DNA of 53,581 nucleotides from Nitrospiraceae bacterium (GTDB lineage: Bacteria > Nitrospirota > Nitrospiria > Nitrospirales > Nitrospiraceae), in the NCBI GenBank assembly GCA_919902505.1, contig CAKKRE010000029.1:1-53581 (forward strand). The letters are read 5' to 3'. Below, piece by piece: positions 1-53,581 of this stretch (within the stretch, counting starts at the first letter, position 1; the number at the start of each line of letters is the position of its first letter). The translations under genes were made by a program, and so were the position numbers. The notes below the pieces were generated by a model. It worked only from the letters and a program-made list of their open reading frames with translations. It did not search any database and had not been told where the DNA came from.

Positions 1-32
1 TTCGGAATGGCGGCCACTGCCCCTCTGACCAT

Positions 33-55
33 CAGTCATGAATAATGCGGGCTAG
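33..55 (+). repeat. right-end remnant of the MITE-like repeat (family A)
   Basis: The stretch CATGAATAATGCGGGCTAG matches the right terminus of the complete copy at 39508-39688 with one base changed. The rest of the element would lie upstream of the window or is degraded. It ends in CTAG, which on the minus strand provides the TAG stop (52-54) of the coding fragment beside it. Confidence 0.6.
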
Positions 56-150
56 TCGTTCTTGCGATCAACTGCCCTGAGGATGGGCAGGAACATTTCT
101 GTGGTGATCAGCTGCGCGTCTGCTTTCAATGTGTGGGGCGTCAGGCTACG
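52..150 (-). pseudogene. C-terminal fragment related to the zinc-ribbon/SAP protein at 3953-4741
   Basis: Read on the minus strand this short open stretch ends in FLPILRAVDRKND and a TAG. The first nine residues of that match the FLPILRAVDHRN segment of the 3953-4741 protein, and the DNA is also alike (about 60-125 against 4185-4245). No start codon with a ribosome binding site is visible, and the same frame is closed upstream by the stop of the 163-429 gene. It is best read as a decayed paralogue fragment, or the tail of a broken gene, ending exactly at a repeat element. Confidence 0.45.
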
Positions 151-162
151 GATCCGACACCC

Positions 163-429
163 CTACAGGGGCAGCGCATGATTGTTGGCGGTGGCGCTGT
201 AGAGAAGCTGTCTGTAGCGCATCATGCAATCCGGGCAATAGGTGTGAGACAGCTTGAGATCCCTCTCATCGAGCCGATATTTGGCGCGATAAGTCTGCAG
301 AGTCACCCAGGACTCTGCGCCGTCTCCATCTTTGGGGAATCCGTCTCGGACGTTCCTGCAGAAACAACAGGCCGCAATGATCGTCTCCATGGGAGTACCC
401 TTTCCTGATGGAGGAAAGACTCGGAGCAT
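163..429 (-). CDS. small four-cysteine (probable zinc) protein, response-regulator-tail type
   Basis: An 88-residue protein with two cysteine pairs, CCFC near residue 22 and CPDC near residue 66, separated by about 40 residues. The spacing and flanking residues (FCRNVRD, then YCPDCM) resemble the small zinc-binding module often fused behind receiver domains, as in the 12707-13342 protein here. I infer metal binding from the cysteines. Partner and process are unknown. The downstream gene fragment at 52-150 lies in the same frame after the stop. Expressed from the same strand as 448-684 and probably co-transcribed with it (18 bases apart). Confidence 0.55.
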   Translation of the reverse strand: MLRVFPPSGKGTPMETIIAACCFCRNVRDGFPKDGDGAESWVTLQTYRAKYRLDERDLKLSHTYCPDCMMRYRQLLYSATANNHALPL

Positions 430-447
430 GACCGAGAGGCTTGATGG

Positions 448-684
448 TCATACCACCGAGTTCCTCTGTTCGGATATGGCTGCCGATGAGAGCGAGATCA
501 AATATGCGAAGCGAGAGGGCTGTCGGAGTGTCAGCCGTCCGTCCCGGCACAGTTGGTCGACCGCCGAGAACACTTGGTTCCAGGTATAGGCTGGAAGCCG
601 TTGCACGAGTTCTTCCGGTGTGCATGGCCCGAGCTGCTTCAGGTCTTGAAGAATAATCGAAGCAATGCCGCATGCGAGCGCCAT
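448..684 (-). CDS. small hypothetical protein, winged-helix-like
   Basis: A 78-residue protein with a good GGGAGG ribosome binding site five bases before the ATG. The order helix (IILQDLKQLGPCTPEELVQRL), helix (TWNQVFSAVDQLCRDGRL), then TLRQPSRFAYLISL is what a winged-helix fold would give: a recognition-type helix followed by a beta wing. This is an inference from pattern only; no family is recognised. It may be a small DNA-binding or protein-interaction module that shares a transcript with the zinc protein downstream. Confidence 0.5.
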   Translation of the reverse strand: MALACGIASIILQDLKQLGPCTPEELVQRLPAYTWNQVFSAVDQLCRDGRLTLRQPSRFAYLISLSSAAISEQRNSVV

Positions 685-1316
685 ACCATCCTCCCGAGAG
701 AGTTCCGCTGTTGCATCGACATCGACGAGAAAGGCGACGGCGCTTCTCTATGTGCCATCGCCGCTTGAAATATTGCGGCCAGCCGACCTCTTCTTGTTGC
801 ACTGGCGACAAAATTGTATGTCTTTGTATCTTGCCGGATTCTTGTGCGGCATCGCCGAAAACACAATTGTTGCCTCGATGTTTTATTGATTGGAGGAGTC
901 GACGTTTTTGCTACAAAACAGCCAGGAAGAGAATAGGGGAACAATGAAGCGGTGAAAGCCGGGGAGTCGTTCCATCAGACCGGTCGTTTGACCAATCGGA
1001 TATTATGGTGTTGTTGGAGTCAACGAGATCATGAAGATCTGTTCAGCCGGTGATGTCGGTTTGCGAAGAATCGACCACATTACCGTTCCAATGGCTGTTT
1101 CTCATTCCTATGCCTGCAAAGTAGCCATCGTGTCCGATAGCCCTGAGTGTTTTTCTTCGTCCATCCTTGCGCTACAATTTGAGTCAGCCCCAAAAGTGGC
1201 GCAGGCACCTTGGCATCTCTTTCACGGTAGAATAGATTGCTTACCTTGGGCAGCGACATTCGTTCCAGCAAGACTCCGTTCAGTAATGAATCTGCCATCG
1301 GTGAGGAGATCGTCCC
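685..1316. other. intergenic stretch, no supported gene
   Basis: About 630 bases between the divergent genes at 448-684 (minus) and 1317-1673 (plus). Open frames exist on both strands but none has a ribosome binding site, and they overlap each other. It should hold the promoters of both flanking genes. I could not place a convincing -35/-10 pair or any RNA gene. Confidence 0.4.
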
Positions 1317-1673
1317 ATGATCGTGGACGTTGAATCGAACGACAATTGCGAGACCAGCCTTTTTGCGCGCTTTAAGGAAGCGGGGCCGGCTCGGCCGGTC
1401 GTCCAGGTGCGGCTCTATGAGAGAAATCCTACCGGTGAATGGTGCTGGGTGACGGGCTGGAGCGACAACGATCAGGCGCCGGCCTGCCCGGCCTATGCGC
1501 AGTTGGTTGAAGACTCGGGTTCGGGATTGGCTCACCTGGTCTATGGTGGAATCTATGGCTTGCGTTTCAAACCGACCAGCCTCGATGAACCCTGGAGTCT
1601 CGCGAGTCCGCATCAATGGGGAGAAGCCTACCTTTCGCTGGCCGATGCCCGTGATCTCCGCTACGCCGACTAG
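1317..1673 (+). CDS. hypothetical protein
   Basis: A 118-residue soluble protein preceded by GAGGAG at a usual distance from the ATG. It is acidic and rich in Trp and Tyr, with a VVQVRLYERNPTGEWCWVTGW stretch that looks like beta strands. No signal peptide or membrane segment is visible, and I do not recognise the family. It stands alone: the next gene on the strand begins about 130 bases further on. Confidence 0.6.
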   Translation: MIVDVESNDNCETSLFARFKEAGPARPVVQVRLYERNPTGEWCWVTGWSDNDQAPACPAYAQLVEDSGSGLAHLVYGGIYGLRFKPTSLDEPWSLASPHQWGEAYLSLADARDLRYAD

Positions 1674-1803
1674 CCTTCTTGCCCCATGGACCTCCCCCTG
1701 TTCTCGCGCCGTCCTCGGGGGTAGAATGAATCAGTAAAGTCACCGCACTTACCGCACAAAGAATCAGTCATCGACATACCACCTTCTGCCAGGAGGTGCG
1801 TGC

Positions 1804-1998
1804 ATGTTCTCCGCATGGGACTTCAACAGTTGGATCGTCAGCGTGGGGGTCTTGCTGGTCATCGTCAGTTTCCTCACAGGTTTGGGCGCACTGGTGAATG
1901 TACTCATGGCTCGGATCTGGGACGATGAGCATGAGGCTGCTGCAACAACCCCTACGAGTGAACCGCAGAAAGAAGATCCGACTCGCAAGGCGGCGTGA
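1804..1998 (+). CDS. small single-pass membrane protein
   Basis: A 64-residue protein with a strong AGGAGG site. Residues about 9-36 (WIVSVGVLLVIVSFLTGL and on) form one or two hydrophobic turns. The rest is a charged, Pro/Thr/Ala-rich tail ending KAA. The same plan (N-terminal membrane anchor, short low-complexity tail) is seen in the two tiny genes at 41666-42067. Function is unknown. Confidence 0.6.
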   Translation: MFSAWDFNSWIVSVGVLLVIVSFLTGLGALVNVLMARIWDDEHEAAATTPTSEPQKEDPTRKAA

Positions 1999-2135
1999 TC
2001 GGCTGACCGTAGCAAGTGCCTATTGCCGGTGGGCATTCCAGCCGGAGTCGTCTTTGTCGCTGCTGCAGCGAGAGGGAGCATTCTTGCCTCAGGGGCGTGG
2101 TGGGTCGCGGTCGTGAGATGATCGTGACCAATGTG

Positions 2136-2309
2136 CTACCGATCGAGTCGCCTGAGAATAGTTTGAAGCACCGCCTTCCGCTCCTTAAGGTCCTGCCTGA
2201 ACTCCATATTCTCGGTATCGACAATCTCCGCCCCCAGATCCGAGACGGCGCTCTTGAGCGCCCATGCCAGAATCTCCTGCTCCTTCGTTTCCAGTGAGAG
2301 GTTCAACAT
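2136..2309 (-). CDS. very small hypothetical protein, helical
   Basis: A 57-residue reading frame starting MLNLSLETKEQEILAWAL, with a GGGGTG-like sequence just ahead of the ATG. It is highly charged and should be all alpha-helical (two helices, a possible hairpin or coiled coil ending in RRLDR). A longer frame extends upstream, but the extension has an Arg/Pro-rich composition typical of non-coding frames, so I use the internal ATG. No family recognised. Confidence 0.5.
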   Translation of the reverse strand: MLNLSLETKEQEILAWALKSAVSDLGAEIVDTENMEFRQDLKERKAVLQTILRRLDR

Positions 2310-2543
2310 TGGGCACCCCCACGTTGTATGGTTCGTTGAGACCCTCCATTGTAACGACAGGGCAGTCCTGGGCGGTAGTGGACTGCACCGGCTTGCTTCC
2401 GACGGTTGACCTGTATCATCCGGTTGGGAGTATGATGGCTCGTCCTTCGACGTGCGGAGGTCGCTCCGATCGGCCGGGTGTTTCGGCCGATGAGATGAGT
2501 AGGGGAGCGACGGGTGACGAGCCTTTCCCTCCAGGGAGCTGCG

Positions 2544-3401
2544 ATGCGCACCGTCGTTGCTGTCGACTGGTCCGAGCAGTCTTTCAACGCCGTCAAGGTC
2601 GTCGGCCGCCTCTTCACACACGAGGAGTTGACGCTCGTCCATGCGGTGGATCTCCGGCCGTTCGAAAACCCGTTGTTCGCGCAACCGCTGGGCCGCAGAA
2701 GTGCTGAAGAACTTCGACAGGGGATGGTGGCGGCAGGAGAACGCCTGCTTGAGCAAACCGGCGCCTTAGTCCCTGCAACGATTCCCTCCATCCAGCGTAT
2801 CTATAAGATTGGGAATCCGGCTCCGGTGGTGCTGGAGAGCATCCGTTCGTCACGGGCGGACTTGGTCGCGGTCGGATCACGGGGGCGTGGACGGCTCGCG
2901 GAGTTGGTTTTAGGCAGTGTCTCGCACCGGGTGGTGCTCCATGCCCCTTGTGCGGCCCTGCTGGTCAAGGACGATCCTGGAACCATTCGACGTGTCCTGC
3001 TGACGGTGGAAGGGCACGAAGATTCGTCCCGGCTGCGTACCTGGCTGAGTATCCATCGGTTCAGCCAGTCGGTTGATTTGTCCATCTTGAGCGTGGTGCC
3101 GACCATCCCCGTCGGTGATGCGGCGACGGAGGGCTCCTACGGCAAATGGGCGGCCGAGATGGAGCAATATGCTGGTGAACTTGTGCAGGATAACGTGGCC
3201 ACCCTGCGAACCGTCTTTTCCAGCGTCACACCGCAGATCGAGCGTGGTGATCCAGCCCACTGTATTGCGAAAGCGTCGCGCCATGCCGATCTGGTGATTG
3301 TGGGGTCGCATGGTTGGAAAGGCCTTGAGCACTTCCTGCTCGGCAGTGTCTCACACGCGGTGTTGCACAAAGTGGCCTGTCCCGTCCTGGTCGTTCGATG
3401 A
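2544..3401 (+). CDS. universal stress protein with two UspA domains
   Basis: A 285-residue tandem UspA protein. Each half ends in the ATP-binding signature G-x2-G-x9-G-S: GSRGRGRLAELVLGS in the first domain and GSHGWKGLEHFLLGS in the second, so both look competent to bind ATP. I chose the ATG at 2544 because GGGAG lies just upstream and the protein then starts MRTVVAVDWSEQ, the usual first strand. An earlier in-frame GTG at 2514 is less likely. It is followed by the CBS-pair protein and faces a second UspA gene at 4856-5413, suggesting a stress or energy-sensing cluster. The ligand response is inferred from the family. Confidence 0.9.
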   Translation: MRTVVAVDWSEQSFNAVKVVGRLFTHEELTLVHAVDLRPFENPLFAQPLGRRSAEELRQGMVAAGERLLEQTGALVPATIPSIQRIYKIGNPAPVVLESIRSSRADLVAVGSRGRGRLAELVLGSVSHRVVLHAPCAALLVKDDPGTIRRVLLTVEGHEDSSRLRTWLSIHRFSQSVDLSILSVVPTIPVGDAATEGSYGKWAAEMEQYAGELVQDNVATLRTVFSSVTPQIERGDPAHCIAKASRHADLVIVGSHGWKGLEHFLLGSVSHAVLHKVACPVLVVR

Positions 3402-3523
3402 GGGACGGTTTTCCAGGGGAAATCAGCCTTGGTCGTGCCGCGGCGCGATGTGCTCCTTGTGGTTCCTGCAACCGGCAACATGGCAGATGGCGGCTTGATG
3501 CATCCAACAGAAAGGAGGCGGCG

Positions 3524-3946
3524 ATGGCTTGGACTATTGCTTCAAAGATCGTCCGCAAGGTGGTGATGATCGACGGAAATCACTCCGTGCTTGAAGCCTC
3601 GGCATTGATGGCCGAGGAGTTCGTCGGGTCGGCGGTCATCACCAGTGCCTCAAAAATCACCGGTATCTTCACGGAGCGGGATTTGATGATGCGCGTGGTC
3701 GGCAAGAAGCGGGATCCCGAGCGGGCCAGAATTAAAGATGTGATGACCAAAGACGTGGTCACCGTGAGCCCGAAAGATACGGCCAACTATTGCCTTAATC
3801 TGATGAAAGAACATCGCTGCCGCCATCTCCTGGTTTTCGACGGCGATGAGTTTGTCGGCATTGTCTCGCTCCGTGATATGGTGGCGTTGCTGATGGAGGA
3901 AAAAGAGGACCTGATTGCCTATCTCCACCAATACATCAGCTCATGA
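3524..3946 (+). CDS. CBS-domain pair protein
   Basis: A 140-residue protein made of two CBS motifs (about residues 10-62 and 75-130), with the typical segments GIFTERDLMMRVV and GIVSLRDMVALLME. The start follows a full AAAGGAGG site. Stand-alone CBS pairs bind adenosine nucleotides and usually regulate another protein. Here there is no attached effector domain, so the partner must be separate. It lies 122 bases after the double UspA gene on the same strand, and both families sense adenine nucleotides. It converges with the minus-strand gene at 3953-4741, only six bases apart and with no clear terminator. Confidence 0.9.
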   Translation: MAWTIASKIVRKVVMIDGNHSVLEASALMAEEFVGSAVITSASKITGIFTERDLMMRVVGKKRDPERARIKDVMTKDVVTVSPKDTANYCLNLMKEHRCRHLLVFDGDEFVGIVSLRDMVALLMEEKEDLIAYLHQYISS

Positions 3947-3952
3947 AGGTGT

Positions 3953-4741
3953 TCAGGCCCCCCTCACAGACGTGACGACTTCCACCTTATTGGTCACGCC
4001 GGTTTCTCCGGCTCTGTTCTTGAGTTCGTCCTGAAGCAGGGCGCCATGGGCTTCCTGAAGGAAGCCGGGAATCAAGACCGCCATGAAGGCGCTGCCATGG
4101 CCTTGGGCGACGGGCTGATTCCTATTTTCCCTGTCGAGAATGTTTCCGAGTTCACCCCACTCGTCGAAATCATCATAATTTCTGTGATCAACCGCCCTCA
4201 GGATGGGGAGGAACGTCTCTGCGATGACTTTTCGCGCATCCTCAGACAGCGGCTGGAGCCAGCCCTCCTGGAGTCCCACGGCATGGTACACCCTGGTGAT
4301 CAGCCTCTCTTTTGGCCCGTTGTGGTCGATGCCGAGCTCTTGGCAAATCTCCGTGAGAATGGGCTCGTCATACCGATTCAGGTACCAGATGGTCTGGCGG
4401 GAAAGACTTTCGGCCGGCAGCACCAGCAAACCCGCGTGTTGTCGCAAACGGGCGAGTTTCTCCTCCATCGTTCCCGTTGAAGGAAGCCCGAGTTCTTGCA
4501 GCCACTCGGACAGTTCCCTGGACATGGAAAAATTCACATAACAATCGATCAGCCTGGCCTTCAGGGCTTCATGGTCGCGGGGTGCCGAAGCCGTTCGTCG
4601 CTCCCGTTCGTCCCCGCGCTCGACCGCTTGCATGGCTGGTTCATCGAAAGTCGGATCTTCCGGCAATCGTACCTGGACACCGCAGGAGGGACAAAAGCGG
4701 GCCCGCAGCGGGAGCGCGGCCTCACAACTTGTGCAGTTCAT
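3953..4741 (-). CDS. zinc-ribbon protein with SAP-like helical repeats
   Basis: A 262-residue cytoplasmic protein. Residues 3-20 hold a zinc ribbon (C3, C6, C17, C20). Two later segments, around LSEWLQELGLPSTGTMEEKLARL and LTEICQELGIDHNGPKERLI, look like SAP helix-extended-helix motifs, often used for DNA or RNA contact. The ATG at 4739-4741 has an AGGAGG site, so the longer upstream frame was trimmed. A related C-terminal fragment lies at 52-150. The gene sits between two stress-protein genes, 114 bases behind the UspA gene on the same strand. No specific function can be assigned. Confidence 0.65.
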   Translation of the reverse strand: MNCTSCEAALPLRARFCPSCGVQVRLPEDPTFDEPAMQAVERGDERERRTASAPRDHEALKARLIDCYVNFSMSRELSEWLQELGLPSTGTMEEKLARLRQHAGLLVLPAESLSRQTIWYLNRYDEPILTEICQELGIDHNGPKERLITRVYHAVGLQEGWLQPLSEDARKVIAETFLPILRAVDHRNYDDFDEWGELGNILDRENRNQPVAQGHGSAFMAVLIPGFLQEAHGALLQDELKNRAGETGVTNKVEVVTSVRGA

Positions 4742-4855
4742 AATAACCTCCTGTCCAGAGTGCGACGAGTAACTCGTCACCCTGGTTGTCGAGTCGTTCC
4801 GGCGAGGCGAGCGTGGCGCACATGCTTCACGGACGATGGTTGCGTCTGTCACCAG

Positions 4856-5413
4856 TTATTCCAGGACCCAGAGTGCGACTCCGGACAGGTCCCGCAACAG
4901 TCGGTCGGTGATGCTGCTGCTGAAGAGTCGCTTCGTCCCTGCCGGCCCGTGACGGGTCACCACGATGGTGCCATAACTGCCGGCCCGGGCTTCATCCACG
5001 ATGGTGTCCGCGATATCGCGCGCATGCCCGAACTTGAGCGTGACACGATCGATGGGAAATCCGGTCTGCCCGAGTCGCTCCAGCGCCTTCACCAGGATGG
5101 GGTATTCAATGGCCCCTTCAGTTCGCACCCATTCTTCCTGGTCCTTGCGGAGCTGTTCACCGAGATGGTCTTCGGTCTCAGGATCCTCCGAGCCGCCGTG
5201 TTCCATCAGTTCACGCGGCATGGGGTTCAGCACATGAAACAACGTCACCTTCACCTCCCGGGTTTCCCTGAGCAGCGCCCCGACGTAGTGCACGGCACGG
5301 ATGGACTCGTCCGAGTCATCGACGGCGATGAGAATGTTCTTGGCAGAGGTGTGGCTGCTGAACGTCTGTTCCGGTGTGAAAAGGGGTTGGTCCCCTGTAG
5401 TGATAGTCGTCAT
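4856..5413 (-). CDS. universal stress protein, single UspA domain, atypical nucleotide loop
   Basis: A 185-residue protein with a 28-residue polar leader before NILIAVDDSDESIRAV, the first UspA strand. The usual G-x2-G-x9-G-S loop is replaced by HGPAGTKRLFSSSITDRLL, which keeps the first two glycines but not the final glycine, so ATP binding is doubtful. The C-terminus ends in the expected hydrophobic strand (VALWVLE). It is divergent from anything upstream and probably shares regulation with the zinc-ribbon/SAP gene downstream. Confidence 0.85.
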   Translation of the reverse strand: MTTITTGDQPLFTPEQTFSSHTSAKNILIAVDDSDESIRAVHYVGALLRETREVKVTLFHVLNPMPRELMEHGGSEDPETEDHLGEQLRKDQEEWVRTEGAIEYPILVKALERLGQTGFPIDRVTLKFGHARDIADTIVDEARAGSYGTIVVTRHGPAGTKRLFSSSITDRLLRDLSGVALWVLE

Positions 5414-5756
5414 AGTGTCACCATGCGCGAACGAAATTGGACTGCCTCAGAGTGCATCCGAGGGGTTCATGTCAGGTGATTAGGGTTGGGCGATGATCCG
5501 GTGGAGTGAGGTCTTCCATGACGACCCCTCTTGTTATGGTGCGGGTGATCGTGGACGGTGACGAAGCGGGTATGCTCCGTCATGGGCTACGATCTGCCGC
5601 GACGAAACAGGCACTAGCCTATGCTTCTCCGGAGGACAAATCAATGTGGGGGGAACGGCAGATCAGACCCTATTCGAGAGGGCTGAAATGAGTGGGGGTG
5701 GGTGCTCCATGAAGCCGGATATCGTCGGCTCCATGGAGCTGGCACGGCTGGGTAGA
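5414..5756. other. intergenic stretch, no firm gene
   Basis: About 340 bases upstream of the UspA gene and downstream of the 5757-6353 gene. A 57-codon frame starting with the ATG at 5518 has only a weak GTGAGG site and no recognisable product, so I did not call it. The stretch should contain the UspA promoter; no clear hexamers were identified. Confidence 0.35.
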
Positions 5757-6353
5757 TCAGGCGTTCTTTTTCGCGCTCCTGGCTTTCACAGCCTTGGCGG
5801 ATTTTCCACGAGAGATGGAGCCGACCGGCATGATTCGATCGCGCACCAGATAGGAGGCGATTTCAGGAGTTCGTTTTCCGGCGTTTCCAGCCGGATTGGT
5901 GTCCGCGTAGGATCCGCCTGGATTGTTCTTGAAAAGCCAGAGTTGTCCGACGCTCATGGGGGTGATTGGAGTCGGGACGCCCGCTCCTCGAAACTTCATC
6001 ATGCCTTGTGTCTGGATCAGGACCGAACCGCTGGTGACCGATGGATACAGCGTTGCGCCGCCCATGAGTTCGATGAGGGTTTCCATCGCCACGTGATTGC
6101 TTTGAGGGAACGGTACCACCTGGGTGACACCGTACTTCGTGATTCCCGCATGTTGCCATAGCAGTCCGATTTCCTGGCCGGTGGCAAAACGAAAGCCATA
6201 GGTGGTGGTGTACCCGCCGGCTCCGCCCAACACCTCCAGGTAAGACAGGTTGGCCGTTGCGTTGAGGCTGAGCCATTCGAGGTTGGTGTCGGTGTCGAGC
6301 ATAATAAGATGGTCACCGGTCGCGGGAACAAGATTCTGTTGAACAAGAGCCAT
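5757..6353 (-). CDS. PEP-CTERM-protein-like ectodomain without signal peptide or sorting tail
   Basis: A 198-residue protein with AGGAGG before its ATG. The segment LDTDTNLEWLSLNATANLSYLEVLGG, followed by YGFRFATGQEIGLLW, is the pattern seen in extracellular PEP-CTERM proteins of many Gram-negative bacteria. Here the N-terminus (MALVQQNLVPATGDH) is not a signal peptide. The C-terminus is a basic Lys/Ala/Arg tail (SAKAVKARSAKKNA) in place of a PEP-hydrophobic-Arg anchor. It may therefore be cytoplasmic, exported by another route, or derived from a secreted ancestor. The family resemblance is seen, the rest inferred. Confidence 0.6.
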   Translation of the reverse strand: MALVQQNLVPATGDHLIMLDTDTNLEWLSLNATANLSYLEVLGGAGGYTTTYGFRFATGQEIGLLWQHAGITKYGVTQVVPFPQSNHVAMETLIELMGGATLYPSVTSGSVLIQTQGMMKFRGAGVPTPITPMSVGQLWLFKNNPGGSYADTNPAGNAGKRTPEIASYLVRDRIMPVGSISRGKSAKAVKARSAKKNA

Positions 6354-6669
6354 GTCGGTACCTCCTGCGGATTATGGTGGCGTGGACGATTGCGCGACGT
6401 CTATGGACAAGGTCTATGCGATTCATATGCCAATCCGTCTCGATGCCATCATTTCCTGATTATGTGACCATTCCGAGTGAGGCACGTAGCCCTGGCGGCA
6501 AGATCAGGGGAGCCCACCAAGAAAGCGCGTCGTAAGTATAGATGATCGTGAACAACACGTATCGGGAGAGATACAGCGGGAATCTGTTTGGATACGATTC
6601 CAGGGCGGAACGGGTGAGGTGAGCCTCACGTGGCGGGATGTGTTGACCCACCCTGTTGACCATCAACTC
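6354..6669. other. intergenic stretch upstream of the PEP-CTERM-like gene
   Basis: About 316 bases between minus-strand genes. No coding frame with a ribosome binding site, RNA gene or clear terminator was found. It is expected to hold the promoter of the 5757-6353 gene. Confidence 0.35.
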
Positions 6670-7101
6670 CTATCCTCTTCGTGGGACCGTCCGTCCTTCT
6701 TCAAGGTCCTGGAGGTCGGCCCAGCTGGTGAGGTCGGTGCGGGAGGGATCCACGGCGTCGCGGTATTTATTGAAGGAGGCCTGCTTCTCCGGCGTGGTCG
6801 GCCCCCGGCTCAACATCATCCGGTTCCACTCTTCCAATTCGGCTTGGGCGTGTGGCGTGGCTCTCCCGCGAAACCATTGGATGACGCCTTGGTCACTCGG
6901 GTGTTGCTTCACGGCTGCGGTGAACTGCTCTGCCGTGATCCCGGCGAATTCCAGGAGCCGGTCGTCCATGGGGCAGGGATAGATATATTCGCCTTCGGTT
7001 CCCGCGAGCACGGCGCGGCATTTATCGATCATGCGCGCGAGGTGCACATACCCTTTCATTGTCACGCGCATGCTGCGCGGGAGCGTCGTGCGTAAATCCA
7101 T
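6670..7101 (-). CDS. DUF5069-type protein
   Basis: A 143-residue protein resembling the DUF5069 family (MDLRTTLPRSMRVTMKGYVHLARMIDKCRA at the start). Its ATG overlaps the TGA stop of the upstream DUF3386-type gene as TGATG, which implies translational coupling. A much longer open frame runs upstream through the neighbour, but its extra part is compositionally out of frame. The family has no established biochemical role that I can cite. It is soluble, with no signal peptide. Confidence 0.7.
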   Translation of the reverse strand: MDLRTTLPRSMRVTMKGYVHLARMIDKCRAVLAGTEGEYIYPCPMDDRLLEFAGITAEQFTAAVKQHPSDQGVIQWFRGRATPHAQAELEEWNRMMLSRGPTTPEKQASFNKYRDAVDPSRTDLTSWADLQDLEEGRTVPRRG

Positions 7102-7778
7102 CAGGCCAGCAACTTGTGGTTGGTGAACGTCAGGGTTCGAACCAGGACCGACCCGTTTTCGTACGAAATAATGCGGCGTGTGGCCGGCAAGTCGGAGTTG
7201 CCGACCCGCACATGGGTGTCGGTAAAGCTCTCGACGTTGCGCAGCTTGGCATCCTGCGGCGCGAAATAGTAGACCGTGTATTTGGTGGTCAGCTGCTTCT
7301 GGTCCTGCGTGGTGCTGCTGTCTTCCACGTTGATGGTGAAGGCCACATGGGGCATCTTGCGGTTGATCTGCGTGATGCGGTTGTCCTTGATCCGATAGAA
7401 GGACTGCATGCCGTCGCCGTGGATGTCTAACCGCCGGCCGAGCGGGTGGTCTTCGCCGGCTTCCATGGTAAGACGGTGTTTGCCGTCCGATTCTTCGAAC
7501 TTCCGGGGCGCGCGGTGCACGGCGATCATGCCGATCTGTTCCTGGGCCCACTTCTGAATGGCTTCGTCCGGCAGGTGCACCGTCACTTCACGCGGTCCTT
7601 TGACCACAACGGTTCCGCGCACCTGCTGGCCGTTAGTATTGACGGTCAGATCGGCTGAGAAGCCTCGAAAATCGGGCTGCCATCGGGCCGTGCTCTCGAA
7701 GGCTCGTTGGAGCAGGGTGCGGGCTTGGGGGTCGTCGGCAACGGTGGGTTGTGTATCGGTCGCTGCAGCATGTTCCAT
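7101..7778 (-). CDS. DUF3386-type protein
   Basis: A 225-residue protein preceded by AAAGGAG, starting MEHAAATDTQPTVADDPQ. An LQRAFESTARWQPDFRGFSADL opening and later beta-rich stretches fit DUF3386, a family of unknown function also found in cyanobacteria. No signal peptide or membrane segment. It is the first gene of a two-gene operon with the DUF5069 gene, joined by a TGATG overlap, so the two proteins are probably needed in matched amounts. Confidence 0.7.
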   Translation of the reverse strand: MEHAAATDTQPTVADDPQARTLLQRAFESTARWQPDFRGFSADLTVNTNGQQVRGTVVVKGPREVTVHLPDEAIQKWAQEQIGMIAVHRAPRKFEESDGKHRLTMEAGEDHPLGRRLDIHGDGMQSFYRIKDNRITQINRKMPHVAFTINVEDSSTTQDQKQLTTKYTVYYFAPQDAKLRNVESFTDTHVRVGNSDLPATRRIISYENGSVLVRTLTFTNHKLLA

Positions 7779-8024
7779 CGGGTACTCCTTTGTGTCCTGG
7801 TGAAGGCCAAAAAACAATTATAGAGACCTCAATCCCCCATCTACAACCCGCAGCGCCATGAATGGCCCGGATCGACTCGAACAGGTCCGGACGTCATATT
7901 TTCTCCCAGATGGCCGATGTTTGTGTAGTACTGGCTAGGCCGAATCTGTTATACTGCGGGGCATTTCATCCGGCCATTTGGCGTATTTGTGCAGTAAGGT
8001 TCGGCATTCCTTGAAAGGAGCGCT

Positions 8025-8372
8025 ATGGAGCGGCGAGCAGCGTCTCATACTGAAGAAGAAGAAATGAATCAACGACGGCGGCTGTTGGGACTGGCCCGCA
8101 AGGGTGACCCCAAGGCCATCAGCAAGCTGTTCGAGTTGTACCAAGTGCGTGTGCTGAACGGTGACATGCTCAGCAAACTCAATAAATCCTATTATAAGGC
8201 GGCGGCTGCGCAGGAACAAAAGGCAGGCCAGGCGAGCAGCAAACCGGCGAAGGTGGCCAAGGGTGCGCATGGCAGCGCCAAGAGCAGTCCGAAAGCGTCC
8301 ACATCCCAGCCTGTAGCGGCCGGCAAGCCCAAAACCGCCAAGGCAACAGGGGCTAAGAAACGAGCCAAATGA
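8025..8372 (+). CDS. small basic protein with histone H1-like Lys/Ala/Pro tail
   Basis: A 115-residue protein with AAAGGAG before the ATG. The N-terminal half is a compact helical region (QRRRLLGLARKGDPKAISKLF and on). The C-terminal half is low-complexity and rich in Lys, Ala, Ser and Pro (SSKPAKVAKG up to ATGAKKRAK), as in bacterial H1-like nucleoid proteins. DNA or RNA binding is inferred from charge only. It converges with the ClpS-like gene, with a hairpin between them. Confidence 0.65.
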   Translation: MERRAASHTEEEEMNQRRRLLGLARKGDPKAISKLFELYQVRVLNGDMLSKLNKSYYKAAAAQEQKAGQASSKPAKVAKGAHGSAKSSPKASTSQPVAAGKPKTAKATGAKKRAK

Positions 8373-8377
8373 ATTCG

Positions 8378-8406
8378 GTCTGCGTCGGGATCTTCGGCGC
8401 AGACCA
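8378..8406. terminator. hairpin between convergent genes
   Basis: GGTCTGCG at 8378-8385 pairs perfectly with CGCAGACC at 8399-8406 around a 13-base loop, just after the stop of the H1-like gene and before the end of the convergent ClpS-like gene. There is no T run, so factor-independent termination is uncertain; it could serve both directions. Confidence 0.35.
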
Positions 8407-8427
8407 GCCCGCTCCTCCGACTCTTCC

Positions 8428-8721
8428 TTACTGTACCCCGACCCGTAATCCTCCGGCCGCCAGCTTCTTCCCGATTTCCTCCGCCAGCTTCCGCTCTCCA
8501 GAATAGACCGTCGCCTGGCCCTCGTGGTCGACGCGCCAGGCCAGCTCGAATGCCCGGGATGAGTTCATGCCGGGAATGCATTTGCAGAAGAGCGCGATGA
8601 CCTGTTGATAGGTGTGGCAGTCGCAGTTAAACACGATGACCCGTGCTTCCAGGTCGTCGCCGGTGCCCACGTCGGTCGTGTCGAGGGCCTCAGGGGTCAT
8701 GACAGGGGTCAGGGTGCTCAT
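8428..8721 (-). CDS. divergent ClpS-like adaptor
   Basis: A 97-residue protein whose residues about 26-95 follow the ClpS fold: RVIVFNCDCHTYQQVIALF, then SSRAFELAWRVDHEGQATVYSG, then EEIGKKLAAGG. ClpS delivers N-degron substrates to ClpA/ClpC. The classical pocket residues are changed: the N-D-D motif reads C-D-C and the conserved His of the V-H-x-x-G stretch is Asp, with His next to it. Substrate choice is therefore probably different. No clpA or clpC lies next to it. The N-terminal 25 residues are a flexible Thr/Asp-rich tail, typical of the family. The gene symbol is withheld because of the divergence. Confidence 0.7.
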   Translation of the reverse strand: MSTLTPVMTPEALDTTDVGTGDDLEARVIVFNCDCHTYQQVIALFCKCIPGMNSSRAFELAWRVDHEGQATVYSGERKLAEEIGKKLAAGGLRVGVQ

Positions 8722-8835
8722 AGGATCGTCTCGCCAGGCGCAGAGTGTAGCAGGTGAGCTAGGGCAGAGTGCAACCGGAACCCATGACAGCGGTACATCA
8801 ATGGTATCACATTGCTTGGGCAGTCCGGCTCGTGG

Positions 8836-9552
8836 TCACTCATGCGGCTCCGATGTGTGTTGCGACGATGTTGCTCCGACGGGTGCGCCGACAGATTCGT
8901 GGGCGAGGTCGATCCCTTCGCGCGCCAGGGTCCGGCTCAGCAGGACATGGTGGGTGTGTGAATCGGTGACGGGTACCAGGTTGTGCGCGCGGGCCAGACG
9001 AATCGTATAGACCTGCGCAGCGGCGGTCTTCAGCAAGGCCAGGCCATATTCGAACTCATAGGCATCGTCTAACGCCGGGGTCGGTTTTGCGAGGCGTTGC
9101 ACGAGGGCGACGTTGTAGAGCGCGGCTGCACGGTCCGGCTCAAGCAGTTGGAGCAACGCGGCGGGGCCAGGCACCAGCGACGATCCGATCCTCATCGCAT
9201 GCGTGAGGTCGAAGAGCCCGCGTTGAAAACGTCGATCGTTGCTGAGCCCGTCATGGAGCAGGGTGCGCCAACGGGAATCGCTCAGGTCACGATCGACGGC
9301 CGCCACGGCGGTGTCGTCCAGGGGGCCGCTGACCGGATACCCCTGCACCAGGCGGCCGCTCGTGACGAGCATCGGGTGATCGTCCCCCATGCGATCTTGG
9401 TAGGCCGTGGTGCCCATCAGTGGAGTAAGACGAAGCGCCATGTAGTCGCGGAAATGGACGACATCGTACCGTGCGAGCAGCGCCTCAAGGGTGAGCGGGG
9501 TACAAAGGTGGAACGGGTGAAAGAGAGCGTTGCGGGAGGACAAGGCGTTCAT
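8836..9552 (-). CDS. hypothetical protein
   Basis: A 238-residue soluble protein if started at the ATG at 9550-9552 (MNALSSRNALFHPFHLC). A longer frame reaches 9651, but its extension looks non-coding. It is helix-rich and His-rich at the end (TDSHTHHVLLSRTL). No known domain or catalytic motif is recognised. It stands between the ClpS-like gene and a 65-residue gene, all on the minus strand. The start codon has only a weak ribosome binding site. Confidence 0.5.
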   Translation of the reverse strand: MNALSSRNALFHPFHLCTPLTLEALLARYDVVHFRDYMALRLTPLMGTTAYQDRMGDDHPMLVTSGRLVQGYPVSGPLDDTAVAAVDRDLSDSRWRTLLHDGLSNDRRFQRGLFDLTHAMRIGSSLVPGPAALLQLLEPDRAAALYNVALVQRLAKPTPALDDAYEFEYGLALLKTAAAQVYTIRLARAHNLVPVTDSHTHHVLLSRTLAREGIDLAHESVGAPVGATSSQHTSEPHE

Positions 9553-9651
9553 GGATCGTATGGCTGTCAATCGAAGGTGAGGTCGGATCGGTGTGTGCTC
9601 GAGTGGTGCGCGGGAATGGTCGTATCGATCTCTGCTGGTTGCGGCGCTCAA

Positions 9652-9849
9652 TCACCAGGTATCCATATCGATGACTTCGGTCGCGTCCCAGAGGTTTTTC
9701 AGTTCCGCTTCTGCAATGGCCTTTTCCCGATCGGCTTCGGTATCTTCTCCGAATCGCTTGGTGTGGCTGCTGTCCTGGTCGGCCGCGGCCGCAGCCTGTT
9801 CGACGGACTGACGTCGGCGCCGCTTGGTGGGGTCCATGTTCACTGGCAT
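9652..9849 (-). CDS. small charged hypothetical protein
   Basis: A 65-residue protein with a full AAAGGAGG site before the ATG, which is the main reason to accept it. It starts with a basic stretch (DPTKRRRRQSVEQ), continues with an Ala/Asp/Glu-rich helix and ends DATEVIDMDTW. It is probably disordered or helical. No family recognised. Confidence 0.55.
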   Translation of the reverse strand: MPVNMDPTKRRRRQSVEQAAAAADQDSSHTKRFGEDTEADREKAIAEAELKNLWDATEVIDMDTW

Positions 9850-9922
9850 GATGGAGGCCTCCTTTCAGATGGTCAGTCTCCCCTCCGTCGGGTCCTGAAG
9901 TCAATGGGAGAAAGGAGAGGGA

Positions 9923-11074
9923 TTAGGACGTTAGGCTTGCCAACAGGGCCACTGCGACCGTATCGGCATAACGTCGGCCTCTGCGGGTGAGCCGCACCCG
10001 CTCGCCGTTCCGTTCGAGGATGTCGTCGCCGATCAATTCGTCTACTTTGCCGGTTAAACCTGAAAATGCCAGCGCTCCCGTTTCCGTGAGGGTGATGCCC
10101 TCGGTCAGCCGGAGTCCGAACACTAGTCGTTCGCAGGCATCGCCGGCCGTAGAGAGTTGCTCGGATTCTGTCACGGGGAGGGTGCCGGTTTGGAGAGAGG
10201 CGTTGTAGGCGCTCAGATCGCTCACATTTCCAAACCGCCGGCCCGCAACATAGGATTGCGCACTGGGGCCCAGGCCGAGATAGTCTCCGCCGGTCCAGTG
10301 CAACTGATTGTGTCGGCTGGCAAATCCGGGACGGCAATAGTTGGAAATTTCGTAGCGCGTGAAACCTGCTCTGCTCAGAACGTCCTCCGCCAGATCTTCC
10401 ATCTCATTTTGGAGCGTCTCGTCAGGGGCGGGAACCGTCCCACGCCGGATCGCCGCCTGCAAGGCGGTGCCTTCTTCGACCGTCAGGGCATAACAGGAGA
10501 GGTGCGTCGGGGCGAGATCGACGATCTGGCGCAGGGAGGCCGACCAACTCTCGACCGTTTGTCCGGGTAAGCCGTACATGAGGTCGAGGTTCAGATCGGT
10601 GAAGCCGGCTTGACGCGCAGCGGTCACCATCTGTACGGTGCTCATGGGACTGCCGGGGCGTCCGACTCGATCCAATTCGAGTTGATTCATGGATTCGGCG
10701 CCGAAACTCACTCGGGTGAATCCGGCTTTGCATAGGTGCGACAAGCTGTCTCGCGTGACCGATCCCGGGTGGGCCTCGACGGTGATTTCAGCCTCATCCT
10801 GGAGGCCGAACGTATCCCTCGCCGCCGATAGGACGGTGGCGAGTTGCGGAGCGGACAGGGTCGTGGGCGTCCCGCCGCCGAAGTAGACCGATTGCAACGG
10901 TTCCGATCCAAAGAGCCGCTGCTCACCATAGAGGCGCAGTTCGGTCAGGAGGGCACCCAGAAAGTCTTCCGCGGCGCGCGCGTGATGGATTTCGAGATAG
11001 AAGGCGCAAAAATGGCAGCGCTGGTGACAGAAAGGCACGTGAATGTAGAGGCCGCGGCCTGTCGCCTGACGCAT
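9923..11074 (-). CDS. hemW: HemW-type radical SAM protein (coproporphyrinogen oxidase-like, heme chaperone)
   Basis: A 383-residue radical SAM protein starting GLYIHVPFCHQRCHFCAFY. Cysteines 16, 20 and 23 form the Cx3Cx2C motif for the 4Fe-4S cluster and S-adenosylmethionine, followed by GGGTP at about residue 66. The fourth family position is Phe, as usual for HemW and unlike true HemN. HemW proteins bind and pass on heme rather than decarboxylate coproporphyrinogen, so the common annotation as an oxidase is probably wrong. It lies 14 bases after the 84-residue gene upstream, on the same transcript. Confidence 0.9.
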   Translation of the reverse strand: MRQATGRGLYIHVPFCHQRCHFCAFYLEIHHARAAEDFLGALLTELRLYGEQRLFGSEPLQSVYFGGGTPTTLSAPQLATVLSAARDTFGLQDEAEITVEAHPGSVTRDSLSHLCKAGFTRVSFGAESMNQLELDRVGRPGSPMSTVQMVTAARQAGFTDLNLDLMYGLPGQTVESWSASLRQIVDLAPTHLSCYALTVEEGTALQAAIRRGTVPAPDETLQNEMEDLAEDVLSRAGFTRYEISNYCRPGFASRHNQLHWTGGDYLGLGPSAQSYVAGRRFGNVSDLSAYNASLQTGTLPVTESEQLSTAGDACERLVFGLRLTEGITLTETGALAFSGLTGKVDELIGDDILERNGERVRLTRRGRRYADTVAVALLASLTS

Positions 11075-11088
11075 GGCTGTTCGTCTCG

Positions 11089-11343
11089 TTATGGCGTCGG
11101 TGAAAAATCACGGGTCATCGCGACTTCAATTTCATCCGTCGGCGATTTCCCGCGATTGCGGACATGCGCCTTCCACGCCGGGTATTCTCGCAGCGTCTCG
11201 AACATATTTTTGATCAGCACCGGTTTGATCTGCAGTTCCCACTCACGAAGCCAGGCCTGTTCATCGTGAGGCCCTTCGTAGTCGTCGGGGAATTGCGCTT
11301 CGAGACTGATGCGAAAGACAAACGACGTATCTTCTGACCACAT
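11089..11343 (-). CDS. small hypothetical protein upstream of hemW
   Basis: An 84-residue soluble protein with GGGAG before the ATG. It starts MWSEDTSFVFRISLEAQFPDDYEG and is rich in Trp, Glu and Asp. No metal or catalytic motif. It probably forms an operon with hemW. Function unknown. Confidence 0.6.
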   Translation of the reverse strand: MWSEDTSFVFRISLEAQFPDDYEGPHDEQAWLREWELQIKPVLIKNMFETLREYPAWKAHVRNRGKSPTDEIEVAMTRDFSPTP

Positions 11344-11424
11344 CTGTGGACTCCCATCGGCGGATGATTGCGAACTGGAACCGACCTTACTTATAATATT
11401 TTAAATCTCAAGGAGTACAGCACC

Positions 11425-11652
11425 ATGCCCATATTCGAGTACGTCTGTAAGGAATGCAACCACCGGTTTGAACTGTTGGTCCGGGGCGACGTTGTGCCGG
11501 CCTGTCCGGCGTGCAAGGGCACTGGACTCGACAAACAGTTTTCAGCCTTTGGAGTCGGCGCAACCGGCGGGTGGCCCGTGACGTCCAATTCCGGCGGTGG
11601 GTGTGGCTCCTGCGGGGATCCTCGCGGCCCCGGTTCCTGTTCGATGAACTAA
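11425..11652 (+). CDS. FmdB-family zinc-ribbon protein
   Basis: A 75-residue protein with AAGGAG before the ATG. It begins MPIFEYVCKECNHRFE, the FmdB-type regulatory zinc ribbon, with metal cysteines at 8, 11, 27 and 30. The tail is Gly/Ser/Cys-rich (GGGCGSCGDPRGPGSC), as in many family members. The name comes from a formamidase gene regulator; for most members, including this one, the real target is unknown. It is the first of three same-strand genes ending at 12695. Confidence 0.8.
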   Translation: MPIFEYVCKECNHRFELLVRGDVVPACPACKGTGLDKQFSAFGVGATGGWPVTSNSGGGCGSCGDPRGPGSCSMN

Positions 11653-11683
11653 TTAGTTTTTATATCACTGGATCATCCTCATC

Positions 11684-12001
11684 ATGGACGAGCAGGAAGA
11701 GCAGGTGCGTCGTGCGATCGGGACGCTCCTACAGTCGGACCCGTTGATCAAGTTGCTGCAGGAAGTCAGGCTGGGAAGAATGAAAGCCACTGACCCAGGA
11801 TTGCGGGCGGTGACCGAATCCTGGATCGGCGTCTATGCCCAGGTCTTGAAATCCCAGCCGGTGCCTGCGGCCTCGTTACCCCGCTTGGATCCTTCACCAC
11901 GGCTTCAGGTGCTGGTCGATATGGGCGTGTTGTCGTGGGAGCATCCCGGAACAAGAGACCTTCGCGAGCTGTTTCAGCGCTTGTCGCTACCTGTCGCCTG
12001 A
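11684..12001 (+). CDS. hypothetical protein
   Basis: A 105-residue soluble, helix-rich protein (MDEQEEQVRRAIGTLLQSDPLIKLLQEVRLG). No motif recognised. Its TGA is four bases before the ATG of the exported protein at 12006, so the two are probably co-transcribed and translationally linked. The ribosome binding site is weak. Confidence 0.55.
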   Translation: MDEQEEQVRRAIGTLLQSDPLIKLLQEVRLGRMKATDPGLRAVTESWIGVYAQVLKSQPVPAASLPRLDPSPRLQVLVDMGVLSWEHPGTRDLRELFQRLSLPVA

Positions 12002-12005
12002 GCCC

Positions 12006-12695
12006 ATGATTCGCTTCGACAGACGGTTGCGATTTCTCATGCCCCTCCTGTTTTTGGGCTCCTTGAGTCCTGTCTCGACGCAAGCAGAAGAAACGGCCGG
12101 GGTCAGACCGGTGCGCAACGGCCTGGCTGCCGCCCTGGCTGGCCTTCCTGCTCAGACCGACCTTCTTCTCGAGCAGCAATCGATCGAACGGTTTCTTGTA
12201 GAGTTGGACGGCGCGCCGCCTGATTGGGCCACTGTCTATGGGCAGGGGCACCATGACCCGGGCCATGATGAACGGCTCTTTGCGCTCAACCGCGAGCGCG
12301 ATGCCCGGCGTGAAGGGAAGGCGCCGCTAGAATGGCTGATTGCCTTTGTCTGGCTCGGCGAACTGTCCGGGTTCGATGAGCAGGAGGGCGGCTTTCACGT
12401 GGTGCTAGGGCCGAAGTTCAACCGAACCGCATGGGGCGAAGTGCGGTTCAAGCATGAGGATTTGCCTTCCACGCTCATTGCGTTGGCCGGGCAGGAGACC
12501 GCCAAGCTCAAAGCGCGGATCCAGCAGGGAACGCCTGTCCCCGTTGCAGTCCTGATCACCGGTCGGCTGATTCCGAAGGAGTCGTTGATCTACGACTTTT
12601 CCCATGAAGCAGAAGGGCGGGGACTCATCATGCCGGTGGTGCGTGTCGAGTCGGTGGACTTTGTGCTGGAGGGCGGACAGGAAAGGCAGCCGTGA
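12006..12695 (+). CDS. exported hypothetical protein
   Basis: A 229-residue protein with a Sec signal peptide: basic start (MIRFDRRLR), hydrophobic core (FLMPLLFLGSL) and a likely cleavage after STQA near residue 26. The mature part has no recognised domain. It probably acts in the periplasm. It converges with the response regulator gene, the two stops being 11 bases apart. Confidence 0.65.
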   Translation: MIRFDRRLRFLMPLLFLGSLSPVSTQAEETAGVRPVRNGLAAALAGLPAQTDLLLEQQSIERFLVELDGAPPDWATVYGQGHHDPGHDERLFALNRERDARREGKAPLEWLIAFVWLGELSGFDEQEGGFHVVLGPKFNRTAWGEVRFKHEDLPSTLIALAGQETAKLKARIQQGTPVPVAVLITGRLIPKESLIYDFSHEAEGRGLIMPVVRVESVDFVLEGGQERQP

Positions 12696-12706
12696 CCGGG
12701 ACGTAT

Positions 12707-13342
12707 TTATTTCAGGTGGGGATAGGCCTGATGCAAACAGGTGTCGCACACGGTTTCGGCGACTTTCGCGCGGGCCTGCCGGCGTAGGTAATCTTCCACG
12801 CGTTGCCAATGCGGGCCGTCGCTTTTTACGCGTTTGCACTTGGCGCAGATGTGGACCGTACCATGGAGCGTGGTGATCTGCTCGAACGCATGGTCGAGTT
12901 CCTTGGTCCGCTCCAGGAGTTCCTGCTCACGAAGTTTCCTGGCATCGATCTCCTGTTTGAGGCTGAGCGCATTGGCCGCCCGGGCGATCAGTTCAGCCGG
13001 GATCACCGGCTTCCGAATATAGTCCGTGGCGCCGGACGTATAGGCCGCCTGAATATCCTTCGCCTCCGTATGCGCCGTAATGACGATGATGGGCAGGCCT
13101 TGTAACTGCTCCTCCATCCGGATGCGCTGGCAGGCCTCCAATCCATCGATCTCGGGCATTTCGATATCCATCAGCACTAAGTCGATACCGCTGGTCTGCT
13201 TTCCACGTTTCCCGACGCCCAGGAGTTGCAGTCCTTCCCGCGCGGTGCCGACCGGGAGGAGCGGGCCGAACCCCGCACTGTTGAGAATGGTGAAGAGCAG
13301 ATCCCGCTCTTCCTGGAAGTCGTCGATGATCAGAATGCTCAT
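12707..13342 (-). CDS. response regulator with C-terminal zinc-binding module
   Basis: A 211-residue protein. Residues 1-125 form a receiver domain with the acidic pair at 7-8 and the phospho-acceptor D59 in VLMDIEMPEIDG. A coiled linker (residues about 125-155) leads to a four-cysteine tail (C166, C169, C199, C202), a likely zinc site. This tail is the same type of module that stands alone at 163-429. There is no DNA-binding domain, so the output is probably by protein contact. It is 38 bases downstream of the membrane-REC-HPt gene and probably receives phosphate through it. Confidence 0.85.
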   Translation of the reverse strand: MSILIIDDFQEERDLLFTILNSAGFGPLLPVGTAREGLQLLGVGKRGKQTSGIDLVLMDIEMPEIDGLEACQRIRMEEQLQGLPIIVITAHTEAKDIQAAYTSGATDYIRKPVIPAELIARAANALSLKQEIDARKLREQELLERTKELDHAFEQITTLHGTVHICAKCKRVKSDGPHWQRVEDYLRRQARAKVAETVCDTCLHQAYPHLK

Positions 13343-13380
13343 GGTCCCTCTGTTCCTCCGAAGGGTCTCCTGAAATCTCC

Positions 13381-14526
13381 TCAGGCGGCTTGATCGACTC
13401 CGGCGAGGATGGTCGCCAGTCCGTCGAGCTCCCGGCGAATCGCCTCACGATCCCGGGATCGAGCCGCCTGTTCCAGCCGTTGTCCTACCGCTCCGATGCC
13501 GGGAAACCCGAACGAGCCTGCGAGGCCTTTCATCCGGTGCCCGGTGGTGCGAATCGCTTCATAGTCTCCCTTACCCAGGGCATTCTGCATCATGGTGAGA
13601 TCCGTGCGGCGATTGGCGAGAAACGCGGGCCGGCGTCGCCGGAGCTCGTCGTCGATGCGCTCTGTCACGTCCGGCGTTCCCGCAGCTTGTGCCGGGGTGG
13701 TGTCGGTGACCGGAGCAGACCGGCGGTACTTGCGCAGGGTGCTGAACAAGTGCGCTTTTGTGATGGGCTTGGTCAGGAAGTCCGTGCAGCCCACCGCCAG
13801 GCTCTGTGCCTGAGTGTCAGCCACGCTGCTGGCTGTCAGTGCCACGATTGTGGTGGGGGGGCGTTTGTGGGAGGTTTCCCAGGCACGCATCGCGCGGGTG
13901 GCGGTGAAGCCGTCCATCCCGGGCAGGTGCAGGTCGATGAGGACGAAGTCGAATCGGCCTGTCTGGAAGGTCGCGACGGCTTGCTCGCCATCCGGGGCGA
14001 TTTCCAGGTCGTACGGCGTATTCCGGAAATAGAACCGCATCAATGTATGCGACTCAATCGAATCGTCGACCAGTAAGACGCGGGTTTTCTGTTCTGCCGG
14101 TTCCGCAGGCACGAGCGGCAGGATCGGCTCCGGCGCCTGAGACGCCCGTCCCTGTACCTGGGGATGTTCCGATCCGGGCAACGTGGGTCGACTGACCTCA
14201 CGCAAGCCGTAAGAAGCAAGTTCTCGATCGAGCTGATAGGCGATGATCCATACACCAAGGATACCGATCGTGCGACTCACGAGTGCGTTGGTTGCTTCCC
14301 CGGCTGGAAAGGGGGCGAGGCATCCGGCCGCAATCAACAGCGACCATCCTCCGACGGCAAACAGGAAAATATGTCGGGGATAGAGGCGAGCAGCCGGAAT
14401 GGTCAACAAGAAGTATGGAAGCCAGGTGGCCAGTCTGAATTCAGATGTCAGTTCGGCGAGGAAGGTGAGGCCCGTCAGGAGGACGAGGATGCCGGTCGTC
14501 GTGAATCGGGCGGTGTGGAGTGTCAT
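13381..14526 (-). CDS. membrane protein with receiver and HPt domains, no kinase core
   Basis: A 381-residue protein. Residues about 8-100 contain three to four membrane helices. Residues about 148-270 form a receiver domain with phospho-acceptor D198 in FVLIDLHLPGMDG. Residues about 295-381 form a histidine phosphotransfer domain with H330 in GHRMKGLAGSFG. There is no HisKA or HATPase domain, so it cannot make its own phosphate donor and must act as a membrane-anchored relay between an outside kinase and a regulator, very likely the one at 12707-13342. The layout is consistent with a truncated hybrid kinase that lost its catalytic core. Confidence 0.85.
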   Translation of the reverse strand: MTLHTARFTTTGILVLLTGLTFLAELTSEFRLATWLPYFLLTIPAARLYPRHIFLFAVGGWSLLIAAGCLAPFPAGEATNALVSRTIGILGVWIIAYQLDRELASYGLREVSRPTLPGSEHPQVQGRASQAPEPILPLVPAEPAEQKTRVLLVDDSIESHTLMRFYFRNTPYDLEIAPDGEQAVATFQTGRFDFVLIDLHLPGMDGFTATRAMRAWETSHKRPPTTIVALTASSVADTQAQSLAVGCTDFLTKPITKAHLFSTLRKYRRSAPVTDTTPAQAAGTPDVTERIDDELRRRRPAFLANRRTDLTMMQNALGKGDYEAIRTTGHRMKGLAGSFGFPGIGAVGQRLEQAARSRDREAIRRELDGLATILAGVDQAA

Positions 14527-14699
14527 GGTGCGGTGCTCGAACGATCAGCGCCCGGCGACGAGGATGGTGCGTCGCGCGTACCTGCAGTATAGCGGCGATT
14601 GCGTAGGGCACCTAGGATCTCCTGAAATTCGAGCAGGCAGAACAGGGGAGTAGAGGGGCACTCAGCATGAGGCTTGACGCGGCGACGGGAGGTGCCAGA

Positions 14700-15590
14700 T
14701 CAGTAGGCGTCCCGGGCACAACGGAAGCCGGTGCCGGACGGCCGGCTGTCCATTGTCCCCCAGTCGCGGTCGGTCGTGCGCAGGCTGATCGCCGGTTTGA
14801 GCCAGGAGCCGCCGCGCATGGCCTTGATGGCCCCGCGTTCCGGACCCTGGGGGTTGGTGAGCGCCGCCGTGCGGTAGTCGTTGGGGTTATACCAGTCCTG
14901 CACCCATTCAGCGGCATTGCCCGCCATGTCCAGCACTCCATAGGGGCTGGCGCCGCCCGGAAAGCTGCCCACCGGCAGGGTCAGGATTTCGCCCTTAAGG
15001 CCCTTTTCTTTCGAGATGGCTGCGCCGACACCCTTGACCCAGAACGCGTCCCATTCGGTGCTGTCGGCAAACTGCACCGTTCGACGGGCCCAGTAGCTCG
15101 CGCTGTTGCCGTGCTCGAAATTCCATTCGTTGCCCCAGGGATAGGTTCGCCCGTCTGTTCCCCGTGCCGCTTTTTCCCATTCCGCTTCAGTCGGAAGCCG
15201 TTTGTTCGCCCAGCGACAGAAGGCCACGGCATCAAGCCAACTGACATTGACGACCGGATGTCGCTCGATGCCGGGCAGGGGCGCATTGTGCTCCCACAAC
15301 GTCAATGCCGGAGCGGAGTTGGCTGGTGTCTGGTATCCGGTGGCCTCCACGAATTCCTGATAGGCTGTGTTGGTGACTTCGTGCCGATCGATCCAGAACG
15401 CACCGAGGTAGATGAGCCGTAGCGGACGTTCATCCGGAAGCCCGCCGCTCTCCTCGGTTGCCCCCATCCGAAACTCACCGGCCGGAATGAGAACCATGTC
15501 GTCAACCTGAGGAGCCGCGAACGCTGGTAGCTGATAGCCGATGGTCGGAAAGAGGCAGAGTGTCAGAAGCAGCAACCTCATCAGTCTCAT
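14700..15590 (-). CDS. exported SUMF1/FGE-sulfatase-type domain protein lacking the catalytic cysteine region
   Basis: A 296-residue protein with a signal peptide (MRLMRLLLLTLCLFPTIGY, cleavage probably after AFA). The remainder is a formylglycine-enzyme-type fold: MVLIPAGEFRMG, RLPTEAEWEKAARG, YPWGNEW, GNAAEWVQDWY and GFRCARD. The active cysteine pair of true formylglycine-generating enzymes, normally after the GGS segment, is not present (the sequence there is GGSWLKPAISLRT). A structural or ligand-binding periplasmic role is more likely. Its ATG follows the stop of the upstream PqqC-like gene by five bases. Confidence 0.85.
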   Translation of the reverse strand: MRLMRLLLLTLCLFPTIGYQLPAFAAPQVDDMVLIPAGEFRMGATEESGGLPDERPLRLIYLGAFWIDRHEVTNTAYQEFVEATGYQTPANSAPALTLWEHNAPLPGIERHPVVNVSWLDAVAFCRWANKRLPTEAEWEKAARGTDGRTYPWGNEWNFEHGNSASYWARRTVQFADSTEWDAFWVKGVGAAISKEKGLKGEILTLPVGSFPGGASPYGVLDMAGNAAEWVQDWYNPNDYRTAALTNPQGPERGAIKAMRGGSWLKPAISLRTTDRDWGTMDSRPSGTGFRCARDAY

Positions 15591-15595
15591 CCAGG

Positions 15596-16348
15596 TTAGG
15601 CTTTCTGCAGCTTACAGGCTTTCGCGATGCTGTCGCGGTAGGCCGTCCACAAGGCGAGGCCTTTGATGACGCAGGCGAGCACGGCGTTTTGTTGGCTTCT
15701 GGTTTCGGCGTAATTGACGACCATCGTGTAGGCATCCTGCCGATGACCCGCCTCAACTTTCTGGTGGGCGCGAATCAAATCCATGTGTTGCCGGCCGATC
15801 CCATGGTGTCGAATAAGAGGATGAGCGTCGATATAGGCTTCAATCTCGGCCTCGGTTCTCGGCTTGGATGGCGCCTGGATCTCCTGCCGGTCCTTGATGC
15901 TGCCCTCGACAAACACGGCCAGGGCGGCCGCCCCGACCACCCAGTCACGACTGGCCGTGACCTTCTCCAGCCACGCCCGATACCGCGCGCTGGCAGGGAG
16001 GAGTTTCGCTCTGCGAAACATCTCACTGTCGAAGCCTAGACCCCGCATCATCTCGTTGAAGAGTTCGGGATGGGATCGGCCGAATGACAGCCCGCCGGTA
16101 TCTTCTTCATAAATATTCTCGGCCAACATGCGTCGCACATCGGGAGGCGGGTTCTGCCCGTGCACGCGGGCCAGCAGGACAGGAAAGTCGCGAACGTAGA
16201 CCAGGAATTCCTGTTGATAGTGGAGCTTCAGCTGGGCGTTTGAGATTCCCGGTCCCATGATGATCGGCCAGGCCCAGTGGTGTTTGCGGTCCATGATCGC
16301 CAACAGCCGCTCCAGAAATTGCGTGCGGGTCAATCTCTTGTGTGCCAT
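15596..16348 (-). CDS. PqqC/CADD-type heme-oxygenase-fold protein (iron-containing redox family)
   Basis: A 250-residue helical protein with AGGAAGG before its ATG. The residues expected for a di-iron site are visible: acidic residues near 81-82 with H93, E148, and the HHGIGRQHMDLIRAH cluster (about 181-195). The fold groups it with TenA/PqqC/CADD proteins. CADD-type members can make p-aminobenzoate from their own tyrosine in some bacteria. Whether that applies here cannot be told from sequence alone. It is the first gene of a two-gene unit with the SUMF1-like protein. Confidence 0.75.
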   Translation of the reverse strand: MAHKRLTRTQFLERLLAIMDRKHHWAWPIIMGPGISNAQLKLHYQQEFLVYVRDFPVLLARVHGQNPPPDVRRMLAENIYEEDTGGLSFGRSHPELFNEMMRGLGFDSEMFRRAKLLPASARYRAWLEKVTASRDWVVGAAALAVFVEGSIKDRQEIQAPSKPRTEAEIEAYIDAHPLIRHHGIGRQHMDLIRAHQKVEAGHRQDAYTMVVNYAETRSQQNAVLACVIKGLALWTAYRDSIAKACKLQKA

Positions 16349-16395
16349 GCCTTGCCTTCCTTCTTTCTCACTGGCTACAATCAGCCACCGATCAG

Positions 16396-16680
16396 ATGAA
16401 GCCTATCACGATTCAAGACTCCGACCAGATTCTCAACTTCCTCGCCGAAGTGGCCCTGCGCGGCAAGGGGTTTACCACCGACTGCCTGCTGGATTATGTC
16501 CTGGACGAAGGATTTACCGAACCGATCTATCTGAATGCCTCAGGTGAGGATCCGGATGCCTTCTATAAGGACCAACCTCAGGCCTGGGCGATCTACCAAG
16601 TCCGCGAGTGGAAACGAGTGCTGACCGTGTCGGGGGGCGCCGGGAAGGAACGGCGTGTGCAGATTACTGAAACCCCGTAA
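16396..16680 (+). CDS. hypothetical protein
   Basis: A 94-residue soluble protein starting MKPITIQDSDQILNFLAEVALRGKGF. It is divergent from the PqqC-like gene, with only 47 bases between the starts, so they share a control region. No motif recognised. The ribosome binding site is poor; an upstream in-frame ATG at 16342 would extend it but overlaps the divergent gene's start. Confidence 0.5.
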   Translation: MKPITIQDSDQILNFLAEVALRGKGFTTDCLLDYVLDEGFTEPIYLNASGEDPDAFYKDQPQAWAIYQVREWKRVLTVSGGAGKERRVQITETP

Positions 16681-16908
16681 GCCGTCCCTGTCGGGTCGCC
16701 GGTGCCTGCCAACCGGTGGATGGCTTCCTGCCACGCTCGCATGTGGTATGGCCGTCCTGATGGAAGGTGCAGTACTCACTCATTAGTCAGTGTATTGACC
16801 AACCGACAGAATTGCAACGAATCGCGCACTGTCAGCCGCCCGGCCGCCGGTTCCAGACAAGCCTGATCGGAATGTGGCTTCGAACTGCCGACCGGGAGAC
16901 CGACCGTC

Positions 16909-17178
16909 ATGCCAAGATACCACTCTGAGAGTTCCACGAAGCTGGTCACCTTGTGCGAATCGGGAGACGTCGGTGAGTTGGCGCTGATCAAGAGCCTGCT
17001 CGACGGCAATGGGATTACCTACGCCGTGCAGCATGAGCACGTCGGGGCGCTGTACCCCGGGGTCGCGCTATTGGGCAGCCGGGTGATGGTGGAGGAGCGG
17101 GACAAGCAGCGGGCCGAGGTGCTGCTCAGCCGTCTGGCTCTGCACATTCGTGAAACGACCGGTGATGTGGACGGATGA
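16909..17178 (+). CDS. DUF2007-type putative signal-transducing protein
   Basis: An 89-residue protein with the DUF2007 plan: LVTLCESGDVGELALIKSLLDGNGI, then a strand pair ending in a V-M-V-x-E-x-D-x-x-x-A segment. The fold resembles GlnB. Members are small, cytoplasmic and of unproven role. The start follows GGGAGACCGACCGTC, a moderate ribosome binding site. No operon partner on this strand. Confidence 0.7.
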   Translation: MPRYHSESSTKLVTLCESGDVGELALIKSLLDGNGITYAVQHEHVGALYPGVALLGSRVMVEERDKQRAEVLLSRLALHIRETTGDVDG

Positions 17179-17217
17179 CGTCTTGAGCAGCGGTCTACCG
17201 GATGGATCGACGGCCGC

Positions 17218-17670
17218 CTACGGATGACCCTTCGGTTTGACCGGCTCCGGTGTCGTGGGAATGGGCAGGCGCACATCCGAGCCCGAAAAATGCCCGCCGA
17301 TTAACTTGCCCTCTTCGAAATACAAGTAGCGGTGTTTGACGACCGCCGGACTTTCCCAGTCTTCAAAAATCCACTCTTCTCGCCGCAGCCCGTCGCTGGT
17401 GTGCGTCACATTCATTGTATTCGGGGAGCCCCAGGAGTCGAGGACCTGTTTACGGTCCATGCCGACCATCACGCGGTGGCTTTCGATGTGCTTCGAGAAG
17501 TCCGGATCCAGCCAGCCCGGCACGAAACGAAACGCGATCAGGGCGACCACGAATAACCCCAGAAACGTATGGATAATGATCCGGACCGGCCGCTGGCGGA
17601 TGAAGGGTGTCGGTTCCACCGCCGGGGGGAGGGACGAAACGGGAGTTGCAGAGGTCGTCTGATCGGTCAC
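17218..17670 (-). CDS. single-pass membrane protein with SmpA/OmlA-like outer region
   Basis: A 150-residue protein if started at the GTG 17668-17670, which has GGAAGG just upstream. A longer form starting with an ATG further up is possible. A Pro/Thr-rich N-terminus is followed by one membrane helix (IIIHTFLGLFVVALIAF). The outer part contains HRVMVGMDRKQVLDSWGSPN, like the short 'gatekeeper' motif of SmpA/BamE-type small periplasmic proteins. This likeness is an inference. It ends in a Pro-rich tail. Confidence 0.55.
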   Translation of the reverse strand: MTDQTTSATPVSSLPPAVEPTPFIRQRPVRIIIHTFLGLFVVALIAFRFVPGWLDPDFSKHIESHRVMVGMDRKQVLDSWGSPNTMNVTHTSDGLRREEWIFEDWESPAVVKHRYLYFEEGKLIGGHFSGSDVRLPIPTTPEPVKPKGHP

Positions 17671-17839
17671 AATGGTCCTTCCGTCATCGAATGGGCGAGA
17701 AGAGTGGTGGTGTTCCTGCATGCTAAACAATCGTTTTTCGGTCCGTCAAGGGAGGGGGAGGGCATGAGGGACCGGTTTCCCACCCGAGCGCCACGGTTTC
17801 GACCTGCTATGCTTGAAGCAGGACTGTGGAGGGCGACGC

Positions 17840-18499
17840 ATGGGGATATGTTGTCATTCGACCGATCGATGCCGGATGTGGCTGATCATGTTGGGGATTT
17901 GTCTGACGTGGTGGGGCGGTATGGAAGCGCAAGCGGATCCCCTCTACGTGTACACCGATGCCCAGGGACAGGCCGTCCTGACCGACAATCTGGAGGGAGT
18001 ACCGGCAGAATATCGCGGGCGTGTGCGAACGATGGCCGCTGCGGAGCCTCCACCGGCCGCTGCTCCCGCGCCTGAGGCTGCTGCAACCGTCAGCCAGTCA
18101 TCGTCTGCTTCTGGGGTGGTGGAAAACCTCCTCAATGTCATCGCGGAAAAAGTGGGGTCCCGCACAATCAAGGGGCTCACAGCCCATCAGACTGCCGTCA
18201 TCATGCTGGCCGGATTCTGCTGGCTGGCATTGCTGGTACCGATATTCTTGAGTTCCAATCCAGGCATCCGGCTGCTGTGCAAGTTTCTCCTGGTGCTGGT
18301 TGGCGTGGCCGCTCTCTATCAGGTGGCGGTCTCAGGTATGCCGTCCCTTGAGGCCGTGACTGGCTCCCCACAGCAGGGATCAGGCCAAGCGATGGAGAAT
18401 GTAATGGGGAAAATGAAAAGCCAGACCGCGGAAAGTTATCGGGCGCAAGACGCCCGCACCACCCGCCAGTTGGAGCAGATCGAACCGCCTACTCAATAA
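17840..18499 (+). CDS. DUF4124-type membrane protein
   Basis: A 219-residue protein with GGAGGG before the ATG at 17840. A signal-like hydrophobic stretch (MWLIMLGICLTWWGG) precedes ADPLYVYTDAQGQAVLTDNLEGVP, the DUF4124 motif common in small envelope proteins. After an Ala/Pro linker there are two hydrophobic helices (about residues 125-170). An amphipathic tail follows. It is probably anchored in the inner membrane with the DUF4124 part in the periplasm. Confidence 0.65.
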   Translation: MGICCHSTDRCRMWLIMLGICLTWWGGMEAQADPLYVYTDAQGQAVLTDNLEGVPAEYRGRVRTMAAAEPPPAAAPAPEAAATVSQSSSASGVVENLLNVIAEKVGSRTIKGLTAHQTAVIMLAGFCWLALLVPIFLSSNPGIRLLCKFLLVLVGVAALYQVAVSGMPSLEAVTGSPQQGSGQAMENVMGKMKSQTAESYRAQDARTTRQLEQIEPPTQ

Positions 18500-18594
18500 C
18501 GACTTCGATAGGATGAGGCGCACTGCAACAAGGGAGAGTAATGGCCCCTTGTCCGGCGACGAGTCTGGCAGAGAGAGGATCGTTCGGAAGTCGA

Positions 18595-19374
18595 TTAATC
18601 CGCGTACTTAGGCACCGGGATCTTTTTCACGGTTGGCGGGGGCGGTGGCTGTTGCGCGAAGGCCTTGGAGTAAGGGTTCAGGACCGGCTCGTGGGTGTTG
18701 CGTTGGCGGAGCTTGACCAGGGGCAAACTCTGGGTGCTGATTTCCAGGCGGTCGATCGGGGCCTTCGATGTCAGCGGATCGGGTAGTCCCTGCAGGGCGA
18801 ACATCTGAAAGGCAAGTGACCAGTCCAGGGCCTCCTTCCCCTTTTCCCGCACAAGAAAGCGCGCCTCCGGCGAAGGGTTTCCGGAGAAAAACAACAACAT
18901 GATATTGGAGCGGAAGACCGGTGCGGTGGCGTCTTCGGAGGGCTTGAACTCCGGGACGAGTTGGGGAACCTTGCTCAGGGCTACCGGCGGCGTGAATTCG
19001 ATATCTACCAGACGCACAAAGAGCGGGCGTTGGTCGTTGTGGTCGTTCGGATCGAAGGTGTAGCTGAACGAATAGCGCACGTCGATGCCGTCACGTTTGA
19101 AGATGTACACATCCTCTCCGTTTTCAGGTGAGGCCACCTTCTTGAAGTACTGATCCCAATCGTTGATCGGGTAATAGGTGAAGACGCGCAGCGCGGACTT
19201 GCGGTCACGGACCGCCTGCGGCAGGCCGAGCTTCTCGTGCAGTTCGGTTTGTGTGAGCCCGAGGTAGCCGTCGTCAAAATAGGGGCCTGCCCACAGAGGA
19301 TCGAGTCTCGACAAGACGATAGTGATACAGAACAAGCAGAGGATGATCAGGCGGGAGACTGTCTGATGCGCCAT
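18595..19374 (-). CDS. exported hypothetical protein
   Basis: A 259-residue protein with a clear signal peptide (hydrophobic IILCLFCITIVLS, cleavage probably after LWA). The segment DDGYLGLTQTELHEKLGLPQAVRD again recalls an SmpA-like motif at the mature N-terminus. The end is Pro-rich (QQPPPPPTVKKIPVPKYAD). It probably resides in the periplasm. It is divergent from metH; the starts are 188 bases apart. Confidence 0.6.
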   Translation of the reverse strand: MAHQTVSRLIILCLFCITIVLSRLDPLWAGPYFDDGYLGLTQTELHEKLGLPQAVRDRKSALRVFTYYPINDWDQYFKKVASPENGEDVYIFKRDGIDVRYSFSYTFDPNDHNDQRPLFVRLVDIEFTPPVALSKVPQLVPEFKPSEDATAPVFRSNIMLLFFSGNPSPEARFLVREKGKEALDWSLAFQMFALQGLPDPLTSKAPIDRLEISTQSLPLVKLRQRNTHEPVLNPYSKAFAQQPPPPPTVKKIPVPKYAD

Positions 19375-19459
19375 AGGATTGCCTCAGGCTCGTGCCAGAC
19401 AATGGTCGGCATCGTATCGGCCAGGGTCGTCAATGTCAAGGCAGAGCCCCCGCAATGGC

Positions 19460-19489
19460 TTGCTGAAAAAAGTCCGTTCCCGATATGAT
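19460..19489 (+). promoter_or_regulatory. possible sigma-70-type promoter of metH
   Basis: TTGCTG (19460-19465), an 18-base spacer, then TATGAT (19484-19489), 74 bases before the metH start. Each box differs from consensus by one or two bases. No B12 box or S-adenosylmethionine riboswitch was recognised in the leader. Confidence 0.45.
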
Positions 19490-19562
19490 GGCCGTCCAAT
19501 TGCCAGTCATCGGCGCAGTCGTCGCACGCCTGACGTCCGGTGGCAGAAAGACATAGGTAGTC

Positions 19563-22500
19563 ATGCCGGTACATGAAGTTCGCGAGCTCCTGCGAGAGCG
19601 CATCCTGATCCTGGACGGTGCCATGGGCACCATGATCCAGCGGTATAAGCTGGACGAAGCCGCGTTTCGCGGGGAGCGTTTTCGAAATTGGACCAAAGAT
19701 CTCAAGGGACACAACGACCTTCTGAATGTTACCCGGCCGGATGTCATTGAGGCGATTCACCGGCAGTACCTTGAAGCCGGCGCGGATATCATCGAGACCA
19801 ATACGTTCAACTCTCAGTCCGTGTCGCTGGCCGACTACGGCATGGCCGACCTGGGATATGAGCTGTCGAAAGCCGGCGCCGAATGCGCGAAGCGGGCAGT
19901 GGCACAGGTCGCCGCGGCGCAGCCCGCGCGACGCTGTTTCGTCGCGGGCGCGATCGGTCCGACCACCAAGACCTCCTCGGTCTCGACCGATTCGAACGAT
20001 GCCGCGGCGCGTGGGACGACCTATCCTGAACTGGTGCAAGCCTACGGCGAGCAGGTGCGCGGGCTGTTGGACGGCGGCGTCGATCTGCTTCTGGTGGAGA
20101 CGATCTTCGATACGCTCAACGCCAAGGCGGCATTTTTTGCGATCCAGCAGCTGTTTGCGGAAGGGGCGCGGCAGGTGCCGATCATGGCCTCGGTCACCTT
20201 TATTCAGGCCGGGAGCAATCGCGGGTTTTCGGGCCAGACGGTCGAAGGGTTTTGGAATTCGATCTCGCATGTGCCGTTGCTCAGCGTGGGCATGAACTGC
20301 GCATTGGGGCCGAAAGAAATGCGGCCCTTGATCGAAGAGCTCTCGCAGATTGCGCCGATTTTTGTGAGCAGCCATCCGAATGCCGGATTGCCCAATCCAT
20401 TACTGCCGACAGGATTTCCGGAAACGCCGGATTCGTTGGCGCCACAGCTGCGCGAGTGGGCGCAGAACGGCTGGCTCAATATCGTCGGCGGCTGCTGCGG
20501 GACGACGCCCGACCATATCCGTTCGATCACCTCGGCCGTGAAAGGGGTGACGCCACGGCAGCCCTCCAAGGTCGATCCCTACTTGCGGCTGAGCGGCCTG
20601 GAGGCCTTGACGGTGCGGCCTGAGTCGAATTTCGTCAATGTCGGGGAGCGTACCAATATCACCGGCTCACCGGCCTTTTCCAAGCTGATTCTGGCCGGCG
20701 ATTATGACAAAGCGCTGACTGTTGCGCGTCAGCAGGTGGAAGGCGGGGCGCAGGTCATCGATATTAATATGGACGAAGGCATGCTGGACTCCAAAGGGGC
20801 GATGCAGAAGTTTCTGCGGCTGCTGGCGGCGGAATCGGACATCGCCCGGGTGCCGATCATGGTGGACAGTTCCAAATGGGAGGTCATCGAAGAGGGCCTT
20901 CGCAACATGCAGGGGAAGGGCATCGTCAATTCCATCAGTCTGAAGGAAGGCGAGGCGAAGTTTCTCGACCAGGCCCGGCTCATTCGTCGGTACGGCGCGG
21001 CGATCGTGGTCATGGCGTTCGATGAACGGGGGCAGGCCGACTCGGTCGCGCGACGGATCGAGATTTGTGAACGCTCCTATCGCCTGCTGACGGAACAGGT
21101 GGGGGTGCCGCCGCAGGATATTATATTCGATCCCAACATTCTCACGGTCGCGACCGGCCTTGAAGAACACAACAATTACGCGGTCGATTTTATCGAAGCC
21201 ACCGGATGGATCAAGCAGCACCTGCCGTTGGCAAAAGTCAGCGGCGGCGTCAGTAATATTTCGTTCTCGTTCCGCGGCAACAACGTGGTACGCGAGGCCA
21301 TGCACGCCGCGTTCCTCTACCATGCCATTCAAGCCGGCCTCGACATGGGCATCGTCAATGCGGGACAGCTGGCGGTGTATGAGGAGATTCCCAAGGACCT
21401 GCTGGCGCTCGTCGAAGATGTGCTCTTGAATCGAAGGCCCGACGCGACGGAACGGCTGGTTGCCTTCGCGGAAACGGTCAAACAAAAGGGCAAAGCCGCG
21501 GTGAAGGACGACGAGTGGCGGACAAGGCCGGTCGAGGAGCGTTTGGCCCATGCGCTGGTGAAGGGATTGACCGACTATATCGATCAGGACGTGGAGGAGG
21601 CGAGGCAGAAGTCCTCCCGGCCGCTCGACGTGATCGAGGGACCGCTGATGGCGGGCATGAACATTGTCGGCGATCTCTTCGGATCGGGAAAAATGTTCCT
21701 GCCGCAAGTGGTGAAGAGCGCCAGGGTCATGAAGAAAGCCGTGGCCTATCTCATGCCGTTTATGGAAGCCGAAAAGTTACGGTTGGGCACATCCCGCGCG
21801 AACGGCAAGATCCTACTCGCGACCGTCAAGGGCGATGTGCACGATATCGGCAAGAATATCGTGGGCGTGGTGCTGGGCTGCAACAACTATGAGGTGATCG
21901 ACCTGGGCGTGATGGTGTCTTGCGAAAAGATTCTGGCGGCCGCGCGTGAGCATCAGGTGGATGTCGTCGGTCTGAGCGGTTTGATCACTCCGTCGTTGGA
22001 TGAAATGGTGCATGTGGCCAAGGAGATGACGCGTCAGGGGTTTACGGTGCCATTGCTCATCGGCGGCGCTACGACCAGCAAGGCCCACACGGCCGTGAAA
22101 ATTGCCCCTTCGTACGGTAATGCGACGGTGCACGTGCTCGACGCCTCCCGCGCCGTCGGTGTCGTGGGCAGTCTGATCAATGAAGAGCAACGGGAGGGGT
22201 ACTCCGCCAACGTTCGTGCCGACTATGACCGCATCCGGCAGGCGCATCAGGACCGTGGGCCGAAAACCCTGCGTAGTCTGGAGGAAGCCCGGAAGCGCCG
22301 ACTGCCGACCGATTGGGCCGCTGCCGATATTCCCACGCCGTCATTTACCGGCGTGCGTCAGATCGATCGGATGCCCTTGCGCGAGTTGGTGCCCTACATC
22401 GATTGGTCGCCCTTTTTCCATACGTGGGAATTGCGCGGCCGGTATCCGGCGATTCTGGACGATGCCACGGTGGGACCGAAGGCCAAGGAACTGTTCGCCG

Positions 22501-23246
22501 ATGCGCAGGCTTTGCTGGAGGAGATTATCCAGGGTGAGTTGCTGACGGCTCGCGGTGTCTACGGGTTCTTTCCCGCCAACAGCGCGGGCGACGACATTCA
22601 TCTCTATCGGAATGCAGATCGACGTGAGGTGCTGGCCACCTTCCACACGCTCCGGCAACAGATGGAGAAGCCAGCCGACCAATTCAACCTGGCGCTCGCG
22701 GATTATGTCGCACCCAGGGAGTCCGGGCGCGCCGACTACGTGGGCGCGTTCGTGGTGACGGCCGGCATCGGCGTGCCGGCGCTCTGCGCGAAGTACGAGA
22801 AAGATCATGACGACTACAATTCCATCATGGTCAAGGCCCTGGCGGATCGGCTGGCGGAAGCCTTTGCCGAATGGCTGCATAAACAGGCACGGCTCGAATG
22901 GGGATATGGGAAGACGGAAGACCTCACGAACGAAGACATGATTCGCGAGCGGTATCGGGGGATCCGGCCGGCTCCCGGATATCCGGCCTGTCCGGATCAT
23001 ACCGAGAAGCGGACGCTGTTCGATGTACTGAACGCCGAGACTCAATCAGGGGTGACGCTGACCGAATCCTACGCCATGTTGCCGGCCGCTGCGGTCAGTG
23101 GCTTGTATTTTGCGCATCCGGAGGCGAAGTATTTTGCCGTGGGAAAAATCAATCGCGACCAGGTGGAGGATTACGCGACCCGAAAGAAACTACCGATCAG
23201 CGAGGTAGAGCGGTGGCTGGCTCCGAATCTCAACTATGATACGTAG
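19563..23246 (+). CDS. metH: cobalamin-dependent methionine synthase
   Basis: A full-length 1227-residue MetH, which moves a methyl group from methyltetrahydrofolate to homocysteine through cobalamin. Domains in order: homocysteine-binding (about 1-325, zinc cysteines C246, C311, C312), pterin-binding ([16 protein letters not shown], about 350-620), cap plus B12-binding (cap about 640-740; GDVHDIG with lower ligand H760), and reactivation domain ([12 protein letters not shown], about 900-1227). All key residues are present, with positions almost equal to E. coli MetH. It is a single-gene unit. The end is followed by a family C repeat. The organism must make or import cobalamin. Confidence 0.97.
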
Positions 23247-23259
23247 TTGAGAAGGGCCG

Positions 23260-23346
23260 ATGGCAGATCGCATATAGCTTATGGCGGACAGAAAGGGCGA
23301 GGAAGGCTCCGGCCTCTAGGCTATCAGCCATAGGCCATACGCTCTT
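23260..23346. repeat. family C hairpin repeat, copy 1
   Basis: Between the convergent ends of metH and the 23356 gene. The left arm has GCATATAGCTTATGGC; the right arm has GCTATCAGCCATAGGCCATACGCT. The arms are imperfect inverted copies built from short AGC-TATAGC / GCC-ATA-GC units. Base composition is richer in AT than the genes around it. Confidence 0.55.
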
Positions 23347-23355
23347 ACCTTCCGA

Positions 23356-23853
23356 TTAGTTTTTGACGGCTTCGAGGGGCGAGGCAATGGCAGGGGAGGC
23401 GGACACGCCGGCGATGACACTCGTGAGCGAGGTCTTGATCCAATGATATCGTTTCTCCGCCCACCTGTTAAACTCCTCCGAATTGTCAAACACCAGTTCC
23501 CAGGCTTTGGCGGCATCCAGCAGTAAGAGCTGGTGCGGCTGATTCTGTCCCGGGAAATACACCACCAGCACCGCCGATTTTCCGGTGAGACTGATATCCG
23601 TAAAGACGTGGATCATGGCTGCCGCGGGAAGCGGGATATCGCGCGTGGCGGCTTCGACCAGCGGTTGATACAGCCGGTGCAGCAGGTGCGTCGTATCTTC
23701 ATATGGGCAGGCGGTTCGCAGGAGCCGGGGATTGGGCTTGTCGCCGAACAGATTGTCCGTCAGATAGGTGGCGGCTTCCCAGGTCGGCATCATGCCCGAT
23801 GAGGCGAGGTTTTCACACAGATAGGCGATCCAATTGCGTGATGCGCGGGTCAT
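23356..23853 (-). CDS. hypothetical protein translationally coupled to the HD-GYP regulator
   Basis: A 165-residue protein starting MTRASRNWIAYLCENLASSGMMP. Its ATG overlaps the TGA of the HD-GYP regulator as ATGA, with GGGGGAGG in front, so the two are made together. A region near VFTDISLTGKSAVLVVYFPGQNQ looks like paired strands. No known domain is recognised. It may act with the regulator's c-di-GMP signalling; that is context only. Confidence 0.6.
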   Translation of the reverse strand: MTRASRNWIAYLCENLASSGMMPTWEAATYLTDNLFGDKPNPRLLRTACPYEDTTHLLHRLYQPLVEAATRDIPLPAAAMIHVFTDISLTGKSAVLVVYFPGQNQPHQLLLLDAAKAWELVFDNSEEFNRWAEKRYHWIKTSLTSVIAGVSASPAIASPLEAVKN

Positions 23854-25028
23854 GCGACCTCCCCCTGATCCTGTGTGATGGCGCGGTGGCGGGAGGTGGA
23901 GAGCCAAGTCGGATCGGCAAATTGATCGTAAATGCGCGTGATCTCTTCCATCGAGTCGAAGAAGATATCCAGCAGTTCCGGATCGAAGTGTTTACCCCGT
24001 TCCTTGAGCATCAGTTCCTTCGCGTGATCGAAAGCATAGGCCGGCTTGTAGACACGCTGGGTCGTGAGGGCGTCGAAGTTATCGGCGATGGCGGTGATAC
24101 GGCCTTCGAGCGGGATCGTCTCGCCTTTGAGTCCGCGCGGGTAGCCGGTGCCGTCGAAGCGTTCGTGGTGCGTCCAGGCGATGAGCGCGGCGACTTTCAA
24201 CAGTTCCGAATCGGAACCGGCCAGAATCCGGTACCCGATTTCCGTATGCTGGGTGATCACCTTGAATTCTTCGGGGGTGAACTTGCCGGGTTTGAGCAGC
24301 ACATGGTCCGGAGTGCCGATCTTGCCGATGTCGTGCATGGGACTGGCGGTGCGGATGAGATCGCACCGCTCAGGTGAGAGCCCGTAGCGACGGGCCAGCA
24401 GTTCGCAGTAGTGACTCATCCGTTGAATATGCTGCGCGGTTGAGCTGTCACGATATTCGGCGGCGATCGCGAGCCGCTGAATGGTTTCTTCGCGGGAGAG
24501 GCGCAGTTCCTTCTCGCTCCGCTCCAGCCACTCAAGTGCCTGCTGAAGGGCAATTGTCCTGGTCCTGACGACTTCTTCCAGATTCTCCCGGTGCATGGCG
24601 TTTTCAATTTCCAACTTGCGTCGCCGCAACGCGTTAGCGACGTTGATCAGGACTTCATTCGCCTCGAACGGCTTGATGACGTAGCCGAAGGCGCCCATAT
24701 CCAAGGCCGCATTCGCGAGGACGGGGCTGTCGAGGCCCGTAATCATGATAACGGCGGTGCTGGGGTATTGCGTCAGGATGTGGCGAATGAGATCCATGCC
24801 GGATTCGCCCGGCATGTTCACGTCACACAGCACCAACGCATAGGAGCCGCTTTCCATCCGTTGACGGGCTTCGCGCGCTTCTCCCGCCAGCGCCACCTTG
24901 TATCCGTGGGGTTCGAGAAGGTAGCCCAGCAATCGACGGATAGGTTCTTCATCGTCCACAATCAGGATGTTGCGGTTTTCGAGGATGGCTTGCTGGGTGG
25001 TGACTTCGGTGACGTTCGGAATGCTCAT
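23850..25028 (-). CDS. response regulator with HD-GYP domain (c-di-GMP phosphodiesterase type)
   Basis: A 392-residue RpfG-type protein. Residues about 18-135 form a receiver domain (ILIVDDEEP, phospho-acceptor Asp in LVLCDVNMPGESG). A coiled linker follows. The HD-GYP domain (about 185-370) keeps the catalytic signatures MHDIGKIG, THHERFDGTGYPRGLKG and ADNFDALT, so it should hydrolyse c-di-GMP when phosphorylated. It is the first gene of a two-gene operon. No sensor kinase lies beside it. Confidence 0.92.
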   Translation of the reverse strand: MSIPNVTEVTTQQAILENRNILIVDDEEPIRRLLGYLLEPHGYKVALAGEAREARQRMESGSYALVLCDVNMPGESGMDLIRHILTQYPSTAVIMITGLDSPVLANAALDMGAFGYVIKPFEANEVLINVANALRRRKLEIENAMHRENLEEVVRTRTIALQQALEWLERSEKELRLSREETIQRLAIAAEYRDSSTAQHIQRMSHYCELLARRYGLSPERCDLIRTASPMHDIGKIGTPDHVLLKPGKFTPEEFKVITQHTEIGYRILAGSDSELLKVAALIAWTHHERFDGTGYPRGLKGETIPLEGRITAIADNFDALTTQRVYKPAYAFDHAKELMLKERGKHFDPELLDIFFDSMEEITRIYDQFADPTWLSTSRHRAITQDQGEVA

Positions 25029-25501
25029 ATGGTTCGCCGGGCTAGGTTAATCGTGGTGGTCGATCAGCAATAGAGTCAGTATCGGTCGTTGGGCGCAAAG
25101 TCTGAAGTGCGTGATGGATTGAGGGGGAAAAGCACCTTTTATGCCACTTAGGCCGCGGTGCGACAACTGTCCCGTACTGCCCGCCCATTGCTGCATCGAT
25201 GCTGGAAACTCTGTTCTGTCGGGACAAGATCCGACGAGTGACAGTTGCCAGCCACTCTATTCCGCCCGGGGCTGAGATCGTCAACTCTGACGCTCGTTCG
25301 TTGATCTTTGAGCAGGCGGCGTTCGCGAGGGGGCAGCAACCTGCACTCTCACGCTGGATTATACAGGGGGCTTTCCCGATTGCCAGCCGAAACGCAGTTT
25401 GAGAAACCGGGCACCGGTCGCGCGGCTGGATTTGCTCTTTGAAGCCCCGTTCACTATAATCCGCTCCTTTAGATTTGCTGTGCAGGAAGGAGTGCGACTC
25501 A
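25029..25501. other. divergent control region between HD-GYP gene and rph
   Basis: A 473-base gap between divergent genes. It holds a good promoter for rph (25432-25460) and an inverted pair ACAACTGTC / GACAGTTG (near 25161 and 25240), which could be an operator or chance. No gene with a ribosome binding site was found in it. Confidence 0.4.
25432..25460 (+). promoter_or_regulatory. sigma-70-type promoter of rph-rdgB
   Basis: TTGCTC (25432-25437), a 17-base spacer, and a perfect TATAAT (25455-25460), 41 bases before the rph start. This is the best promoter match I saw in the window. Confidence 0.6.
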
Positions 25502-26245
25502 ATGGCGAGCGGAGCAGGGCTAGGTCGAATCGATGGCCGTCGGCGGGATCAAATCCGCCCGGTCAAGGTGACGCGCAATTTTACGAAACATGCCGAAGGC
25601 TCCGTCTTGATCGAAATGGGGGACACCAAGGTCATCTGCACGGCTTCGATTGAAGAAAAAGTTCCGCCGTTTTTGAAGGGTAAGGGGGCCGGCTGGGTGA
25701 CCGCCGAATATGCCATGCTGCCCCGGGCCACGCACGATCGTTCGCCCCGGGAATCGGTCAAGGGTAAGCAGGGCGGCCGTACGTTGGAGATTCAGCGGCT
25801 GGTCGGACGCGCGCTCCGTGCCGTCATCGATACGGGGCGTCTGGGCGAACGGACGATCTGGATCGATTGTGACGTAATTCAAGCCGACGGCGGCACACGC
25901 ACCGCCTCGATCACCGGCGCGTTCATCGCGCTTGCGGACGCAGTCGCCGTGTTAAAGAAGAAAGACTTGATCAAGGGCAATCCACTGACCGACTACCTGG
26001 CGGCCATCAGTATCGGCAAAGTCGGGGGGCAGGTCATGGTGGACCTGGCCTACGAAGAAGACTCGCATGCCGAGGTGGATTTGAATCTGGTGATGACCGG
26101 CGCAGGGCAGTACGTCGAGGTGCAGGGGACGGCGGAAAAGACGCCGTTCAATAAGAAAGATATGGATGAGTTTCTCGATCTCGGGTGGGGCGCGATCCGT
26201 GAATTGGTCGATCTGCAAAAGTCGTTGATCGGCGCGCTGGGTTAA
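25502..26245 (+). CDS. rph: ribonuclease PH
   Basis: A 247-residue phosphorolytic 3'-5' exoribonuclease that trims tRNA 3' ends. It starts after GGAAGGAG with [19 protein letters not shown], the family's opening. Later parts include the [14 protein letters not shown] stretch, [16 protein letters not shown] and [22 protein letters not shown], all typical. An upstream in-frame ATG at 25475 is less likely. Followed after two bases by rdgB and then by two tRNA genes, so the order links RNA processing with its substrates. Confidence 0.96.
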
Positions 26246-26247
26246 CC

Positions 26248-26852
26248 ATGCAGATTGTGCTGGCGACCAGGAATCAGCATAAGAAGCAGGAGCTGGTTGC
26301 TCTGTTAGGGGGGCTGGATATCACGATTCGTACACTGGACGATTTTCCCGACGCGCCTGACGTGGTGGAAGACGGCGAGACCTGTGAAGCCAATGCGATG
26401 AAAAAGGCCGTCGAGATCGCCCGGTATACGGGACTGCCGGCGGTGGCAGATGACACCGGGTTGGAGGTCGATGCCCTTGGCGGGCGCCCGGGAGCCTTTG
26501 CGGCGCGGTACGCCGGTGAACAGGCCAGCTACGAAGACAATTGGCGGAAGTTATTGCAGGAGCTTCGCGGTGTTCCGGCAGAAAATCGAGGTGCCCGCTT
26601 TGTGACCGTGGCGGCCATCGCATTTCCTGCCGGCAAGACGCGTTGTGCTAAAGGTGTGTTAGAAGGAGTCATTGCCGAAGAGGCGGTGGGCTCCCGTGGT
26701 TTCGGGTATGATCCGGTCTTTTTCCTGCCGGAGTATCATCAGACTCTGGCCCAGCTGTCGCCGGAGGTGAAAAATCGAATCAGCCATCGGGCCCGTGCCT
26801 TTACCCAGGCCAGGACTCTGCTTGAGCAGATGATGGCGGAACAGAACTCAGT

Positions 26853-26862
<10 letters not shown>
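26248..26862 (+). CDS. rdgB: XTP/dITP diphosphatase (non-canonical purine NTP pyrophosphatase)
   Basis: A 204-residue house-cleaning enzyme that hydrolyses XTP and dITP. It starts MQIVLATRNQHKKQEL and has the metal/base-binding DDTGLEVDALGGRPGAFAARYAG and GFGYDPVFFLPE segments. It sits two bases after rph, so they share the promoter at 25432. Its TAG stop (26860-26862) lies inside tRNA-Pro as bases 8-10, a 10-base overlap. Confidence 0.95.
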
Positions 26863-26931
<69 letters not shown>

Positions 26932-27062
26932 CAAAGCTTGCTCGACCCGGCACGTCAACTGTGGCGGAAACACTCACGATCACCAGTGAGACCAGATTCT
27001 TGCAGGTGCGGCCCGGGGACCATACGATCAATTTGGGCGGCCTGACAAACACCACCAGCATC

Positions 27063-27139
<77 letters not shown>

Positions 27140-27160
27140 CCTTCTCAACGTGTTCCTGAC

Positions 27161-30109
27161 ATGACGCTCTTGTCGCGGTATCGAACAGCCCTCATTGTGC
27201 TCTGTGGCATCGTCGCGCTCTATGCGCTGCTCGGTTTTGTCGTCGCGCCCTATGCCGTCAAGACCTACGCGATTCCTGCCTTGGCCGAACGTCTTCGGCA
27301 CCCGGTCGTGCTCGGTGACGTCCGGATCAATCCGTTTACCTTTTCGATGACGCTGACGGCCTTCGAGATTCGGGAGCCGGATCAGACGCCCATGCTGGGG
27401 TTCGAAGAACTCTTCGTGGACTTCGAAGGGACCTCGTTGGCGCGGTCGGCCTATCTGTTCGACGAAATTCGATTGACCCTCCCCTTTGGCCTTGTCCACA
27501 TCCGGGTCGATGGCACGTTGAATCTGCTGGGGCTGGTGCCGCCGGCTCAAGACTCACCGGCCGATCCTGCCCCACCAGCCGATGCCAAGGCGGAGAAGGC
27601 CCCTGTGCCGCCGGTCGAGATCCGTCTGCTGAGCATTCGGCAGGGGGTCGTCGAGTATCGGGACGATTCGAAACGCAAGCCGGTGACGATCGATGTGGTG
27701 CCGATTGAAATCACGCTGCGCAATTTCGGCACCCGGCCCGGGGGCGAAAACGCCTATGCCTTCTCGGCCGAGTTCGGTGAGGGTGAAACATTGGCCTGGG
27801 AGGGGACGGTCCACCTCGATCCGCTGGAATCGGACGGGCATCTCTCGCTGTCCAATGTCAGACTCAACACGTTCTGGCCGAGCCTGCGCGATCGATTTCG
27901 ATTCGACATCCTGAGCGGGGCCGTCCTCGTCGATGCCCGGTATCACTTCGATACGTCGGCTGCTCCGGTCAACCTGCAGGTGAACGAGGGAAAATTCGTC
28001 CTGTCCGATTTCCGGCTGTCTGCGGCGGGGGATCGTGATCCGGTCATGACGGTGCCGGCGTTGGCGTTCGAGGGCATTCGCATGGACCTTCCAAAGCGGG
28101 AGGCGGGAGTCGGGACGATCGCGCTGAGCGGTGCAGAGATCCGTGCCTGGCTTGCCGAGGACGGCGTCGTGAATTTCACACCACTTTTTACTCCGGTTGC
28201 GGCTTCACGGGAGGACCCGGTCGAGTCGGAGCGGCCTGCGACGGAGCCCGGGCAGCCCTGGTCGGTGGACGTGCAGGCGATTGAGGTGACCAAGGCGCAG
28301 GTGGCGTTCGAAGATCGGAGTCTGAAGACGCCGGCACAGTTGGCCATCGATGATCTGCATGTGACGGTGAACGGGCTTCATGTGCCGTTGAAAGGCTCGT
28401 GGCCGGTGTCGGCCGGTTTTCGGCTCAATCAACAGGGTACCGTTGAGAGCAAGGGCACGCTGCAACTGGATCCCCTGCACACGGCGCTCTCCCTCAAATT
28501 GGCGCATATCGGTCTGCGGCCCTTCCAGCCCTATCTCGACCGTAGCATGCAGGTTGAAATCAGAGACGGCGAATTGGAATTGGACGGGGAGCTGGTGTAT
28601 CGCAGCCGGCATGACCCGGAACCGATGCTCCGGTATACGGGACAGGTGGGGCTGAATAATCTGCATGTGGCCGACAGGGTGTCTGCCCAGGAGTTTCTTG
28701 GCTGGACGACTCTTGGGCTGAACAAGGTTGCGCTGGAGGTGGTCCCGACGAAGGTGAAGATCGAGGAGATTGCGTGGCGCGATCCGGCGATCCGGTTTGT
28801 GACGGCCAGAGACGGAACCACGAATCTTTCGCGCGCGATGAAGGCTCCGCCTGAAGGTCCGGCACAGCCGCCGGTACCGAAGCCGGTTGAGGCGACAGCG
28901 CCCAAGAAGGCGACGACTCCGATCCCCATCGAGGTGAATGTCGTCCGGTTGTCCAAACTGTCCGCCACGTTCATCGACGAGTCGATCGACCCGGTTGTCA
29001 CAACCGGGATTCAAGACCTGAGCGGTACGATCAAGGGGCTGTCCTCCAAGCAGATCACGAAAGCGGAGGTGGCGCTGGCAGGGACAGTCGATGAGGTGGC
29101 CCCGCTCAAGATTCAGGGGCAGATCAATCCTCTGAGCGAGGATATGTATACGCACCTGACCTTTCTGTTCAAGGGCGTCGACCTCACGGCGGTGTCGCCC
29201 TACGCGGGCAAGTATGTCGGCTATCCGATCACCAAGGGCAAGCTCTCGCTCGACCTCATGTATCAGGTGTCGAAGAAGCAACTGGTGGGGGAAAACAAAG
29301 TATTGGTCGATCAGCTCACGTTCGGAGAGAAAACCGACAGCCCGGACGCCACGAGTCTTCCGGTTCGTCTGGCCGTGGGGTTGTTGAAAGACCGACAGGG
29401 GCGGATCGATATCGATATGCCGGTGCGCGGTGATCTGAACGAACCGGACTTTCGCTACGGCCGAGTGGTGCTGAATGCGTTGGTCAATCTGATCACCAAA
29501 GTGGCCACCTCTCCGTTTTCGGCGCTGGGGGGCCTTGTCGGCGGCAGCGGTGAAGACTTGCAGTTCATCGAATTCATGGCCGGAAGCGAAGTCCTGGAGA
29601 GTGTGGAGCAGCGAAAGATCGAGTCGATTGCCAAGGCGCTCCAGGAACGACCGGCGTTACGGGTGGATGTGGCGGGTGCGGCCGATCCTGCGCGAGACCG
29701 CGAAGCCCTGGCGTTGCAGAAAATAGCGACCGAGGTGCAGCGACGATTTACTCAGGGGGGAACCAAAAATCTGCAAGCTGTGCCCTCGCCCTCGCGGGAG
29801 TTTGAACTCCTGAGCGATCTCTATGCGGAGAAGTTGGGAAAGCAACCGATGAAGCGTGAAGAGCTCCCGGGGGGGAAATTCGTCGAACGGGTGTTGACGG
29901 CCGACGAACTGCGACAACAGCTGTTTCCGGCCATGACGGTGGAGGAGTCGGAATTGCGTCAGTTGGCGCAAGGGCGCGCCAGGGCCATTCGTGAGCGGCT
30001 GATCGAGCAGGGCGGGTTGCCCGAGGATCGCGTCTTCCTGATTGACGCGGAGCTGGCGCCTTCAGAGGGAAAACAGGTCCGGGTCAGGCTGAATCTGACG
30101 GGAAGTTGA
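27161..30109 (+). CDS. AsmA/DUF748-type envelope protein
   Basis: A 982-residue protein with one N-terminal membrane helix (LIVLCGIVALYALLGFVVAPY) and a long periplasmic part of repeated beta segments, as in DUF748/AsmA-like proteins, thought to bridge the envelope and carry lipid. Landmarks are RHPVVLGDVRINPFTFS, the GTKVKIEEIAWRDP-like strands, and late GRIDIDMPVRGDLNEPDF. The C-terminal 150 residues, including AKALQERPALRVDVAG, resemble an OmpA-like peptidoglycan-binding region. I start at the ATG 27161; the open frame extends back into tRNA-Arg. Possibly transcribed with the tRNA. Confidence 0.85.
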   Translation: MTLLSRYRTALIVLCGIVALYALLGFVVAPYAVKTYAIPALAERLRHPVVLGDVRINPFTFSMTLTAFEIREPDQTPMLGFEELFVDFEGTSLARSAYLFDEIRLTLPFGLVHIRVDGTLNLLGLVPPAQDSPADPAPPADAKAEKAPVPPVEIRLLSIRQGVVEYRDDSKRKPVTIDVVPIEITLRNFGTRPGGENAYAFSAEFGEGETLAWEGTVHLDPLESDGHLSLSNVRLNTFWPSLRDRFRFDILSGAVLVDARYHFDTSAAPVNLQVNEGKFVLSDFRLSAAGDRDPVMTVPALAFEGIRMDLPKREAGVGTIALSGAEIRAWLAEDGVVNFTPLFTPVAASREDPVESERPATEPGQPWSVDVQAIEVTKAQVAFEDRSLKTPAQLAIDDLHVTVNGLHVPLKGSWPVSAGFRLNQQGTVESKGTLQLDPLHTALSLKLAHIGLRPFQPYLDRSMQVEIRDGELELDGELVYRSRHDPEPMLRYTGQVGLNNLHVADRVSAQEFLGWTTLGLNKVALEVVPTKVKIEEIAWRDPAIRFVTARDGTTNLSRAMKAPPEGPAQPPVPKPVEATAPKKATTPIPIEVNVVRLSKLSATFIDESIDPVVTTGIQDLSGTIKGLSSKQITKAEVALAGTVDEVAPLKIQGQINPLSEDMYTHLTFLFKGVDLTAVSPYAGKYVGYPITKGKLSLDLMYQVSKKQLVGENKVLVDQLTFGEKTDSPDATSLPVRLAVGLLKDRQGRIDIDMPVRGDLNEPDFRYGRVVLNALVNLITKVATSPFSALGGLVGGSGEDLQFIEFMAGSEVLESVEQRKIESIAKALQERPALRVDVAGAADPARDREALALQKIATEVQRRFTQGGTKNLQAVPSPSREFELLSDLYAEKLGKQPMKREELPGGKFVERVLTADELRQQLFPAMTVEESELRQLAQGRARAIRERLIEQGGLPEDRVFLIDAELAPSEGKQVRVRLNLTGS

Positions 30110-30123
30110 GCGGCTGGGTAGGG

Positions 30124-30492
30124 TCAGGGCTTGGGCTGGTATCGCATTCGCGTTCCATGCAGCAGTGAGAGCTCGATTTCACTCGCGCTCAATTCAGTCG
30201 GGAAGTAGGCTCCGGAAATCTTGGCCGCATTGATGCTGGCTCCTTCGAGCTTCGCGTTGCGGAAATCGATACCTCGAAGATCGGCTTGCCGAAAGTAACA
30301 CTCGCTGAAGTCCAATCCATCCGTCTCTAGCCCACGCAAGTCGAGGCCCCGCAAGTCGCAGCGGGTCAGGTCGACCGGTTCGCCTCCCGCCCGTTTGACG
30401 TTGAACTCCTTGATGCACCCCTCGCGAAGCAAGCGATACATGGGATCGTTGGCGATCCGGAGTCCGGTGGCTGGTGGTTTCGTATTCTCCAT
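30124..30492 (-). CDS. small pentapeptide-repeat protein
   Basis: A 122-residue protein with AGGAGAG before the ATG at 30490-30492. From about residue 40 it shows A/C-D/N-L-x-x repeats: LTRCDLRGLDLRGLETDGLDF, then FRQADLRGIDFRNAKLEGASI. These form a right-handed square helix in known members. About eight to ten repeats are present, which is short. Role unknown. It converges with the AsmA-like gene. Confidence 0.75.
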   Translation of the reverse strand: MENTKPPATGLRIANDPMYRLLREGCIKEFNVKRAGGEPVDLTRCDLRGLDLRGLETDGLDFSECYFRQADLRGIDFRNAKLEGASINAAKISGAYFPTELSASEIELSLLHGTRMRYQPKP

Positions 30493-30603
30493 GCGCTCTC
30501 CTCTGGCACCTGAATTTCTTATCGGATACGTGAGTAAAAACTTGAGGGGGCAGGCGGTTTCTTCCGCCACCTGTTTTGCGGCATCCTTGGCGTAAGCTTC
30601 TGC

Positions 30604-30632
30604 TTGCACCGGGCGAGGAGAAACGGTACTCT
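30604..30632 (+). promoter_or_regulatory. possible promoter of the peroxiredoxin gene
   Basis: TTGCAC (30604-30609), a 17-base spacer and TACTCT (30627-30632), about 69 bases before the peroxiredoxin start. The -10 box is weak; TCTAAT at 30630 is an alternative with a longer spacer. No OxyR-like site could be recognised. Confidence 0.3.
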
Positions 30633-30700
30633 AATCCTGTCTTTTTGCTCCCTTACGCAGTGCCACCACCAGATCAGACCGGAAATTGAAGGAGGAAATC

Positions 30701-31336
30701 ATGGGACTACGATTGGGCGACGATGCCCCAAACTTTACAGCTGAGACGACGGAAGGGACGATCAACTTTCATGAGTGGCTGGGCGGCGGGTGGGGGATTC
30801 TGTTTTCGCACCCGAAGGACTATACCCCCGTCTGCACGACAGAATTGGGTTATATGGCGAGGATCAAAGGGGAGTTCGATAAGCGTGGCGTGAAGGTTCT
30901 CGCTATCAGCGTGGACCCCTTGGATTCGCATCGCGGTTGGACCAAGGACATCAACGAAACCCAGAATTGTACGGTCAGTTACCCTATCATTGCCGACCCG
31001 GAGAAGAAGGTCGCCGATCTGTATGACATGATCCACCCGAACTCGCTGGATAGCATGACCGTGCGATCGGTGTTCGTGATCGGGCCGGATAAGAAGATCA
31101 AGTTAATGCTGACCTACCCGGCTTCCTGCGGGAGGAATTTCGACGAATTGCTGCGCGTGGTGGATTCCCTGCAGCTGACGGCGAAATATAAAGTGGCGAC
31201 TCCGGTGAACTGGAAGGACGGGCAGGACTGCATCATCACGCCGGCGGTGAACGATGCCGAAGCCAAGACGCTGTTTCCGAAAGGATTCAAAGCGATCAAG
31301 CCCTATCTTCGGCTGACCCCGCAGCCCAATAAGTAA
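30701..31336 (+). CDS. 1-Cys peroxiredoxin (Prx6 type)
   Basis: A 211-residue thiol peroxidase with an AAGGAGG site. The active cysteine is C45 in PKDYTPVCTTELG. The long C-terminal domain with VDSLQLTAKYKVATPVNWKDGQD is the Prx6/AhpC-1-Cys signature. No resolving cysteine sits in the usual 2-Cys position. It detoxifies H2O2 and organic peroxides in the cytoplasm. It is a single-gene unit ended by a perfect hairpin terminator. Confidence 0.94.
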   Translation: MGLRLGDDAPNFTAETTEGTINFHEWLGGGWGILFSHPKDYTPVCTTELGYMARIKGEFDKRGVKVLAISVDPLDSHRGWTKDINETQNCTVSYPIIADPEKKVADLYDMIHPNSLDSMTVRSVFVIGPDKKIKLMLTYPASCGRNFDELLRVVDSLQLTAKYKVATPVNWKDGQDCIITPAVNDAEAKTLFPKGFKAIKPYLRLTPQPNK

Positions 31337-31360
31337 GGCGAGATCAACGGGCAACCCCAG

Positions 31361-31404
31361 GAAAGGGGGAGGCAGCCTCACAGCTGCCTCCCCCTTTCTT
31401 TTAT
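31361..31404 (+). terminator. strong rho-independent terminator of the peroxiredoxin gene
   Basis: GAAAGGGGGAGGCAGC (31361-31376) pairs over all 16 bases with GCTGCCTCCCCCTTTC (31383-31398) around a six-base loop, followed by TTTTAT. It lies 25 bases after the peroxiredoxin stop. Confidence 0.9.
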
Positions 31405-31470
31405 GCAGTCCATTGTGTTTTGGAAAGTTCGTCTTTATCGGTCCGGGTCATTTGAGAAGGGAAACAGCCC

Positions 31471-33663
31471 CTACACCAGGAGGAGGCCGGCTTCGCGGAT
31501 CGACTGCCAGGCGGCGCTCCTGCTGAATCGATCGAATCCGCGCGCGCCGACGTCCGGAAAGCGATCGCGCACGTCGGCGAGGCGGGGGTAGTCGTGATTT
31601 CTCCGGCGGGGCGAAGGCGTGGATTCGTGCAGGAAGTGGAGCAACCATTCGGTGTGCGGGGACGCCAGGCTGATCGTAAAATCTTCTGTGCGTGTCGGGA
31701 GAATGACCCTGGTGCGTGTATGTCCGGTTGCCGCGACCACCGGCCTGCCGCCGATCCAGACGCAACGTCGTTCGGCAGTCAGTGGCACGGCAGAGGAAGC
31801 CGCCAGCGCCTGCGTGAGCCAGGTCTTCGTCACCCGTGGCGGTTTGACCCGATGTGAGAACCAGCGTTGTGTTGGGATATCGAAGCCGGCCTGCTCCATG
31901 TAGTTGAGTAACGCGACGCGCAGGCCTTCGCCGAGCCAGGGCGGGCAGGTCGCGTTGGGGTCGGCGTGGCGGAGATCGTTTTCGGCAAACTCTTCGAAGG
32001 TCGGGCCGAGGATCGTGATGCCTTCCGCAGCCGGGTTGAGCCCGATGGGACTGTGGGCGGTGGCCGTAAATTTGTGCCAGAAGGCGGACTGCAGGAGATG
32101 GTTCGCAAACAGTTGCCGCACACGTTCCAGTGAATCGACCGTGTCGGCGATGGTCTCACCGGGACACCCGTACATGAGATAGGCATGCACCAGGATGCCG
32201 GCCCGGCGAAATGCCGCCGCAACCCGCGCCGTTTGGTCTACCGTAATCCCTTTCTTCATCCGTTCCAGCAAGCGATCGGACGCGGCTTCGAGCCCGGCGG
32301 TCAGGGCGATGCAGCCGGATGCCGCCAGCAGTCGTGCTAAATCGGGGGAGAACGCCTCCTCGAATCGAATGTTCCCCCACCAGGAAATGGTCAGGCCGGT
32401 TTCGAGCAGGCGCAGGGCCAGGGCTTTGAGCGCGGCCGGCGGTGCGGCTTCATCGACGAAATGGAAGCCCCGTTGCCCGGTTTCTTGAATCAACGCCTCG
32501 ATCTGGTCGATCAGGACGTCGGTCGGCGTCATCTCATAGCGCGAGATATAGTTCAGCCCGACATCGCAAAACGTGCATTGCTTCCAATAACAGCCGTGCG
32601 CAACGGTCAACTTGTTCCAATGGCCTTCCGACCAGAGCCGGTGCATGGGGTTCAGACTATCGAGGATCGAGAGGTAGTCGGTGAGCGGGAGTCCGGCATA
32701 GGTCGGTCGGCCGAGCTCATGCATCGGAATATCCGGTTCATTGCTGCCGTCTCGAAATATGACGCGGCCGTCTCTGCAGAGAAACGTCCGCCGGAGCAGG
32801 GGCTCGGGCTTCCCGCCTGCCAGGTGTTCCAGGAGGCAGAGGAAGGGGCGTTCTCCGTCATCGAGCGTCACATAATCTACGTACTGGAACAGTCGTGGGT
32901 CTTCGAGTCGTCTCAGCTCGGTGTTCACATATCCGCCACCCAGGACGATGACGGTAGGTGGTGATTGTGCCTTGATCGCCTGTGCAATCCTCAACGCACC
33001 GAACAGGTTGCCGGGAAAGGGAATTGTGAGGCCCACGACATCGGGCGTGGTTCGCTGGAGATGCGGCCAGAGCGCCTCAAGCAGCAATTCATCTGTGAGG
33101 CTCAGTGGTTGAGCCAGGGCGTCCTCGATCCGGTCGAATGACGAGGTGGCCTGCATAATCTGTTCGGCGTAACGATTCAGAAAGAGGTGGGGAGCGACGG
33201 TGCTGTGGAGGAGGTCCGTGAGGTCCTCAATGTACAGTGTGGCGCGGTGCCGGGCGGTGTCTGACGGCGAAGATGCGTGCGATCCTTCTCCGGGCCGACG
33301 ATGAGAGGCAAAACGGGGGCCCTCCGGGAGGAATCCCGGGCGGGCGAGGTGGGGGGCCAACATCGGGTCCTTCCCCTGAAGAAACGCGATCACCGGCTCG
33401 ATTGTCTGAAGATAGGCTGTTTCCAACGCCAGGATTTGTTGGATTTCGCCTCGCCACGGCCGGTCCGTCTGCTTGATCCGGGTGAAAGCCTGCTCCAGTC
33501 CCGACCGCGAGAAGAGGCGCAGCACCATTTCGAGGCCGAGGTCGGCTTGCGCAGCCTCATATCCCCGTGAATGGAGGAAACCTGTCAGGTAGGCGGTCGC
33601 GGGATAGGGCGTATTGAGTTGGGTCAGCGGGGGAATGACAAGGAGGACGCGTGGCTTGGCCAT
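31471..33663 (-). CDS. B12-binding radical SAM protein
   Basis: A 730-residue enzyme. The N-terminal third (PRVLLVIPPLTQLNTPYPATAYLTGFL to VIVLGGGYVNTEL) is a cobalamin-binding-type domain. The radical SAM barrel follows with C358, C363 and C366 in HGCYWKQCTFCDVGLNY. The first pair is four residues apart instead of the canonical three. Further barrel strands include GFHFVDEAAPP, ITAGLEAAS-like LTAGLEAASDRLLERM and AYLMYGCPGE. Such enzymes usually methylate or rearrange unactivated carbons; the substrate is unknown. It stands alone, flanked by repeats. Confidence 0.85.
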   Translation of the reverse strand: MAKPRVLLVIPPLTQLNTPYPATAYLTGFLHSRGYEAAQADLGLEMVLRLFSRSGLEQAFTRIKQTDRPWRGEIQQILALETAYLQTIEPVIAFLQGKDPMLAPHLARPGFLPEGPRFASHRRPGEGSHASSPSDTARHRATLYIEDLTDLLHSTVAPHLFLNRYAEQIMQATSSFDRIEDALAQPLSLTDELLLEALWPHLQRTTPDVVGLTIPFPGNLFGALRIAQAIKAQSPPTVIVLGGGYVNTELRRLEDPRLFQYVDYVTLDDGERPFLCLLEHLAGGKPEPLLRRTFLCRDGRVIFRDGSNEPDIPMHELGRPTYAGLPLTDYLSILDSLNPMHRLWSEGHWNKLTVAHGCYWKQCTFCDVGLNYISRYEMTPTDVLIDQIEALIQETGQRGFHFVDEAAPPAALKALALRLLETGLTISWWGNIRFEEAFSPDLARLLAASGCIALTAGLEAASDRLLERMKKGITVDQTARVAAAFRRAGILVHAYLMYGCPGETIADTVDSLERVRQLFANHLLQSAFWHKFTATAHSPIGLNPAAEGITILGPTFEEFAENDLRHADPNATCPPWLGEGLRVALLNYMEQAGFDIPTQRWFSHRVKPPRVTKTWLTQALAASSAVPLTAERRCVWIGGRPVVAATGHTRTRVILPTRTEDFTISLASPHTEWLLHFLHESTPSPRRRNHDYPRLADVRDRFPDVGARGFDRFSRSAAWQSIREAGLLLV

Positions 33664-33731
33664 GCGAGGGAGATACCATACTGCAGGGCAGCGCTGCCAG
33701 CTGTGTGCCCGGGGCGGGTGGCCGGCTTTCT

Positions 33732-33836
33732 AGCAGGCTGCGCACAAAGGGCGTCCTCTTAATCCGTCGTTAGTGGAGCGTCAGCCGAAAAGAGCAATAC
33801 GTTTCACGTTTCACGGATGGCGAGAGCGCCATCCTG
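33732..33836. repeat. family B palindromic repeat, copy in poor form
   Basis: AGCAGGCTGCGCACAAAGGGCGTCC at the left and GCCATCCTGCTAGGCTGCGCGC at the right are imperfect inverted copies. The middle contains TACGTTTCACGTTTCACGGAT, also found (as its complement) in the copy at 36767-36913. The right end runs into the last codons of the degenerate HD-GYP gene. Confidence 0.45.
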
Positions 33837-35183
33837 CTAGGCTGCGCGCATGGACGATTGGATAAAGTATCCGGTCCATCGTTTGATGCGAAAGTACTCG
33901 ACCACATTCCCTGGCAACTCGTCACGCGGCATGGCCCGAAGAATGCTGAGTTCCGACTCTGTTTGGAGATCTACGGTGCGGGGCTGGTCGGCCGGGGCGG
34001 CCTGGTCGTGCAGCAGGACGAGAGGCTTGAGACGGTATTTGAAATTGATATTGAGCACCTGCCCGAAAGAGCCGTCGGTCAGCGTCACGATAGTTCCGGG
34101 CGGAAACACGCCCAGCGTTTGGATCATCGCGATCAGGACTTCCGACGAAAAGAGTCGCTGTTGATGCTTGTACATCGTCGCCAACGCTTCCGCCGGGGAA
34201 AGGGCGTCTTCAGGATGAACGCTATTGACGAGTGCGTCGTAGTGGTCCACGGCGCTCACGATTCTGGTGGGGAGCGAGATTTGGTCTCCCTTGAGTTTCT
34301 CGGGGTAGCCGGACCCGTCCAGCCGTTCATGGTGGCTGCGGATGACGTCCAGCACTTCCTCGGGAAAACCGGGGAATCGTCTGAGCATCTCCACGCCAAG
34401 GTAGGGATGCATCTGATATGTCACATTCTCGACTTCTGAACGGCGGGCACGGGTCTGCAAGATGTGACGCGGAATGCGCTGTTCCCCCACGTCGAGGAGC
34501 AGTCCGGCCATGCCGATCAATTGGAGCGCCTCCTGATCGATGTCGAATTGCTGTGCCACGATCATGGACAGCGTCGCCACATTGAGGGCATGAAGGGTGC
34601 TGGAATTGGCGATATCTTCCTGGTCGAAGGCGCTTGCGACCGTGCCGGCGGCTTCTGTGTTGGTCAGGAGCGTGCTGAGTCCGCCGATCATGGACTGCGC
34701 GTGCCGCAATCCCTCCTCTGAGCCGCCCGTGAGGTGTTGCATCATTTGCGAACTCTGATCGAGCATCTGACGATAGGCGGTGGAGGCGAGTGCTACTGCC
34801 TGGTGGTAGTCGCCATGGGTGGGCTGCTCTTCTTCGGCCGGGGTCGGAGCCTCTGGTTCGACGATGGCTTCGGCTACGCTGGTCTGCGCAGTCGTTTCCG
34901 AAACGCCGGTCGAAGGTGGAGGCGGCAGGATAACGTTGCCCTCTTCATCCGTCTCCGGGTCCGATTCTCGCGGATAGACCAACACGGTGGCCAATCCGAG
35001 TCCTTTGATTGTCGTGATCTGGTTTTGGGAGGTGAGTTTGAACGACCGGCGCGGGAAGGGATGCTTGAACCAGGAGCAATTCAGGTCGACGTACATGCCC
35101 AGGCGGAGATGCTCCGGACGGAGCACCAACGTATCGGACGTGTCGAGTTGAGATATCTCGTCTGAGGTTCGAAGCAGCGCCAT
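33837..35183 (-). CDS. DUF3391 + degenerate HD-GYP protein
   Basis: A 448-residue protein. Residues about 15-75 form a DUF3391 domain (LRPEHLRLGMYVDLNCSWF, then FKLTSQNQITTIKGLG). After a Pro/Glu-rich linker comes an HD-GYP domain (about 190-400). The HD pair is lost: the position of MHDIGK reads LLLDVGEQ (His to Leu230, Lys to Glu234). The GYP part HHERLDGSGYPEKLKGD and DHYDA are kept. Phosphodiesterase activity is therefore doubtful; c-di-GMP sensing is possible. Cytoplasmic. Confidence 0.85.
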   Translation of the reverse strand: MALLRTSDEISQLDTSDTLVLRPEHLRLGMYVDLNCSWFKHPFPRRSFKLTSQNQITTIKGLGLATVLVYPRESDPETDEEGNVILPPPPSTGVSETTAQTSVAEAIVEPEAPTPAEEEQPTHGDYHQAVALASTAYRQMLDQSSQMMQHLTGGSEEGLRHAQSMIGGLSTLLTNTEAAGTVASAFDQEDIANSSTLHALNVATLSMIVAQQFDIDQEALQLIGMAGLLLDVGEQRIPRHILQTRARRSEVENVTYQMHPYLGVEMLRRFPGFPEEVLDVIRSHHERLDGSGYPEKLKGDQISLPTRIVSAVDHYDALVNSVHPEDALSPAEALATMYKHQQRLFSSEVLIAMIQTLGVFPPGTIVTLTDGSFGQVLNINFKYRLKPLVLLHDQAAPADQPRTVDLQTESELSILRAMPRDELPGNVVEYFRIKRWTGYFIQSSMRAA

Positions 35184-35582
35184 GGGTGTTTCTTTTGCAC
35201 GGAAACCGTCGGTCGATACGTAAGCACTTTAGCTCGGATTATTCATGAATGCCGTCGCGAGGCGTTCGAGGCGGAAGCCCGCCGAGGCTACTCGCACGTG
35301 AGGCCGAACGAGAACAGCCTCGCCGGGCGAGAGGATCGGACGCCGGAGCAGGCATTCATGAATAGTCCGGGTTAGGCTATGGGCTGTATCGGACAAGAGG
35401 AGAAGAACCTCGATGAAGAAGGGGCATGGAGGACGTGTCTCTACGTATTGTGAATCCCCCCGGTCTCCGGCGAGGCCCCGGTCCGGTTGCCGGATCTGTC
35501 CCATGTTCGGGTTGGGAAGGTTAAATGGTGCCCAGCAATATCGAGAGGATAGGATGTGAGTCCCCTTCGGTATGAAGGGGGT
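35184..35582. other. gap holding the MITE-like element
   Basis: About 400 bases between the degenerate HD-GYP gene and the RuBisCO-like gene, both on the minus strand. More than a third is repeat A1. The rest has no gene with a ribosome binding site, and it must hold the promoter of the HD-GYP gene. Confidence 0.4.
35229..35375. repeat. MITE-like element, family A, copy A1 (147 bp)
   Basis: Bounded by TTAG at 35229-35232 and TTAG at 35372-35375. The inverted ends match CCCGGAYTATTCATGAAT with one mismatch at the left. It matches copy A2 (39508-39688) in opposite orientation over its whole length, except that A2 has 34 extra bases. No coding frame of its own is credible. Non-autonomous element, see findings. 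Confidence 0.75.
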
Positions 35583-36758
35583 TCAGGGGGATGCGGATGT
35601 CTCTGCTTCGACAAGACGAAGAAAATCCAAACAGGCAGAGCGGATGTGTGTCGGCTCTCGTCGTAGGTCGCTGCCAAGAATAAAGACGAGGTCTGAACCG
35701 TAGAGGGTGACCATCTCGCGAATGCGCGACGCGGTCATTCGTCCTGCGGCGGTCGGGAGGATGGGTGGGCAGCCGCCGAGCGTTCGTCGGCACGCCGTGG
35801 CAATCTGACGACAATCCTGTTCCGATATCGGATAGTTCAGGCCATAGGTTGGGTAGATGGTGATATCGGCGCCGGCTAGCCTCGGGAGAAGACCGAAGAG
35901 AACCGCAGGAGCGATGCCGCTGTCCGACGTCACATAGTGGCTCCCGAGAAAGTCCGGATGCGCGATGAGGGGCAGCGACAATGAGGACGGCTGAGCCAGG
36001 GAAGCCAAGGCGTCAAAGCCTGTCAGGCCGGGACAGAGCAGGAGTGCGCCCGCGCCCGCCTGCGTTGCCTTGGCGGCCTGTTCCGTGAGAGAGGGCCAAG
36101 GGCCGGAAACATGCGGCGCATAGAGACACCGTTTTCCGGTCTGGCGCGAGGCCTTGGCGACGGCTTCGGCGCAACGTGCGACCCGCTCTTCGAATCGACA
36201 GAAGGGGTGATCGCGCAGACTCTGGTCGTCCTTGATCAGATCAACCTCACCCAGGGCAAATTCGTGGGCCAGTTCAGCCAGCTGCTGCGGAGAATACCCG
36301 AGCGGCTTCAGCACCGCGCAGATTAACGGACGTCGGGGTACCCGCAGCAGGTCGCGGAGGCCCCGCGAGCCGAATCGAGGCCCCGTCAATTGGGAGACGA
36401 CCGCATCGGGCAATGAGAGGTCCGTCACGCGGATGTGTCCTTGCAGGCCGGCCATGCCGATGATCATGTGAAGGAGCGCGCTCATGGTCCCGTCGAGGAG
36501 TTCAACGGGGAAACTGACCACTGCGCGGTGAGATTCGGGGGTGAGCGCCTCGAGCTGACTCACTCGGCCCAGAAGCTGATCCCGAATCGGTCCGGAGGGA
36601 ATGACATGATCGGCGGCTTCAACGGTCTGGTCGATACAGAGCAGGTCTGCCCGCCTGCGTGCATCGGCGGCCGAACCGTGGAGACGATACTCCACTGAAA
36701 AGCGCTCTCCTGAAAACTGGAGGCCGGTACTCCGGCCTGAACTGTTCGGCATGTCCAT
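35583..36758 (-). CDS. RuBisCO-like protein (form IV type)
   Basis: A 391-residue RuBisCO large-subunit homologue, shorter than the usual 410-470. Landmarks: VLKPLG (K151, equal to K175 of plant RuBisCO) and EVDLIKDDQ with K176, D178 and Q179 at the positions of K201, D203 and E204. Thus the Glu metal ligand is Gln. There is no loop-6 Lys, and the Arg after the H267 equivalent is Pro. It cannot be a carboxylase. Form IV proteins act in sulfur or methionine-salvage-type enolase or isomerase steps; the role here is open. An ATG two codons later (36752) fits AAGAAGAG better. No salvage genes are adjacent. Confidence 0.9.
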   Translation of the reverse strand: MDMPNSSGRSTGLQFSGERFSVEYRLHGSAADARRRADLLCIDQTVEAADHVIPSGPIRDQLLGRVSQLEALTPESHRAVVSFPVELLDGTMSALLHMIIGMAGLQGHIRVTDLSLPDAVVSQLTGPRFGSRGLRDLLRVPRRPLICAVLKPLGYSPQQLAELAHEFALGEVDLIKDDQSLRDHPFCRFEERVARCAEAVAKASRQTGKRCLYAPHVSGPWPSLTEQAAKATQAGAGALLLCPGLTGFDALASLAQPSSLSLPLIAHPDFLGSHYVTSDSGIAPAVLFGLLPRLAGADITIYPTYGLNYPISEQDCRQIATACRRTLGGCPPILPTAAGRMTASRIREMVTLYGSDLVFILGSDLRREPTHIRSACLDFLRLVEAETSASP

Positions 36759-36766
36759 CTCTTCTT

Positions 36767-36913
36767 AGCGGGCTGTTGAAAAAGTCCGTCAGCGGCGTTC
36801 CCGAGATCCGTGAAACGTCAATTGTAAAACGTGAAACGTACCTTGCGGGGCTCTTTTCTGTGGACGAGTGACGAACGACGGACTACGAGGACGGCCTTTC
36901 TGAACAGCCTGCT
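36767..36913. repeat. family B palindromic repeat, copy B1
   Basis: The left end AGCGGGCTGTTGAAAAAGTCC is an inverted copy of the right end GGACGGCCTTTCTGAACAGCC (and CTGCT). The interior has GTGAAACGTCAATTG and GTGAAACGTACC, a second repeated motif. It lies just upstream of the RuBisCO-like gene in the divergent gap (36759-37068). The rest of that 310-base gap holds no gene. Confidence 0.65.
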
Positions 36914-37068
36914 GGGTATTTCGGGGTCGTCATTCCGTTTGTCAACACACTGCTAGTTGCACTGTTCGATGAGGAGAGGGTACCGTATTTTAGCCCGATT
37001 CGATAGGTGGGGCGTTCTGAGTGGCATTCTGAGCCGGGTATCGTATGAAGCCGATTATTGGAGCGTAG

Positions 37069-37881
37069 ATGATGGTGCCGGATCAACAAGACAATCAGTC
37101 GATGATGCGAGTTGCGGTTTCGAGCTGGTTGGTCCTGGTAATGGTGTTGGGTTGCTGGAGTGACGCCGGGGCTGCGCAACGGTTCGTGGACCTGACCTAC
37201 ACGTTCGATGAGACCACTCAAGTCTGGCCTGCCAATCCTCCCTTTCATCGTGACTCGACTGAACGGGGAGGTACGCCGACGGAAAAATGGTATGCCACAG
37301 GGCAGGTGGCGCTGTCCGAGCATGCCGGAACGCACATGGATGCGCCCGTTCATTTTGCGCAGGGGCAAGCGGGGATCGATGGCATTCCGGTCGACCGCCT
37401 GGTCGGTCCTGCGGTGGTCATCGATGTGCGCGTTGCGGTGGCCGAGGATCGCGACTATCGCGTCTCCTTGTCGGATATTCATCGGTGGGAGTCTGCGCAC
37501 AGGACGATTCCAGCGGGAGCGATCGTGATGCTGCTGACGGGCTGGGGTGTGTACTGGACGGATCGTGAACGGTATTTCGGCAGCGCCACGCCGGATGTGC
37601 CGACGACGCTGCATTTTCCGGGATTCTCACAAGAAGTCGCGGAGTTTCTGGTGGCGGAACGACACATCTCCGGAATCGGAATCGATACAGCCAGCATCGA
37701 TTATGGTCCCTCGCAGGATTTTGTGGTGCACCGGATTGTGAACGGAGCCGGCCTCTATGGACTCGAGAATGTGGCGCGACTGGATGAGGTGCCGGCCTCG
37801 GGTGCCACGGTCATGGCTCTCCCGATGAAAATTGCCGGTGGGACAGGGGCTCCGGTTCGTATCATCGCGATTCTGCCCTAA
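37069..37881 (+). CDS. cyclase/kynurenine-formamidase-family lipoprotein
   Basis: A 270-residue protein of the metal-dependent cyclase family. HAGTHMDAPVHF carries the metal ligands H85, H89, D91 and H95; IGIDTASIDYG is also typical. An N-terminal hydrophobic stretch ends in VLGC (C29), a lipobox, so it is probably a lipid-anchored or periplasmic enzyme, unlike most family members, which are cytoplasmic. TTGGAG lies before the ATG. The substrate, an amide or lactone, is not known. It is followed by a hairpin repeat and the DsbA-like gene. Confidence 0.85.
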   Translation: MMVPDQQDNQSMMRVAVSSWLVLVMVLGCWSDAGAAQRFVDLTYTFDETTQVWPANPPFHRDSTERGGTPTEKWYATGQVALSEHAGTHMDAPVHFAQGQAGIDGIPVDRLVGPAVVIDVRVAVAEDRDYRVSLSDIHRWESAHRTIPAGAIVMLLTGWGVYWTDRERYFGSATPDVPTTLHFPGFSQEVAEFLVAERHISGIGIDTASIDYGPSQDFVVHRIVNGAGLYGLENVARLDEVPASGATVMALPMKIAGGTGAPVRIIAILP

Positions 37882-37882
37882 A

Positions 37883-37958
37883 CAGGATGGTGAAAAAGGC
37901 CGCCAGCTTCGTTCTCGCATCGCTCCGGCCTCGCTGGACGACCTTTTTGACCATCCTG
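37883..37958. repeat. family B palindromic repeat, short copy B2
   Basis: CAGGATGGTGAAAAAGGCC at 37883 is inverted at the right as GACCTTTTTGACCATCCTG (17 of 19 pairs). It starts one base after the stop of the cyclase gene and could fold into a long stem that ends or slows transcription. It shares AAAAAGGCCGCCAGC and GTTCTCGCATCG with copy B3. Confidence 0.6.
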
Positions 37959-37993
37959 ACTTCCTTGGTTTTCATTCATCTTGTGGAATTGAA

Positions 37994-38572
37994 ATGAATA
38001 CATGTCGACTCTATAGCGATTTCAATTGTCCCTTTTGTTACGCGATGCATGAGCGACTTCATGCGCTGGGCGTGATGGATCGGATCTCCTGGCAGGGGGT
38101 TCAGCACGCGCCGCATTTACCCGTGCCGATGACGACTTGGGCTGGGCACCTTGGCGCTGAATTGAAGCAGGAGGTGCAGATGGTTCGCCGACTGGCGCCC
38201 GAGTTGCCGATCGTTGTGCCGCCGGGAAAACCCAATACTGGGCGGGCGATTGCCGCGTCTGCGCGCGCGCTTCACATCGACCCGCTCCGAGGCGGGGAGT
38301 TTGTGCGCTCGTTGTATCGATCGTTCTGGGTGGACGGGCAGGATCTCTCCGATGACGCGGTGCTGCAGCGGGAGGCCGAACGTCAGGGGTTTGCCTCCGC
38401 GCAGATGGTCGGCGCACAGGCCACCACCGTCGATGCGATTCTTCGGACCTGGAATGATCAGTGGGCTGAGGCGGATCATCAAGGCGTGCCGCTCCTGCAG
38501 CGCTTGGACGGAACGTTGCTCGTCGGCCTGATGCCGGTGGATGTCATCGAGGAATTTCTCTCCGGAGGATAA
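37994..38572 (+). CDS. DsbA-family thioredoxin-fold protein
   Basis: A 192-residue protein starting MNTCRLYSDFNCPFCYAMHERL. The CPFC motif (C12, C15) is the redox centre. The following helical insert and PIVVPPGKPNTGRAIAASARALHI, then late GVPLLQRLDGTLLVGLMPVDVIEEFL, match cytoplasmic DsbA-like proteins of the FrnE/2-hydroxychromene-carboxylate isomerase group. There is no signal peptide. Longer frames upstream run through the repeat and were rejected. The exact substrate is unknown. Confidence 0.8.
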   Translation: MNTCRLYSDFNCPFCYAMHERLHALGVMDRISWQGVQHAPHLPVPMTTWAGHLGAELKQEVQMVRRLAPELPIVVPPGKPNTGRAIAASARALHIDPLRGGEFVRSLYRSFWVDGQDLSDDAVLQREAERQGFASAQMVGAQATTVDAILRTWNDQWAEADHQGVPLLQRLDGTLLVGLMPVDVIEEFLSGG

Positions 38573-38761
38573 CGCCTGGTCCGATCTGCCTTTTCCTGAT
38601 CATCGACGGATTCACCTCGCAATGTGACCGGTTGGTTCCTGCGCTCCCACCTCGCTGCAGAAACTGCCGAATCAGTTTGTCGTCAAGAGTCCCCGTGGTA
38701 TGAGTGGCCTATTGCAGAGCTGAGTAGTTCTGCTAGGCCGTTTAGCCCACAGGAGTGACCC

Positions 38762-39511
38762 ATGAAATCAACGCAATGGTTCCTCGCCGCGTTCTTGTTG
38801 AGCTGTTCATTGTTCGAGGCACATCATTTCGTTGCATCGGCAGCCGAACCGGCTCCCAGCGCCGCCAAAGCTCCGGCCGCATCGACCGAGGCCAAACAGG
38901 AAGAGGGGAAAACCGAGTTCTATGTCGGTGTTTATCTGCAGGGAAGTCGGCCACTGAATCGTCCGGTCAGACTGCAGGAGGACCCTTTCGCGAATACCGA
39001 CGTGCAGGGCGGGTTAGGAGGCGGTTTGAAAGTCGGGATTTTTCCGGCGTTCGCCGGCCGGTTCGTCGGGTTGGAAGCGGACCTGTCCGGACTCGATGGA
39101 AAGGTCAATGCGCCTTCGGCCACGACGGGCGGTGTGACGAGGAGCGCGAATTTCCGTCTCCAGTCCATCAATGTCATGGCGAATGTCTTGCTGCGCTACC
39201 CCGGCGAGACGATTCAACCGTATATCGGCATCGGTGCAGGGTTATCCGGAGGGTTTGCGCGGGATTTGAATCTCCAGCACAGCACTATCGGCACGGTCCA
39301 TGAGAATGCCGCCGACGGCGCCTTCGCCTATCAGTTTCTCGGCGGGATGCGCGCCAACGTCACGGAGCGCATGTTCCTCTTCACGGAATACAAATATTTT
39401 GTGGCGAATTATCAGTGGGAGAGCGAATTCTCAAACGGGTCGCGCGGCCCATCATTCACGCTGAACTATCGGGCTCATATTATCTCTGGCGGCATCGGCT
39501 TCACCTTCTAG
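38762..39511 (+). CDS. outer-membrane beta-barrel protein
   Basis: A 249-residue protein with AGGAG before its ATG and a signal peptide (FLAAFLLSCSLFEAHHFVASAAE). The mature part starts with an Ala/Pro/Lys linker, then alternating amphipathic strands (EFYVGVYLQGS, GGGLKVGIF, VGLEADLSG, YIGIGAGLSGGF, MFLFTEYKYF). It ends IISGGIGFTF with the aromatic terminal residue needed for outer-membrane insertion. An OmpA/OprF-barrel-like eight-strand fold is likely. Its TAG stop is the first flank of MITE copy A2. Confidence 0.8.
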   Translation: MKSTQWFLAAFLLSCSLFEAHHFVASAAEPAPSAAKAPAASTEAKQEEGKTEFYVGVYLQGSRPLNRPVRLQEDPFANTDVQGGLGGGLKVGIFPAFAGRFVGLEADLSGLDGKVNAPSATTGGVTRSANFRLQSINVMANVLLRYPGETIQPYIGIGAGLSGGFARDLNLQHSTIGTVHENAADGAFAYQFLGGMRANVTERMFLFTEYKYFVANYQWESEFSNGSRGPSFTLNYRAHIISGGIGFTF

Positions 39512-39688
39512 CCCGGACTATTCATGAATCCCTGCTCCGGCGTCCGATCCTCTCGCCCGGCGAGGCTGTTCTCGTTCGGCCTCCTCGACGGACTGCCAGT
39601 ACGCCTGCGTCGGCCTTACGTGCGAGCAGCCTCGGCGGGCTTCCGTCTCGAACGCCTCGCGACGGCATTCATGAATAATCCGGGCTAG
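39508..39688. repeat. MITE-like element, family A, copy A2 (181 bp)
   Basis: CTAG at 39508-39511 and CTAG at 39685-39688 flank an element with inverted ends CCCGGACTATTCATGAAT and ATTCATGAATAATCCGGG. The element is in opposite orientation to A1. It contains AGGCCGA twice, 34 bases apart; A1 has this motif only once. The left CTAG includes the stop codon of the outer-membrane protein gene. Confidence 0.75.
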
Positions 39689-39925
39689 CAGGCTGTTGAG
39701 AAAGCCCGCCGGCAGCGTTCTCGCATCGTTCAGACCCTCAACGTACCCCCATGGGAAAAGAGCCTGTCCCGGCAGGCGGGAGGTGGGCGGGTAAGAACGT
39801 AACGCCTCGGCTCAGGACACGGCCGGCTCACCGCCTCGCCGACGTCCGCAAGCGTGACGCTCATTATTTTTCGCGTCGCGGACCTCGCTGCGGCCTTGCT
39901 GGACGGCCTTTTTTGCGCATCCTGC
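39687..39925. repeat. family B palindromic repeat, long copy B3
   Basis: AGCAGGCTGTTGAGAAAGCC at the left and GGACGGCCTTTTTTGCGCATCCTGC at the right are inverted copies, with about 190 bases between. The interior includes GCGTTCTCGCATCGTTC. It overlaps the end of MITE A2 by two bases, so one element is probably nested in or next to the other. The rest of the gap up to 40185 has no supported gene. Confidence 0.6.
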
Positions 39926-40185
39926 GCTATTCTGATACCAACATGCCACGTGAGCTGATCGCGACGTATTCTGTGAAAGCGAGTTTTTCCGCAGCCTGCT
40001 GAATCTTCTGCCAATTCAGAACGCCGCTTCCTCCTGTGCGAGGCACGCTCCCACCCCCTTGCCCCTGCTGGGTTCCAGGCGGGGCCTCGTGTTGCGCCCC
40101 TTTCAGTTCTGATGCTCCTGGGCAGACAAAACTCCCGACGCCTGATTCTCGCGCTTGCGGTTCTCCATGGGAGAGGCATAAGATA

Positions 40186-41511
40186 ATGCAACGTCCGCCC
40201 GTTAACCTGGCATTCGGAGGAAGAGCAGTGTTCTGGGACAGGCGGCATCCTTCGGAGAAACCAGAGCGCCTCTGTTCATTCTGCGGCAAACGTCAGGGCG
40301 CAGTTCAATCCCTCATCACCAGTCCCGAGCCGTACAGCTGCCATTCTTGCCGTACGTCTGCTCCGCTCTTGATCTGTGAGGAATGCATTCAGCGCTGCTC
40401 CCAGTCTGTGGCCAAGGACAAGAACGGCGGTGCGCAGGGTTCATCCTCCTCCCTGCCGCTCGTGGTCCCCAAGCCGACCGACATCAAGGCGACGCTCGAT
40501 GAGTTCGTGGTCGGGCAGGATCGCGCCAAGAAAGTCCTCTCGGTCGCGGTCCACAATCACTACAAACGGATTCTGAACCGGGAACGGCTCAAACACGTCG
40601 ATCTCCAAAAGGGCAACATCCTGATGATCGGATCGACCGGGACTGGGAAGACGCTCCTGTCCCAGACCCTGGCCCGCATCCTTCATGTGCCCTTCACCAT
40701 CGCCGATGCCACGGCCCTGACGGAGGCCGGGTACGTGGGAGAGGATGTCGAGAACGTTGTCCTCAAGCTGCTTCAGAGCTGCGAGTACGACGTCGCGCGC
40801 GCCGAGACCGGCATCATCTACATCGATGAAATCGACAAGATCAGCCGCAAGTCGGAGAACCCTTCACTGACGCGGGACGTGTCGGGCGAGGGTGTGCAGC
40901 AGGCGCTCCTGAAACTGGTCGAAGGGACGGTCTGCAATGTGCCGCCGAAAGGCGGACGGAAACATCCCGACCAAGACTACATTCGTGTGGATACGACCAA
41001 CATTCTGTTCATCGCCGGGGGGGCGTTCGTCGGGTTGGATCAGATCATTGGTCAACGAGCGATGCCCAAGCGGCTGGGGTTCGGAGCGGTGCGTGCCGAC
41101 CACGAAATCGACGGTCACACGGACATGCTGCGTTTCGCGCAGTCCGAGGATTTACTGAAATTCGGGCTCATTCCCGAGTTTGTGGGCCGATTCCCGATCC
41201 TGACTACTCTGGCGGACCTCGATGTACCGGCGCTTATTCGCGTGCTGACCGAGCCGCGCAACGCGCTGGTGAGGCAGTATCAGGCCCTCTTTGAGATTGA
41301 AGGGGTCGAGCTTGAGTTTACTGATGCCGCCGTGAAAGCCGTCGCCCGCCGGGCAGCGGTCATGAAAACCGGAGCACGGGCGTTGCGCACGATCCTCGAA
41401 GAAGTGATGCTGGACCTGATGTATGAGATCCCAGCGTCGGGCGGGGTGAAATCCGTCGTGATCACCGAAGAGGTCATCGCCGGAATCGGGGCGCCGCAAA
41501 TTCTTACTTGA
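40186..41511 (+). CDS. ClpX-type AAA+ unfoldase, atypical zinc finger
   Basis: A 441-residue ClpX homologue. The N-terminal zinc finger is unusual: [15 protein letters not shown] is followed by an extra CHSCRTSAP segment before ICEECIQRC. The AAA+ core is complete: Walker A GSTGTGKT, Walker [11 protein letters not shown], the GYVGEDVE pore loop, sensor VGRFP and the C-terminal [18 protein letters not shown]. Start is either the ATG 40186 or the GTG 40228 (GGAGG seven bases ahead). No clpP or tig is next to it, unlike the usual clpX locus, so it is probably a second copy. Confidence 0.85.
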
Positions 41512-41665
41512 CAGGCTACACCACAAAACAAGCCACCCGTCAGCCGCAGGGTTCTACCCCGTAGTTGAACGGAATGTGAGACAAACCTAACCCTTCCCTC
41601 CAGGTCTCACTTGCCGGAGCAGAATAAAACCTGCGGGTGTAAATGCGCCAGGAAGGAATCCAAGA

Positions 41666-41836
41666 TTAGGCTGCGTGCCTGGTTCGTGTTTCGTGTGCAA
41701 CGGTTTCGAAGGAACGACCGTCATCACGAGACGCCGCAATCCGCCGCTTCTCAGACTCACTCTCGCTCGCCATAGACCAGGCGAGCAACCACACAAGCGC
41801 AACCATCGTTCCGAGACCGATGATCTCGACGGCCAT
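41666..41836 (-). CDS. tiny single-pass membrane protein
   Basis: A 56-residue protein with GGAGG before the ATG. One membrane helix (IIGLGTMVALVWLLAWSM), then a charged tail (SESESEKRRIAASRDDGRS). It lies in tandem with a similar gene 51 bases upstream. Role unknown. Confidence 0.5.
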   Translation of the reverse strand: MAVEIIGLGTMVALVWLLAWSMASESESEKRRIAASRDDGRSFETVAHETRTRHAA

Positions 41837-41887
41837 ACGCCACCTCCGTTGACTGAACCACGAGATTCGTGGATCCCTCACCGGCAC

Positions 41888-42067
41888 CTATGCGGCTTGA
41901 CGGGATCCGGCAGGGGCCTGCGAGATGGCCTCGCTCGGCTCCCCGACGTTTCCGCTTGGTGCCTTGGGCGACTTTTTCGACCCTGAGTAAGTGATGTCTA
42001 TGCAGACGAACAAGGTCGCCACCATCGCCAAGAGACCGACGACGATTCCCCAATAGACTCCTGACAT
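41888..42067 (-). CDS. tiny single-pass membrane protein
   Basis: A 59-residue protein starting MSGVYWGIVVGLLAMVATLFVCIDI, one membrane helix, then a Lys/Ser/Pro/Ala tail. The start lacks a strong ribosome binding site. The same plan is seen in the next gene and at 1804-1998. It could be a small accessory or regulatory subunit. Confidence 0.45.
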   Translation of the reverse strand: MSGVYWGIVVGLLAMVATLFVCIDITYSGSKKSPKAPSGNVGEPSEAISQAPAGSRQAA

Positions 42068-42115
42068 AAGCCACGCTCTCGCGCGAACTGCGCGAGTCCT
42101 TCTTCCCATGCGCCC

Positions 42116-42523
42116 TCATACCGCCATGCGATATGCCTCCTCGGCTTTGTCGCGCTGCATTTCGTTTGGATGGTCGTTCTCTCGACGTCGGGCAACCAGG
42201 CTGATGCAGGCCCAGTCTCCCGACGTCTTGCTCGCGTCACAGGGAACGGGTTTCGGTGTGTACAGTCGGCCACATGCCGTACCTTTTGGATTGAGATGAT
42301 CGGCTGTGGACGGAAGTTGTTGCGAGTCGTCCCAGTCGGCGTAAGCACATCCGAAGGAAGCAACTCGTCTGTATTGCTGGAAAGAATTCGTTTGGAGAGG
42401 AGGCCATACCTGCCATGCGCATCCCGTTGGATTTGTGCTCCACGGAAGATCATGACTACCACCTCCAGAATGAGGCGGACGTGAACCAGATGTTATTCTA
42501 TGCTCCGGCAATGTATCGGTCAA
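42116..42523 (-). CDS. possible hypothetical protein, weakly supported
   Basis: The C-terminal part (about 70 residues, from LNPKGTACGRLYTPKPVPCD to DKAEEAYRMAV) has codon use and composition like a real protein. The only in-frame start found is TTG at 42521-42523, without a ribosome binding site, and the N-terminal part looks poor. It may be a gene remnant. The surrounding 42068-42578 gap has no other candidate. Confidence 0.3.
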   Translation of the reverse strand: MTDTLPEHRITSGSRPPHSGGGSHDLPWSTNPTGCAWQVWPPLQTNSFQQYRRVASFGCAYADWDDSQQLPSTADHLNPKGTACGRLYTPKPVPCDASKTSGDWACISLVARRRENDHPNEMQRDKAEEAYRMAV

Positions 42524-42578
42524 GAGCGAGCAGGGTGAGACGCTTGTCGGAGCACAGGGAAGGATGATCCAGGATTCT

Positions 42579-42981
42579 CTAGATTACGTCGTCGGTCACC
42601 GGGGGGAGGGGACGCGACGGGTGCTTGGAGGATTTGAACCGCAGGGTGAACTCTTGTTGCTCTGCATCGGGGGAGAGGTGGAACGATCCTTCGGCGGTCA
42701 GGTGTTCCTGCGAGAGCGATTTGCCTTGCGGGAAAATTTTCAGACGGAATTCTCCTGCGCGCCGCGGTTCATGAGACGGCAGAGTCCCTTCCACCTCAGT
42801 ATTCCTGTAGAGTCGCCAAGGCCTGGTCGAACAACCCGCGCAGGAGGTTTCCGGGCACGGTCTTGTCGAACGCTTCATTCGCGACGGAAGGGCGCAGGTC
42901 TTCAACCGGCAGGGCATGATCGTTCGTCGCCGACAGCGGCGTGGCAGTCAGGAGCAAGGCCGTGAGGAAAAAGCCGACCAT
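42579..42981 (-). pseudogene. exported protein gene broken by a +1 frameshift
   Basis: The first 61 codons (from 42981) give a signal peptide (MVGFFLTALLLTATPLSA) and DLRPSVANEAFDKTVPGNLLRGLFDQALATLQEY, then TGA. Shifting by one base near 42800 reopens the frame into TEVEGTLPSHEPRRAGEFRLKIFPQGK and on to 42579, which reads like the same protein. One inserted base (or two deleted) would explain it. No slippery sequence is visible, so a sequencing error or a real mutation is more likely than programmed shifting. Confidence 0.5.
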
Positions 42982-43061
42982 GGAAACAGTCTATCGACCG
43001 GTGAAAAAGCAGTCAAGCGCGTGATCGGAGCATGTCGGTTGAGGCTGATAAGCGAGGCAGG

Positions 43062-44228
43062 TTAACAGCGCGTGAGCAGTTTCTCATTCCGGTTCCATTG
43101 CGAAACCGTGCCGCTGTTGTCGGTCAGCTCAAGCTTGTCCTGCGCCAACAGCCGTACCGACATCGGAGGGGTTTTGCTTTGGGGGACGATCAAGCGAAAC
43201 CGGTCCTGCTCCTTCTCGATGCGACCCGACTGCGAGATCGCTTTGTAGAACTCGGAGACGTTCGCCGACGTGATGGTCCAGACGAATTCTTCCTGCCGAT
43301 CGACGAACTTGGCGGAACCTTCCCAGGTTCCCACGAGAGAGGGCTCGACCGGTGGCCGCCGCTTCACGGCGACTTTGTGCGGGACGGCTGCAAACGATTG
43401 CCAGAGTAACGGGTCGAACTTGTTCGGCCCCTGATTCTTGGCGAGTCTGTCCCAGGTGACACTCAGAATGCCGGTGGTCGAGAAGCGGTCGTTCCCGGCT
43501 ACTTGATAGGTTCCGTGCAGAATTTCTTGATAGGATTCCGCCTGCCAGCGTCCCCGGTCTGCGGTCACGGTGCCCGGCATCAATACGGCAGTCGTCAGGG
43601 ACCAGGTGCCGCCCTCGTTCAGCGCAAGATGGCCTTTCCCATACATCAATCCGACGGGCGGGCAACCATACCAATCACCGGCCCAGTGGGACGGGGTGGC
43701 GGTCAGCCCTGGCTCGGTTGACGCCGCCGGACCGCTGCGAAGGGGGCCGCCGAGTCTGGTCGCGGCGACCTTGGCGAGGTTGGTCACGGCTGCTTGCGCG
43801 TTGGGTTGTTTCGAGGACGAGAGTGACAGAGTGACGAGCGCATCGGCCTTCAGAAACGTCAGCTGAATCCCGCCGATAGGCGACCGCAGGGTGAAGGCGC
43901 CGTCGCCGACCCCGGGAACCGGCTGGTGACCGGCCTTTGAACGCTGATCGTGAAACAGACTTTTTGTGTCTCCGTCAGGGCCGGGGTTCAATTCCACCGT
44001 CACGGTTTCCTGGGGATTACGCTTCGCCTGGTACAGGCATTGGCGATCATTCTGGCGCAGGCCCGGCGTCACGGGGGTTCCGATGGCCAATTCAACTTCG
44101 GCCTCTGTCACGATCAAGCAGGCGTTGAGATTAGAGGAGATCACGTCGGAGGATTGTGAACAACCGAGCACCGCAGTCCCGGTCAGGAAGAGGCTTAGGA
44201 GCGGTCGTATCAAGGAGCAGTATGCCAT
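43062..44228 (-). CDS. lipoprotein of unknown function
   Basis: A 388-residue protein with a lipoprotein signal (LFLTGTAVLGC, lipid on C23). Residues about 35-145 (NACLIVTEAEVELAIGTPVT, CLYQAKR, VPGVGDGAFTL) resemble the DUF3558-type fold seen in lipoproteins. The second half (about 185-388) has beta-rich repeats such as LVGTWEGSAKFVDRQEEF and YQEILHGTYQVAGNDRF. It probably faces the periplasm. Its stop lies 80 bases before the frameshifted exported gene downstream on the same strand. Confidence 0.65.
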   Translation of the reverse strand: MAYCSLIRPLLSLFLTGTAVLGCSQSSDVISSNLNACLIVTEAEVELAIGTPVTPGLRQNDRQCLYQAKRNPQETVTVELNPGPDGDTKSLFHDQRSKAGHQPVPGVGDGAFTLRSPIGGIQLTFLKADALVTLSLSSSKQPNAQAAVTNLAKVAATRLGGPLRSGPAASTEPGLTATPSHWAGDWYGCPPVGLMYGKGHLALNEGGTWSLTTAVLMPGTVTADRGRWQAESYQEILHGTYQVAGNDRFSTTGILSVTWDRLAKNQGPNKFDPLLWQSFAAVPHKVAVKRRPPVEPSLVGTWEGSAKFVDRQEEFVWTITSANVSEFYKAISQSGRIEKEQDRFRLIVPQSKTPPMSVRLLAQDKLELTDNSGTVSQWNRNEKLLTRC

Positions 44229-44354
44229 GGCATGCGCAGTCTAGGAGGGTTCGGCGACAAATTGCAAGGTGCGCCGCCACGCTCCGGTAGTGAAGCTGCG
44301 GTTGCTGCAGTGACCGGCCTGCGGCATGCGTCGGGCAGGAGTATGTGATCGCAA

Positions 44355-44774
44355 TCAGGCTGGAACAAACGTCAAGGAGACGCCGTTGATGCAGTAGCGG
44401 AGGCCGGTGGGTCTCGGGCCGTCATCGAAGACATGTCCTTGATGGCCGCTACACCGGGCGCAGTGGACTTCCACCCGGGTCATGAAAAACCTGGAATCCG
44501 TGCGTTTCTCCACCACCTTGGGGTCAATCGGTTGCCAGAAGCTTGGCCAGCCGGTGCCGCTATCGAACTTATGCTCCGAGGAGTAGGCGGGCAGGTCGCA
44601 GCCGGCACAATGATAGATGCCCGCCTGATGATTCTCGTGGAGCGGACTCGTAAAGGCCCGCTCGGTATCTTCATGCCGCAGGACCTGATAGGCCGCGGGC
44701 GACAGCAGTGTTTTCCATTCGTCGTCGGTCTTGGTGACTTTTATGATATCCCCGATCTCGATTTTGGGCGGCAT
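44355..44774 (-). CDS. msrB: methionine-R-sulfoxide reductase B
   Basis: A 139-residue MsrB, which repairs methionine-R-sulfoxide. Zinc cysteines C56, C59, C105 and C108, and the catalytic C128 in RYCINGVSLTF are all present, with SGTGWPSFW as the family signature. The ATG at 44772-44774 follows GGAG; a TTG two codons earlier was rejected. No MsrA is fused or adjacent. Cytoplasmic. Confidence 0.95.
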   Translation of the reverse strand: MPPKIEIGDIIKVTKTDDEWKTLLSPAAYQVLRHEDTERAFTSPLHENHQAGIYHCAGCDLPAYSSEHKFDSGTGWPSFWQPIDPKVVEKRTDSRFFMTRVEVHCARCSGHQGHVFDDGPRPTGLRYCINGVSLTFVPA

Positions 44775-44890
44775 GGGCAATCTCCTTCACGTCTTCGCCT
44801 GACGTGTGTGTGGGCCGGATAACACTGTGATCCTGACATAAGAGATTACGGAAGGGCAAGACAAGCGGATGTGTGGGCGCCCGGAACCGC

Positions 44891-44916
44891 GGGCCCCGGC
44901 TGTTCAGCCGGGGCCC
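44891..44916 (-). terminator. GC-rich perfect hairpin after lon
   Basis: GGGCCCCGGCTG (44891-44902) pairs with CAGCCGGGGCCC (44905-44916), leaving at most a two- to four-base loop. It sits seven bases beyond the lon stop. There is no T run on the lon strand, so it may act as a factor-dependent terminator or an mRNA 3' end protector. Confidence 0.45.
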
Positions 44917-44922
44917 TGGATC

Positions 44923-47319
44923 TTACGAGGCGGTCGCGCTCGCCAACGGCTCACCCCGTTCGGATGAGGACGCGGTATCCTGATTGAACGCCGCCGGGAG
45001 CACTTCCTCGATCCGTTCCACCGGAATTACCGTGAGTTCATCGCGCACTTCCTGCGGGACTTCTTTCAAGTCCTTCTCGTTGGCCTTCGGCAGAATGATC
45101 CGCCGGATGCCGGCCCGATGCGCGGCCAGGACCTTCTCCTTGATCCCGCCGACCGGCAGCACCAACCCGGTCAGGCTGATCTCTCCCGTCATCGCCGTGT
45201 CGCTGCGCACCGGCTTGCCGACATAGGCCGAAGCCAGCGCGGTCGCCATGGTGATTCCGGCCGAGGGGCCGTCTTTGGGAATGGCGCCCGACGGGACGTG
45301 GATGTGGACCCCGTTGCGTTTGAAGCGCGAGATATCCAGCCCCATGCTTTCGGCATGCGACCAGAGGTAACTGCGCGCCGCGCGTGCCGACTCCTGCATG
45401 ACATCGCCCAATTGCCCCGTCAGCGTCAGTTCGTGACTGCCGGGCAACAGGGTCGTCTCGATATAGAGCACATCGCCGCCGGTGGGAGTCCAGGCCAGAC
45501 CGGTCGCGACTCCGGCCGGCAGATTCTTCCGTGCCTCTTCCGGTTGGAATCGTTCCTGCCCGAGCCACTCATCCAGAAGCGGTTGCGTGATGTCCACGGG
45601 GCCAGCCGGAGCATCGGCCGGCCGATCCGCGAAGGTCACGGCGACCTTTCTCGTAATGCGGCCCAACATTTGTTCCAGCTGCCGCACACCCGATTCCCTC
45701 GTATAGCGGCCGATGATATGGTCGAGCACCGCGTCGGGCAGAGTCACCTCCTCGGCTCGCAGGCCGGCCTCCTTCAGCCGTCTCGGCCAGAGGTACCGCA
45801 GGGCGATTTCGCGTTTCTCCCGCTCGCTGTATCCATTCAACCGGATGATTTCCATACGGTCGAGCAGGGGTTGCGAGAGCGTCTCCAGCGTGTTCGCCGT
45901 CGTGATGAAGAACACTTTCGACAGATCGAACGGCAAATCGAGATAGTGGTCCCGGAACGTATGGTTCTGCGCGGGATCCAGAATCTCCAGCAACGCCGCC
46001 GCGGGATCGCCGCGGAAATCGCGTCCGAGTTTATCGACTTCATCCAGCATGACGACCGGATTGTTCACGCCGGCTCGTCGCACCGCCTGGATGATCCGAC
46101 CGGGAAGGGCCCCGACATAGGTGCGGCGGTGGCCGCGCAATTCGCCTTCGTCATGCAACCCGCCGAGGCTGAAGCGCTCGAACGTGCGCCCCATGGACTT
46201 GGCGATGGACTGCCCCAGGCTGGTTTTCCCCACACCGGGAGGGCCGACGAGGCAGAGGATCGGCGCCTTGGCGGACGGGTTCAACTTCAAGACCGCCAGA
46301 TGTTCCACAATGCGTTCTTTCACTTCCTTGATACCGTAGTGATCCTCGTTCAACACCTGACGGACATGGGCGAGATCGAGTCCTTCTTCCGAGGACTTGT
46401 TCCACGGCAGTTCGAGCACCAGTTCCAAATAGCTCCGGATCACCTGATGCTCGGGTGACGCGCTCGGCGTCTTGGCGAGGCGCGCCAGTTCACGGTCCGT
46501 TTCTTTCCTGACATGTTCAGGAAGATCGGCTTCGTGAATCTTGGATCTCAGCGCGCCGACTTCATCTTCTTCCCCGTTACTCTCGCCCAACTCCTGCTGA
46601 ATTGTCTTGAGCTGCTCGCGGAGGAGATATTCCCGTTGTGTCTTGCCCAGTTTTTCCCTGGCTTCGCTGGTGATCTTGTCGCGCAACTGGAGAATCTGGA
46701 CTTCCCGTGACAGCGCCGCATAAAGCCCGCGCAACAGGTCTGCACGGGTGGGGGCTGCAAGCAACTGCTGTTCGCCGTCCAAGGTCAGATTCAACAGGGA
46801 CGCGATGCGATAGGCCAGGACCACAGGATCTTCTTCCGTGCCCAGGGCGGCGACCGCTTCATGCACGCCGGGAGTCTGGATCAGTTTCGGCAGTTCGGTG
46901 ATGATGTCCAGAATGGCCCGATGCAGTGCCTCGACTTCTGTGCTCTGCTCACTCGGAGGCGCCAGCTGTTTCACACGGGCCTGAAGATACGGCTCCACCT
47001 GGTCGAGCTTCAGCAGGACGACGCGCTCCAGTCCCTGGATCAAAATATTGTAGTGTCCGTCCTGTGTCTTGGCGGTCTGCTTAATAACGGCCTTGGTTCC
47101 GATGGGATAGAGATCTTCCAGCGCCGGCTGATCGGTTTGCGCATCCCGCTGGGCCACGACGAGGAGTGTTTTATCTTCGGTCTTCAGCGCCGCCTCGACC
47201 GCGGCGATGGAACGGTCCCGGCCGACGGTCAAGGGCATCATGGTGCCGGGAAATAGCACCGTTCGCTTCAAGGGCAGCACGGGCAAATGCGTGAGTATCG
47301 GGGTCGTCGATTCGTTCAT
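44923..47319 (-). CDS. lon: ATP-dependent protease Lon
   Basis: A 798-residue LonA-type protease. The substrate-binding N-domain opens with LPVLPLKRTVLFPGTMMPL. The AAA+ part has Walker A GPPGVGKTS and Walker B PVVMLDEVDKL. The protease dyad is S686 (DGPSAGIT) and K727 (GGIKEKVLA). Start at the ATG with GGAGG in front; the longer frame to 47415 was rejected. Single-gene unit, closed by a GC-rich hairpin. It degrades damaged and regulatory proteins in the cytoplasm. The C-terminal tail is Ser/Ala-rich and probably disordered. Confidence 0.96.
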   Translation of the reverse strand: MNESTTPILTHLPVLPLKRTVLFPGTMMPLTVGRDRSIAAVEAALKTEDKTLLVVAQRDAQTDQPALEDLYPIGTKAVIKQTAKTQDGHYNILIQGLERVVLLKLDQVEPYLQARVKQLAPPSEQSTEVEALHRAILDIITELPKLIQTPGVHEAVAALGTEEDPVVLAYRIASLLNLTLDGEQQLLAAPTRADLLRGLYAALSREVQILQLRDKITSEAREKLGKTQREYLLREQLKTIQQELGESNGEEDEVGALRSKIHEADLPEHVRKETDRELARLAKTPSASPEHQVIRSYLELVLELPWNKSSEEGLDLAHVRQVLNEDHYGIKEVKERIVEHLAVLKLNPSAKAPILCLVGPPGVGKTSLGQSIAKSMGRTFERFSLGGLHDEGELRGHRRTYVGALPGRIIQAVRRAGVNNPVVMLDEVDKLGRDFRGDPAAALLEILDPAQNHTFRDHYLDLPFDLSKVFFITTANTLETLSQPLLDRMEIIRLNGYSEREKREIALRYLWPRRLKEAGLRAEEVTLPDAVLDHIIGRYTRESGVRQLEQMLGRITRKVAVTFADRPADAPAGPVDITQPLLDEWLGQERFQPEEARKNLPAGVATGLAWTPTGGDVLYIETTLLPGSHELTLTGQLGDVMQESARAARSYLWSHAESMGLDISRFKRNGVHIHVPSGAIPKDGPSAGITMATALASAYVGKPVRSDTAMTGEISLTGLVLPVGGIKEKVLAAHRAGIRRIILPKANEKDLKEVPQEVRDELTVIPVERIEEVLPAAFNQDTASSSERGEPLASATAS

Positions 47320-47454
47320 TTTATCCTCCGCTGGGCTCGGATGGTCATCGGGTAGAGCGGCGTGTCGGGTACAGAAGGCACGGTCACGCTCGTTCTTACC
47401 GGTTAAGATAGCCACAAGAGAGGGGGAGTCAAGCGCAGGCTTTGAGAGGAGAGC

Positions 47455-47553
47455 AAATGGCTTATAGCGTATAGCCAGGCGGAGGCGCGGCGACCGGAAT
47501 GAGAGACTCTCTACGAGTTAGTTTCCTACATCAGCTATTCGCTATAAGCTCCT
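47455..47553. repeat. family C hairpin repeat, copy 2
   Basis: ATGGCTTATAGCGTATAGCC at the left and CAGCTATTCGCTATAAGCTCC at the right are imperfect inverted copies about 60 bases apart. Located upstream of lon and downstream of the solenoid lipoprotein gene. Confidence 0.55.
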
Positions 47554-47569
47554 GCCCCCCATCATTCGG

Positions 47570-49681
47570 CTACCGGTCGATGAAGAGGCTGCCCGGGTTT
47601 TCAATGAACGTTTTCCGATTGAGCCGTTCAGGACGCGCACCGTTGGCCGGCGGAGGAATGGAAGCATAATCGTCTCTTCCCTCCAGGTCGAAAAAAGCGC
47701 CGATGCTGTGCTCAGCCCCTTGTCCGAGCCCCCGGCTCACCGCATATTGATCCGCGCCGCCTTCTTCAATGAACAGCCCCCATCCCCCGAGGTCGCCCAT
47801 CCCCAAACCAGTCGAGGCGGGGAGATCGTAAAAATCGCTGTCCGTGCCGCCGTCTATGGCCATGCCGACACTGCCGTCCCAGGCCGCGCCACCGTTATAG
47901 AAGGGGCCTTTGGAGCCGTACCGGTCCTTGCCCCGGTAATCGATATTCAGGCCCACGCCGAAGTGCGCGGCAGTGCCATGACCATAACGTGCGGCCTGGT
48001 GTTCGTCGTCGCCGTTCAGATCGAGCTTCACGCCGAGACCGAAAAAATACCCGTGCCCTTGAGAGAAGTTTGCACTGCGATACCGGTCGCGACCATCCAG
48101 ATCGACAAAGAGTCCCCAGCCCCCGGCCAGACTTTGCGCGCGTTGGGCCGGCTGTTTGCTGAAGACACGAAGCCCCGCTCCGGTTCCAAGCCCGAAACAA
48201 TCGTATTGAAATGCAGGATCCTGCGGATGCGCATTGGGCGTGTCGGTCTCATTGTACGCGCTGGGGTACCGCCCGCCGCACTCGTAGGAATCGTTTCCCG
48301 ATACATCGATCAACGCGCCGACACCCAACGGCGCTCCGAAGCCCAGCGCATAGCCGAAGCTGGTATAGCGGTCGTCTCCGGCACGATCCACCAGTAAGCC
48401 GAACCCGCCGAAGGCCGCGCCCTGGGTGAACCGGTTCCCTTCATAGATGTCCTGTCCATCTCCATCATACAGGATACCGAGCCCCGCGAAGCCGGTTCCG
48501 CCGGAGCCTGGCGCCAGGCGGTAGGTATCGTCGCCGCTATGATCGATCACGAGGCCGATTCCTGCCCGTCCGGTGGCAAGGCCCAGCGGGGCCGGCTGAT
48601 AGGTATCGTTGCCGCTCAGGTCGATGACGACACTGTTGCCCAGATCGCTGTTCGGGCTCGCCCCGATCGTTCCACGATACGTGTCGTTGCCGCCCAGGTC
48701 GATGATCAGCGCGGCGCCCTTCTCGAGGTCATAGGTGTTCGGGCCATGGCCTCCCACCACCAGCAGCCCGTACGACGTCTGTTGAGCCAGAAGCAGATCT
48801 CCGGTGATGCCGGGAACGGTCCGGCCGATCGGTTTGCGGTTGTGCAACGCAATATCGAGTTGCTGCAGGAAATTCCGGTTGCCGAGCCGCGCCAGCCGTT
48901 GTGCGGCGCTGATGAGCGAGGCATAGTCCACCTGTTGCATGAGCAGGGTCGCGTATCTGGCTGCGGCTTCGGCCTCTGAAAGTTGCGCGGGCGGGGTGAC
49001 CTGAGGAATGAAATGTTCCACCAGCGGGCGAGCCTGTGTGAACAAGAACTCCCGATCCTGTGGCGAGAGATGGCGGAGCGCTTGTTCGCGGTCCTGATAG
49101 GCCTGTTCGAGTGCGTCGGTGAGAAAGGTCAGAAGCTCCTCAGTGGCGAGCGTGACCGGAAAGGTCAGCGGCGCAAAGGAGGCGCCGGTACGATCCATGC
49201 CGCCTTCCAGAATGTCGATGACCGCCGGCAGCCCTTCGACACCCGCTTCGGCCGCAGTCGCCGCCAATAGACCGGCCTGTTCGGCGGCTGCCAGACCGTC
49301 CCAGGGATCGCCGAGCGTACGCAGGACCAGGTTGCGTTTGAACTTCGCAATCTTGTTGGTCTGATCGGCCAGGCTCTTCCGAACCGCCGGGAGCGCCGTA
49401 GTGAGATTGTCCCGGAGGTCCGGCTCGACCAGGGCGTTCAGGCGCACCACGATTGCCTGTCGTTGTCGATCCACCGGTTGGTCGGAGGGTTGAGTGACGG
49501 CAAACAGATGCGCGATTTGAGCACAGCCGCCGAAAGCAAGACAGAGGCTCATGGTGAGCAGCCGGGTGAGCAATCGGCTCAGGAGGTGGGAGCGGTCGGT
49601 GTCTGCCCGGTGCCGGTCTGGACGCCGTGGGCGGCAGGGCGACGATGCGATGTCCTGTGGAGATGAGGCAATGTCGATCAC
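47570..49681 (-). CDS. lipoprotein with twelve D-x-x-G-x-D-x-Y repeats (beta-solenoid-like)
   Basis: A 703-residue frame. A lipobox (LAFGGC, C53) follows a hydrophobic stretch. The true start may be later than the GTG at 49681, for example the ATG at 49552. Residues about 60-290 are helical. From about 305 to 690 there are at least twelve repeats of roughly 25-40 residues around DLGGNDTY, DLSGNDTY, DHSGDDTY, DGDGQDIY and so on to DLEGRDDY, each preceded by a G-x-G-hydrophobic strand. This suggests a calcium-binding beta-roll or solenoid on the outer membrane. The gene starts 27 bases after the GT20 gene, so they are co-transcribed. Confidence 0.75.
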   Translation of the reverse strand: MIDIASSPQDIASSPCRPRRPDRHRADTDRSHLLSRLLTRLLTMSLCLAFGGCAQIAHLFAVTQPSDQPVDRQRQAIVVRLNALVEPDLRDNLTTALPAVRKSLADQTNKIAKFKRNLVLRTLGDPWDGLAAAEQAGLLAATAAEAGVEGLPAVIDILEGGMDRTGASFAPLTFPVTLATEELLTFLTDALEQAYQDREQALRHLSPQDREFLFTQARPLVEHFIPQVTPPAQLSEAEAAARYATLLMQQVDYASLISAAQRLARLGNRNFLQQLDIALHNRKPIGRTVPGITGDLLLAQQTSYGLLVVGGHGPNTYDLEKGAALIIDLGGNDTYRGTIGASPNSDLGNSVVIDLSGNDTYQPAPLGLATGRAGIGLVIDHSGDDTYRLAPGSGGTGFAGLGILYDGDGQDIYEGNRFTQGAAFGGFGLLVDRAGDDRYTSFGYALGFGAPLGVGALIDVSGNDSYECGGRYPSAYNETDTPNAHPQDPAFQYDCFGLGTGAGLRVFSKQPAQRAQSLAGGWGLFVDLDGRDRYRSANFSQGHGYFFGLGVKLDLNGDDEHQAARYGHGTAAHFGVGLNIDYRGKDRYGSKGPFYNGGAAWDGSVGMAIDGGTDSDFYDLPASTGLGMGDLGGWGLFIEEGGADQYAVSRGLGQGAEHSIGAFFDLEGRDDYASIPPPANGARPERLNRKTFIENPGSLFIDR

Positions 49682-49708
49682 AGTCCCGCTCCGCAGCGGC
49701 GGCGCCGG

Positions 49709-51235
49709 CTATTCAAGCGTGGGGCTACCATCGGGTGGGAGGATTCCTGCATCGCGCAGACACTCGTCCGACCAGGCCCGGATGTCATGGGCTTCGAGGT
49801 AGGTCCGCATGCGATGCATACGCTCCCGGCGTTCCTCCAAGGGCATTTCGATGGCCTGGCGAATGGCATCGGCGACACCCTCAAGGTCGTAGGGATTGAT
49901 GACCAGGGCATCGGTCATTTCCTCGGCTGCGCCGGCCATGTGGCTCACCAGCAGCACGCCCTTCTCGTCGACCTGGCTGGAGACATACTCCTTGGCGACC
50001 AGGTTCATGCCGTCGTACACGGAACTCACCAGCGCCAGGTCCGCCATGCGGTAGTAGGCCGCGAGGGTGTCCATGCCGATGCGACCTTCGCGGAACTCGA
50101 TCGGTCGCCAGCGAGAAGCCTGGGGACTGCCGGCGTTCGAGAGGCTGCCGTACCGCATATTGATGTCGTTCACGGTTTCGCGGATGAGTTCCCGATAGCT
50201 GCGATAGGCCTCGACATCGCCTCTGGTCGGCACGGCGATCTGCACAAAAGTGAAGCGCCCGCGATACTGAGGGTACTGCTCGAAGAAGGCATCGATGGCC
50301 CAGAATCGTTTGAGGAGACCTTTGGTGTAGTCGAGCCGGTCGACGCCGAGGCCGATGCGGACCTCGGGCTGAAAAACATGCAGGTTACGCAACACGTTCA
50401 TGGCGCGCGTGACCTGCGAGGTGCGGGCGCGTTCCGACCAGGCCTGAAAACTCACACTGATCGGGCGGGCCACGAGTCGCGTCGTGTGGCCTTTATATTC
50501 GATGTGATGGTCATCGCTCCAGACTTCGACGCCCAGAAACTCCTTCGCGCATTCGACAAAGCAATGGAGAAAGTTGTGGGTCTGGAACATCAGCAGGTCG
50601 CTCGCCAGCAGGGATTCGAGCAGTTCGCGACGTTCCGGGAGAATGCGAAACGCGTCCGGACCGGGCCAGGGCGTATGCCAGAAGACGGCCACCGGCTGGG
50701 TCGGCAACGAGGCCTTGATGAGGCTGGGTACCAGGGCCAGGTGGAAGTCATGCACCCACACAAAGCCGGACTTGTCGCGCAATTCACCGAGGACAGCTTC
50801 CGCGAAGCGTGCATTCATGGCCTGGTACGCATGCCAAAAGGCTTTTCGATAGGCCACGCGATCCAGCGTGAGATGGCACAGCGGCCACAGTACCTGATTG
50901 GCATACCCCTGGTAGCCGCCCTTGATTTCAGCGGCCTCAAGCCACACACGGCGTAAGCGGTAGGTGGGGGCGTCGGGGGGCACTTCGACGATCATGTCCT
51001 GGTCTACGACGTTGCGATCCGCCTTGCCGCTGCCCCAGGCAATCCAGGTGCCGCCGAGCCGGCGCATGACCGGATCGAGCGCCGAGATGAGACCGCCGGA
51101 CGTGCGTTCCCAGATCAGATGATTCTTGACCAGCCGGTGTTCGTAGGGTTCGCGATTCGAGACGACGATCAGACGCGAGAGGGAGAGATCCTGCTCCGGT
51201 TGCAATTCTTCCATGGATGCGTGCGAAGCGTTCAT
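49709..51235 (-). CDS. otsA: GT20 glycosyltransferase, trehalose-6-phosphate synthase type
   Basis: A 508-residue family 20 enzyme that should join UDP- or ADP/GDP-glucose to glucose-6-phosphate (or a related acceptor such as glycerol-3-phosphate). Landmarks: LIVVSNREPY, GGLISAL, VLWPLCH, WVHDFHLALVPSLI, HTPWPGPDAF, IGLGVDRLDYTKGL, VQIAVPTRGDV and DGMNLVAKEY. OtsB is not fused and not adjacent. Closely related glucosylglycerol-phosphate synthases cannot be excluded by eye. Role: osmotic and desiccation protection. It is upstream of the solenoid lipoprotein in one operon. Confidence 0.85.
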   Translation of the reverse strand: MNASHASMEELQPEQDLSLSRLIVVSNREPYEHRLVKNHLIWERTSGGLISALDPVMRRLGGTWIAWGSGKADRNVVDQDMIVEVPPDAPTYRLRRVWLEAAEIKGGYQGYANQVLWPLCHLTLDRVAYRKAFWHAYQAMNARFAEAVLGELRDKSGFVWVHDFHLALVPSLIKASLPTQPVAVFWHTPWPGPDAFRILPERRELLESLLASDLLMFQTHNFLHCFVECAKEFLGVEVWSDDHHIEYKGHTTRLVARPISVSFQAWSERARTSQVTRAMNVLRNLHVFQPEVRIGLGVDRLDYTKGLLKRFWAIDAFFEQYPQYRGRFTFVQIAVPTRGDVEAYRSYRELIRETVNDINMRYGSLSNAGSPQASRWRPIEFREGRIGMDTLAAYYRMADLALVSSVYDGMNLVAKEYVSSQVDEKGVLLVSHMAGAAEEMTDALVINPYDLEGVADAIRQAIEMPLEERRERMHRMRTYLEAHDIRAWSDECLRDAGILPPDGSPTLE

Positions 51236-51345
51236 ACGCTGAAAATAGGAGCCTTTCGATCTTCTGTCAAGGCCTCACATGGAGAATCTCTGCCTGGTCC
51301 ACGTCGAAATACGTATCGAGTGCGACGTGCCCAGCGGGAAGAGAA

Positions 51346-51592
51346 GCGCGTATGGCGAAACAAGAGCGTATAGCGTATGGCGGGACGGGAAGAGCGTATG
51401 GCCGGGAACGAGAGCCTATAGCTGATGGCTTAGTGCCTATGGCTGGGAGCAGGAATTAGAGATGTGGCGGCGGACCAGGGACGCTTCGCTACTTGCCCTC
51501 TTGCCATGCGCTACTAGCCATAAGCCATTCGCTCCTTCTCCCAAGCCATCCGCCATAAGCCATGTGCTCTGAGAGGCTATTCGCTATCGGCT
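51346..51592. repeat. family C hairpin repeat, long copy 3
   Basis: The left part contains GAGCGTATAGCGTATGGC and GAGCGTATGGC; the right part contains GCCATGCGCTACTAGCCATAAGCC, GCCATAAGCCATGTGCTC and GCTATTCGCTATCGGCTC. They are inverted versions of the same units. The right end supplies the last codons and stop of the RNA methyltransferase gene. The gap 51236-51576 has no other gene. Confidence 0.6.
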
Positions 51593-52746
51593 CTCTTCTT
51601 GCGGAGGCTGCCGGCGACCATGCGAAACTCGAACAGGCGGCATTCGATCGCGCCGTTAAAGAGAGGGACCCGGCGGGAAGGGGCCAGCCGCAGCTGACCG
51701 GGAAGTTTTAAGTCGGCGGTGAAGATCTGCACGGTCCAGCCGCAAAAGTGTTTCTTCAGGTGATCGCCGAATTGCGGGTAGAACATGCGCAGGCTGTCCG
51801 CTTCTCCCATGCGGTGCCCGTAGGGCGGGTTCGTGACAAGGAGCCCGGATTCGGCCGGAGCGGGGAGTTGCAGGACATCGCCCTGTTGAAGGGTGACCGC
51901 ATCGCCGCTCCCGGCGATGGTGAGGTTGGCCTTGATCGACGTAATCGCGTGCGCACTGTGATCGGCTGCGTGGATCAGGCCAGGCCGGACGGGTACCTCC
52001 AGAGCCTTGAGTTCCGTGCGCAGATCGTTCAACAGGCGGGCATCGAATGACAGCAGTTTTTCGAAGGCGAACTGCCGGCCGATTCCCGGCGCGGCGCGAC
52101 GGGCCATCAAGGCGGCCTCGATGACGAACGTGCCGCTGCCGCACATGGGATCGTAGAGCACCGTGTCCCCGGTCCACTTCGAAAGCCGCAGGATGCCGGC
52201 GGCGAGATTTTCCCTGATCGGTGCTTCGCCCGCCGACTTCCTCCAGCCCCGTTTGAACAGTGGCTCGCCCGAGGTATCCAGATAGAAGGTGCAGGTCGAC
52301 GCATCCAAATACACCGCGATCAAGATGTCCGGCGCATGGGTATCCACCGTCGGGCGTTTGCCCCTCGCAAATTGAAAGCGATCGCAGACGGCATCCTTCA
52401 CCCGCAGGGTGACAAAATCCAGGCTCTTCAGCGGGCAGTGGTGCGCGCTCACCTTCACCTTGATGCGCTGTTGCGGCGTGAACCAATCCTGCCAGCGGAT
52501 GGCGTTCGCCGCGTCATACACATCGTGCTCGTCGCGATAGGTACCTTCGGCAATACGTAGGAGAATGCGGCTGGCGATGCGGCTCTGCAGATTCACGCGA
52601 TAGCAGAGGGCAAGGGAGCCGTGAAAGGCGACTCCGCCGGCCGTGGGCTTTACGTCGGCGGCGCCGAGGGCGGTGAGTTCGTCGGCGAGGACCGCTTCGA
52701 GTCCGCGGGGGCAGGGTGCAAAGAAGGCGTGGTTTGTGCTATCCAT
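51577..52746 (-). CDS. THUMP-domain RNA methyltransferase, RlmL-N/TrmN type
   Basis: A 389-residue SAM-dependent methyltransferase. Residues about 5-150 include a ferredoxin-like part plus THUMP (FFAPCPRGLEAVLADEL; SHHCPLKSLDF-like KVKVSAHHCPLKSLDFV). The catalytic domain has YDPMCGSGTFVIEAA (SAM binding) and TNPPYGHRMGE (catalytic N-P-P-Y). It probably makes m2G in 23S rRNA or tRNA. The start at the ATG 52744-52746 leaves a gap to the divergent Nudix gene; an earlier ATG would overlap that gene's start. The last residues ADSE and stop come from repeat DNA. Confidence 0.9.
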   Translation of the reverse strand: MDSTNHAFFAPCPRGLEAVLADELTALGAADVKPTAGGVAFHGSLALCYRVNLQSRIASRILLRIAEGTYRDEHDVYDAANAIRWQDWFTPQQRIKVKVSAHHCPLKSLDFVTLRVKDAVCDRFQFARGKRPTVDTHAPDILIAVYLDASTCTFYLDTSGEPLFKRGWRKSAGEAPIRENLAAGILRLSKWTGDTVLYDPMCGSGTFVIEAALMARRAAPGIGRQFAFEKLLSFDARLLNDLRTELKALEVPVRPGLIHAADHSAHAITSIKANLTIAGSGDAVTLQQGDVLQLPAPAESGLLVTNPPYGHRMGEADSLRMFYPQFGDHLKKHFCGWTVQIFTADLKLPGQLRLAPSRRVPLFNGAIECRLFEFRMVAGSLRKKRADSE

Positions 52747-52780
52747 TTCTGTCTTTCTGTTGTCGTGATCGGGGGCCGTC

Positions 52781-53323
52781 ATGAAGTTCTGCAGCGAGTG
52801 CGGGGCCGGGCTGTCGAAAAAAATTCCTCCCGGCGATAACCTGCCACGGTTTGTGTGCGAGACCTGTCAGGTCGTCCATTACATCAATCCAAAAATCGTC
52901 GCGGGCTGCATTCCCGAGTGGGAAGATAAGATTCTGCTGTGCCGCCGGGCGATCGAACCGCGCACCGGCCACTGGACGTTCCCCGCCGGCTTCATGGAGA
53001 TCGGGGAGAGCACCGAGCAGGCGGCCATCCGTGAAACCTTTGAAGAGGCGCATGCCGACGTCGAGATCACGTCGCTGTATGCCGTCCTGAGTCTGCCCCG
53101 CATCAGCCAAGTGCATATGGTCTTTCGCGGCTCCATGCGTACCCCGGAGTTCAAACCCGGCACGGAGAGCCTGGACGTGCAATTGTTCTCGCTGGAGGAC
53201 ATTCCCTGGGACGATCTGGCCTTTCCCGTGATCACCGAAGCCCTCGAACGCTACGTCGCCGATGTGGCCCGTGGCACCTTCTCCATGCATTACGGCAGTG
53301 TCTTCCCCCGGATGAAGTCGTAG
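52781..53323 (+). CDS. zinc-ribbon Nudix hydrolase, NudC-like
   Basis: A 180-residue protein starting [29 protein letters not shown]: a zinc ribbon with C4, C7, C26 and C29. The Nudix box [24 protein letters not shown] follows at about 69-92; its last glycine is changed to His, the catalytic REx2EE is intact. It belongs to the Nudix group near NudC, without the long NudC N-domain. NAD or another nucleotide is a likely substrate. It is divergent from the methyltransferase gene by 34 bases. Confidence 0.88.
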
Positions 53324-53330
53324 TTGAAGG

Positions 53331-53520
53331 CACAAGAGCTTATGGCTTGGGAGAAAAGAGCTAATAGCTTATGGCAGGTGGCGAGGAGTCAAGAGGAGTA
53401 GAGGCTCGACGAGAGGTACTGCGCCATTTGCTCTTTTGCGATCAGCTATACGCTCTGTTCCTTCCTGCTATAAGCCATACGCTCTTCGCTTTCCGGCCAT
53501 CGGCTATACGCTATATGCTC
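53331..53520. repeat. family C hairpin repeat, copy 4
   Basis: The left arm has AGAGCTTATGGC and GAGCTAATAGCTTATGGC. The right arm has GCTATACGCT, GCTATAAGCCATACGCTC and GGCTATACGCTATATGCTC. They are inverted versions of each other. It begins after the stop of the Nudix gene; the rest of the window to 53581 shows no supported gene. Confidence 0.55.
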
Positions 53521-53581
53521 CCATCCGAGCCTGTTGCTCAAACCTATGATCGAACCCGCTGGTAAGCAGAAATGGATTCGT

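Follow-up and report, generated by a model that had tools for sequence, protein, structure and literature searches.

The closest described relatives of the protein analyzed here are the DeepYkr RuBisCO-like proteins (RLPs). Rhodopseudomonas palustris has two RLPs, one of which, RLP1, is a DeepYkr protein with proven 5-methylthioribulose-1-phosphate (MTRu-1-P) 1,3-isomerase activity (kcat about 1 per s) in the MTA-isoprenoid shunt, and by locus numbers a cupin gene lies directly downstream of the RLP1 gene (PMC5893883). The RuBisCO fold is shared by two further systems, MtnW, the 2,3-diketo-5-methylthiopentyl-1-phosphate enolase of the YkrW clade, and OiaX, the 3-oxo-isoapionate-4-phosphate decarboxylase, a form IV relative. 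In RuBisCO itself, E60, N123 and K334 come together around the reacting carbon, and the P1 phosphate is held by the backbone amides of G381, G403 and G404.

We analyzed a window of 53,581 nucleotides (the whole stretch of DNA under study) from a Nitrospiraceae genome, hereafter the source genome, in which the sole RuBisCO-family match is the following gene:

35583..36758, minus strand, RuBisCO-like protein (RLP) gene, 391 aa, Nitrospiraceae 'Q-type' subclade of form IV DeepYkr

The open reading frame is intact (391 codons plus stop) and its product is matched above cut-off by the Pfam RuBisCO_large model (E 5.5e-21). The initial annotation had described the protein as shorter than usual; 391 residues are ordinary for its clade (about 370–400 aa). 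The predicted fold is intact, the AlphaFold2 model being confident over the full length (mean pLDDT 92, pTM 0.91). Its best match in the PDB is 3qfw, an RLP from R. palustris (Z 47.2, rmsd 1.6 Å over 351 residues), which is also the best PDB match by sequence (186 bits); because rlp2 is 2qyg, we take 3qfw to be R. palustris RLP1. In model searches no curated NCBIfam model claimed the Nitrospira RLP: the mtnW model scored 141.9 of 513.6 bits, far under cut-off, and the curated OiaX model 86.9 of 700 bits.

A scan of 84,980 genomes retrieved 77 related loci from many phyla, and order-wide and phylum-wide searches together with plasmid records supplied the remainder. Placement in a tree of form IV proteins had been proposed in the initial annotation as a check, and in an IQ-TREE phylogeny of 91 proteins (support as bootstrap/SH-aLRT) all of the retrieved proteins, with the Nitrospira RLP and 3qfw, fall within the DeepYkr clade (100/100), separate from MtnW; by descent the protein is a form IV DeepYkr RLP. 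Within this clade a transketolase-linked branch (98/98) contains the Nitrospiraceae group, whose Gln-bearing members form a nested clade (100/99), distinct from the clade of cupin-linked isomerases (100/99). L203, an RLP from another Nitrospiraceae genus, is sister to the Gln clade (100/97). The nearest relatives are the transketolase-linked RLPs of Chromatiaceae, Chloroflexota, Myxococcota and Rhizobium plasmids, at about 38–46% identity, and at 22 loci of this branch, all from other phyla, a split DXS/transketolase pair lies upstream of the RLP gene. Rhizobium/Pararhizobium plasmids carry an apparent operon of the order mtnK-mtnA-DXS_N-TKT_C-RLP (L149, 2686–8110; L150, 2688–8119), an arrangement that has the look of a salvage branch for MTA or 5'-deoxyadenosine, dependent on thiamine diphosphate and replacing the cupin. 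The literature searched yielded no paper on an RLP with a split DXS/transketolase pair. Genomes of a further Nitrospirota family (f16; L115–L130) each carry about three RuBisCO-family genes, one type of which has a KSDE metal-site motif and a long branch of its own.

Equivalence to spinach RuBisCO numbering, checked against true RuBisCO rows within the alignment, pairs K151 with K175, K176 with K201, D178 with D203, Q179 with E204, H267 with H294, P268 with R295 and N308 with K334. The codons of most interest are:

36306..36308, minus strand, codon 151 AAG (Lys), equivalent of the general base Lys175, invariant
36231..36233, minus strand, codon 176 AAG (Lys), equivalent of the carbamylated Lys201, invariant
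36222..36224, minus strand, codon 179 CAG (Gln), metal-ligand position Glu204 of RuBisCO, His in other DeepYkr proteins
35835..35837, minus strand, codon 308 AAC (Asn), loop-6 Lys334 position, Arg in 98% of other DeepYkr rows
35739..35741, minus strand, codon 340 CGA (Arg), Gly381 position, Arg in 24/24 of the clade, Gly in 65/66 other rows
35670..35672, minus strand, codon 363 AGC (Ser), Gly404 position, Ser in 23/24 of the clade

The residues that the initial annotation had listed (K151, K176, D178, Q179, Pro after the conserved His and a loop 6 without Lys) are all borne out, and what is unusual about them proved to be different. Gln179 had been read as a replacement of Glu. The Gln is real; the Glu baseline was wrong, since position 179 is His in all 60 transketolase-branch and all 12 cupin-branch proteins, which places the loss of Glu before the change from His to Gln in Nitrospiraceae. 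Likewise, the Pro after the conserved His and the missing loop-6 Lys are true observations that single out nothing: position 268 is Pro in every DeepYkr row and in three of the four MtnW rows, and loop 6 of DeepYkr proteins has Arg, not Lys, the absence of Lys being ordinary for MtnW as well. Loss of that DeepYkr Arg is not ordinary, and in the Nitrospiraceae Gln clade position 308 is never Arg or Lys.

The DeepYkr residue pattern itself is present, with Lys175, Lys201, Asp203 and His294 kept and Arg295 replaced by Pro, whereas the bona fide RuBisCO (forms I–III) set of Glu204, Arg295, His327, Lys334 and the phosphate-site residues is not found. Judged from its residues, the Nitrospira RLP cannot be CO2-fixing, as the equivalents of K177, R295, H327 and K334 are absent. 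MtnW shares with it the fold, both Lys, the Asp, the His and mostly the Pro after the His, but lies in a separate clade and keeps Glu at the metal site; OiaX, also in a separate clade, keeps the equivalents of Glu204, Arg295 and Lys334. With 3qfw the Nitrospira RLP has in common the fold, the base Lys, the carbamate Lys, the Asp, the His, the Pro after the His and membership of DeepYkr. However, it has none of His179, Arg308, Gly340, Gly363, Asn102 and Glu43 of 3qfw, and lacks the set common to 3qfw and its cupin-linked relatives (His at E204, Arg at K334, the P1 glycines, Glu60 and Asn123). The transketolase-linked RLPs, unlike the Nitrospira RLP, also keep His179, Arg308, Gly340 and Gly363.

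When the Nitrospiraceae Gln group (24 rows) was compared with 62 other DeepYkr proteins, 10 of the 65 positions constant in the latter were found to be changed in the former. Six of these ten are equivalents of the RuBisCO active-site residues E60, N123, E204, K334, G381 and G404 (Fisher p 0.005 for active-site enrichment, in a test that treats positions as independent), and the remaining four, 307, 309, 337 and 360, are near active-site positions in sequence. In the Gln group, E60 is mostly Asp, N123 has become Met, Ile or Thr (no Asn102), E204 is Gln, the K334 position is variable and without the DeepYkr Arg, G381 is Arg in 24/24 and G404 is Ser in 23/24; in addition, His has taken the place of Asn216, where a barrel strand ends, in 24/24. 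By contrast K151, K176, D178 and H267 are kept in 100% of rows, and the new residues Q179, R340 and S363 are as constant as the ancestral ones. On this comparison the real peculiarity of the protein is the coordinated replacement at the E60, N123, E204, K334, G381 and G404 positions, which the initial annotation had largely missed. The sister protein L203 (5821–6996, minus strand; G187) has Ser179 and Thr102, yet keeps Arg308, Gly340, Gly363 and Asn216, an intermediate state suggesting an order in which the metal site and N123 changed before the phosphate site. Gln179 also occurs, with the other changes missing, in two proteins from other phyla (L095, 677–1696; L101, 1575–2606), one of which also lacks Asn102; on the 91-protein tree their Gln is of independent origin, and to our knowledge neither has been characterised. 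A known form IV clade that works with Gln at the metal site was not found.

Among 60 relatives searched, the RLP gene was found in 25 of 28 other Nitrospira genomes as well as in two other Nitrospiraceae genera, and was absent from three Nitrospira genomes (G010, G011 and G016), which shows that it is dispensable. Two public records, labelled Candidatus Parvibacillus calidus (L043) and Nitrosospira (L045), contain Nitrospira RLP loci with Nitrospira gene order and are probably mislabelled or mis-binned. Whether close homologues keep the Gln had been left as a check, and they do: Gln179 is invariant in an alignment of 27 Nitrospiraceae homologues (the others being 46–95% identical to the RLP of the source genome) and is found in N. 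defluvii, whose chromosome FP929003 is complete (L031); this rules out the sequencing error at codon 179 that the initial annotation had allowed for. Against five orthologues the RLP gene has a dN/dS of 0.13–0.21, close to the values of enzymes encoded nearby, the putative cyclase and the HD-GYP protein among them. G011 and G016 retain both flanking genes (HD-GYP and radical SAM) and have lost the RLP gene; together with the low dN/dS this indicates that loss occurs, yet intact copies are under selection. No paper on the Nitrospira RLP was found in the literature searched.

The genomic context of the RLP gene comprises, on its downstream side, two genes on the same strand:

33837..35183, minus strand, HD-GYP-type protein (DUF3391 + HD), between the RLP and radical SAM genes
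31471..33663, minus strand, B12-binding radical SAM protein, downstream of and on the same strand as the RLP gene, an association only

Gene-neighbourhood comparison gave no evidence of functional coupling between the HD-GYP-type protein and the RLP. The B12 radical SAM gene keeps its place near the RLP gene in several Nitrospiraceae genera with differing upstream flanks; no curated NCBIfam model claims its product above cut-off (best TIGR03975, 94 of 282 bits). An argument from operon structure was set aside: apart from the HD-GYP gene, the radical SAM gene is the one same-strand neighbour that recurs, and it persists in genomes that have lost the RLP. A putative cyclase gene (PF04199, arylformamidase-like; 37069–37881, plus strand) is divergent from the RLP gene and is kept there in some Nitrospira only.

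It is confirmed that no methionine-salvage gene adjoins the RLP gene. This is weak evidence, since mtnP and mtnA are elsewhere in the source genome (contigs C16 and C56), and both occur in almost every Nitrospira genome searched, whether or not it has the RLP. Directly downstream of the close relatives of 3qfw there is a cupin gene, whereas none is found at the Nitrospira RLP; a single-protein query for the partner cupin methylsulfurylase, which may overlook a very distant cupin, gave no match in the source genome and only weak cupins in relatives. An RLP-type transketolase subunit was not found in the source genome either, the best candidates having 31–37% identity compared with 54–76% among the RLP-linked ones, and both of the gene partnerships of related RLPs are therefore apparently unavailable here. 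Most Nitrospira have a class II aldolase with a weak mtnB score (57.5 of 137 bits). It was rejected as a downstream enzyme on account of these weak mtnB-like scores, its presence in RLP-less Nitrospira and its apparently split state in the source genome. The gene (L229, 4465–5033; C22:38464–39032 of the source genome) lies in two frames here and is intact in most other Nitrospira, and the split may reflect a frameshift or an assembly error.

The reading that we prefer, at about even probability, is that the Nitrospira RLP is a functional RuBisCO-fold enzyme of DeepYkr descent, re-tooled in a Nitrospiraceae ancestor for another substrate. Coordinated replacement has removed one half-site, made up of loop 6, the contacts from the N-domain (E60, N123) and the glycines at the P1 phosphate (G381, G404); with the base, carbamate and metal half kept and a new invariant Arg in the phosphate corner, this is how an enolising enzyme that had changed its substrate would look. 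In such an enzyme K176 would be carbamylated and, together with D178 and perhaps Gln179, would coordinate a divalent metal, K151 would take the proton next to the carbonyl to give an enediolate, and Arg340, new in this clade, would take over from glycine backbone amides in holding the anionic end of the substrate. MTRu-1-P in the old pose is thus probably not the substrate, which may bear a carboxylate or have its phosphate at a different place; the sulfur-salvage reaction known from the nearest characterised cousins is probably no longer carried out. A bolder version, which is possible if less than probable, is that this Nitrospiraceae enzyme, with a neutral Gln by the carbamate/Asp metal site and an Arg for the P1 grip, enolises or isomerises a substrate other than a 1-phosphorylated ketose, a reaction that would be new to the RuBisCO superfamily and found in nitrite oxidisers. 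Against a switch of substrate, Arg340 could be another way of gripping the same phosphate, and the gene context points to no substrate; the dispensability of the gene in three Nitrospira also counts against the preferred reading; against turnover, the coordinated rebuilding around kept core residues could serve ligand binding.

In another reading, which we consider unlikely, the ancestral 1,3-isomerisation, on 5-methylthioribulose-1-phosphate or 5-deoxyribulose-1-phosphate, is retained and Arg340 replaces the glycine phosphate grip. In a variant of it, MtnP and MtnA would make 5-deoxyribulose-1-phosphate from the 5'-deoxyadenosine of radical SAM enzymes, and the RLP would convert it directly to 1-deoxyxylulose-5-phosphate with no need of a cupin. 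The wide occurrence of mtnP and mtnA, the same-strand B12 radical SAM gene downstream in several genera and the mtnK-mtnA operons of related RLPs are consistent with such a role, but mtnP and mtnA are equally present in RLP-less relatives, the radical SAM gene outlasts the RLP, neither cupin nor RLP-type transketolase was found in the source genome, and E60, N123, K334 (as Arg) and both P1 glycines, strictly kept in other DeepYkr proteins, are changed here. A non-catalytic pseudo-enzyme, keeping the DeepYkr dimer fold and surface for a structural, binding or regulatory role, seems to us rather doubtful. It would fit a metal site that no longer has its charged or imidazole ligand, the loss of several residues for ligand binding, the patchy loss of the gene in some Nitrospira and the lack of metabolic gene context, whereas drift would then be expected at the catalysis-specific K151, K176, D178 and H267, which are invariant, and Q179, R340 and S363 are just as constant. 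Of the two outcomes that the initial annotation had offered, loss of all activity is accordingly the less likely, the base, carbamate Lys, Asp and His being fully kept under purifying selection, and a distinct, non-carboxylating protein is supported. That the locus is an artefact, whether through a misread codon 179 or as a pseudogene in decay, has a negligible probability given the same Gln in separate assemblies, the low dN/dS and the confident full-length fold.

Nitrospira are major nitrite oxidisers that fix CO2 by the reductive TCA cycle and are not known to do so with RuBisCO, yet most genomes examined keep the RLP under purifying selection. On present sequence comparisons it would best be filed as a new active-site variant of DeepYkr RLPs. 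The Nitrospira genes are neither RuBisCO nor MtnW, a warning for annotation, and should be counted neither towards carbon fixation nor towards proven methionine salvage. In a superfamily with few assigned reactions, the strictly conserved, rebuilt active site and the L203 intermediate offer a tractable case of a scaffold changing its substrate.

Follow-up and report, generated by a model that had tools for sequence, protein, structure and literature searches.

A MITE family of Nitrospira established on YTAR stop codons in excess over other non-coding YTAR sites

As most of a bacterial genome is coding, a mobile element depends on sites where insertion does no harm; att sites, terminators and the Tn7 site next to glmS are among the known solutions to this need. 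Palindromes close behind stop codons are known as REP sequences; family A, the MITE family described here, is likewise palindromic and found near stops, whereas REP sequences are not known to carry target duplications or to lie within the stop. QMITE2 of Coxiella burnetii, a MITE of 150-190 nt, occurs chiefly in intergenic DNA and 3' untranslated regions, with slight overlaps of C-termini, and its preference for insertion at 3' ends was called unexplained by the authors (PMC5896051, available part of the text). A review of prokaryotic MITEs, in its available part, notes that insertions favor intergenic DNA and mentions QMITE2 as a case in 3' regions (PMC10969869), and YTAR is given as the target of IS5 in the available part of PMC10359306. 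Targeting of stop codons by MITEs is not described in the available parts of PMC10969869, PMC5896051, PMC10359306, PMC2229807 and PMC3281130, nor in the titles and abstract openings that searches of the open literature gave. Family A is like QMITE2 in being a short MITE at gene 3' ends, but the duplications of QMITE2 are variable (7-11 nt) and its insertion can change C-termini (PMC5896051, available part), whereas A duplicates a 4-nt YTAR and leaves the protein unchanged. The 4-nt YTAR duplication is shared with IS5 (PMC10359306, available part), although the transposase linked to A by its ends is of IS1380 type.

The element A2 was found in a window of 53,581 nt, the whole stretch of DNA that was analyzed (Nitrospiraceae bacterium, contig CAKKRE010000029.1). 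The target gene (38762 to 39511, plus strand) encodes a secreted-looking protein of 249 aa and ends with Phe-TAG, the TAG being the insertion site. A2 (39512 to 39684, plus strand) is a near-palindromic family-A MITE of 173 nt with the ends CCCGGACTATTCATGAAT and CCCGGATTATTCATGAAT, flanked by a gene-side CTAG (39508 to 39511, plus strand), of which 39509-39511 is the stop, and by a far CTAG (39685 to 39688, plus strand), which is in frame with the first copy (173 + 4 = 177 nt). The sequence at 39506-39512 reads TTC TAG C, with the Phe codon at 39506-39508; A2 landed in a pre-existing CTAG, and the gene-side copy regenerates the stop, leaving the protein unchanged. The original prediction of an insertion exactly at the TAG stop was thereby confirmed. 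Orthologues in 24 loci of the same genus, including that of A2, end at the same Phe and stop. The accompanying assignment of the protein as an outer-membrane barrel is unproven: the 249-aa sequence had no match in Pfam or PDB, and its single-sequence structure model had a pLDDT of 34.5. A known RNA family for the A2 region was dropped as a candidate, since an Rfam search of 39400-40050 gave 0 matches at E ≤ 1.

Directly after the stop of the empty site begins a second palindromic repeat, R (39689 to 39998, plus strand; ends CAGGCTGTTGAGAAA and CAGGCTGCGGAAAAACTCG), which is unrelated to A. Relatives keep R-like sequence right after the stop of this gene, even behind a TGA (L317). A gene for a ClpX-like AAA protein (40036-41511) lies immediately downstream of A2 and R. 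The window also contains A1 (35233 to 35371, plus strand), a 139-nt deletion derivative of family A that is intergenic, is not at a stop and has TTAG flanks at 35229-35232 and 35372-35375; it adjoins a minus-strand gene for a RuBisCO-large-like protein (35583-36758).

Comparison with relatives lacking the insertion, which the original prediction had proposed, showed the same stop position in the five nearest TAG orthologues (L313, L314, L315, L316 and L318), all without A at the stop. For 14 further genes of the same genome with A at the stop, the C-terminal 70 residues were searched in three relatives, and 10 genes were usable. The stop position was the same in 29/30 comparisons (10 genes in 3 genomes), 25 of them without A. 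Two of the 10 genes had TGA in all three relatives, which indicates that their stop became TAG in this lineage before the insertion. In unedited sequence around 105 A-size copies, the coding ORF ended at the gene-side target copy in 61 cases, inside the element in 4 and at the far copy in 0.

Family A has the ends CCCGGAYTATTCATGAAT and a length of 173 nt (130/142 A-size copies), and a sister family, B, has mostly CCCGCATTATTCATGAC/G ends and a length of 188-189 nt; the target is common to both, and both are similar in age. In the genome of the window, 130 initial candidates yielded 40 scored near-full family-A copies at ≥91% identity, and 145 element ends (family-B ends included) were detected against 0 in the control. 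Element-bearing contigs with names belong to Nitrospira. The flanking 4-mers were identical in 53/77 paired copies of A and B in this genome, and all 53 were YTAR (CTAG 36, TTAG 8, TTAA 6 and CTAA 3); YTAG as the only target, as first supposed, is therefore too narrow, and YTAR (CTAG, TTAG, CTAA, TTAA) takes its place. Being short, multi-copy and without a transposase of its own, with inverted ends and a target duplication, family A is a MITE. An integron attC cassette site, which is an integrase recombination site without target duplication, was ruled out by the direct 4-nt duplications, including the non-palindromic TTAG and CTAA.

The genus contains full ISs of about 1.7 kb with CCYGNATWATTCAYGA-like ends, whose transposase matches PF13701 (up to E 1.6e-126). 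Four of them (L342, L343, L351 and L354) have ends similar to those of A and YTAR-type flanks; the duplications are identical in 3/4, L354 being flanked by one CTAA and one TTAG. An IS fragment in the genome of the window matched PF13701 with 143.5 bits and NF033539 with 140.4 bits, the latter below the 180-bit cut-off, and its transposase fragment appears to be IS1380-like. No full-length IS bearing exactly the ends of A was found in this search. Judged by ends and target, family A seems to resemble the IS1380-family ISs of the same genus, similar ends and YTAR duplications being common to both; the ISs carry a transposase and are at stops in 0/4 cases, whereas A has none. We infer that A is mobilized by an IS1380-type transposase. 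An assignment to the IS5 family was rejected, since the transposase of the ISs with similar ends is of PF13701/IS1380 type.

To compare occupied sites with the background, which consisted of all other YTAR sites of the same sequences, we used a home-made gene caller, a dicodon model that had these sequences as its training set. Across 10 Nitrospira genomes, with orthologous insertions taken once, family A lay exactly on a stop in 57/95 independent non-coding copies, with 4 more copies in CDS; of the non-coding YTAR sites left unoccupied, 177/902 were stops (p 7e-16). The excess over chance expected under the original prediction was thus borne out, and the per-site frequency of family A on YTAR stops is about six times that on non-coding YTAR sites elsewhere. 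Family B, with the same target, showed no excess (5/22; A vs B, p 0.002). In the genome of the window alone, 25/43 non-coding A copies (short derivatives included), 4/22 B copies and 97/517 background sites were on stops, and in five other genomes the values were 31/50 for A and 56/264 for the background. A within-gap test in the genome of the window gave no excess (expected 27.8, observed 29), its power being low, as the hit site is counted too and few sites are available in many gaps. Outside Nitrospira, 1/6 usable copies from distant genera was at a stop, the sample being six copies only.

Left out of the ten-genome count were 26/176 paired copies whose flanks had decayed, 4 short elements and 3 odd ones. 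Since the filter for decayed flanks could favor stops, all 142 A-size copies were also counted regardless of flanks and with sites not emptied; a coding ORF ended exactly at a flank in 78. The result was unchanged at gene-score cut-offs of 8, 20 and 30, and caller-free frames (≥150 codons ending at TAR) gave 53/99 for A, 5/24 for B and 279/1742 for other YTAR sites.

The excess took the form of a spike at the stop. Relative to sites 1-100 nt downstream, A was distributed 57:11 and the background 177:167 (p 4e-7). In counts that were not deduplicated, A held 70/250 YTAR sites at stops, 1/85 in the final 60 nt of genes, and 5/64, 6/71 and 3/78 at +1-30, +31-60 and +61-100, respectively, while the occupancy by B was flat across the same distance classes. 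The CCCGGACTATT end faced the gene in 38/54 independent stop copies (38:16, p 0.004), a bias seen in each of three genome sets (17:5, 22:8 and 11:4) and in both tandem (21:9) and convergent (18:4) gaps; at non-stop sites in tandem gaps, the orientation leaned the opposite way (6:16).

The explanation that we propose has three parts. A2 is a copy of a non-autonomous MITE that takes YTAR as its target and leaves these 4 bases on both sides; a bias towards gene ends would already act on insertion or on the first steps of establishment; and survival would act as a second filter removing copies inside genes, where A was rare (4 hits vs 829 unoccupied CDS sites). Taken as a whole, with A2 as an IS1380-like MITE, we consider this explanation evenly balanced between right and wrong. 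The more specific proposition, that transposition is directed to stop codons and oriented by the gene, with a 4-base target that holds the stop and a duplication that regenerates it, is tentative. Against biased insertion stand the low occupancy of gene ends upstream of the stop (1/85, as above) and the position of the full-length IS1380-type ISs (0/4 at stops), and we know of no way in which a DDE transposase could recognize a stop. A stop codon that serves as the target motif and is duplicated on insertion would be a simple new solution for harmless entry and, if true, directed insertion would give the element built-in entry into gene-dense genomes without protein damage.

Selective retention might instead account for the excess, with A inserting at random YTAR sites and its hairpin, when at a stop with the gene-facing end first, being useful and kept; the supposed uses are at the mRNA 3' end, in translation termination or in insulation. 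This is a doubtful but serious alternative. It accords with the orientation at stops in tandem and convergent gaps, with the folding of the element, which is far better than that of shuffles (z -7.0 for A2), and with the insertions shared between genomes, 6/9 of which are at stops. However, the share at stops showed no trend with age from the youngest to the oldest copies (8/14, 9/14 and 5/9), the youngest already being mostly at stops, and hairpins were no better kept there, with 3.74 and 3.28 broken pairs per copy at stops vs 3.19 elsewhere. The benefit would also need to vanish 1-100 nt downstream. As for a selected protein tail, the frame leading from the stop to the far target copy is open in 79/91 A copies (58 codons, in the orientation preferred at stops), but variation is lowest at third codon positions, which gives no sign of such selection; the forward 58-codon frame within A showed no coding pattern, and no ORF was found to end at the far copy, so that a used C-terminal extension through the element was rejected. 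On the strength of the orientation, the absence of an age trend, the similar ages of A and B and the hairpins being no better kept at stops, we lean to biased insertion over slow retention, while strong early selection remains compatible with the data. The exactness of the spike, the orientation bias and the lack of the effect in family B despite its identical target make sensing of gene ends versus hairpin selection testable.

The original prediction offered stops simply as safe landing sites. Under this reading, insertion picks YTAR sites at random, and the surplus at stops reflects the lack of harm done there; this agrees with the restoration of the stop by the duplication, with the rarity of insertions in genes and with the stop share of family B, close to its background. 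Neutral safety predicts an equal per-site rate at stops and at harmless non-coding YTAR sites, and this fits B but not A, given the counts of A against the background, against downstream sites and against B reported above. The rate of A off stops was nearly uniform, even in gaps without an upstream stop (13 hits vs 230 unoccupied sites), and the flat rate means that loss of harmful insertions does not explain the spike. The restored stop and the excess over random YTAR thus stood, whereas safety alone is insufficient for the excess, which needs biased insertion or stop-specific selection; as a complete account, neutral safety is improbable.

That A was attracted to, or followed, copies of R already abutting stops is very unlikely. 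R is also YTAR-flanked, YTAR-preceded R ends occur at same-strand stops in 14/36 cases, and A2 has the stop on one side and R on the other; in six of the 14 stop cases the stop is shared with A, which led to their detection, and hence the stop enrichment of R itself is less certain. Against attraction, an R end (≤3 mismatches) lies behind the stop in only 9/52 single-stop A copies, 43/52 being without one, and 0/36 non-stop A copies are at R, although off-stop YTAR R ends exist. An artefact of gene calling or of the construction of empty sites, conceivable with a home-made gene caller, is hardly credible, because the three score cut-offs, the caller-free frames, the unemptied sites (78/142) and the orthologues all agree.

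Occupied and unoccupied YTAR stops differed in a preference for CTAG and a preceding C; no other sequence, structure or gap feature distinguished the occupied stops, weaker position differences failing multiple testing, and downstream terminators and gap length were alike in the two groups. At non-stop sites of A and B, C/T was favored before YTAR and G/A after it. Stop sites had C after YTAR in 62%, and unoccupied YTAG stops already had C there in 25/50. An extended target motif was rejected as the cause, as no motif explains the spike.

Among non-standard elements, those with GGA-type ends were at stops in 4/8 cases (A1 counted), and those with GCA ends in 3/21 non-CDS cases. Two elements of family-B length (L183, 7166-7354; L184, 3019-3206) bear a GGA-type end on one side or on both, and the two elements are at stops, which hints at the ends, not the interior, as the carrier of the stop preference. 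Minimal 26-bp versions, in which the two ends join to form a near-perfect palindrome with YTAR-type copies on either side, were present at L188 (3025-3050), L200 (3074-3099) and L258 (1277-1302), 1/3 at a stop.

The partial copy at the window start (1 to 51, minus strand), supposed to show the same arrangement as A2 on the other strand, proved to be an IS end rather than family A. It has a CCCGCATTATTCATGAC terminus, is cut by the contig end, is flanked by CTAG at 52-55 and would be of IS1380 type by its closest relatives. The stop there is not convincing: no called gene ends at CTAG 52-55, and the minus-strand frame ending there has 25 aa from a TTG start, with 36 codons open. Of three IS ends examined at contig starts in this genome, one abuts a 487-codon frame (L090); that of the window does not. 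The window, which is contig C29 of this genome, begins inside the IS end, whose terminus reads leftwards, and the interior of this end has full-identity matches in the genome only at C27:1 and C29:1. Since the same end starts C27 and similar ends start C25, C59, C75 and C80, this assembly is probably interrupted by a multi-copy IS.
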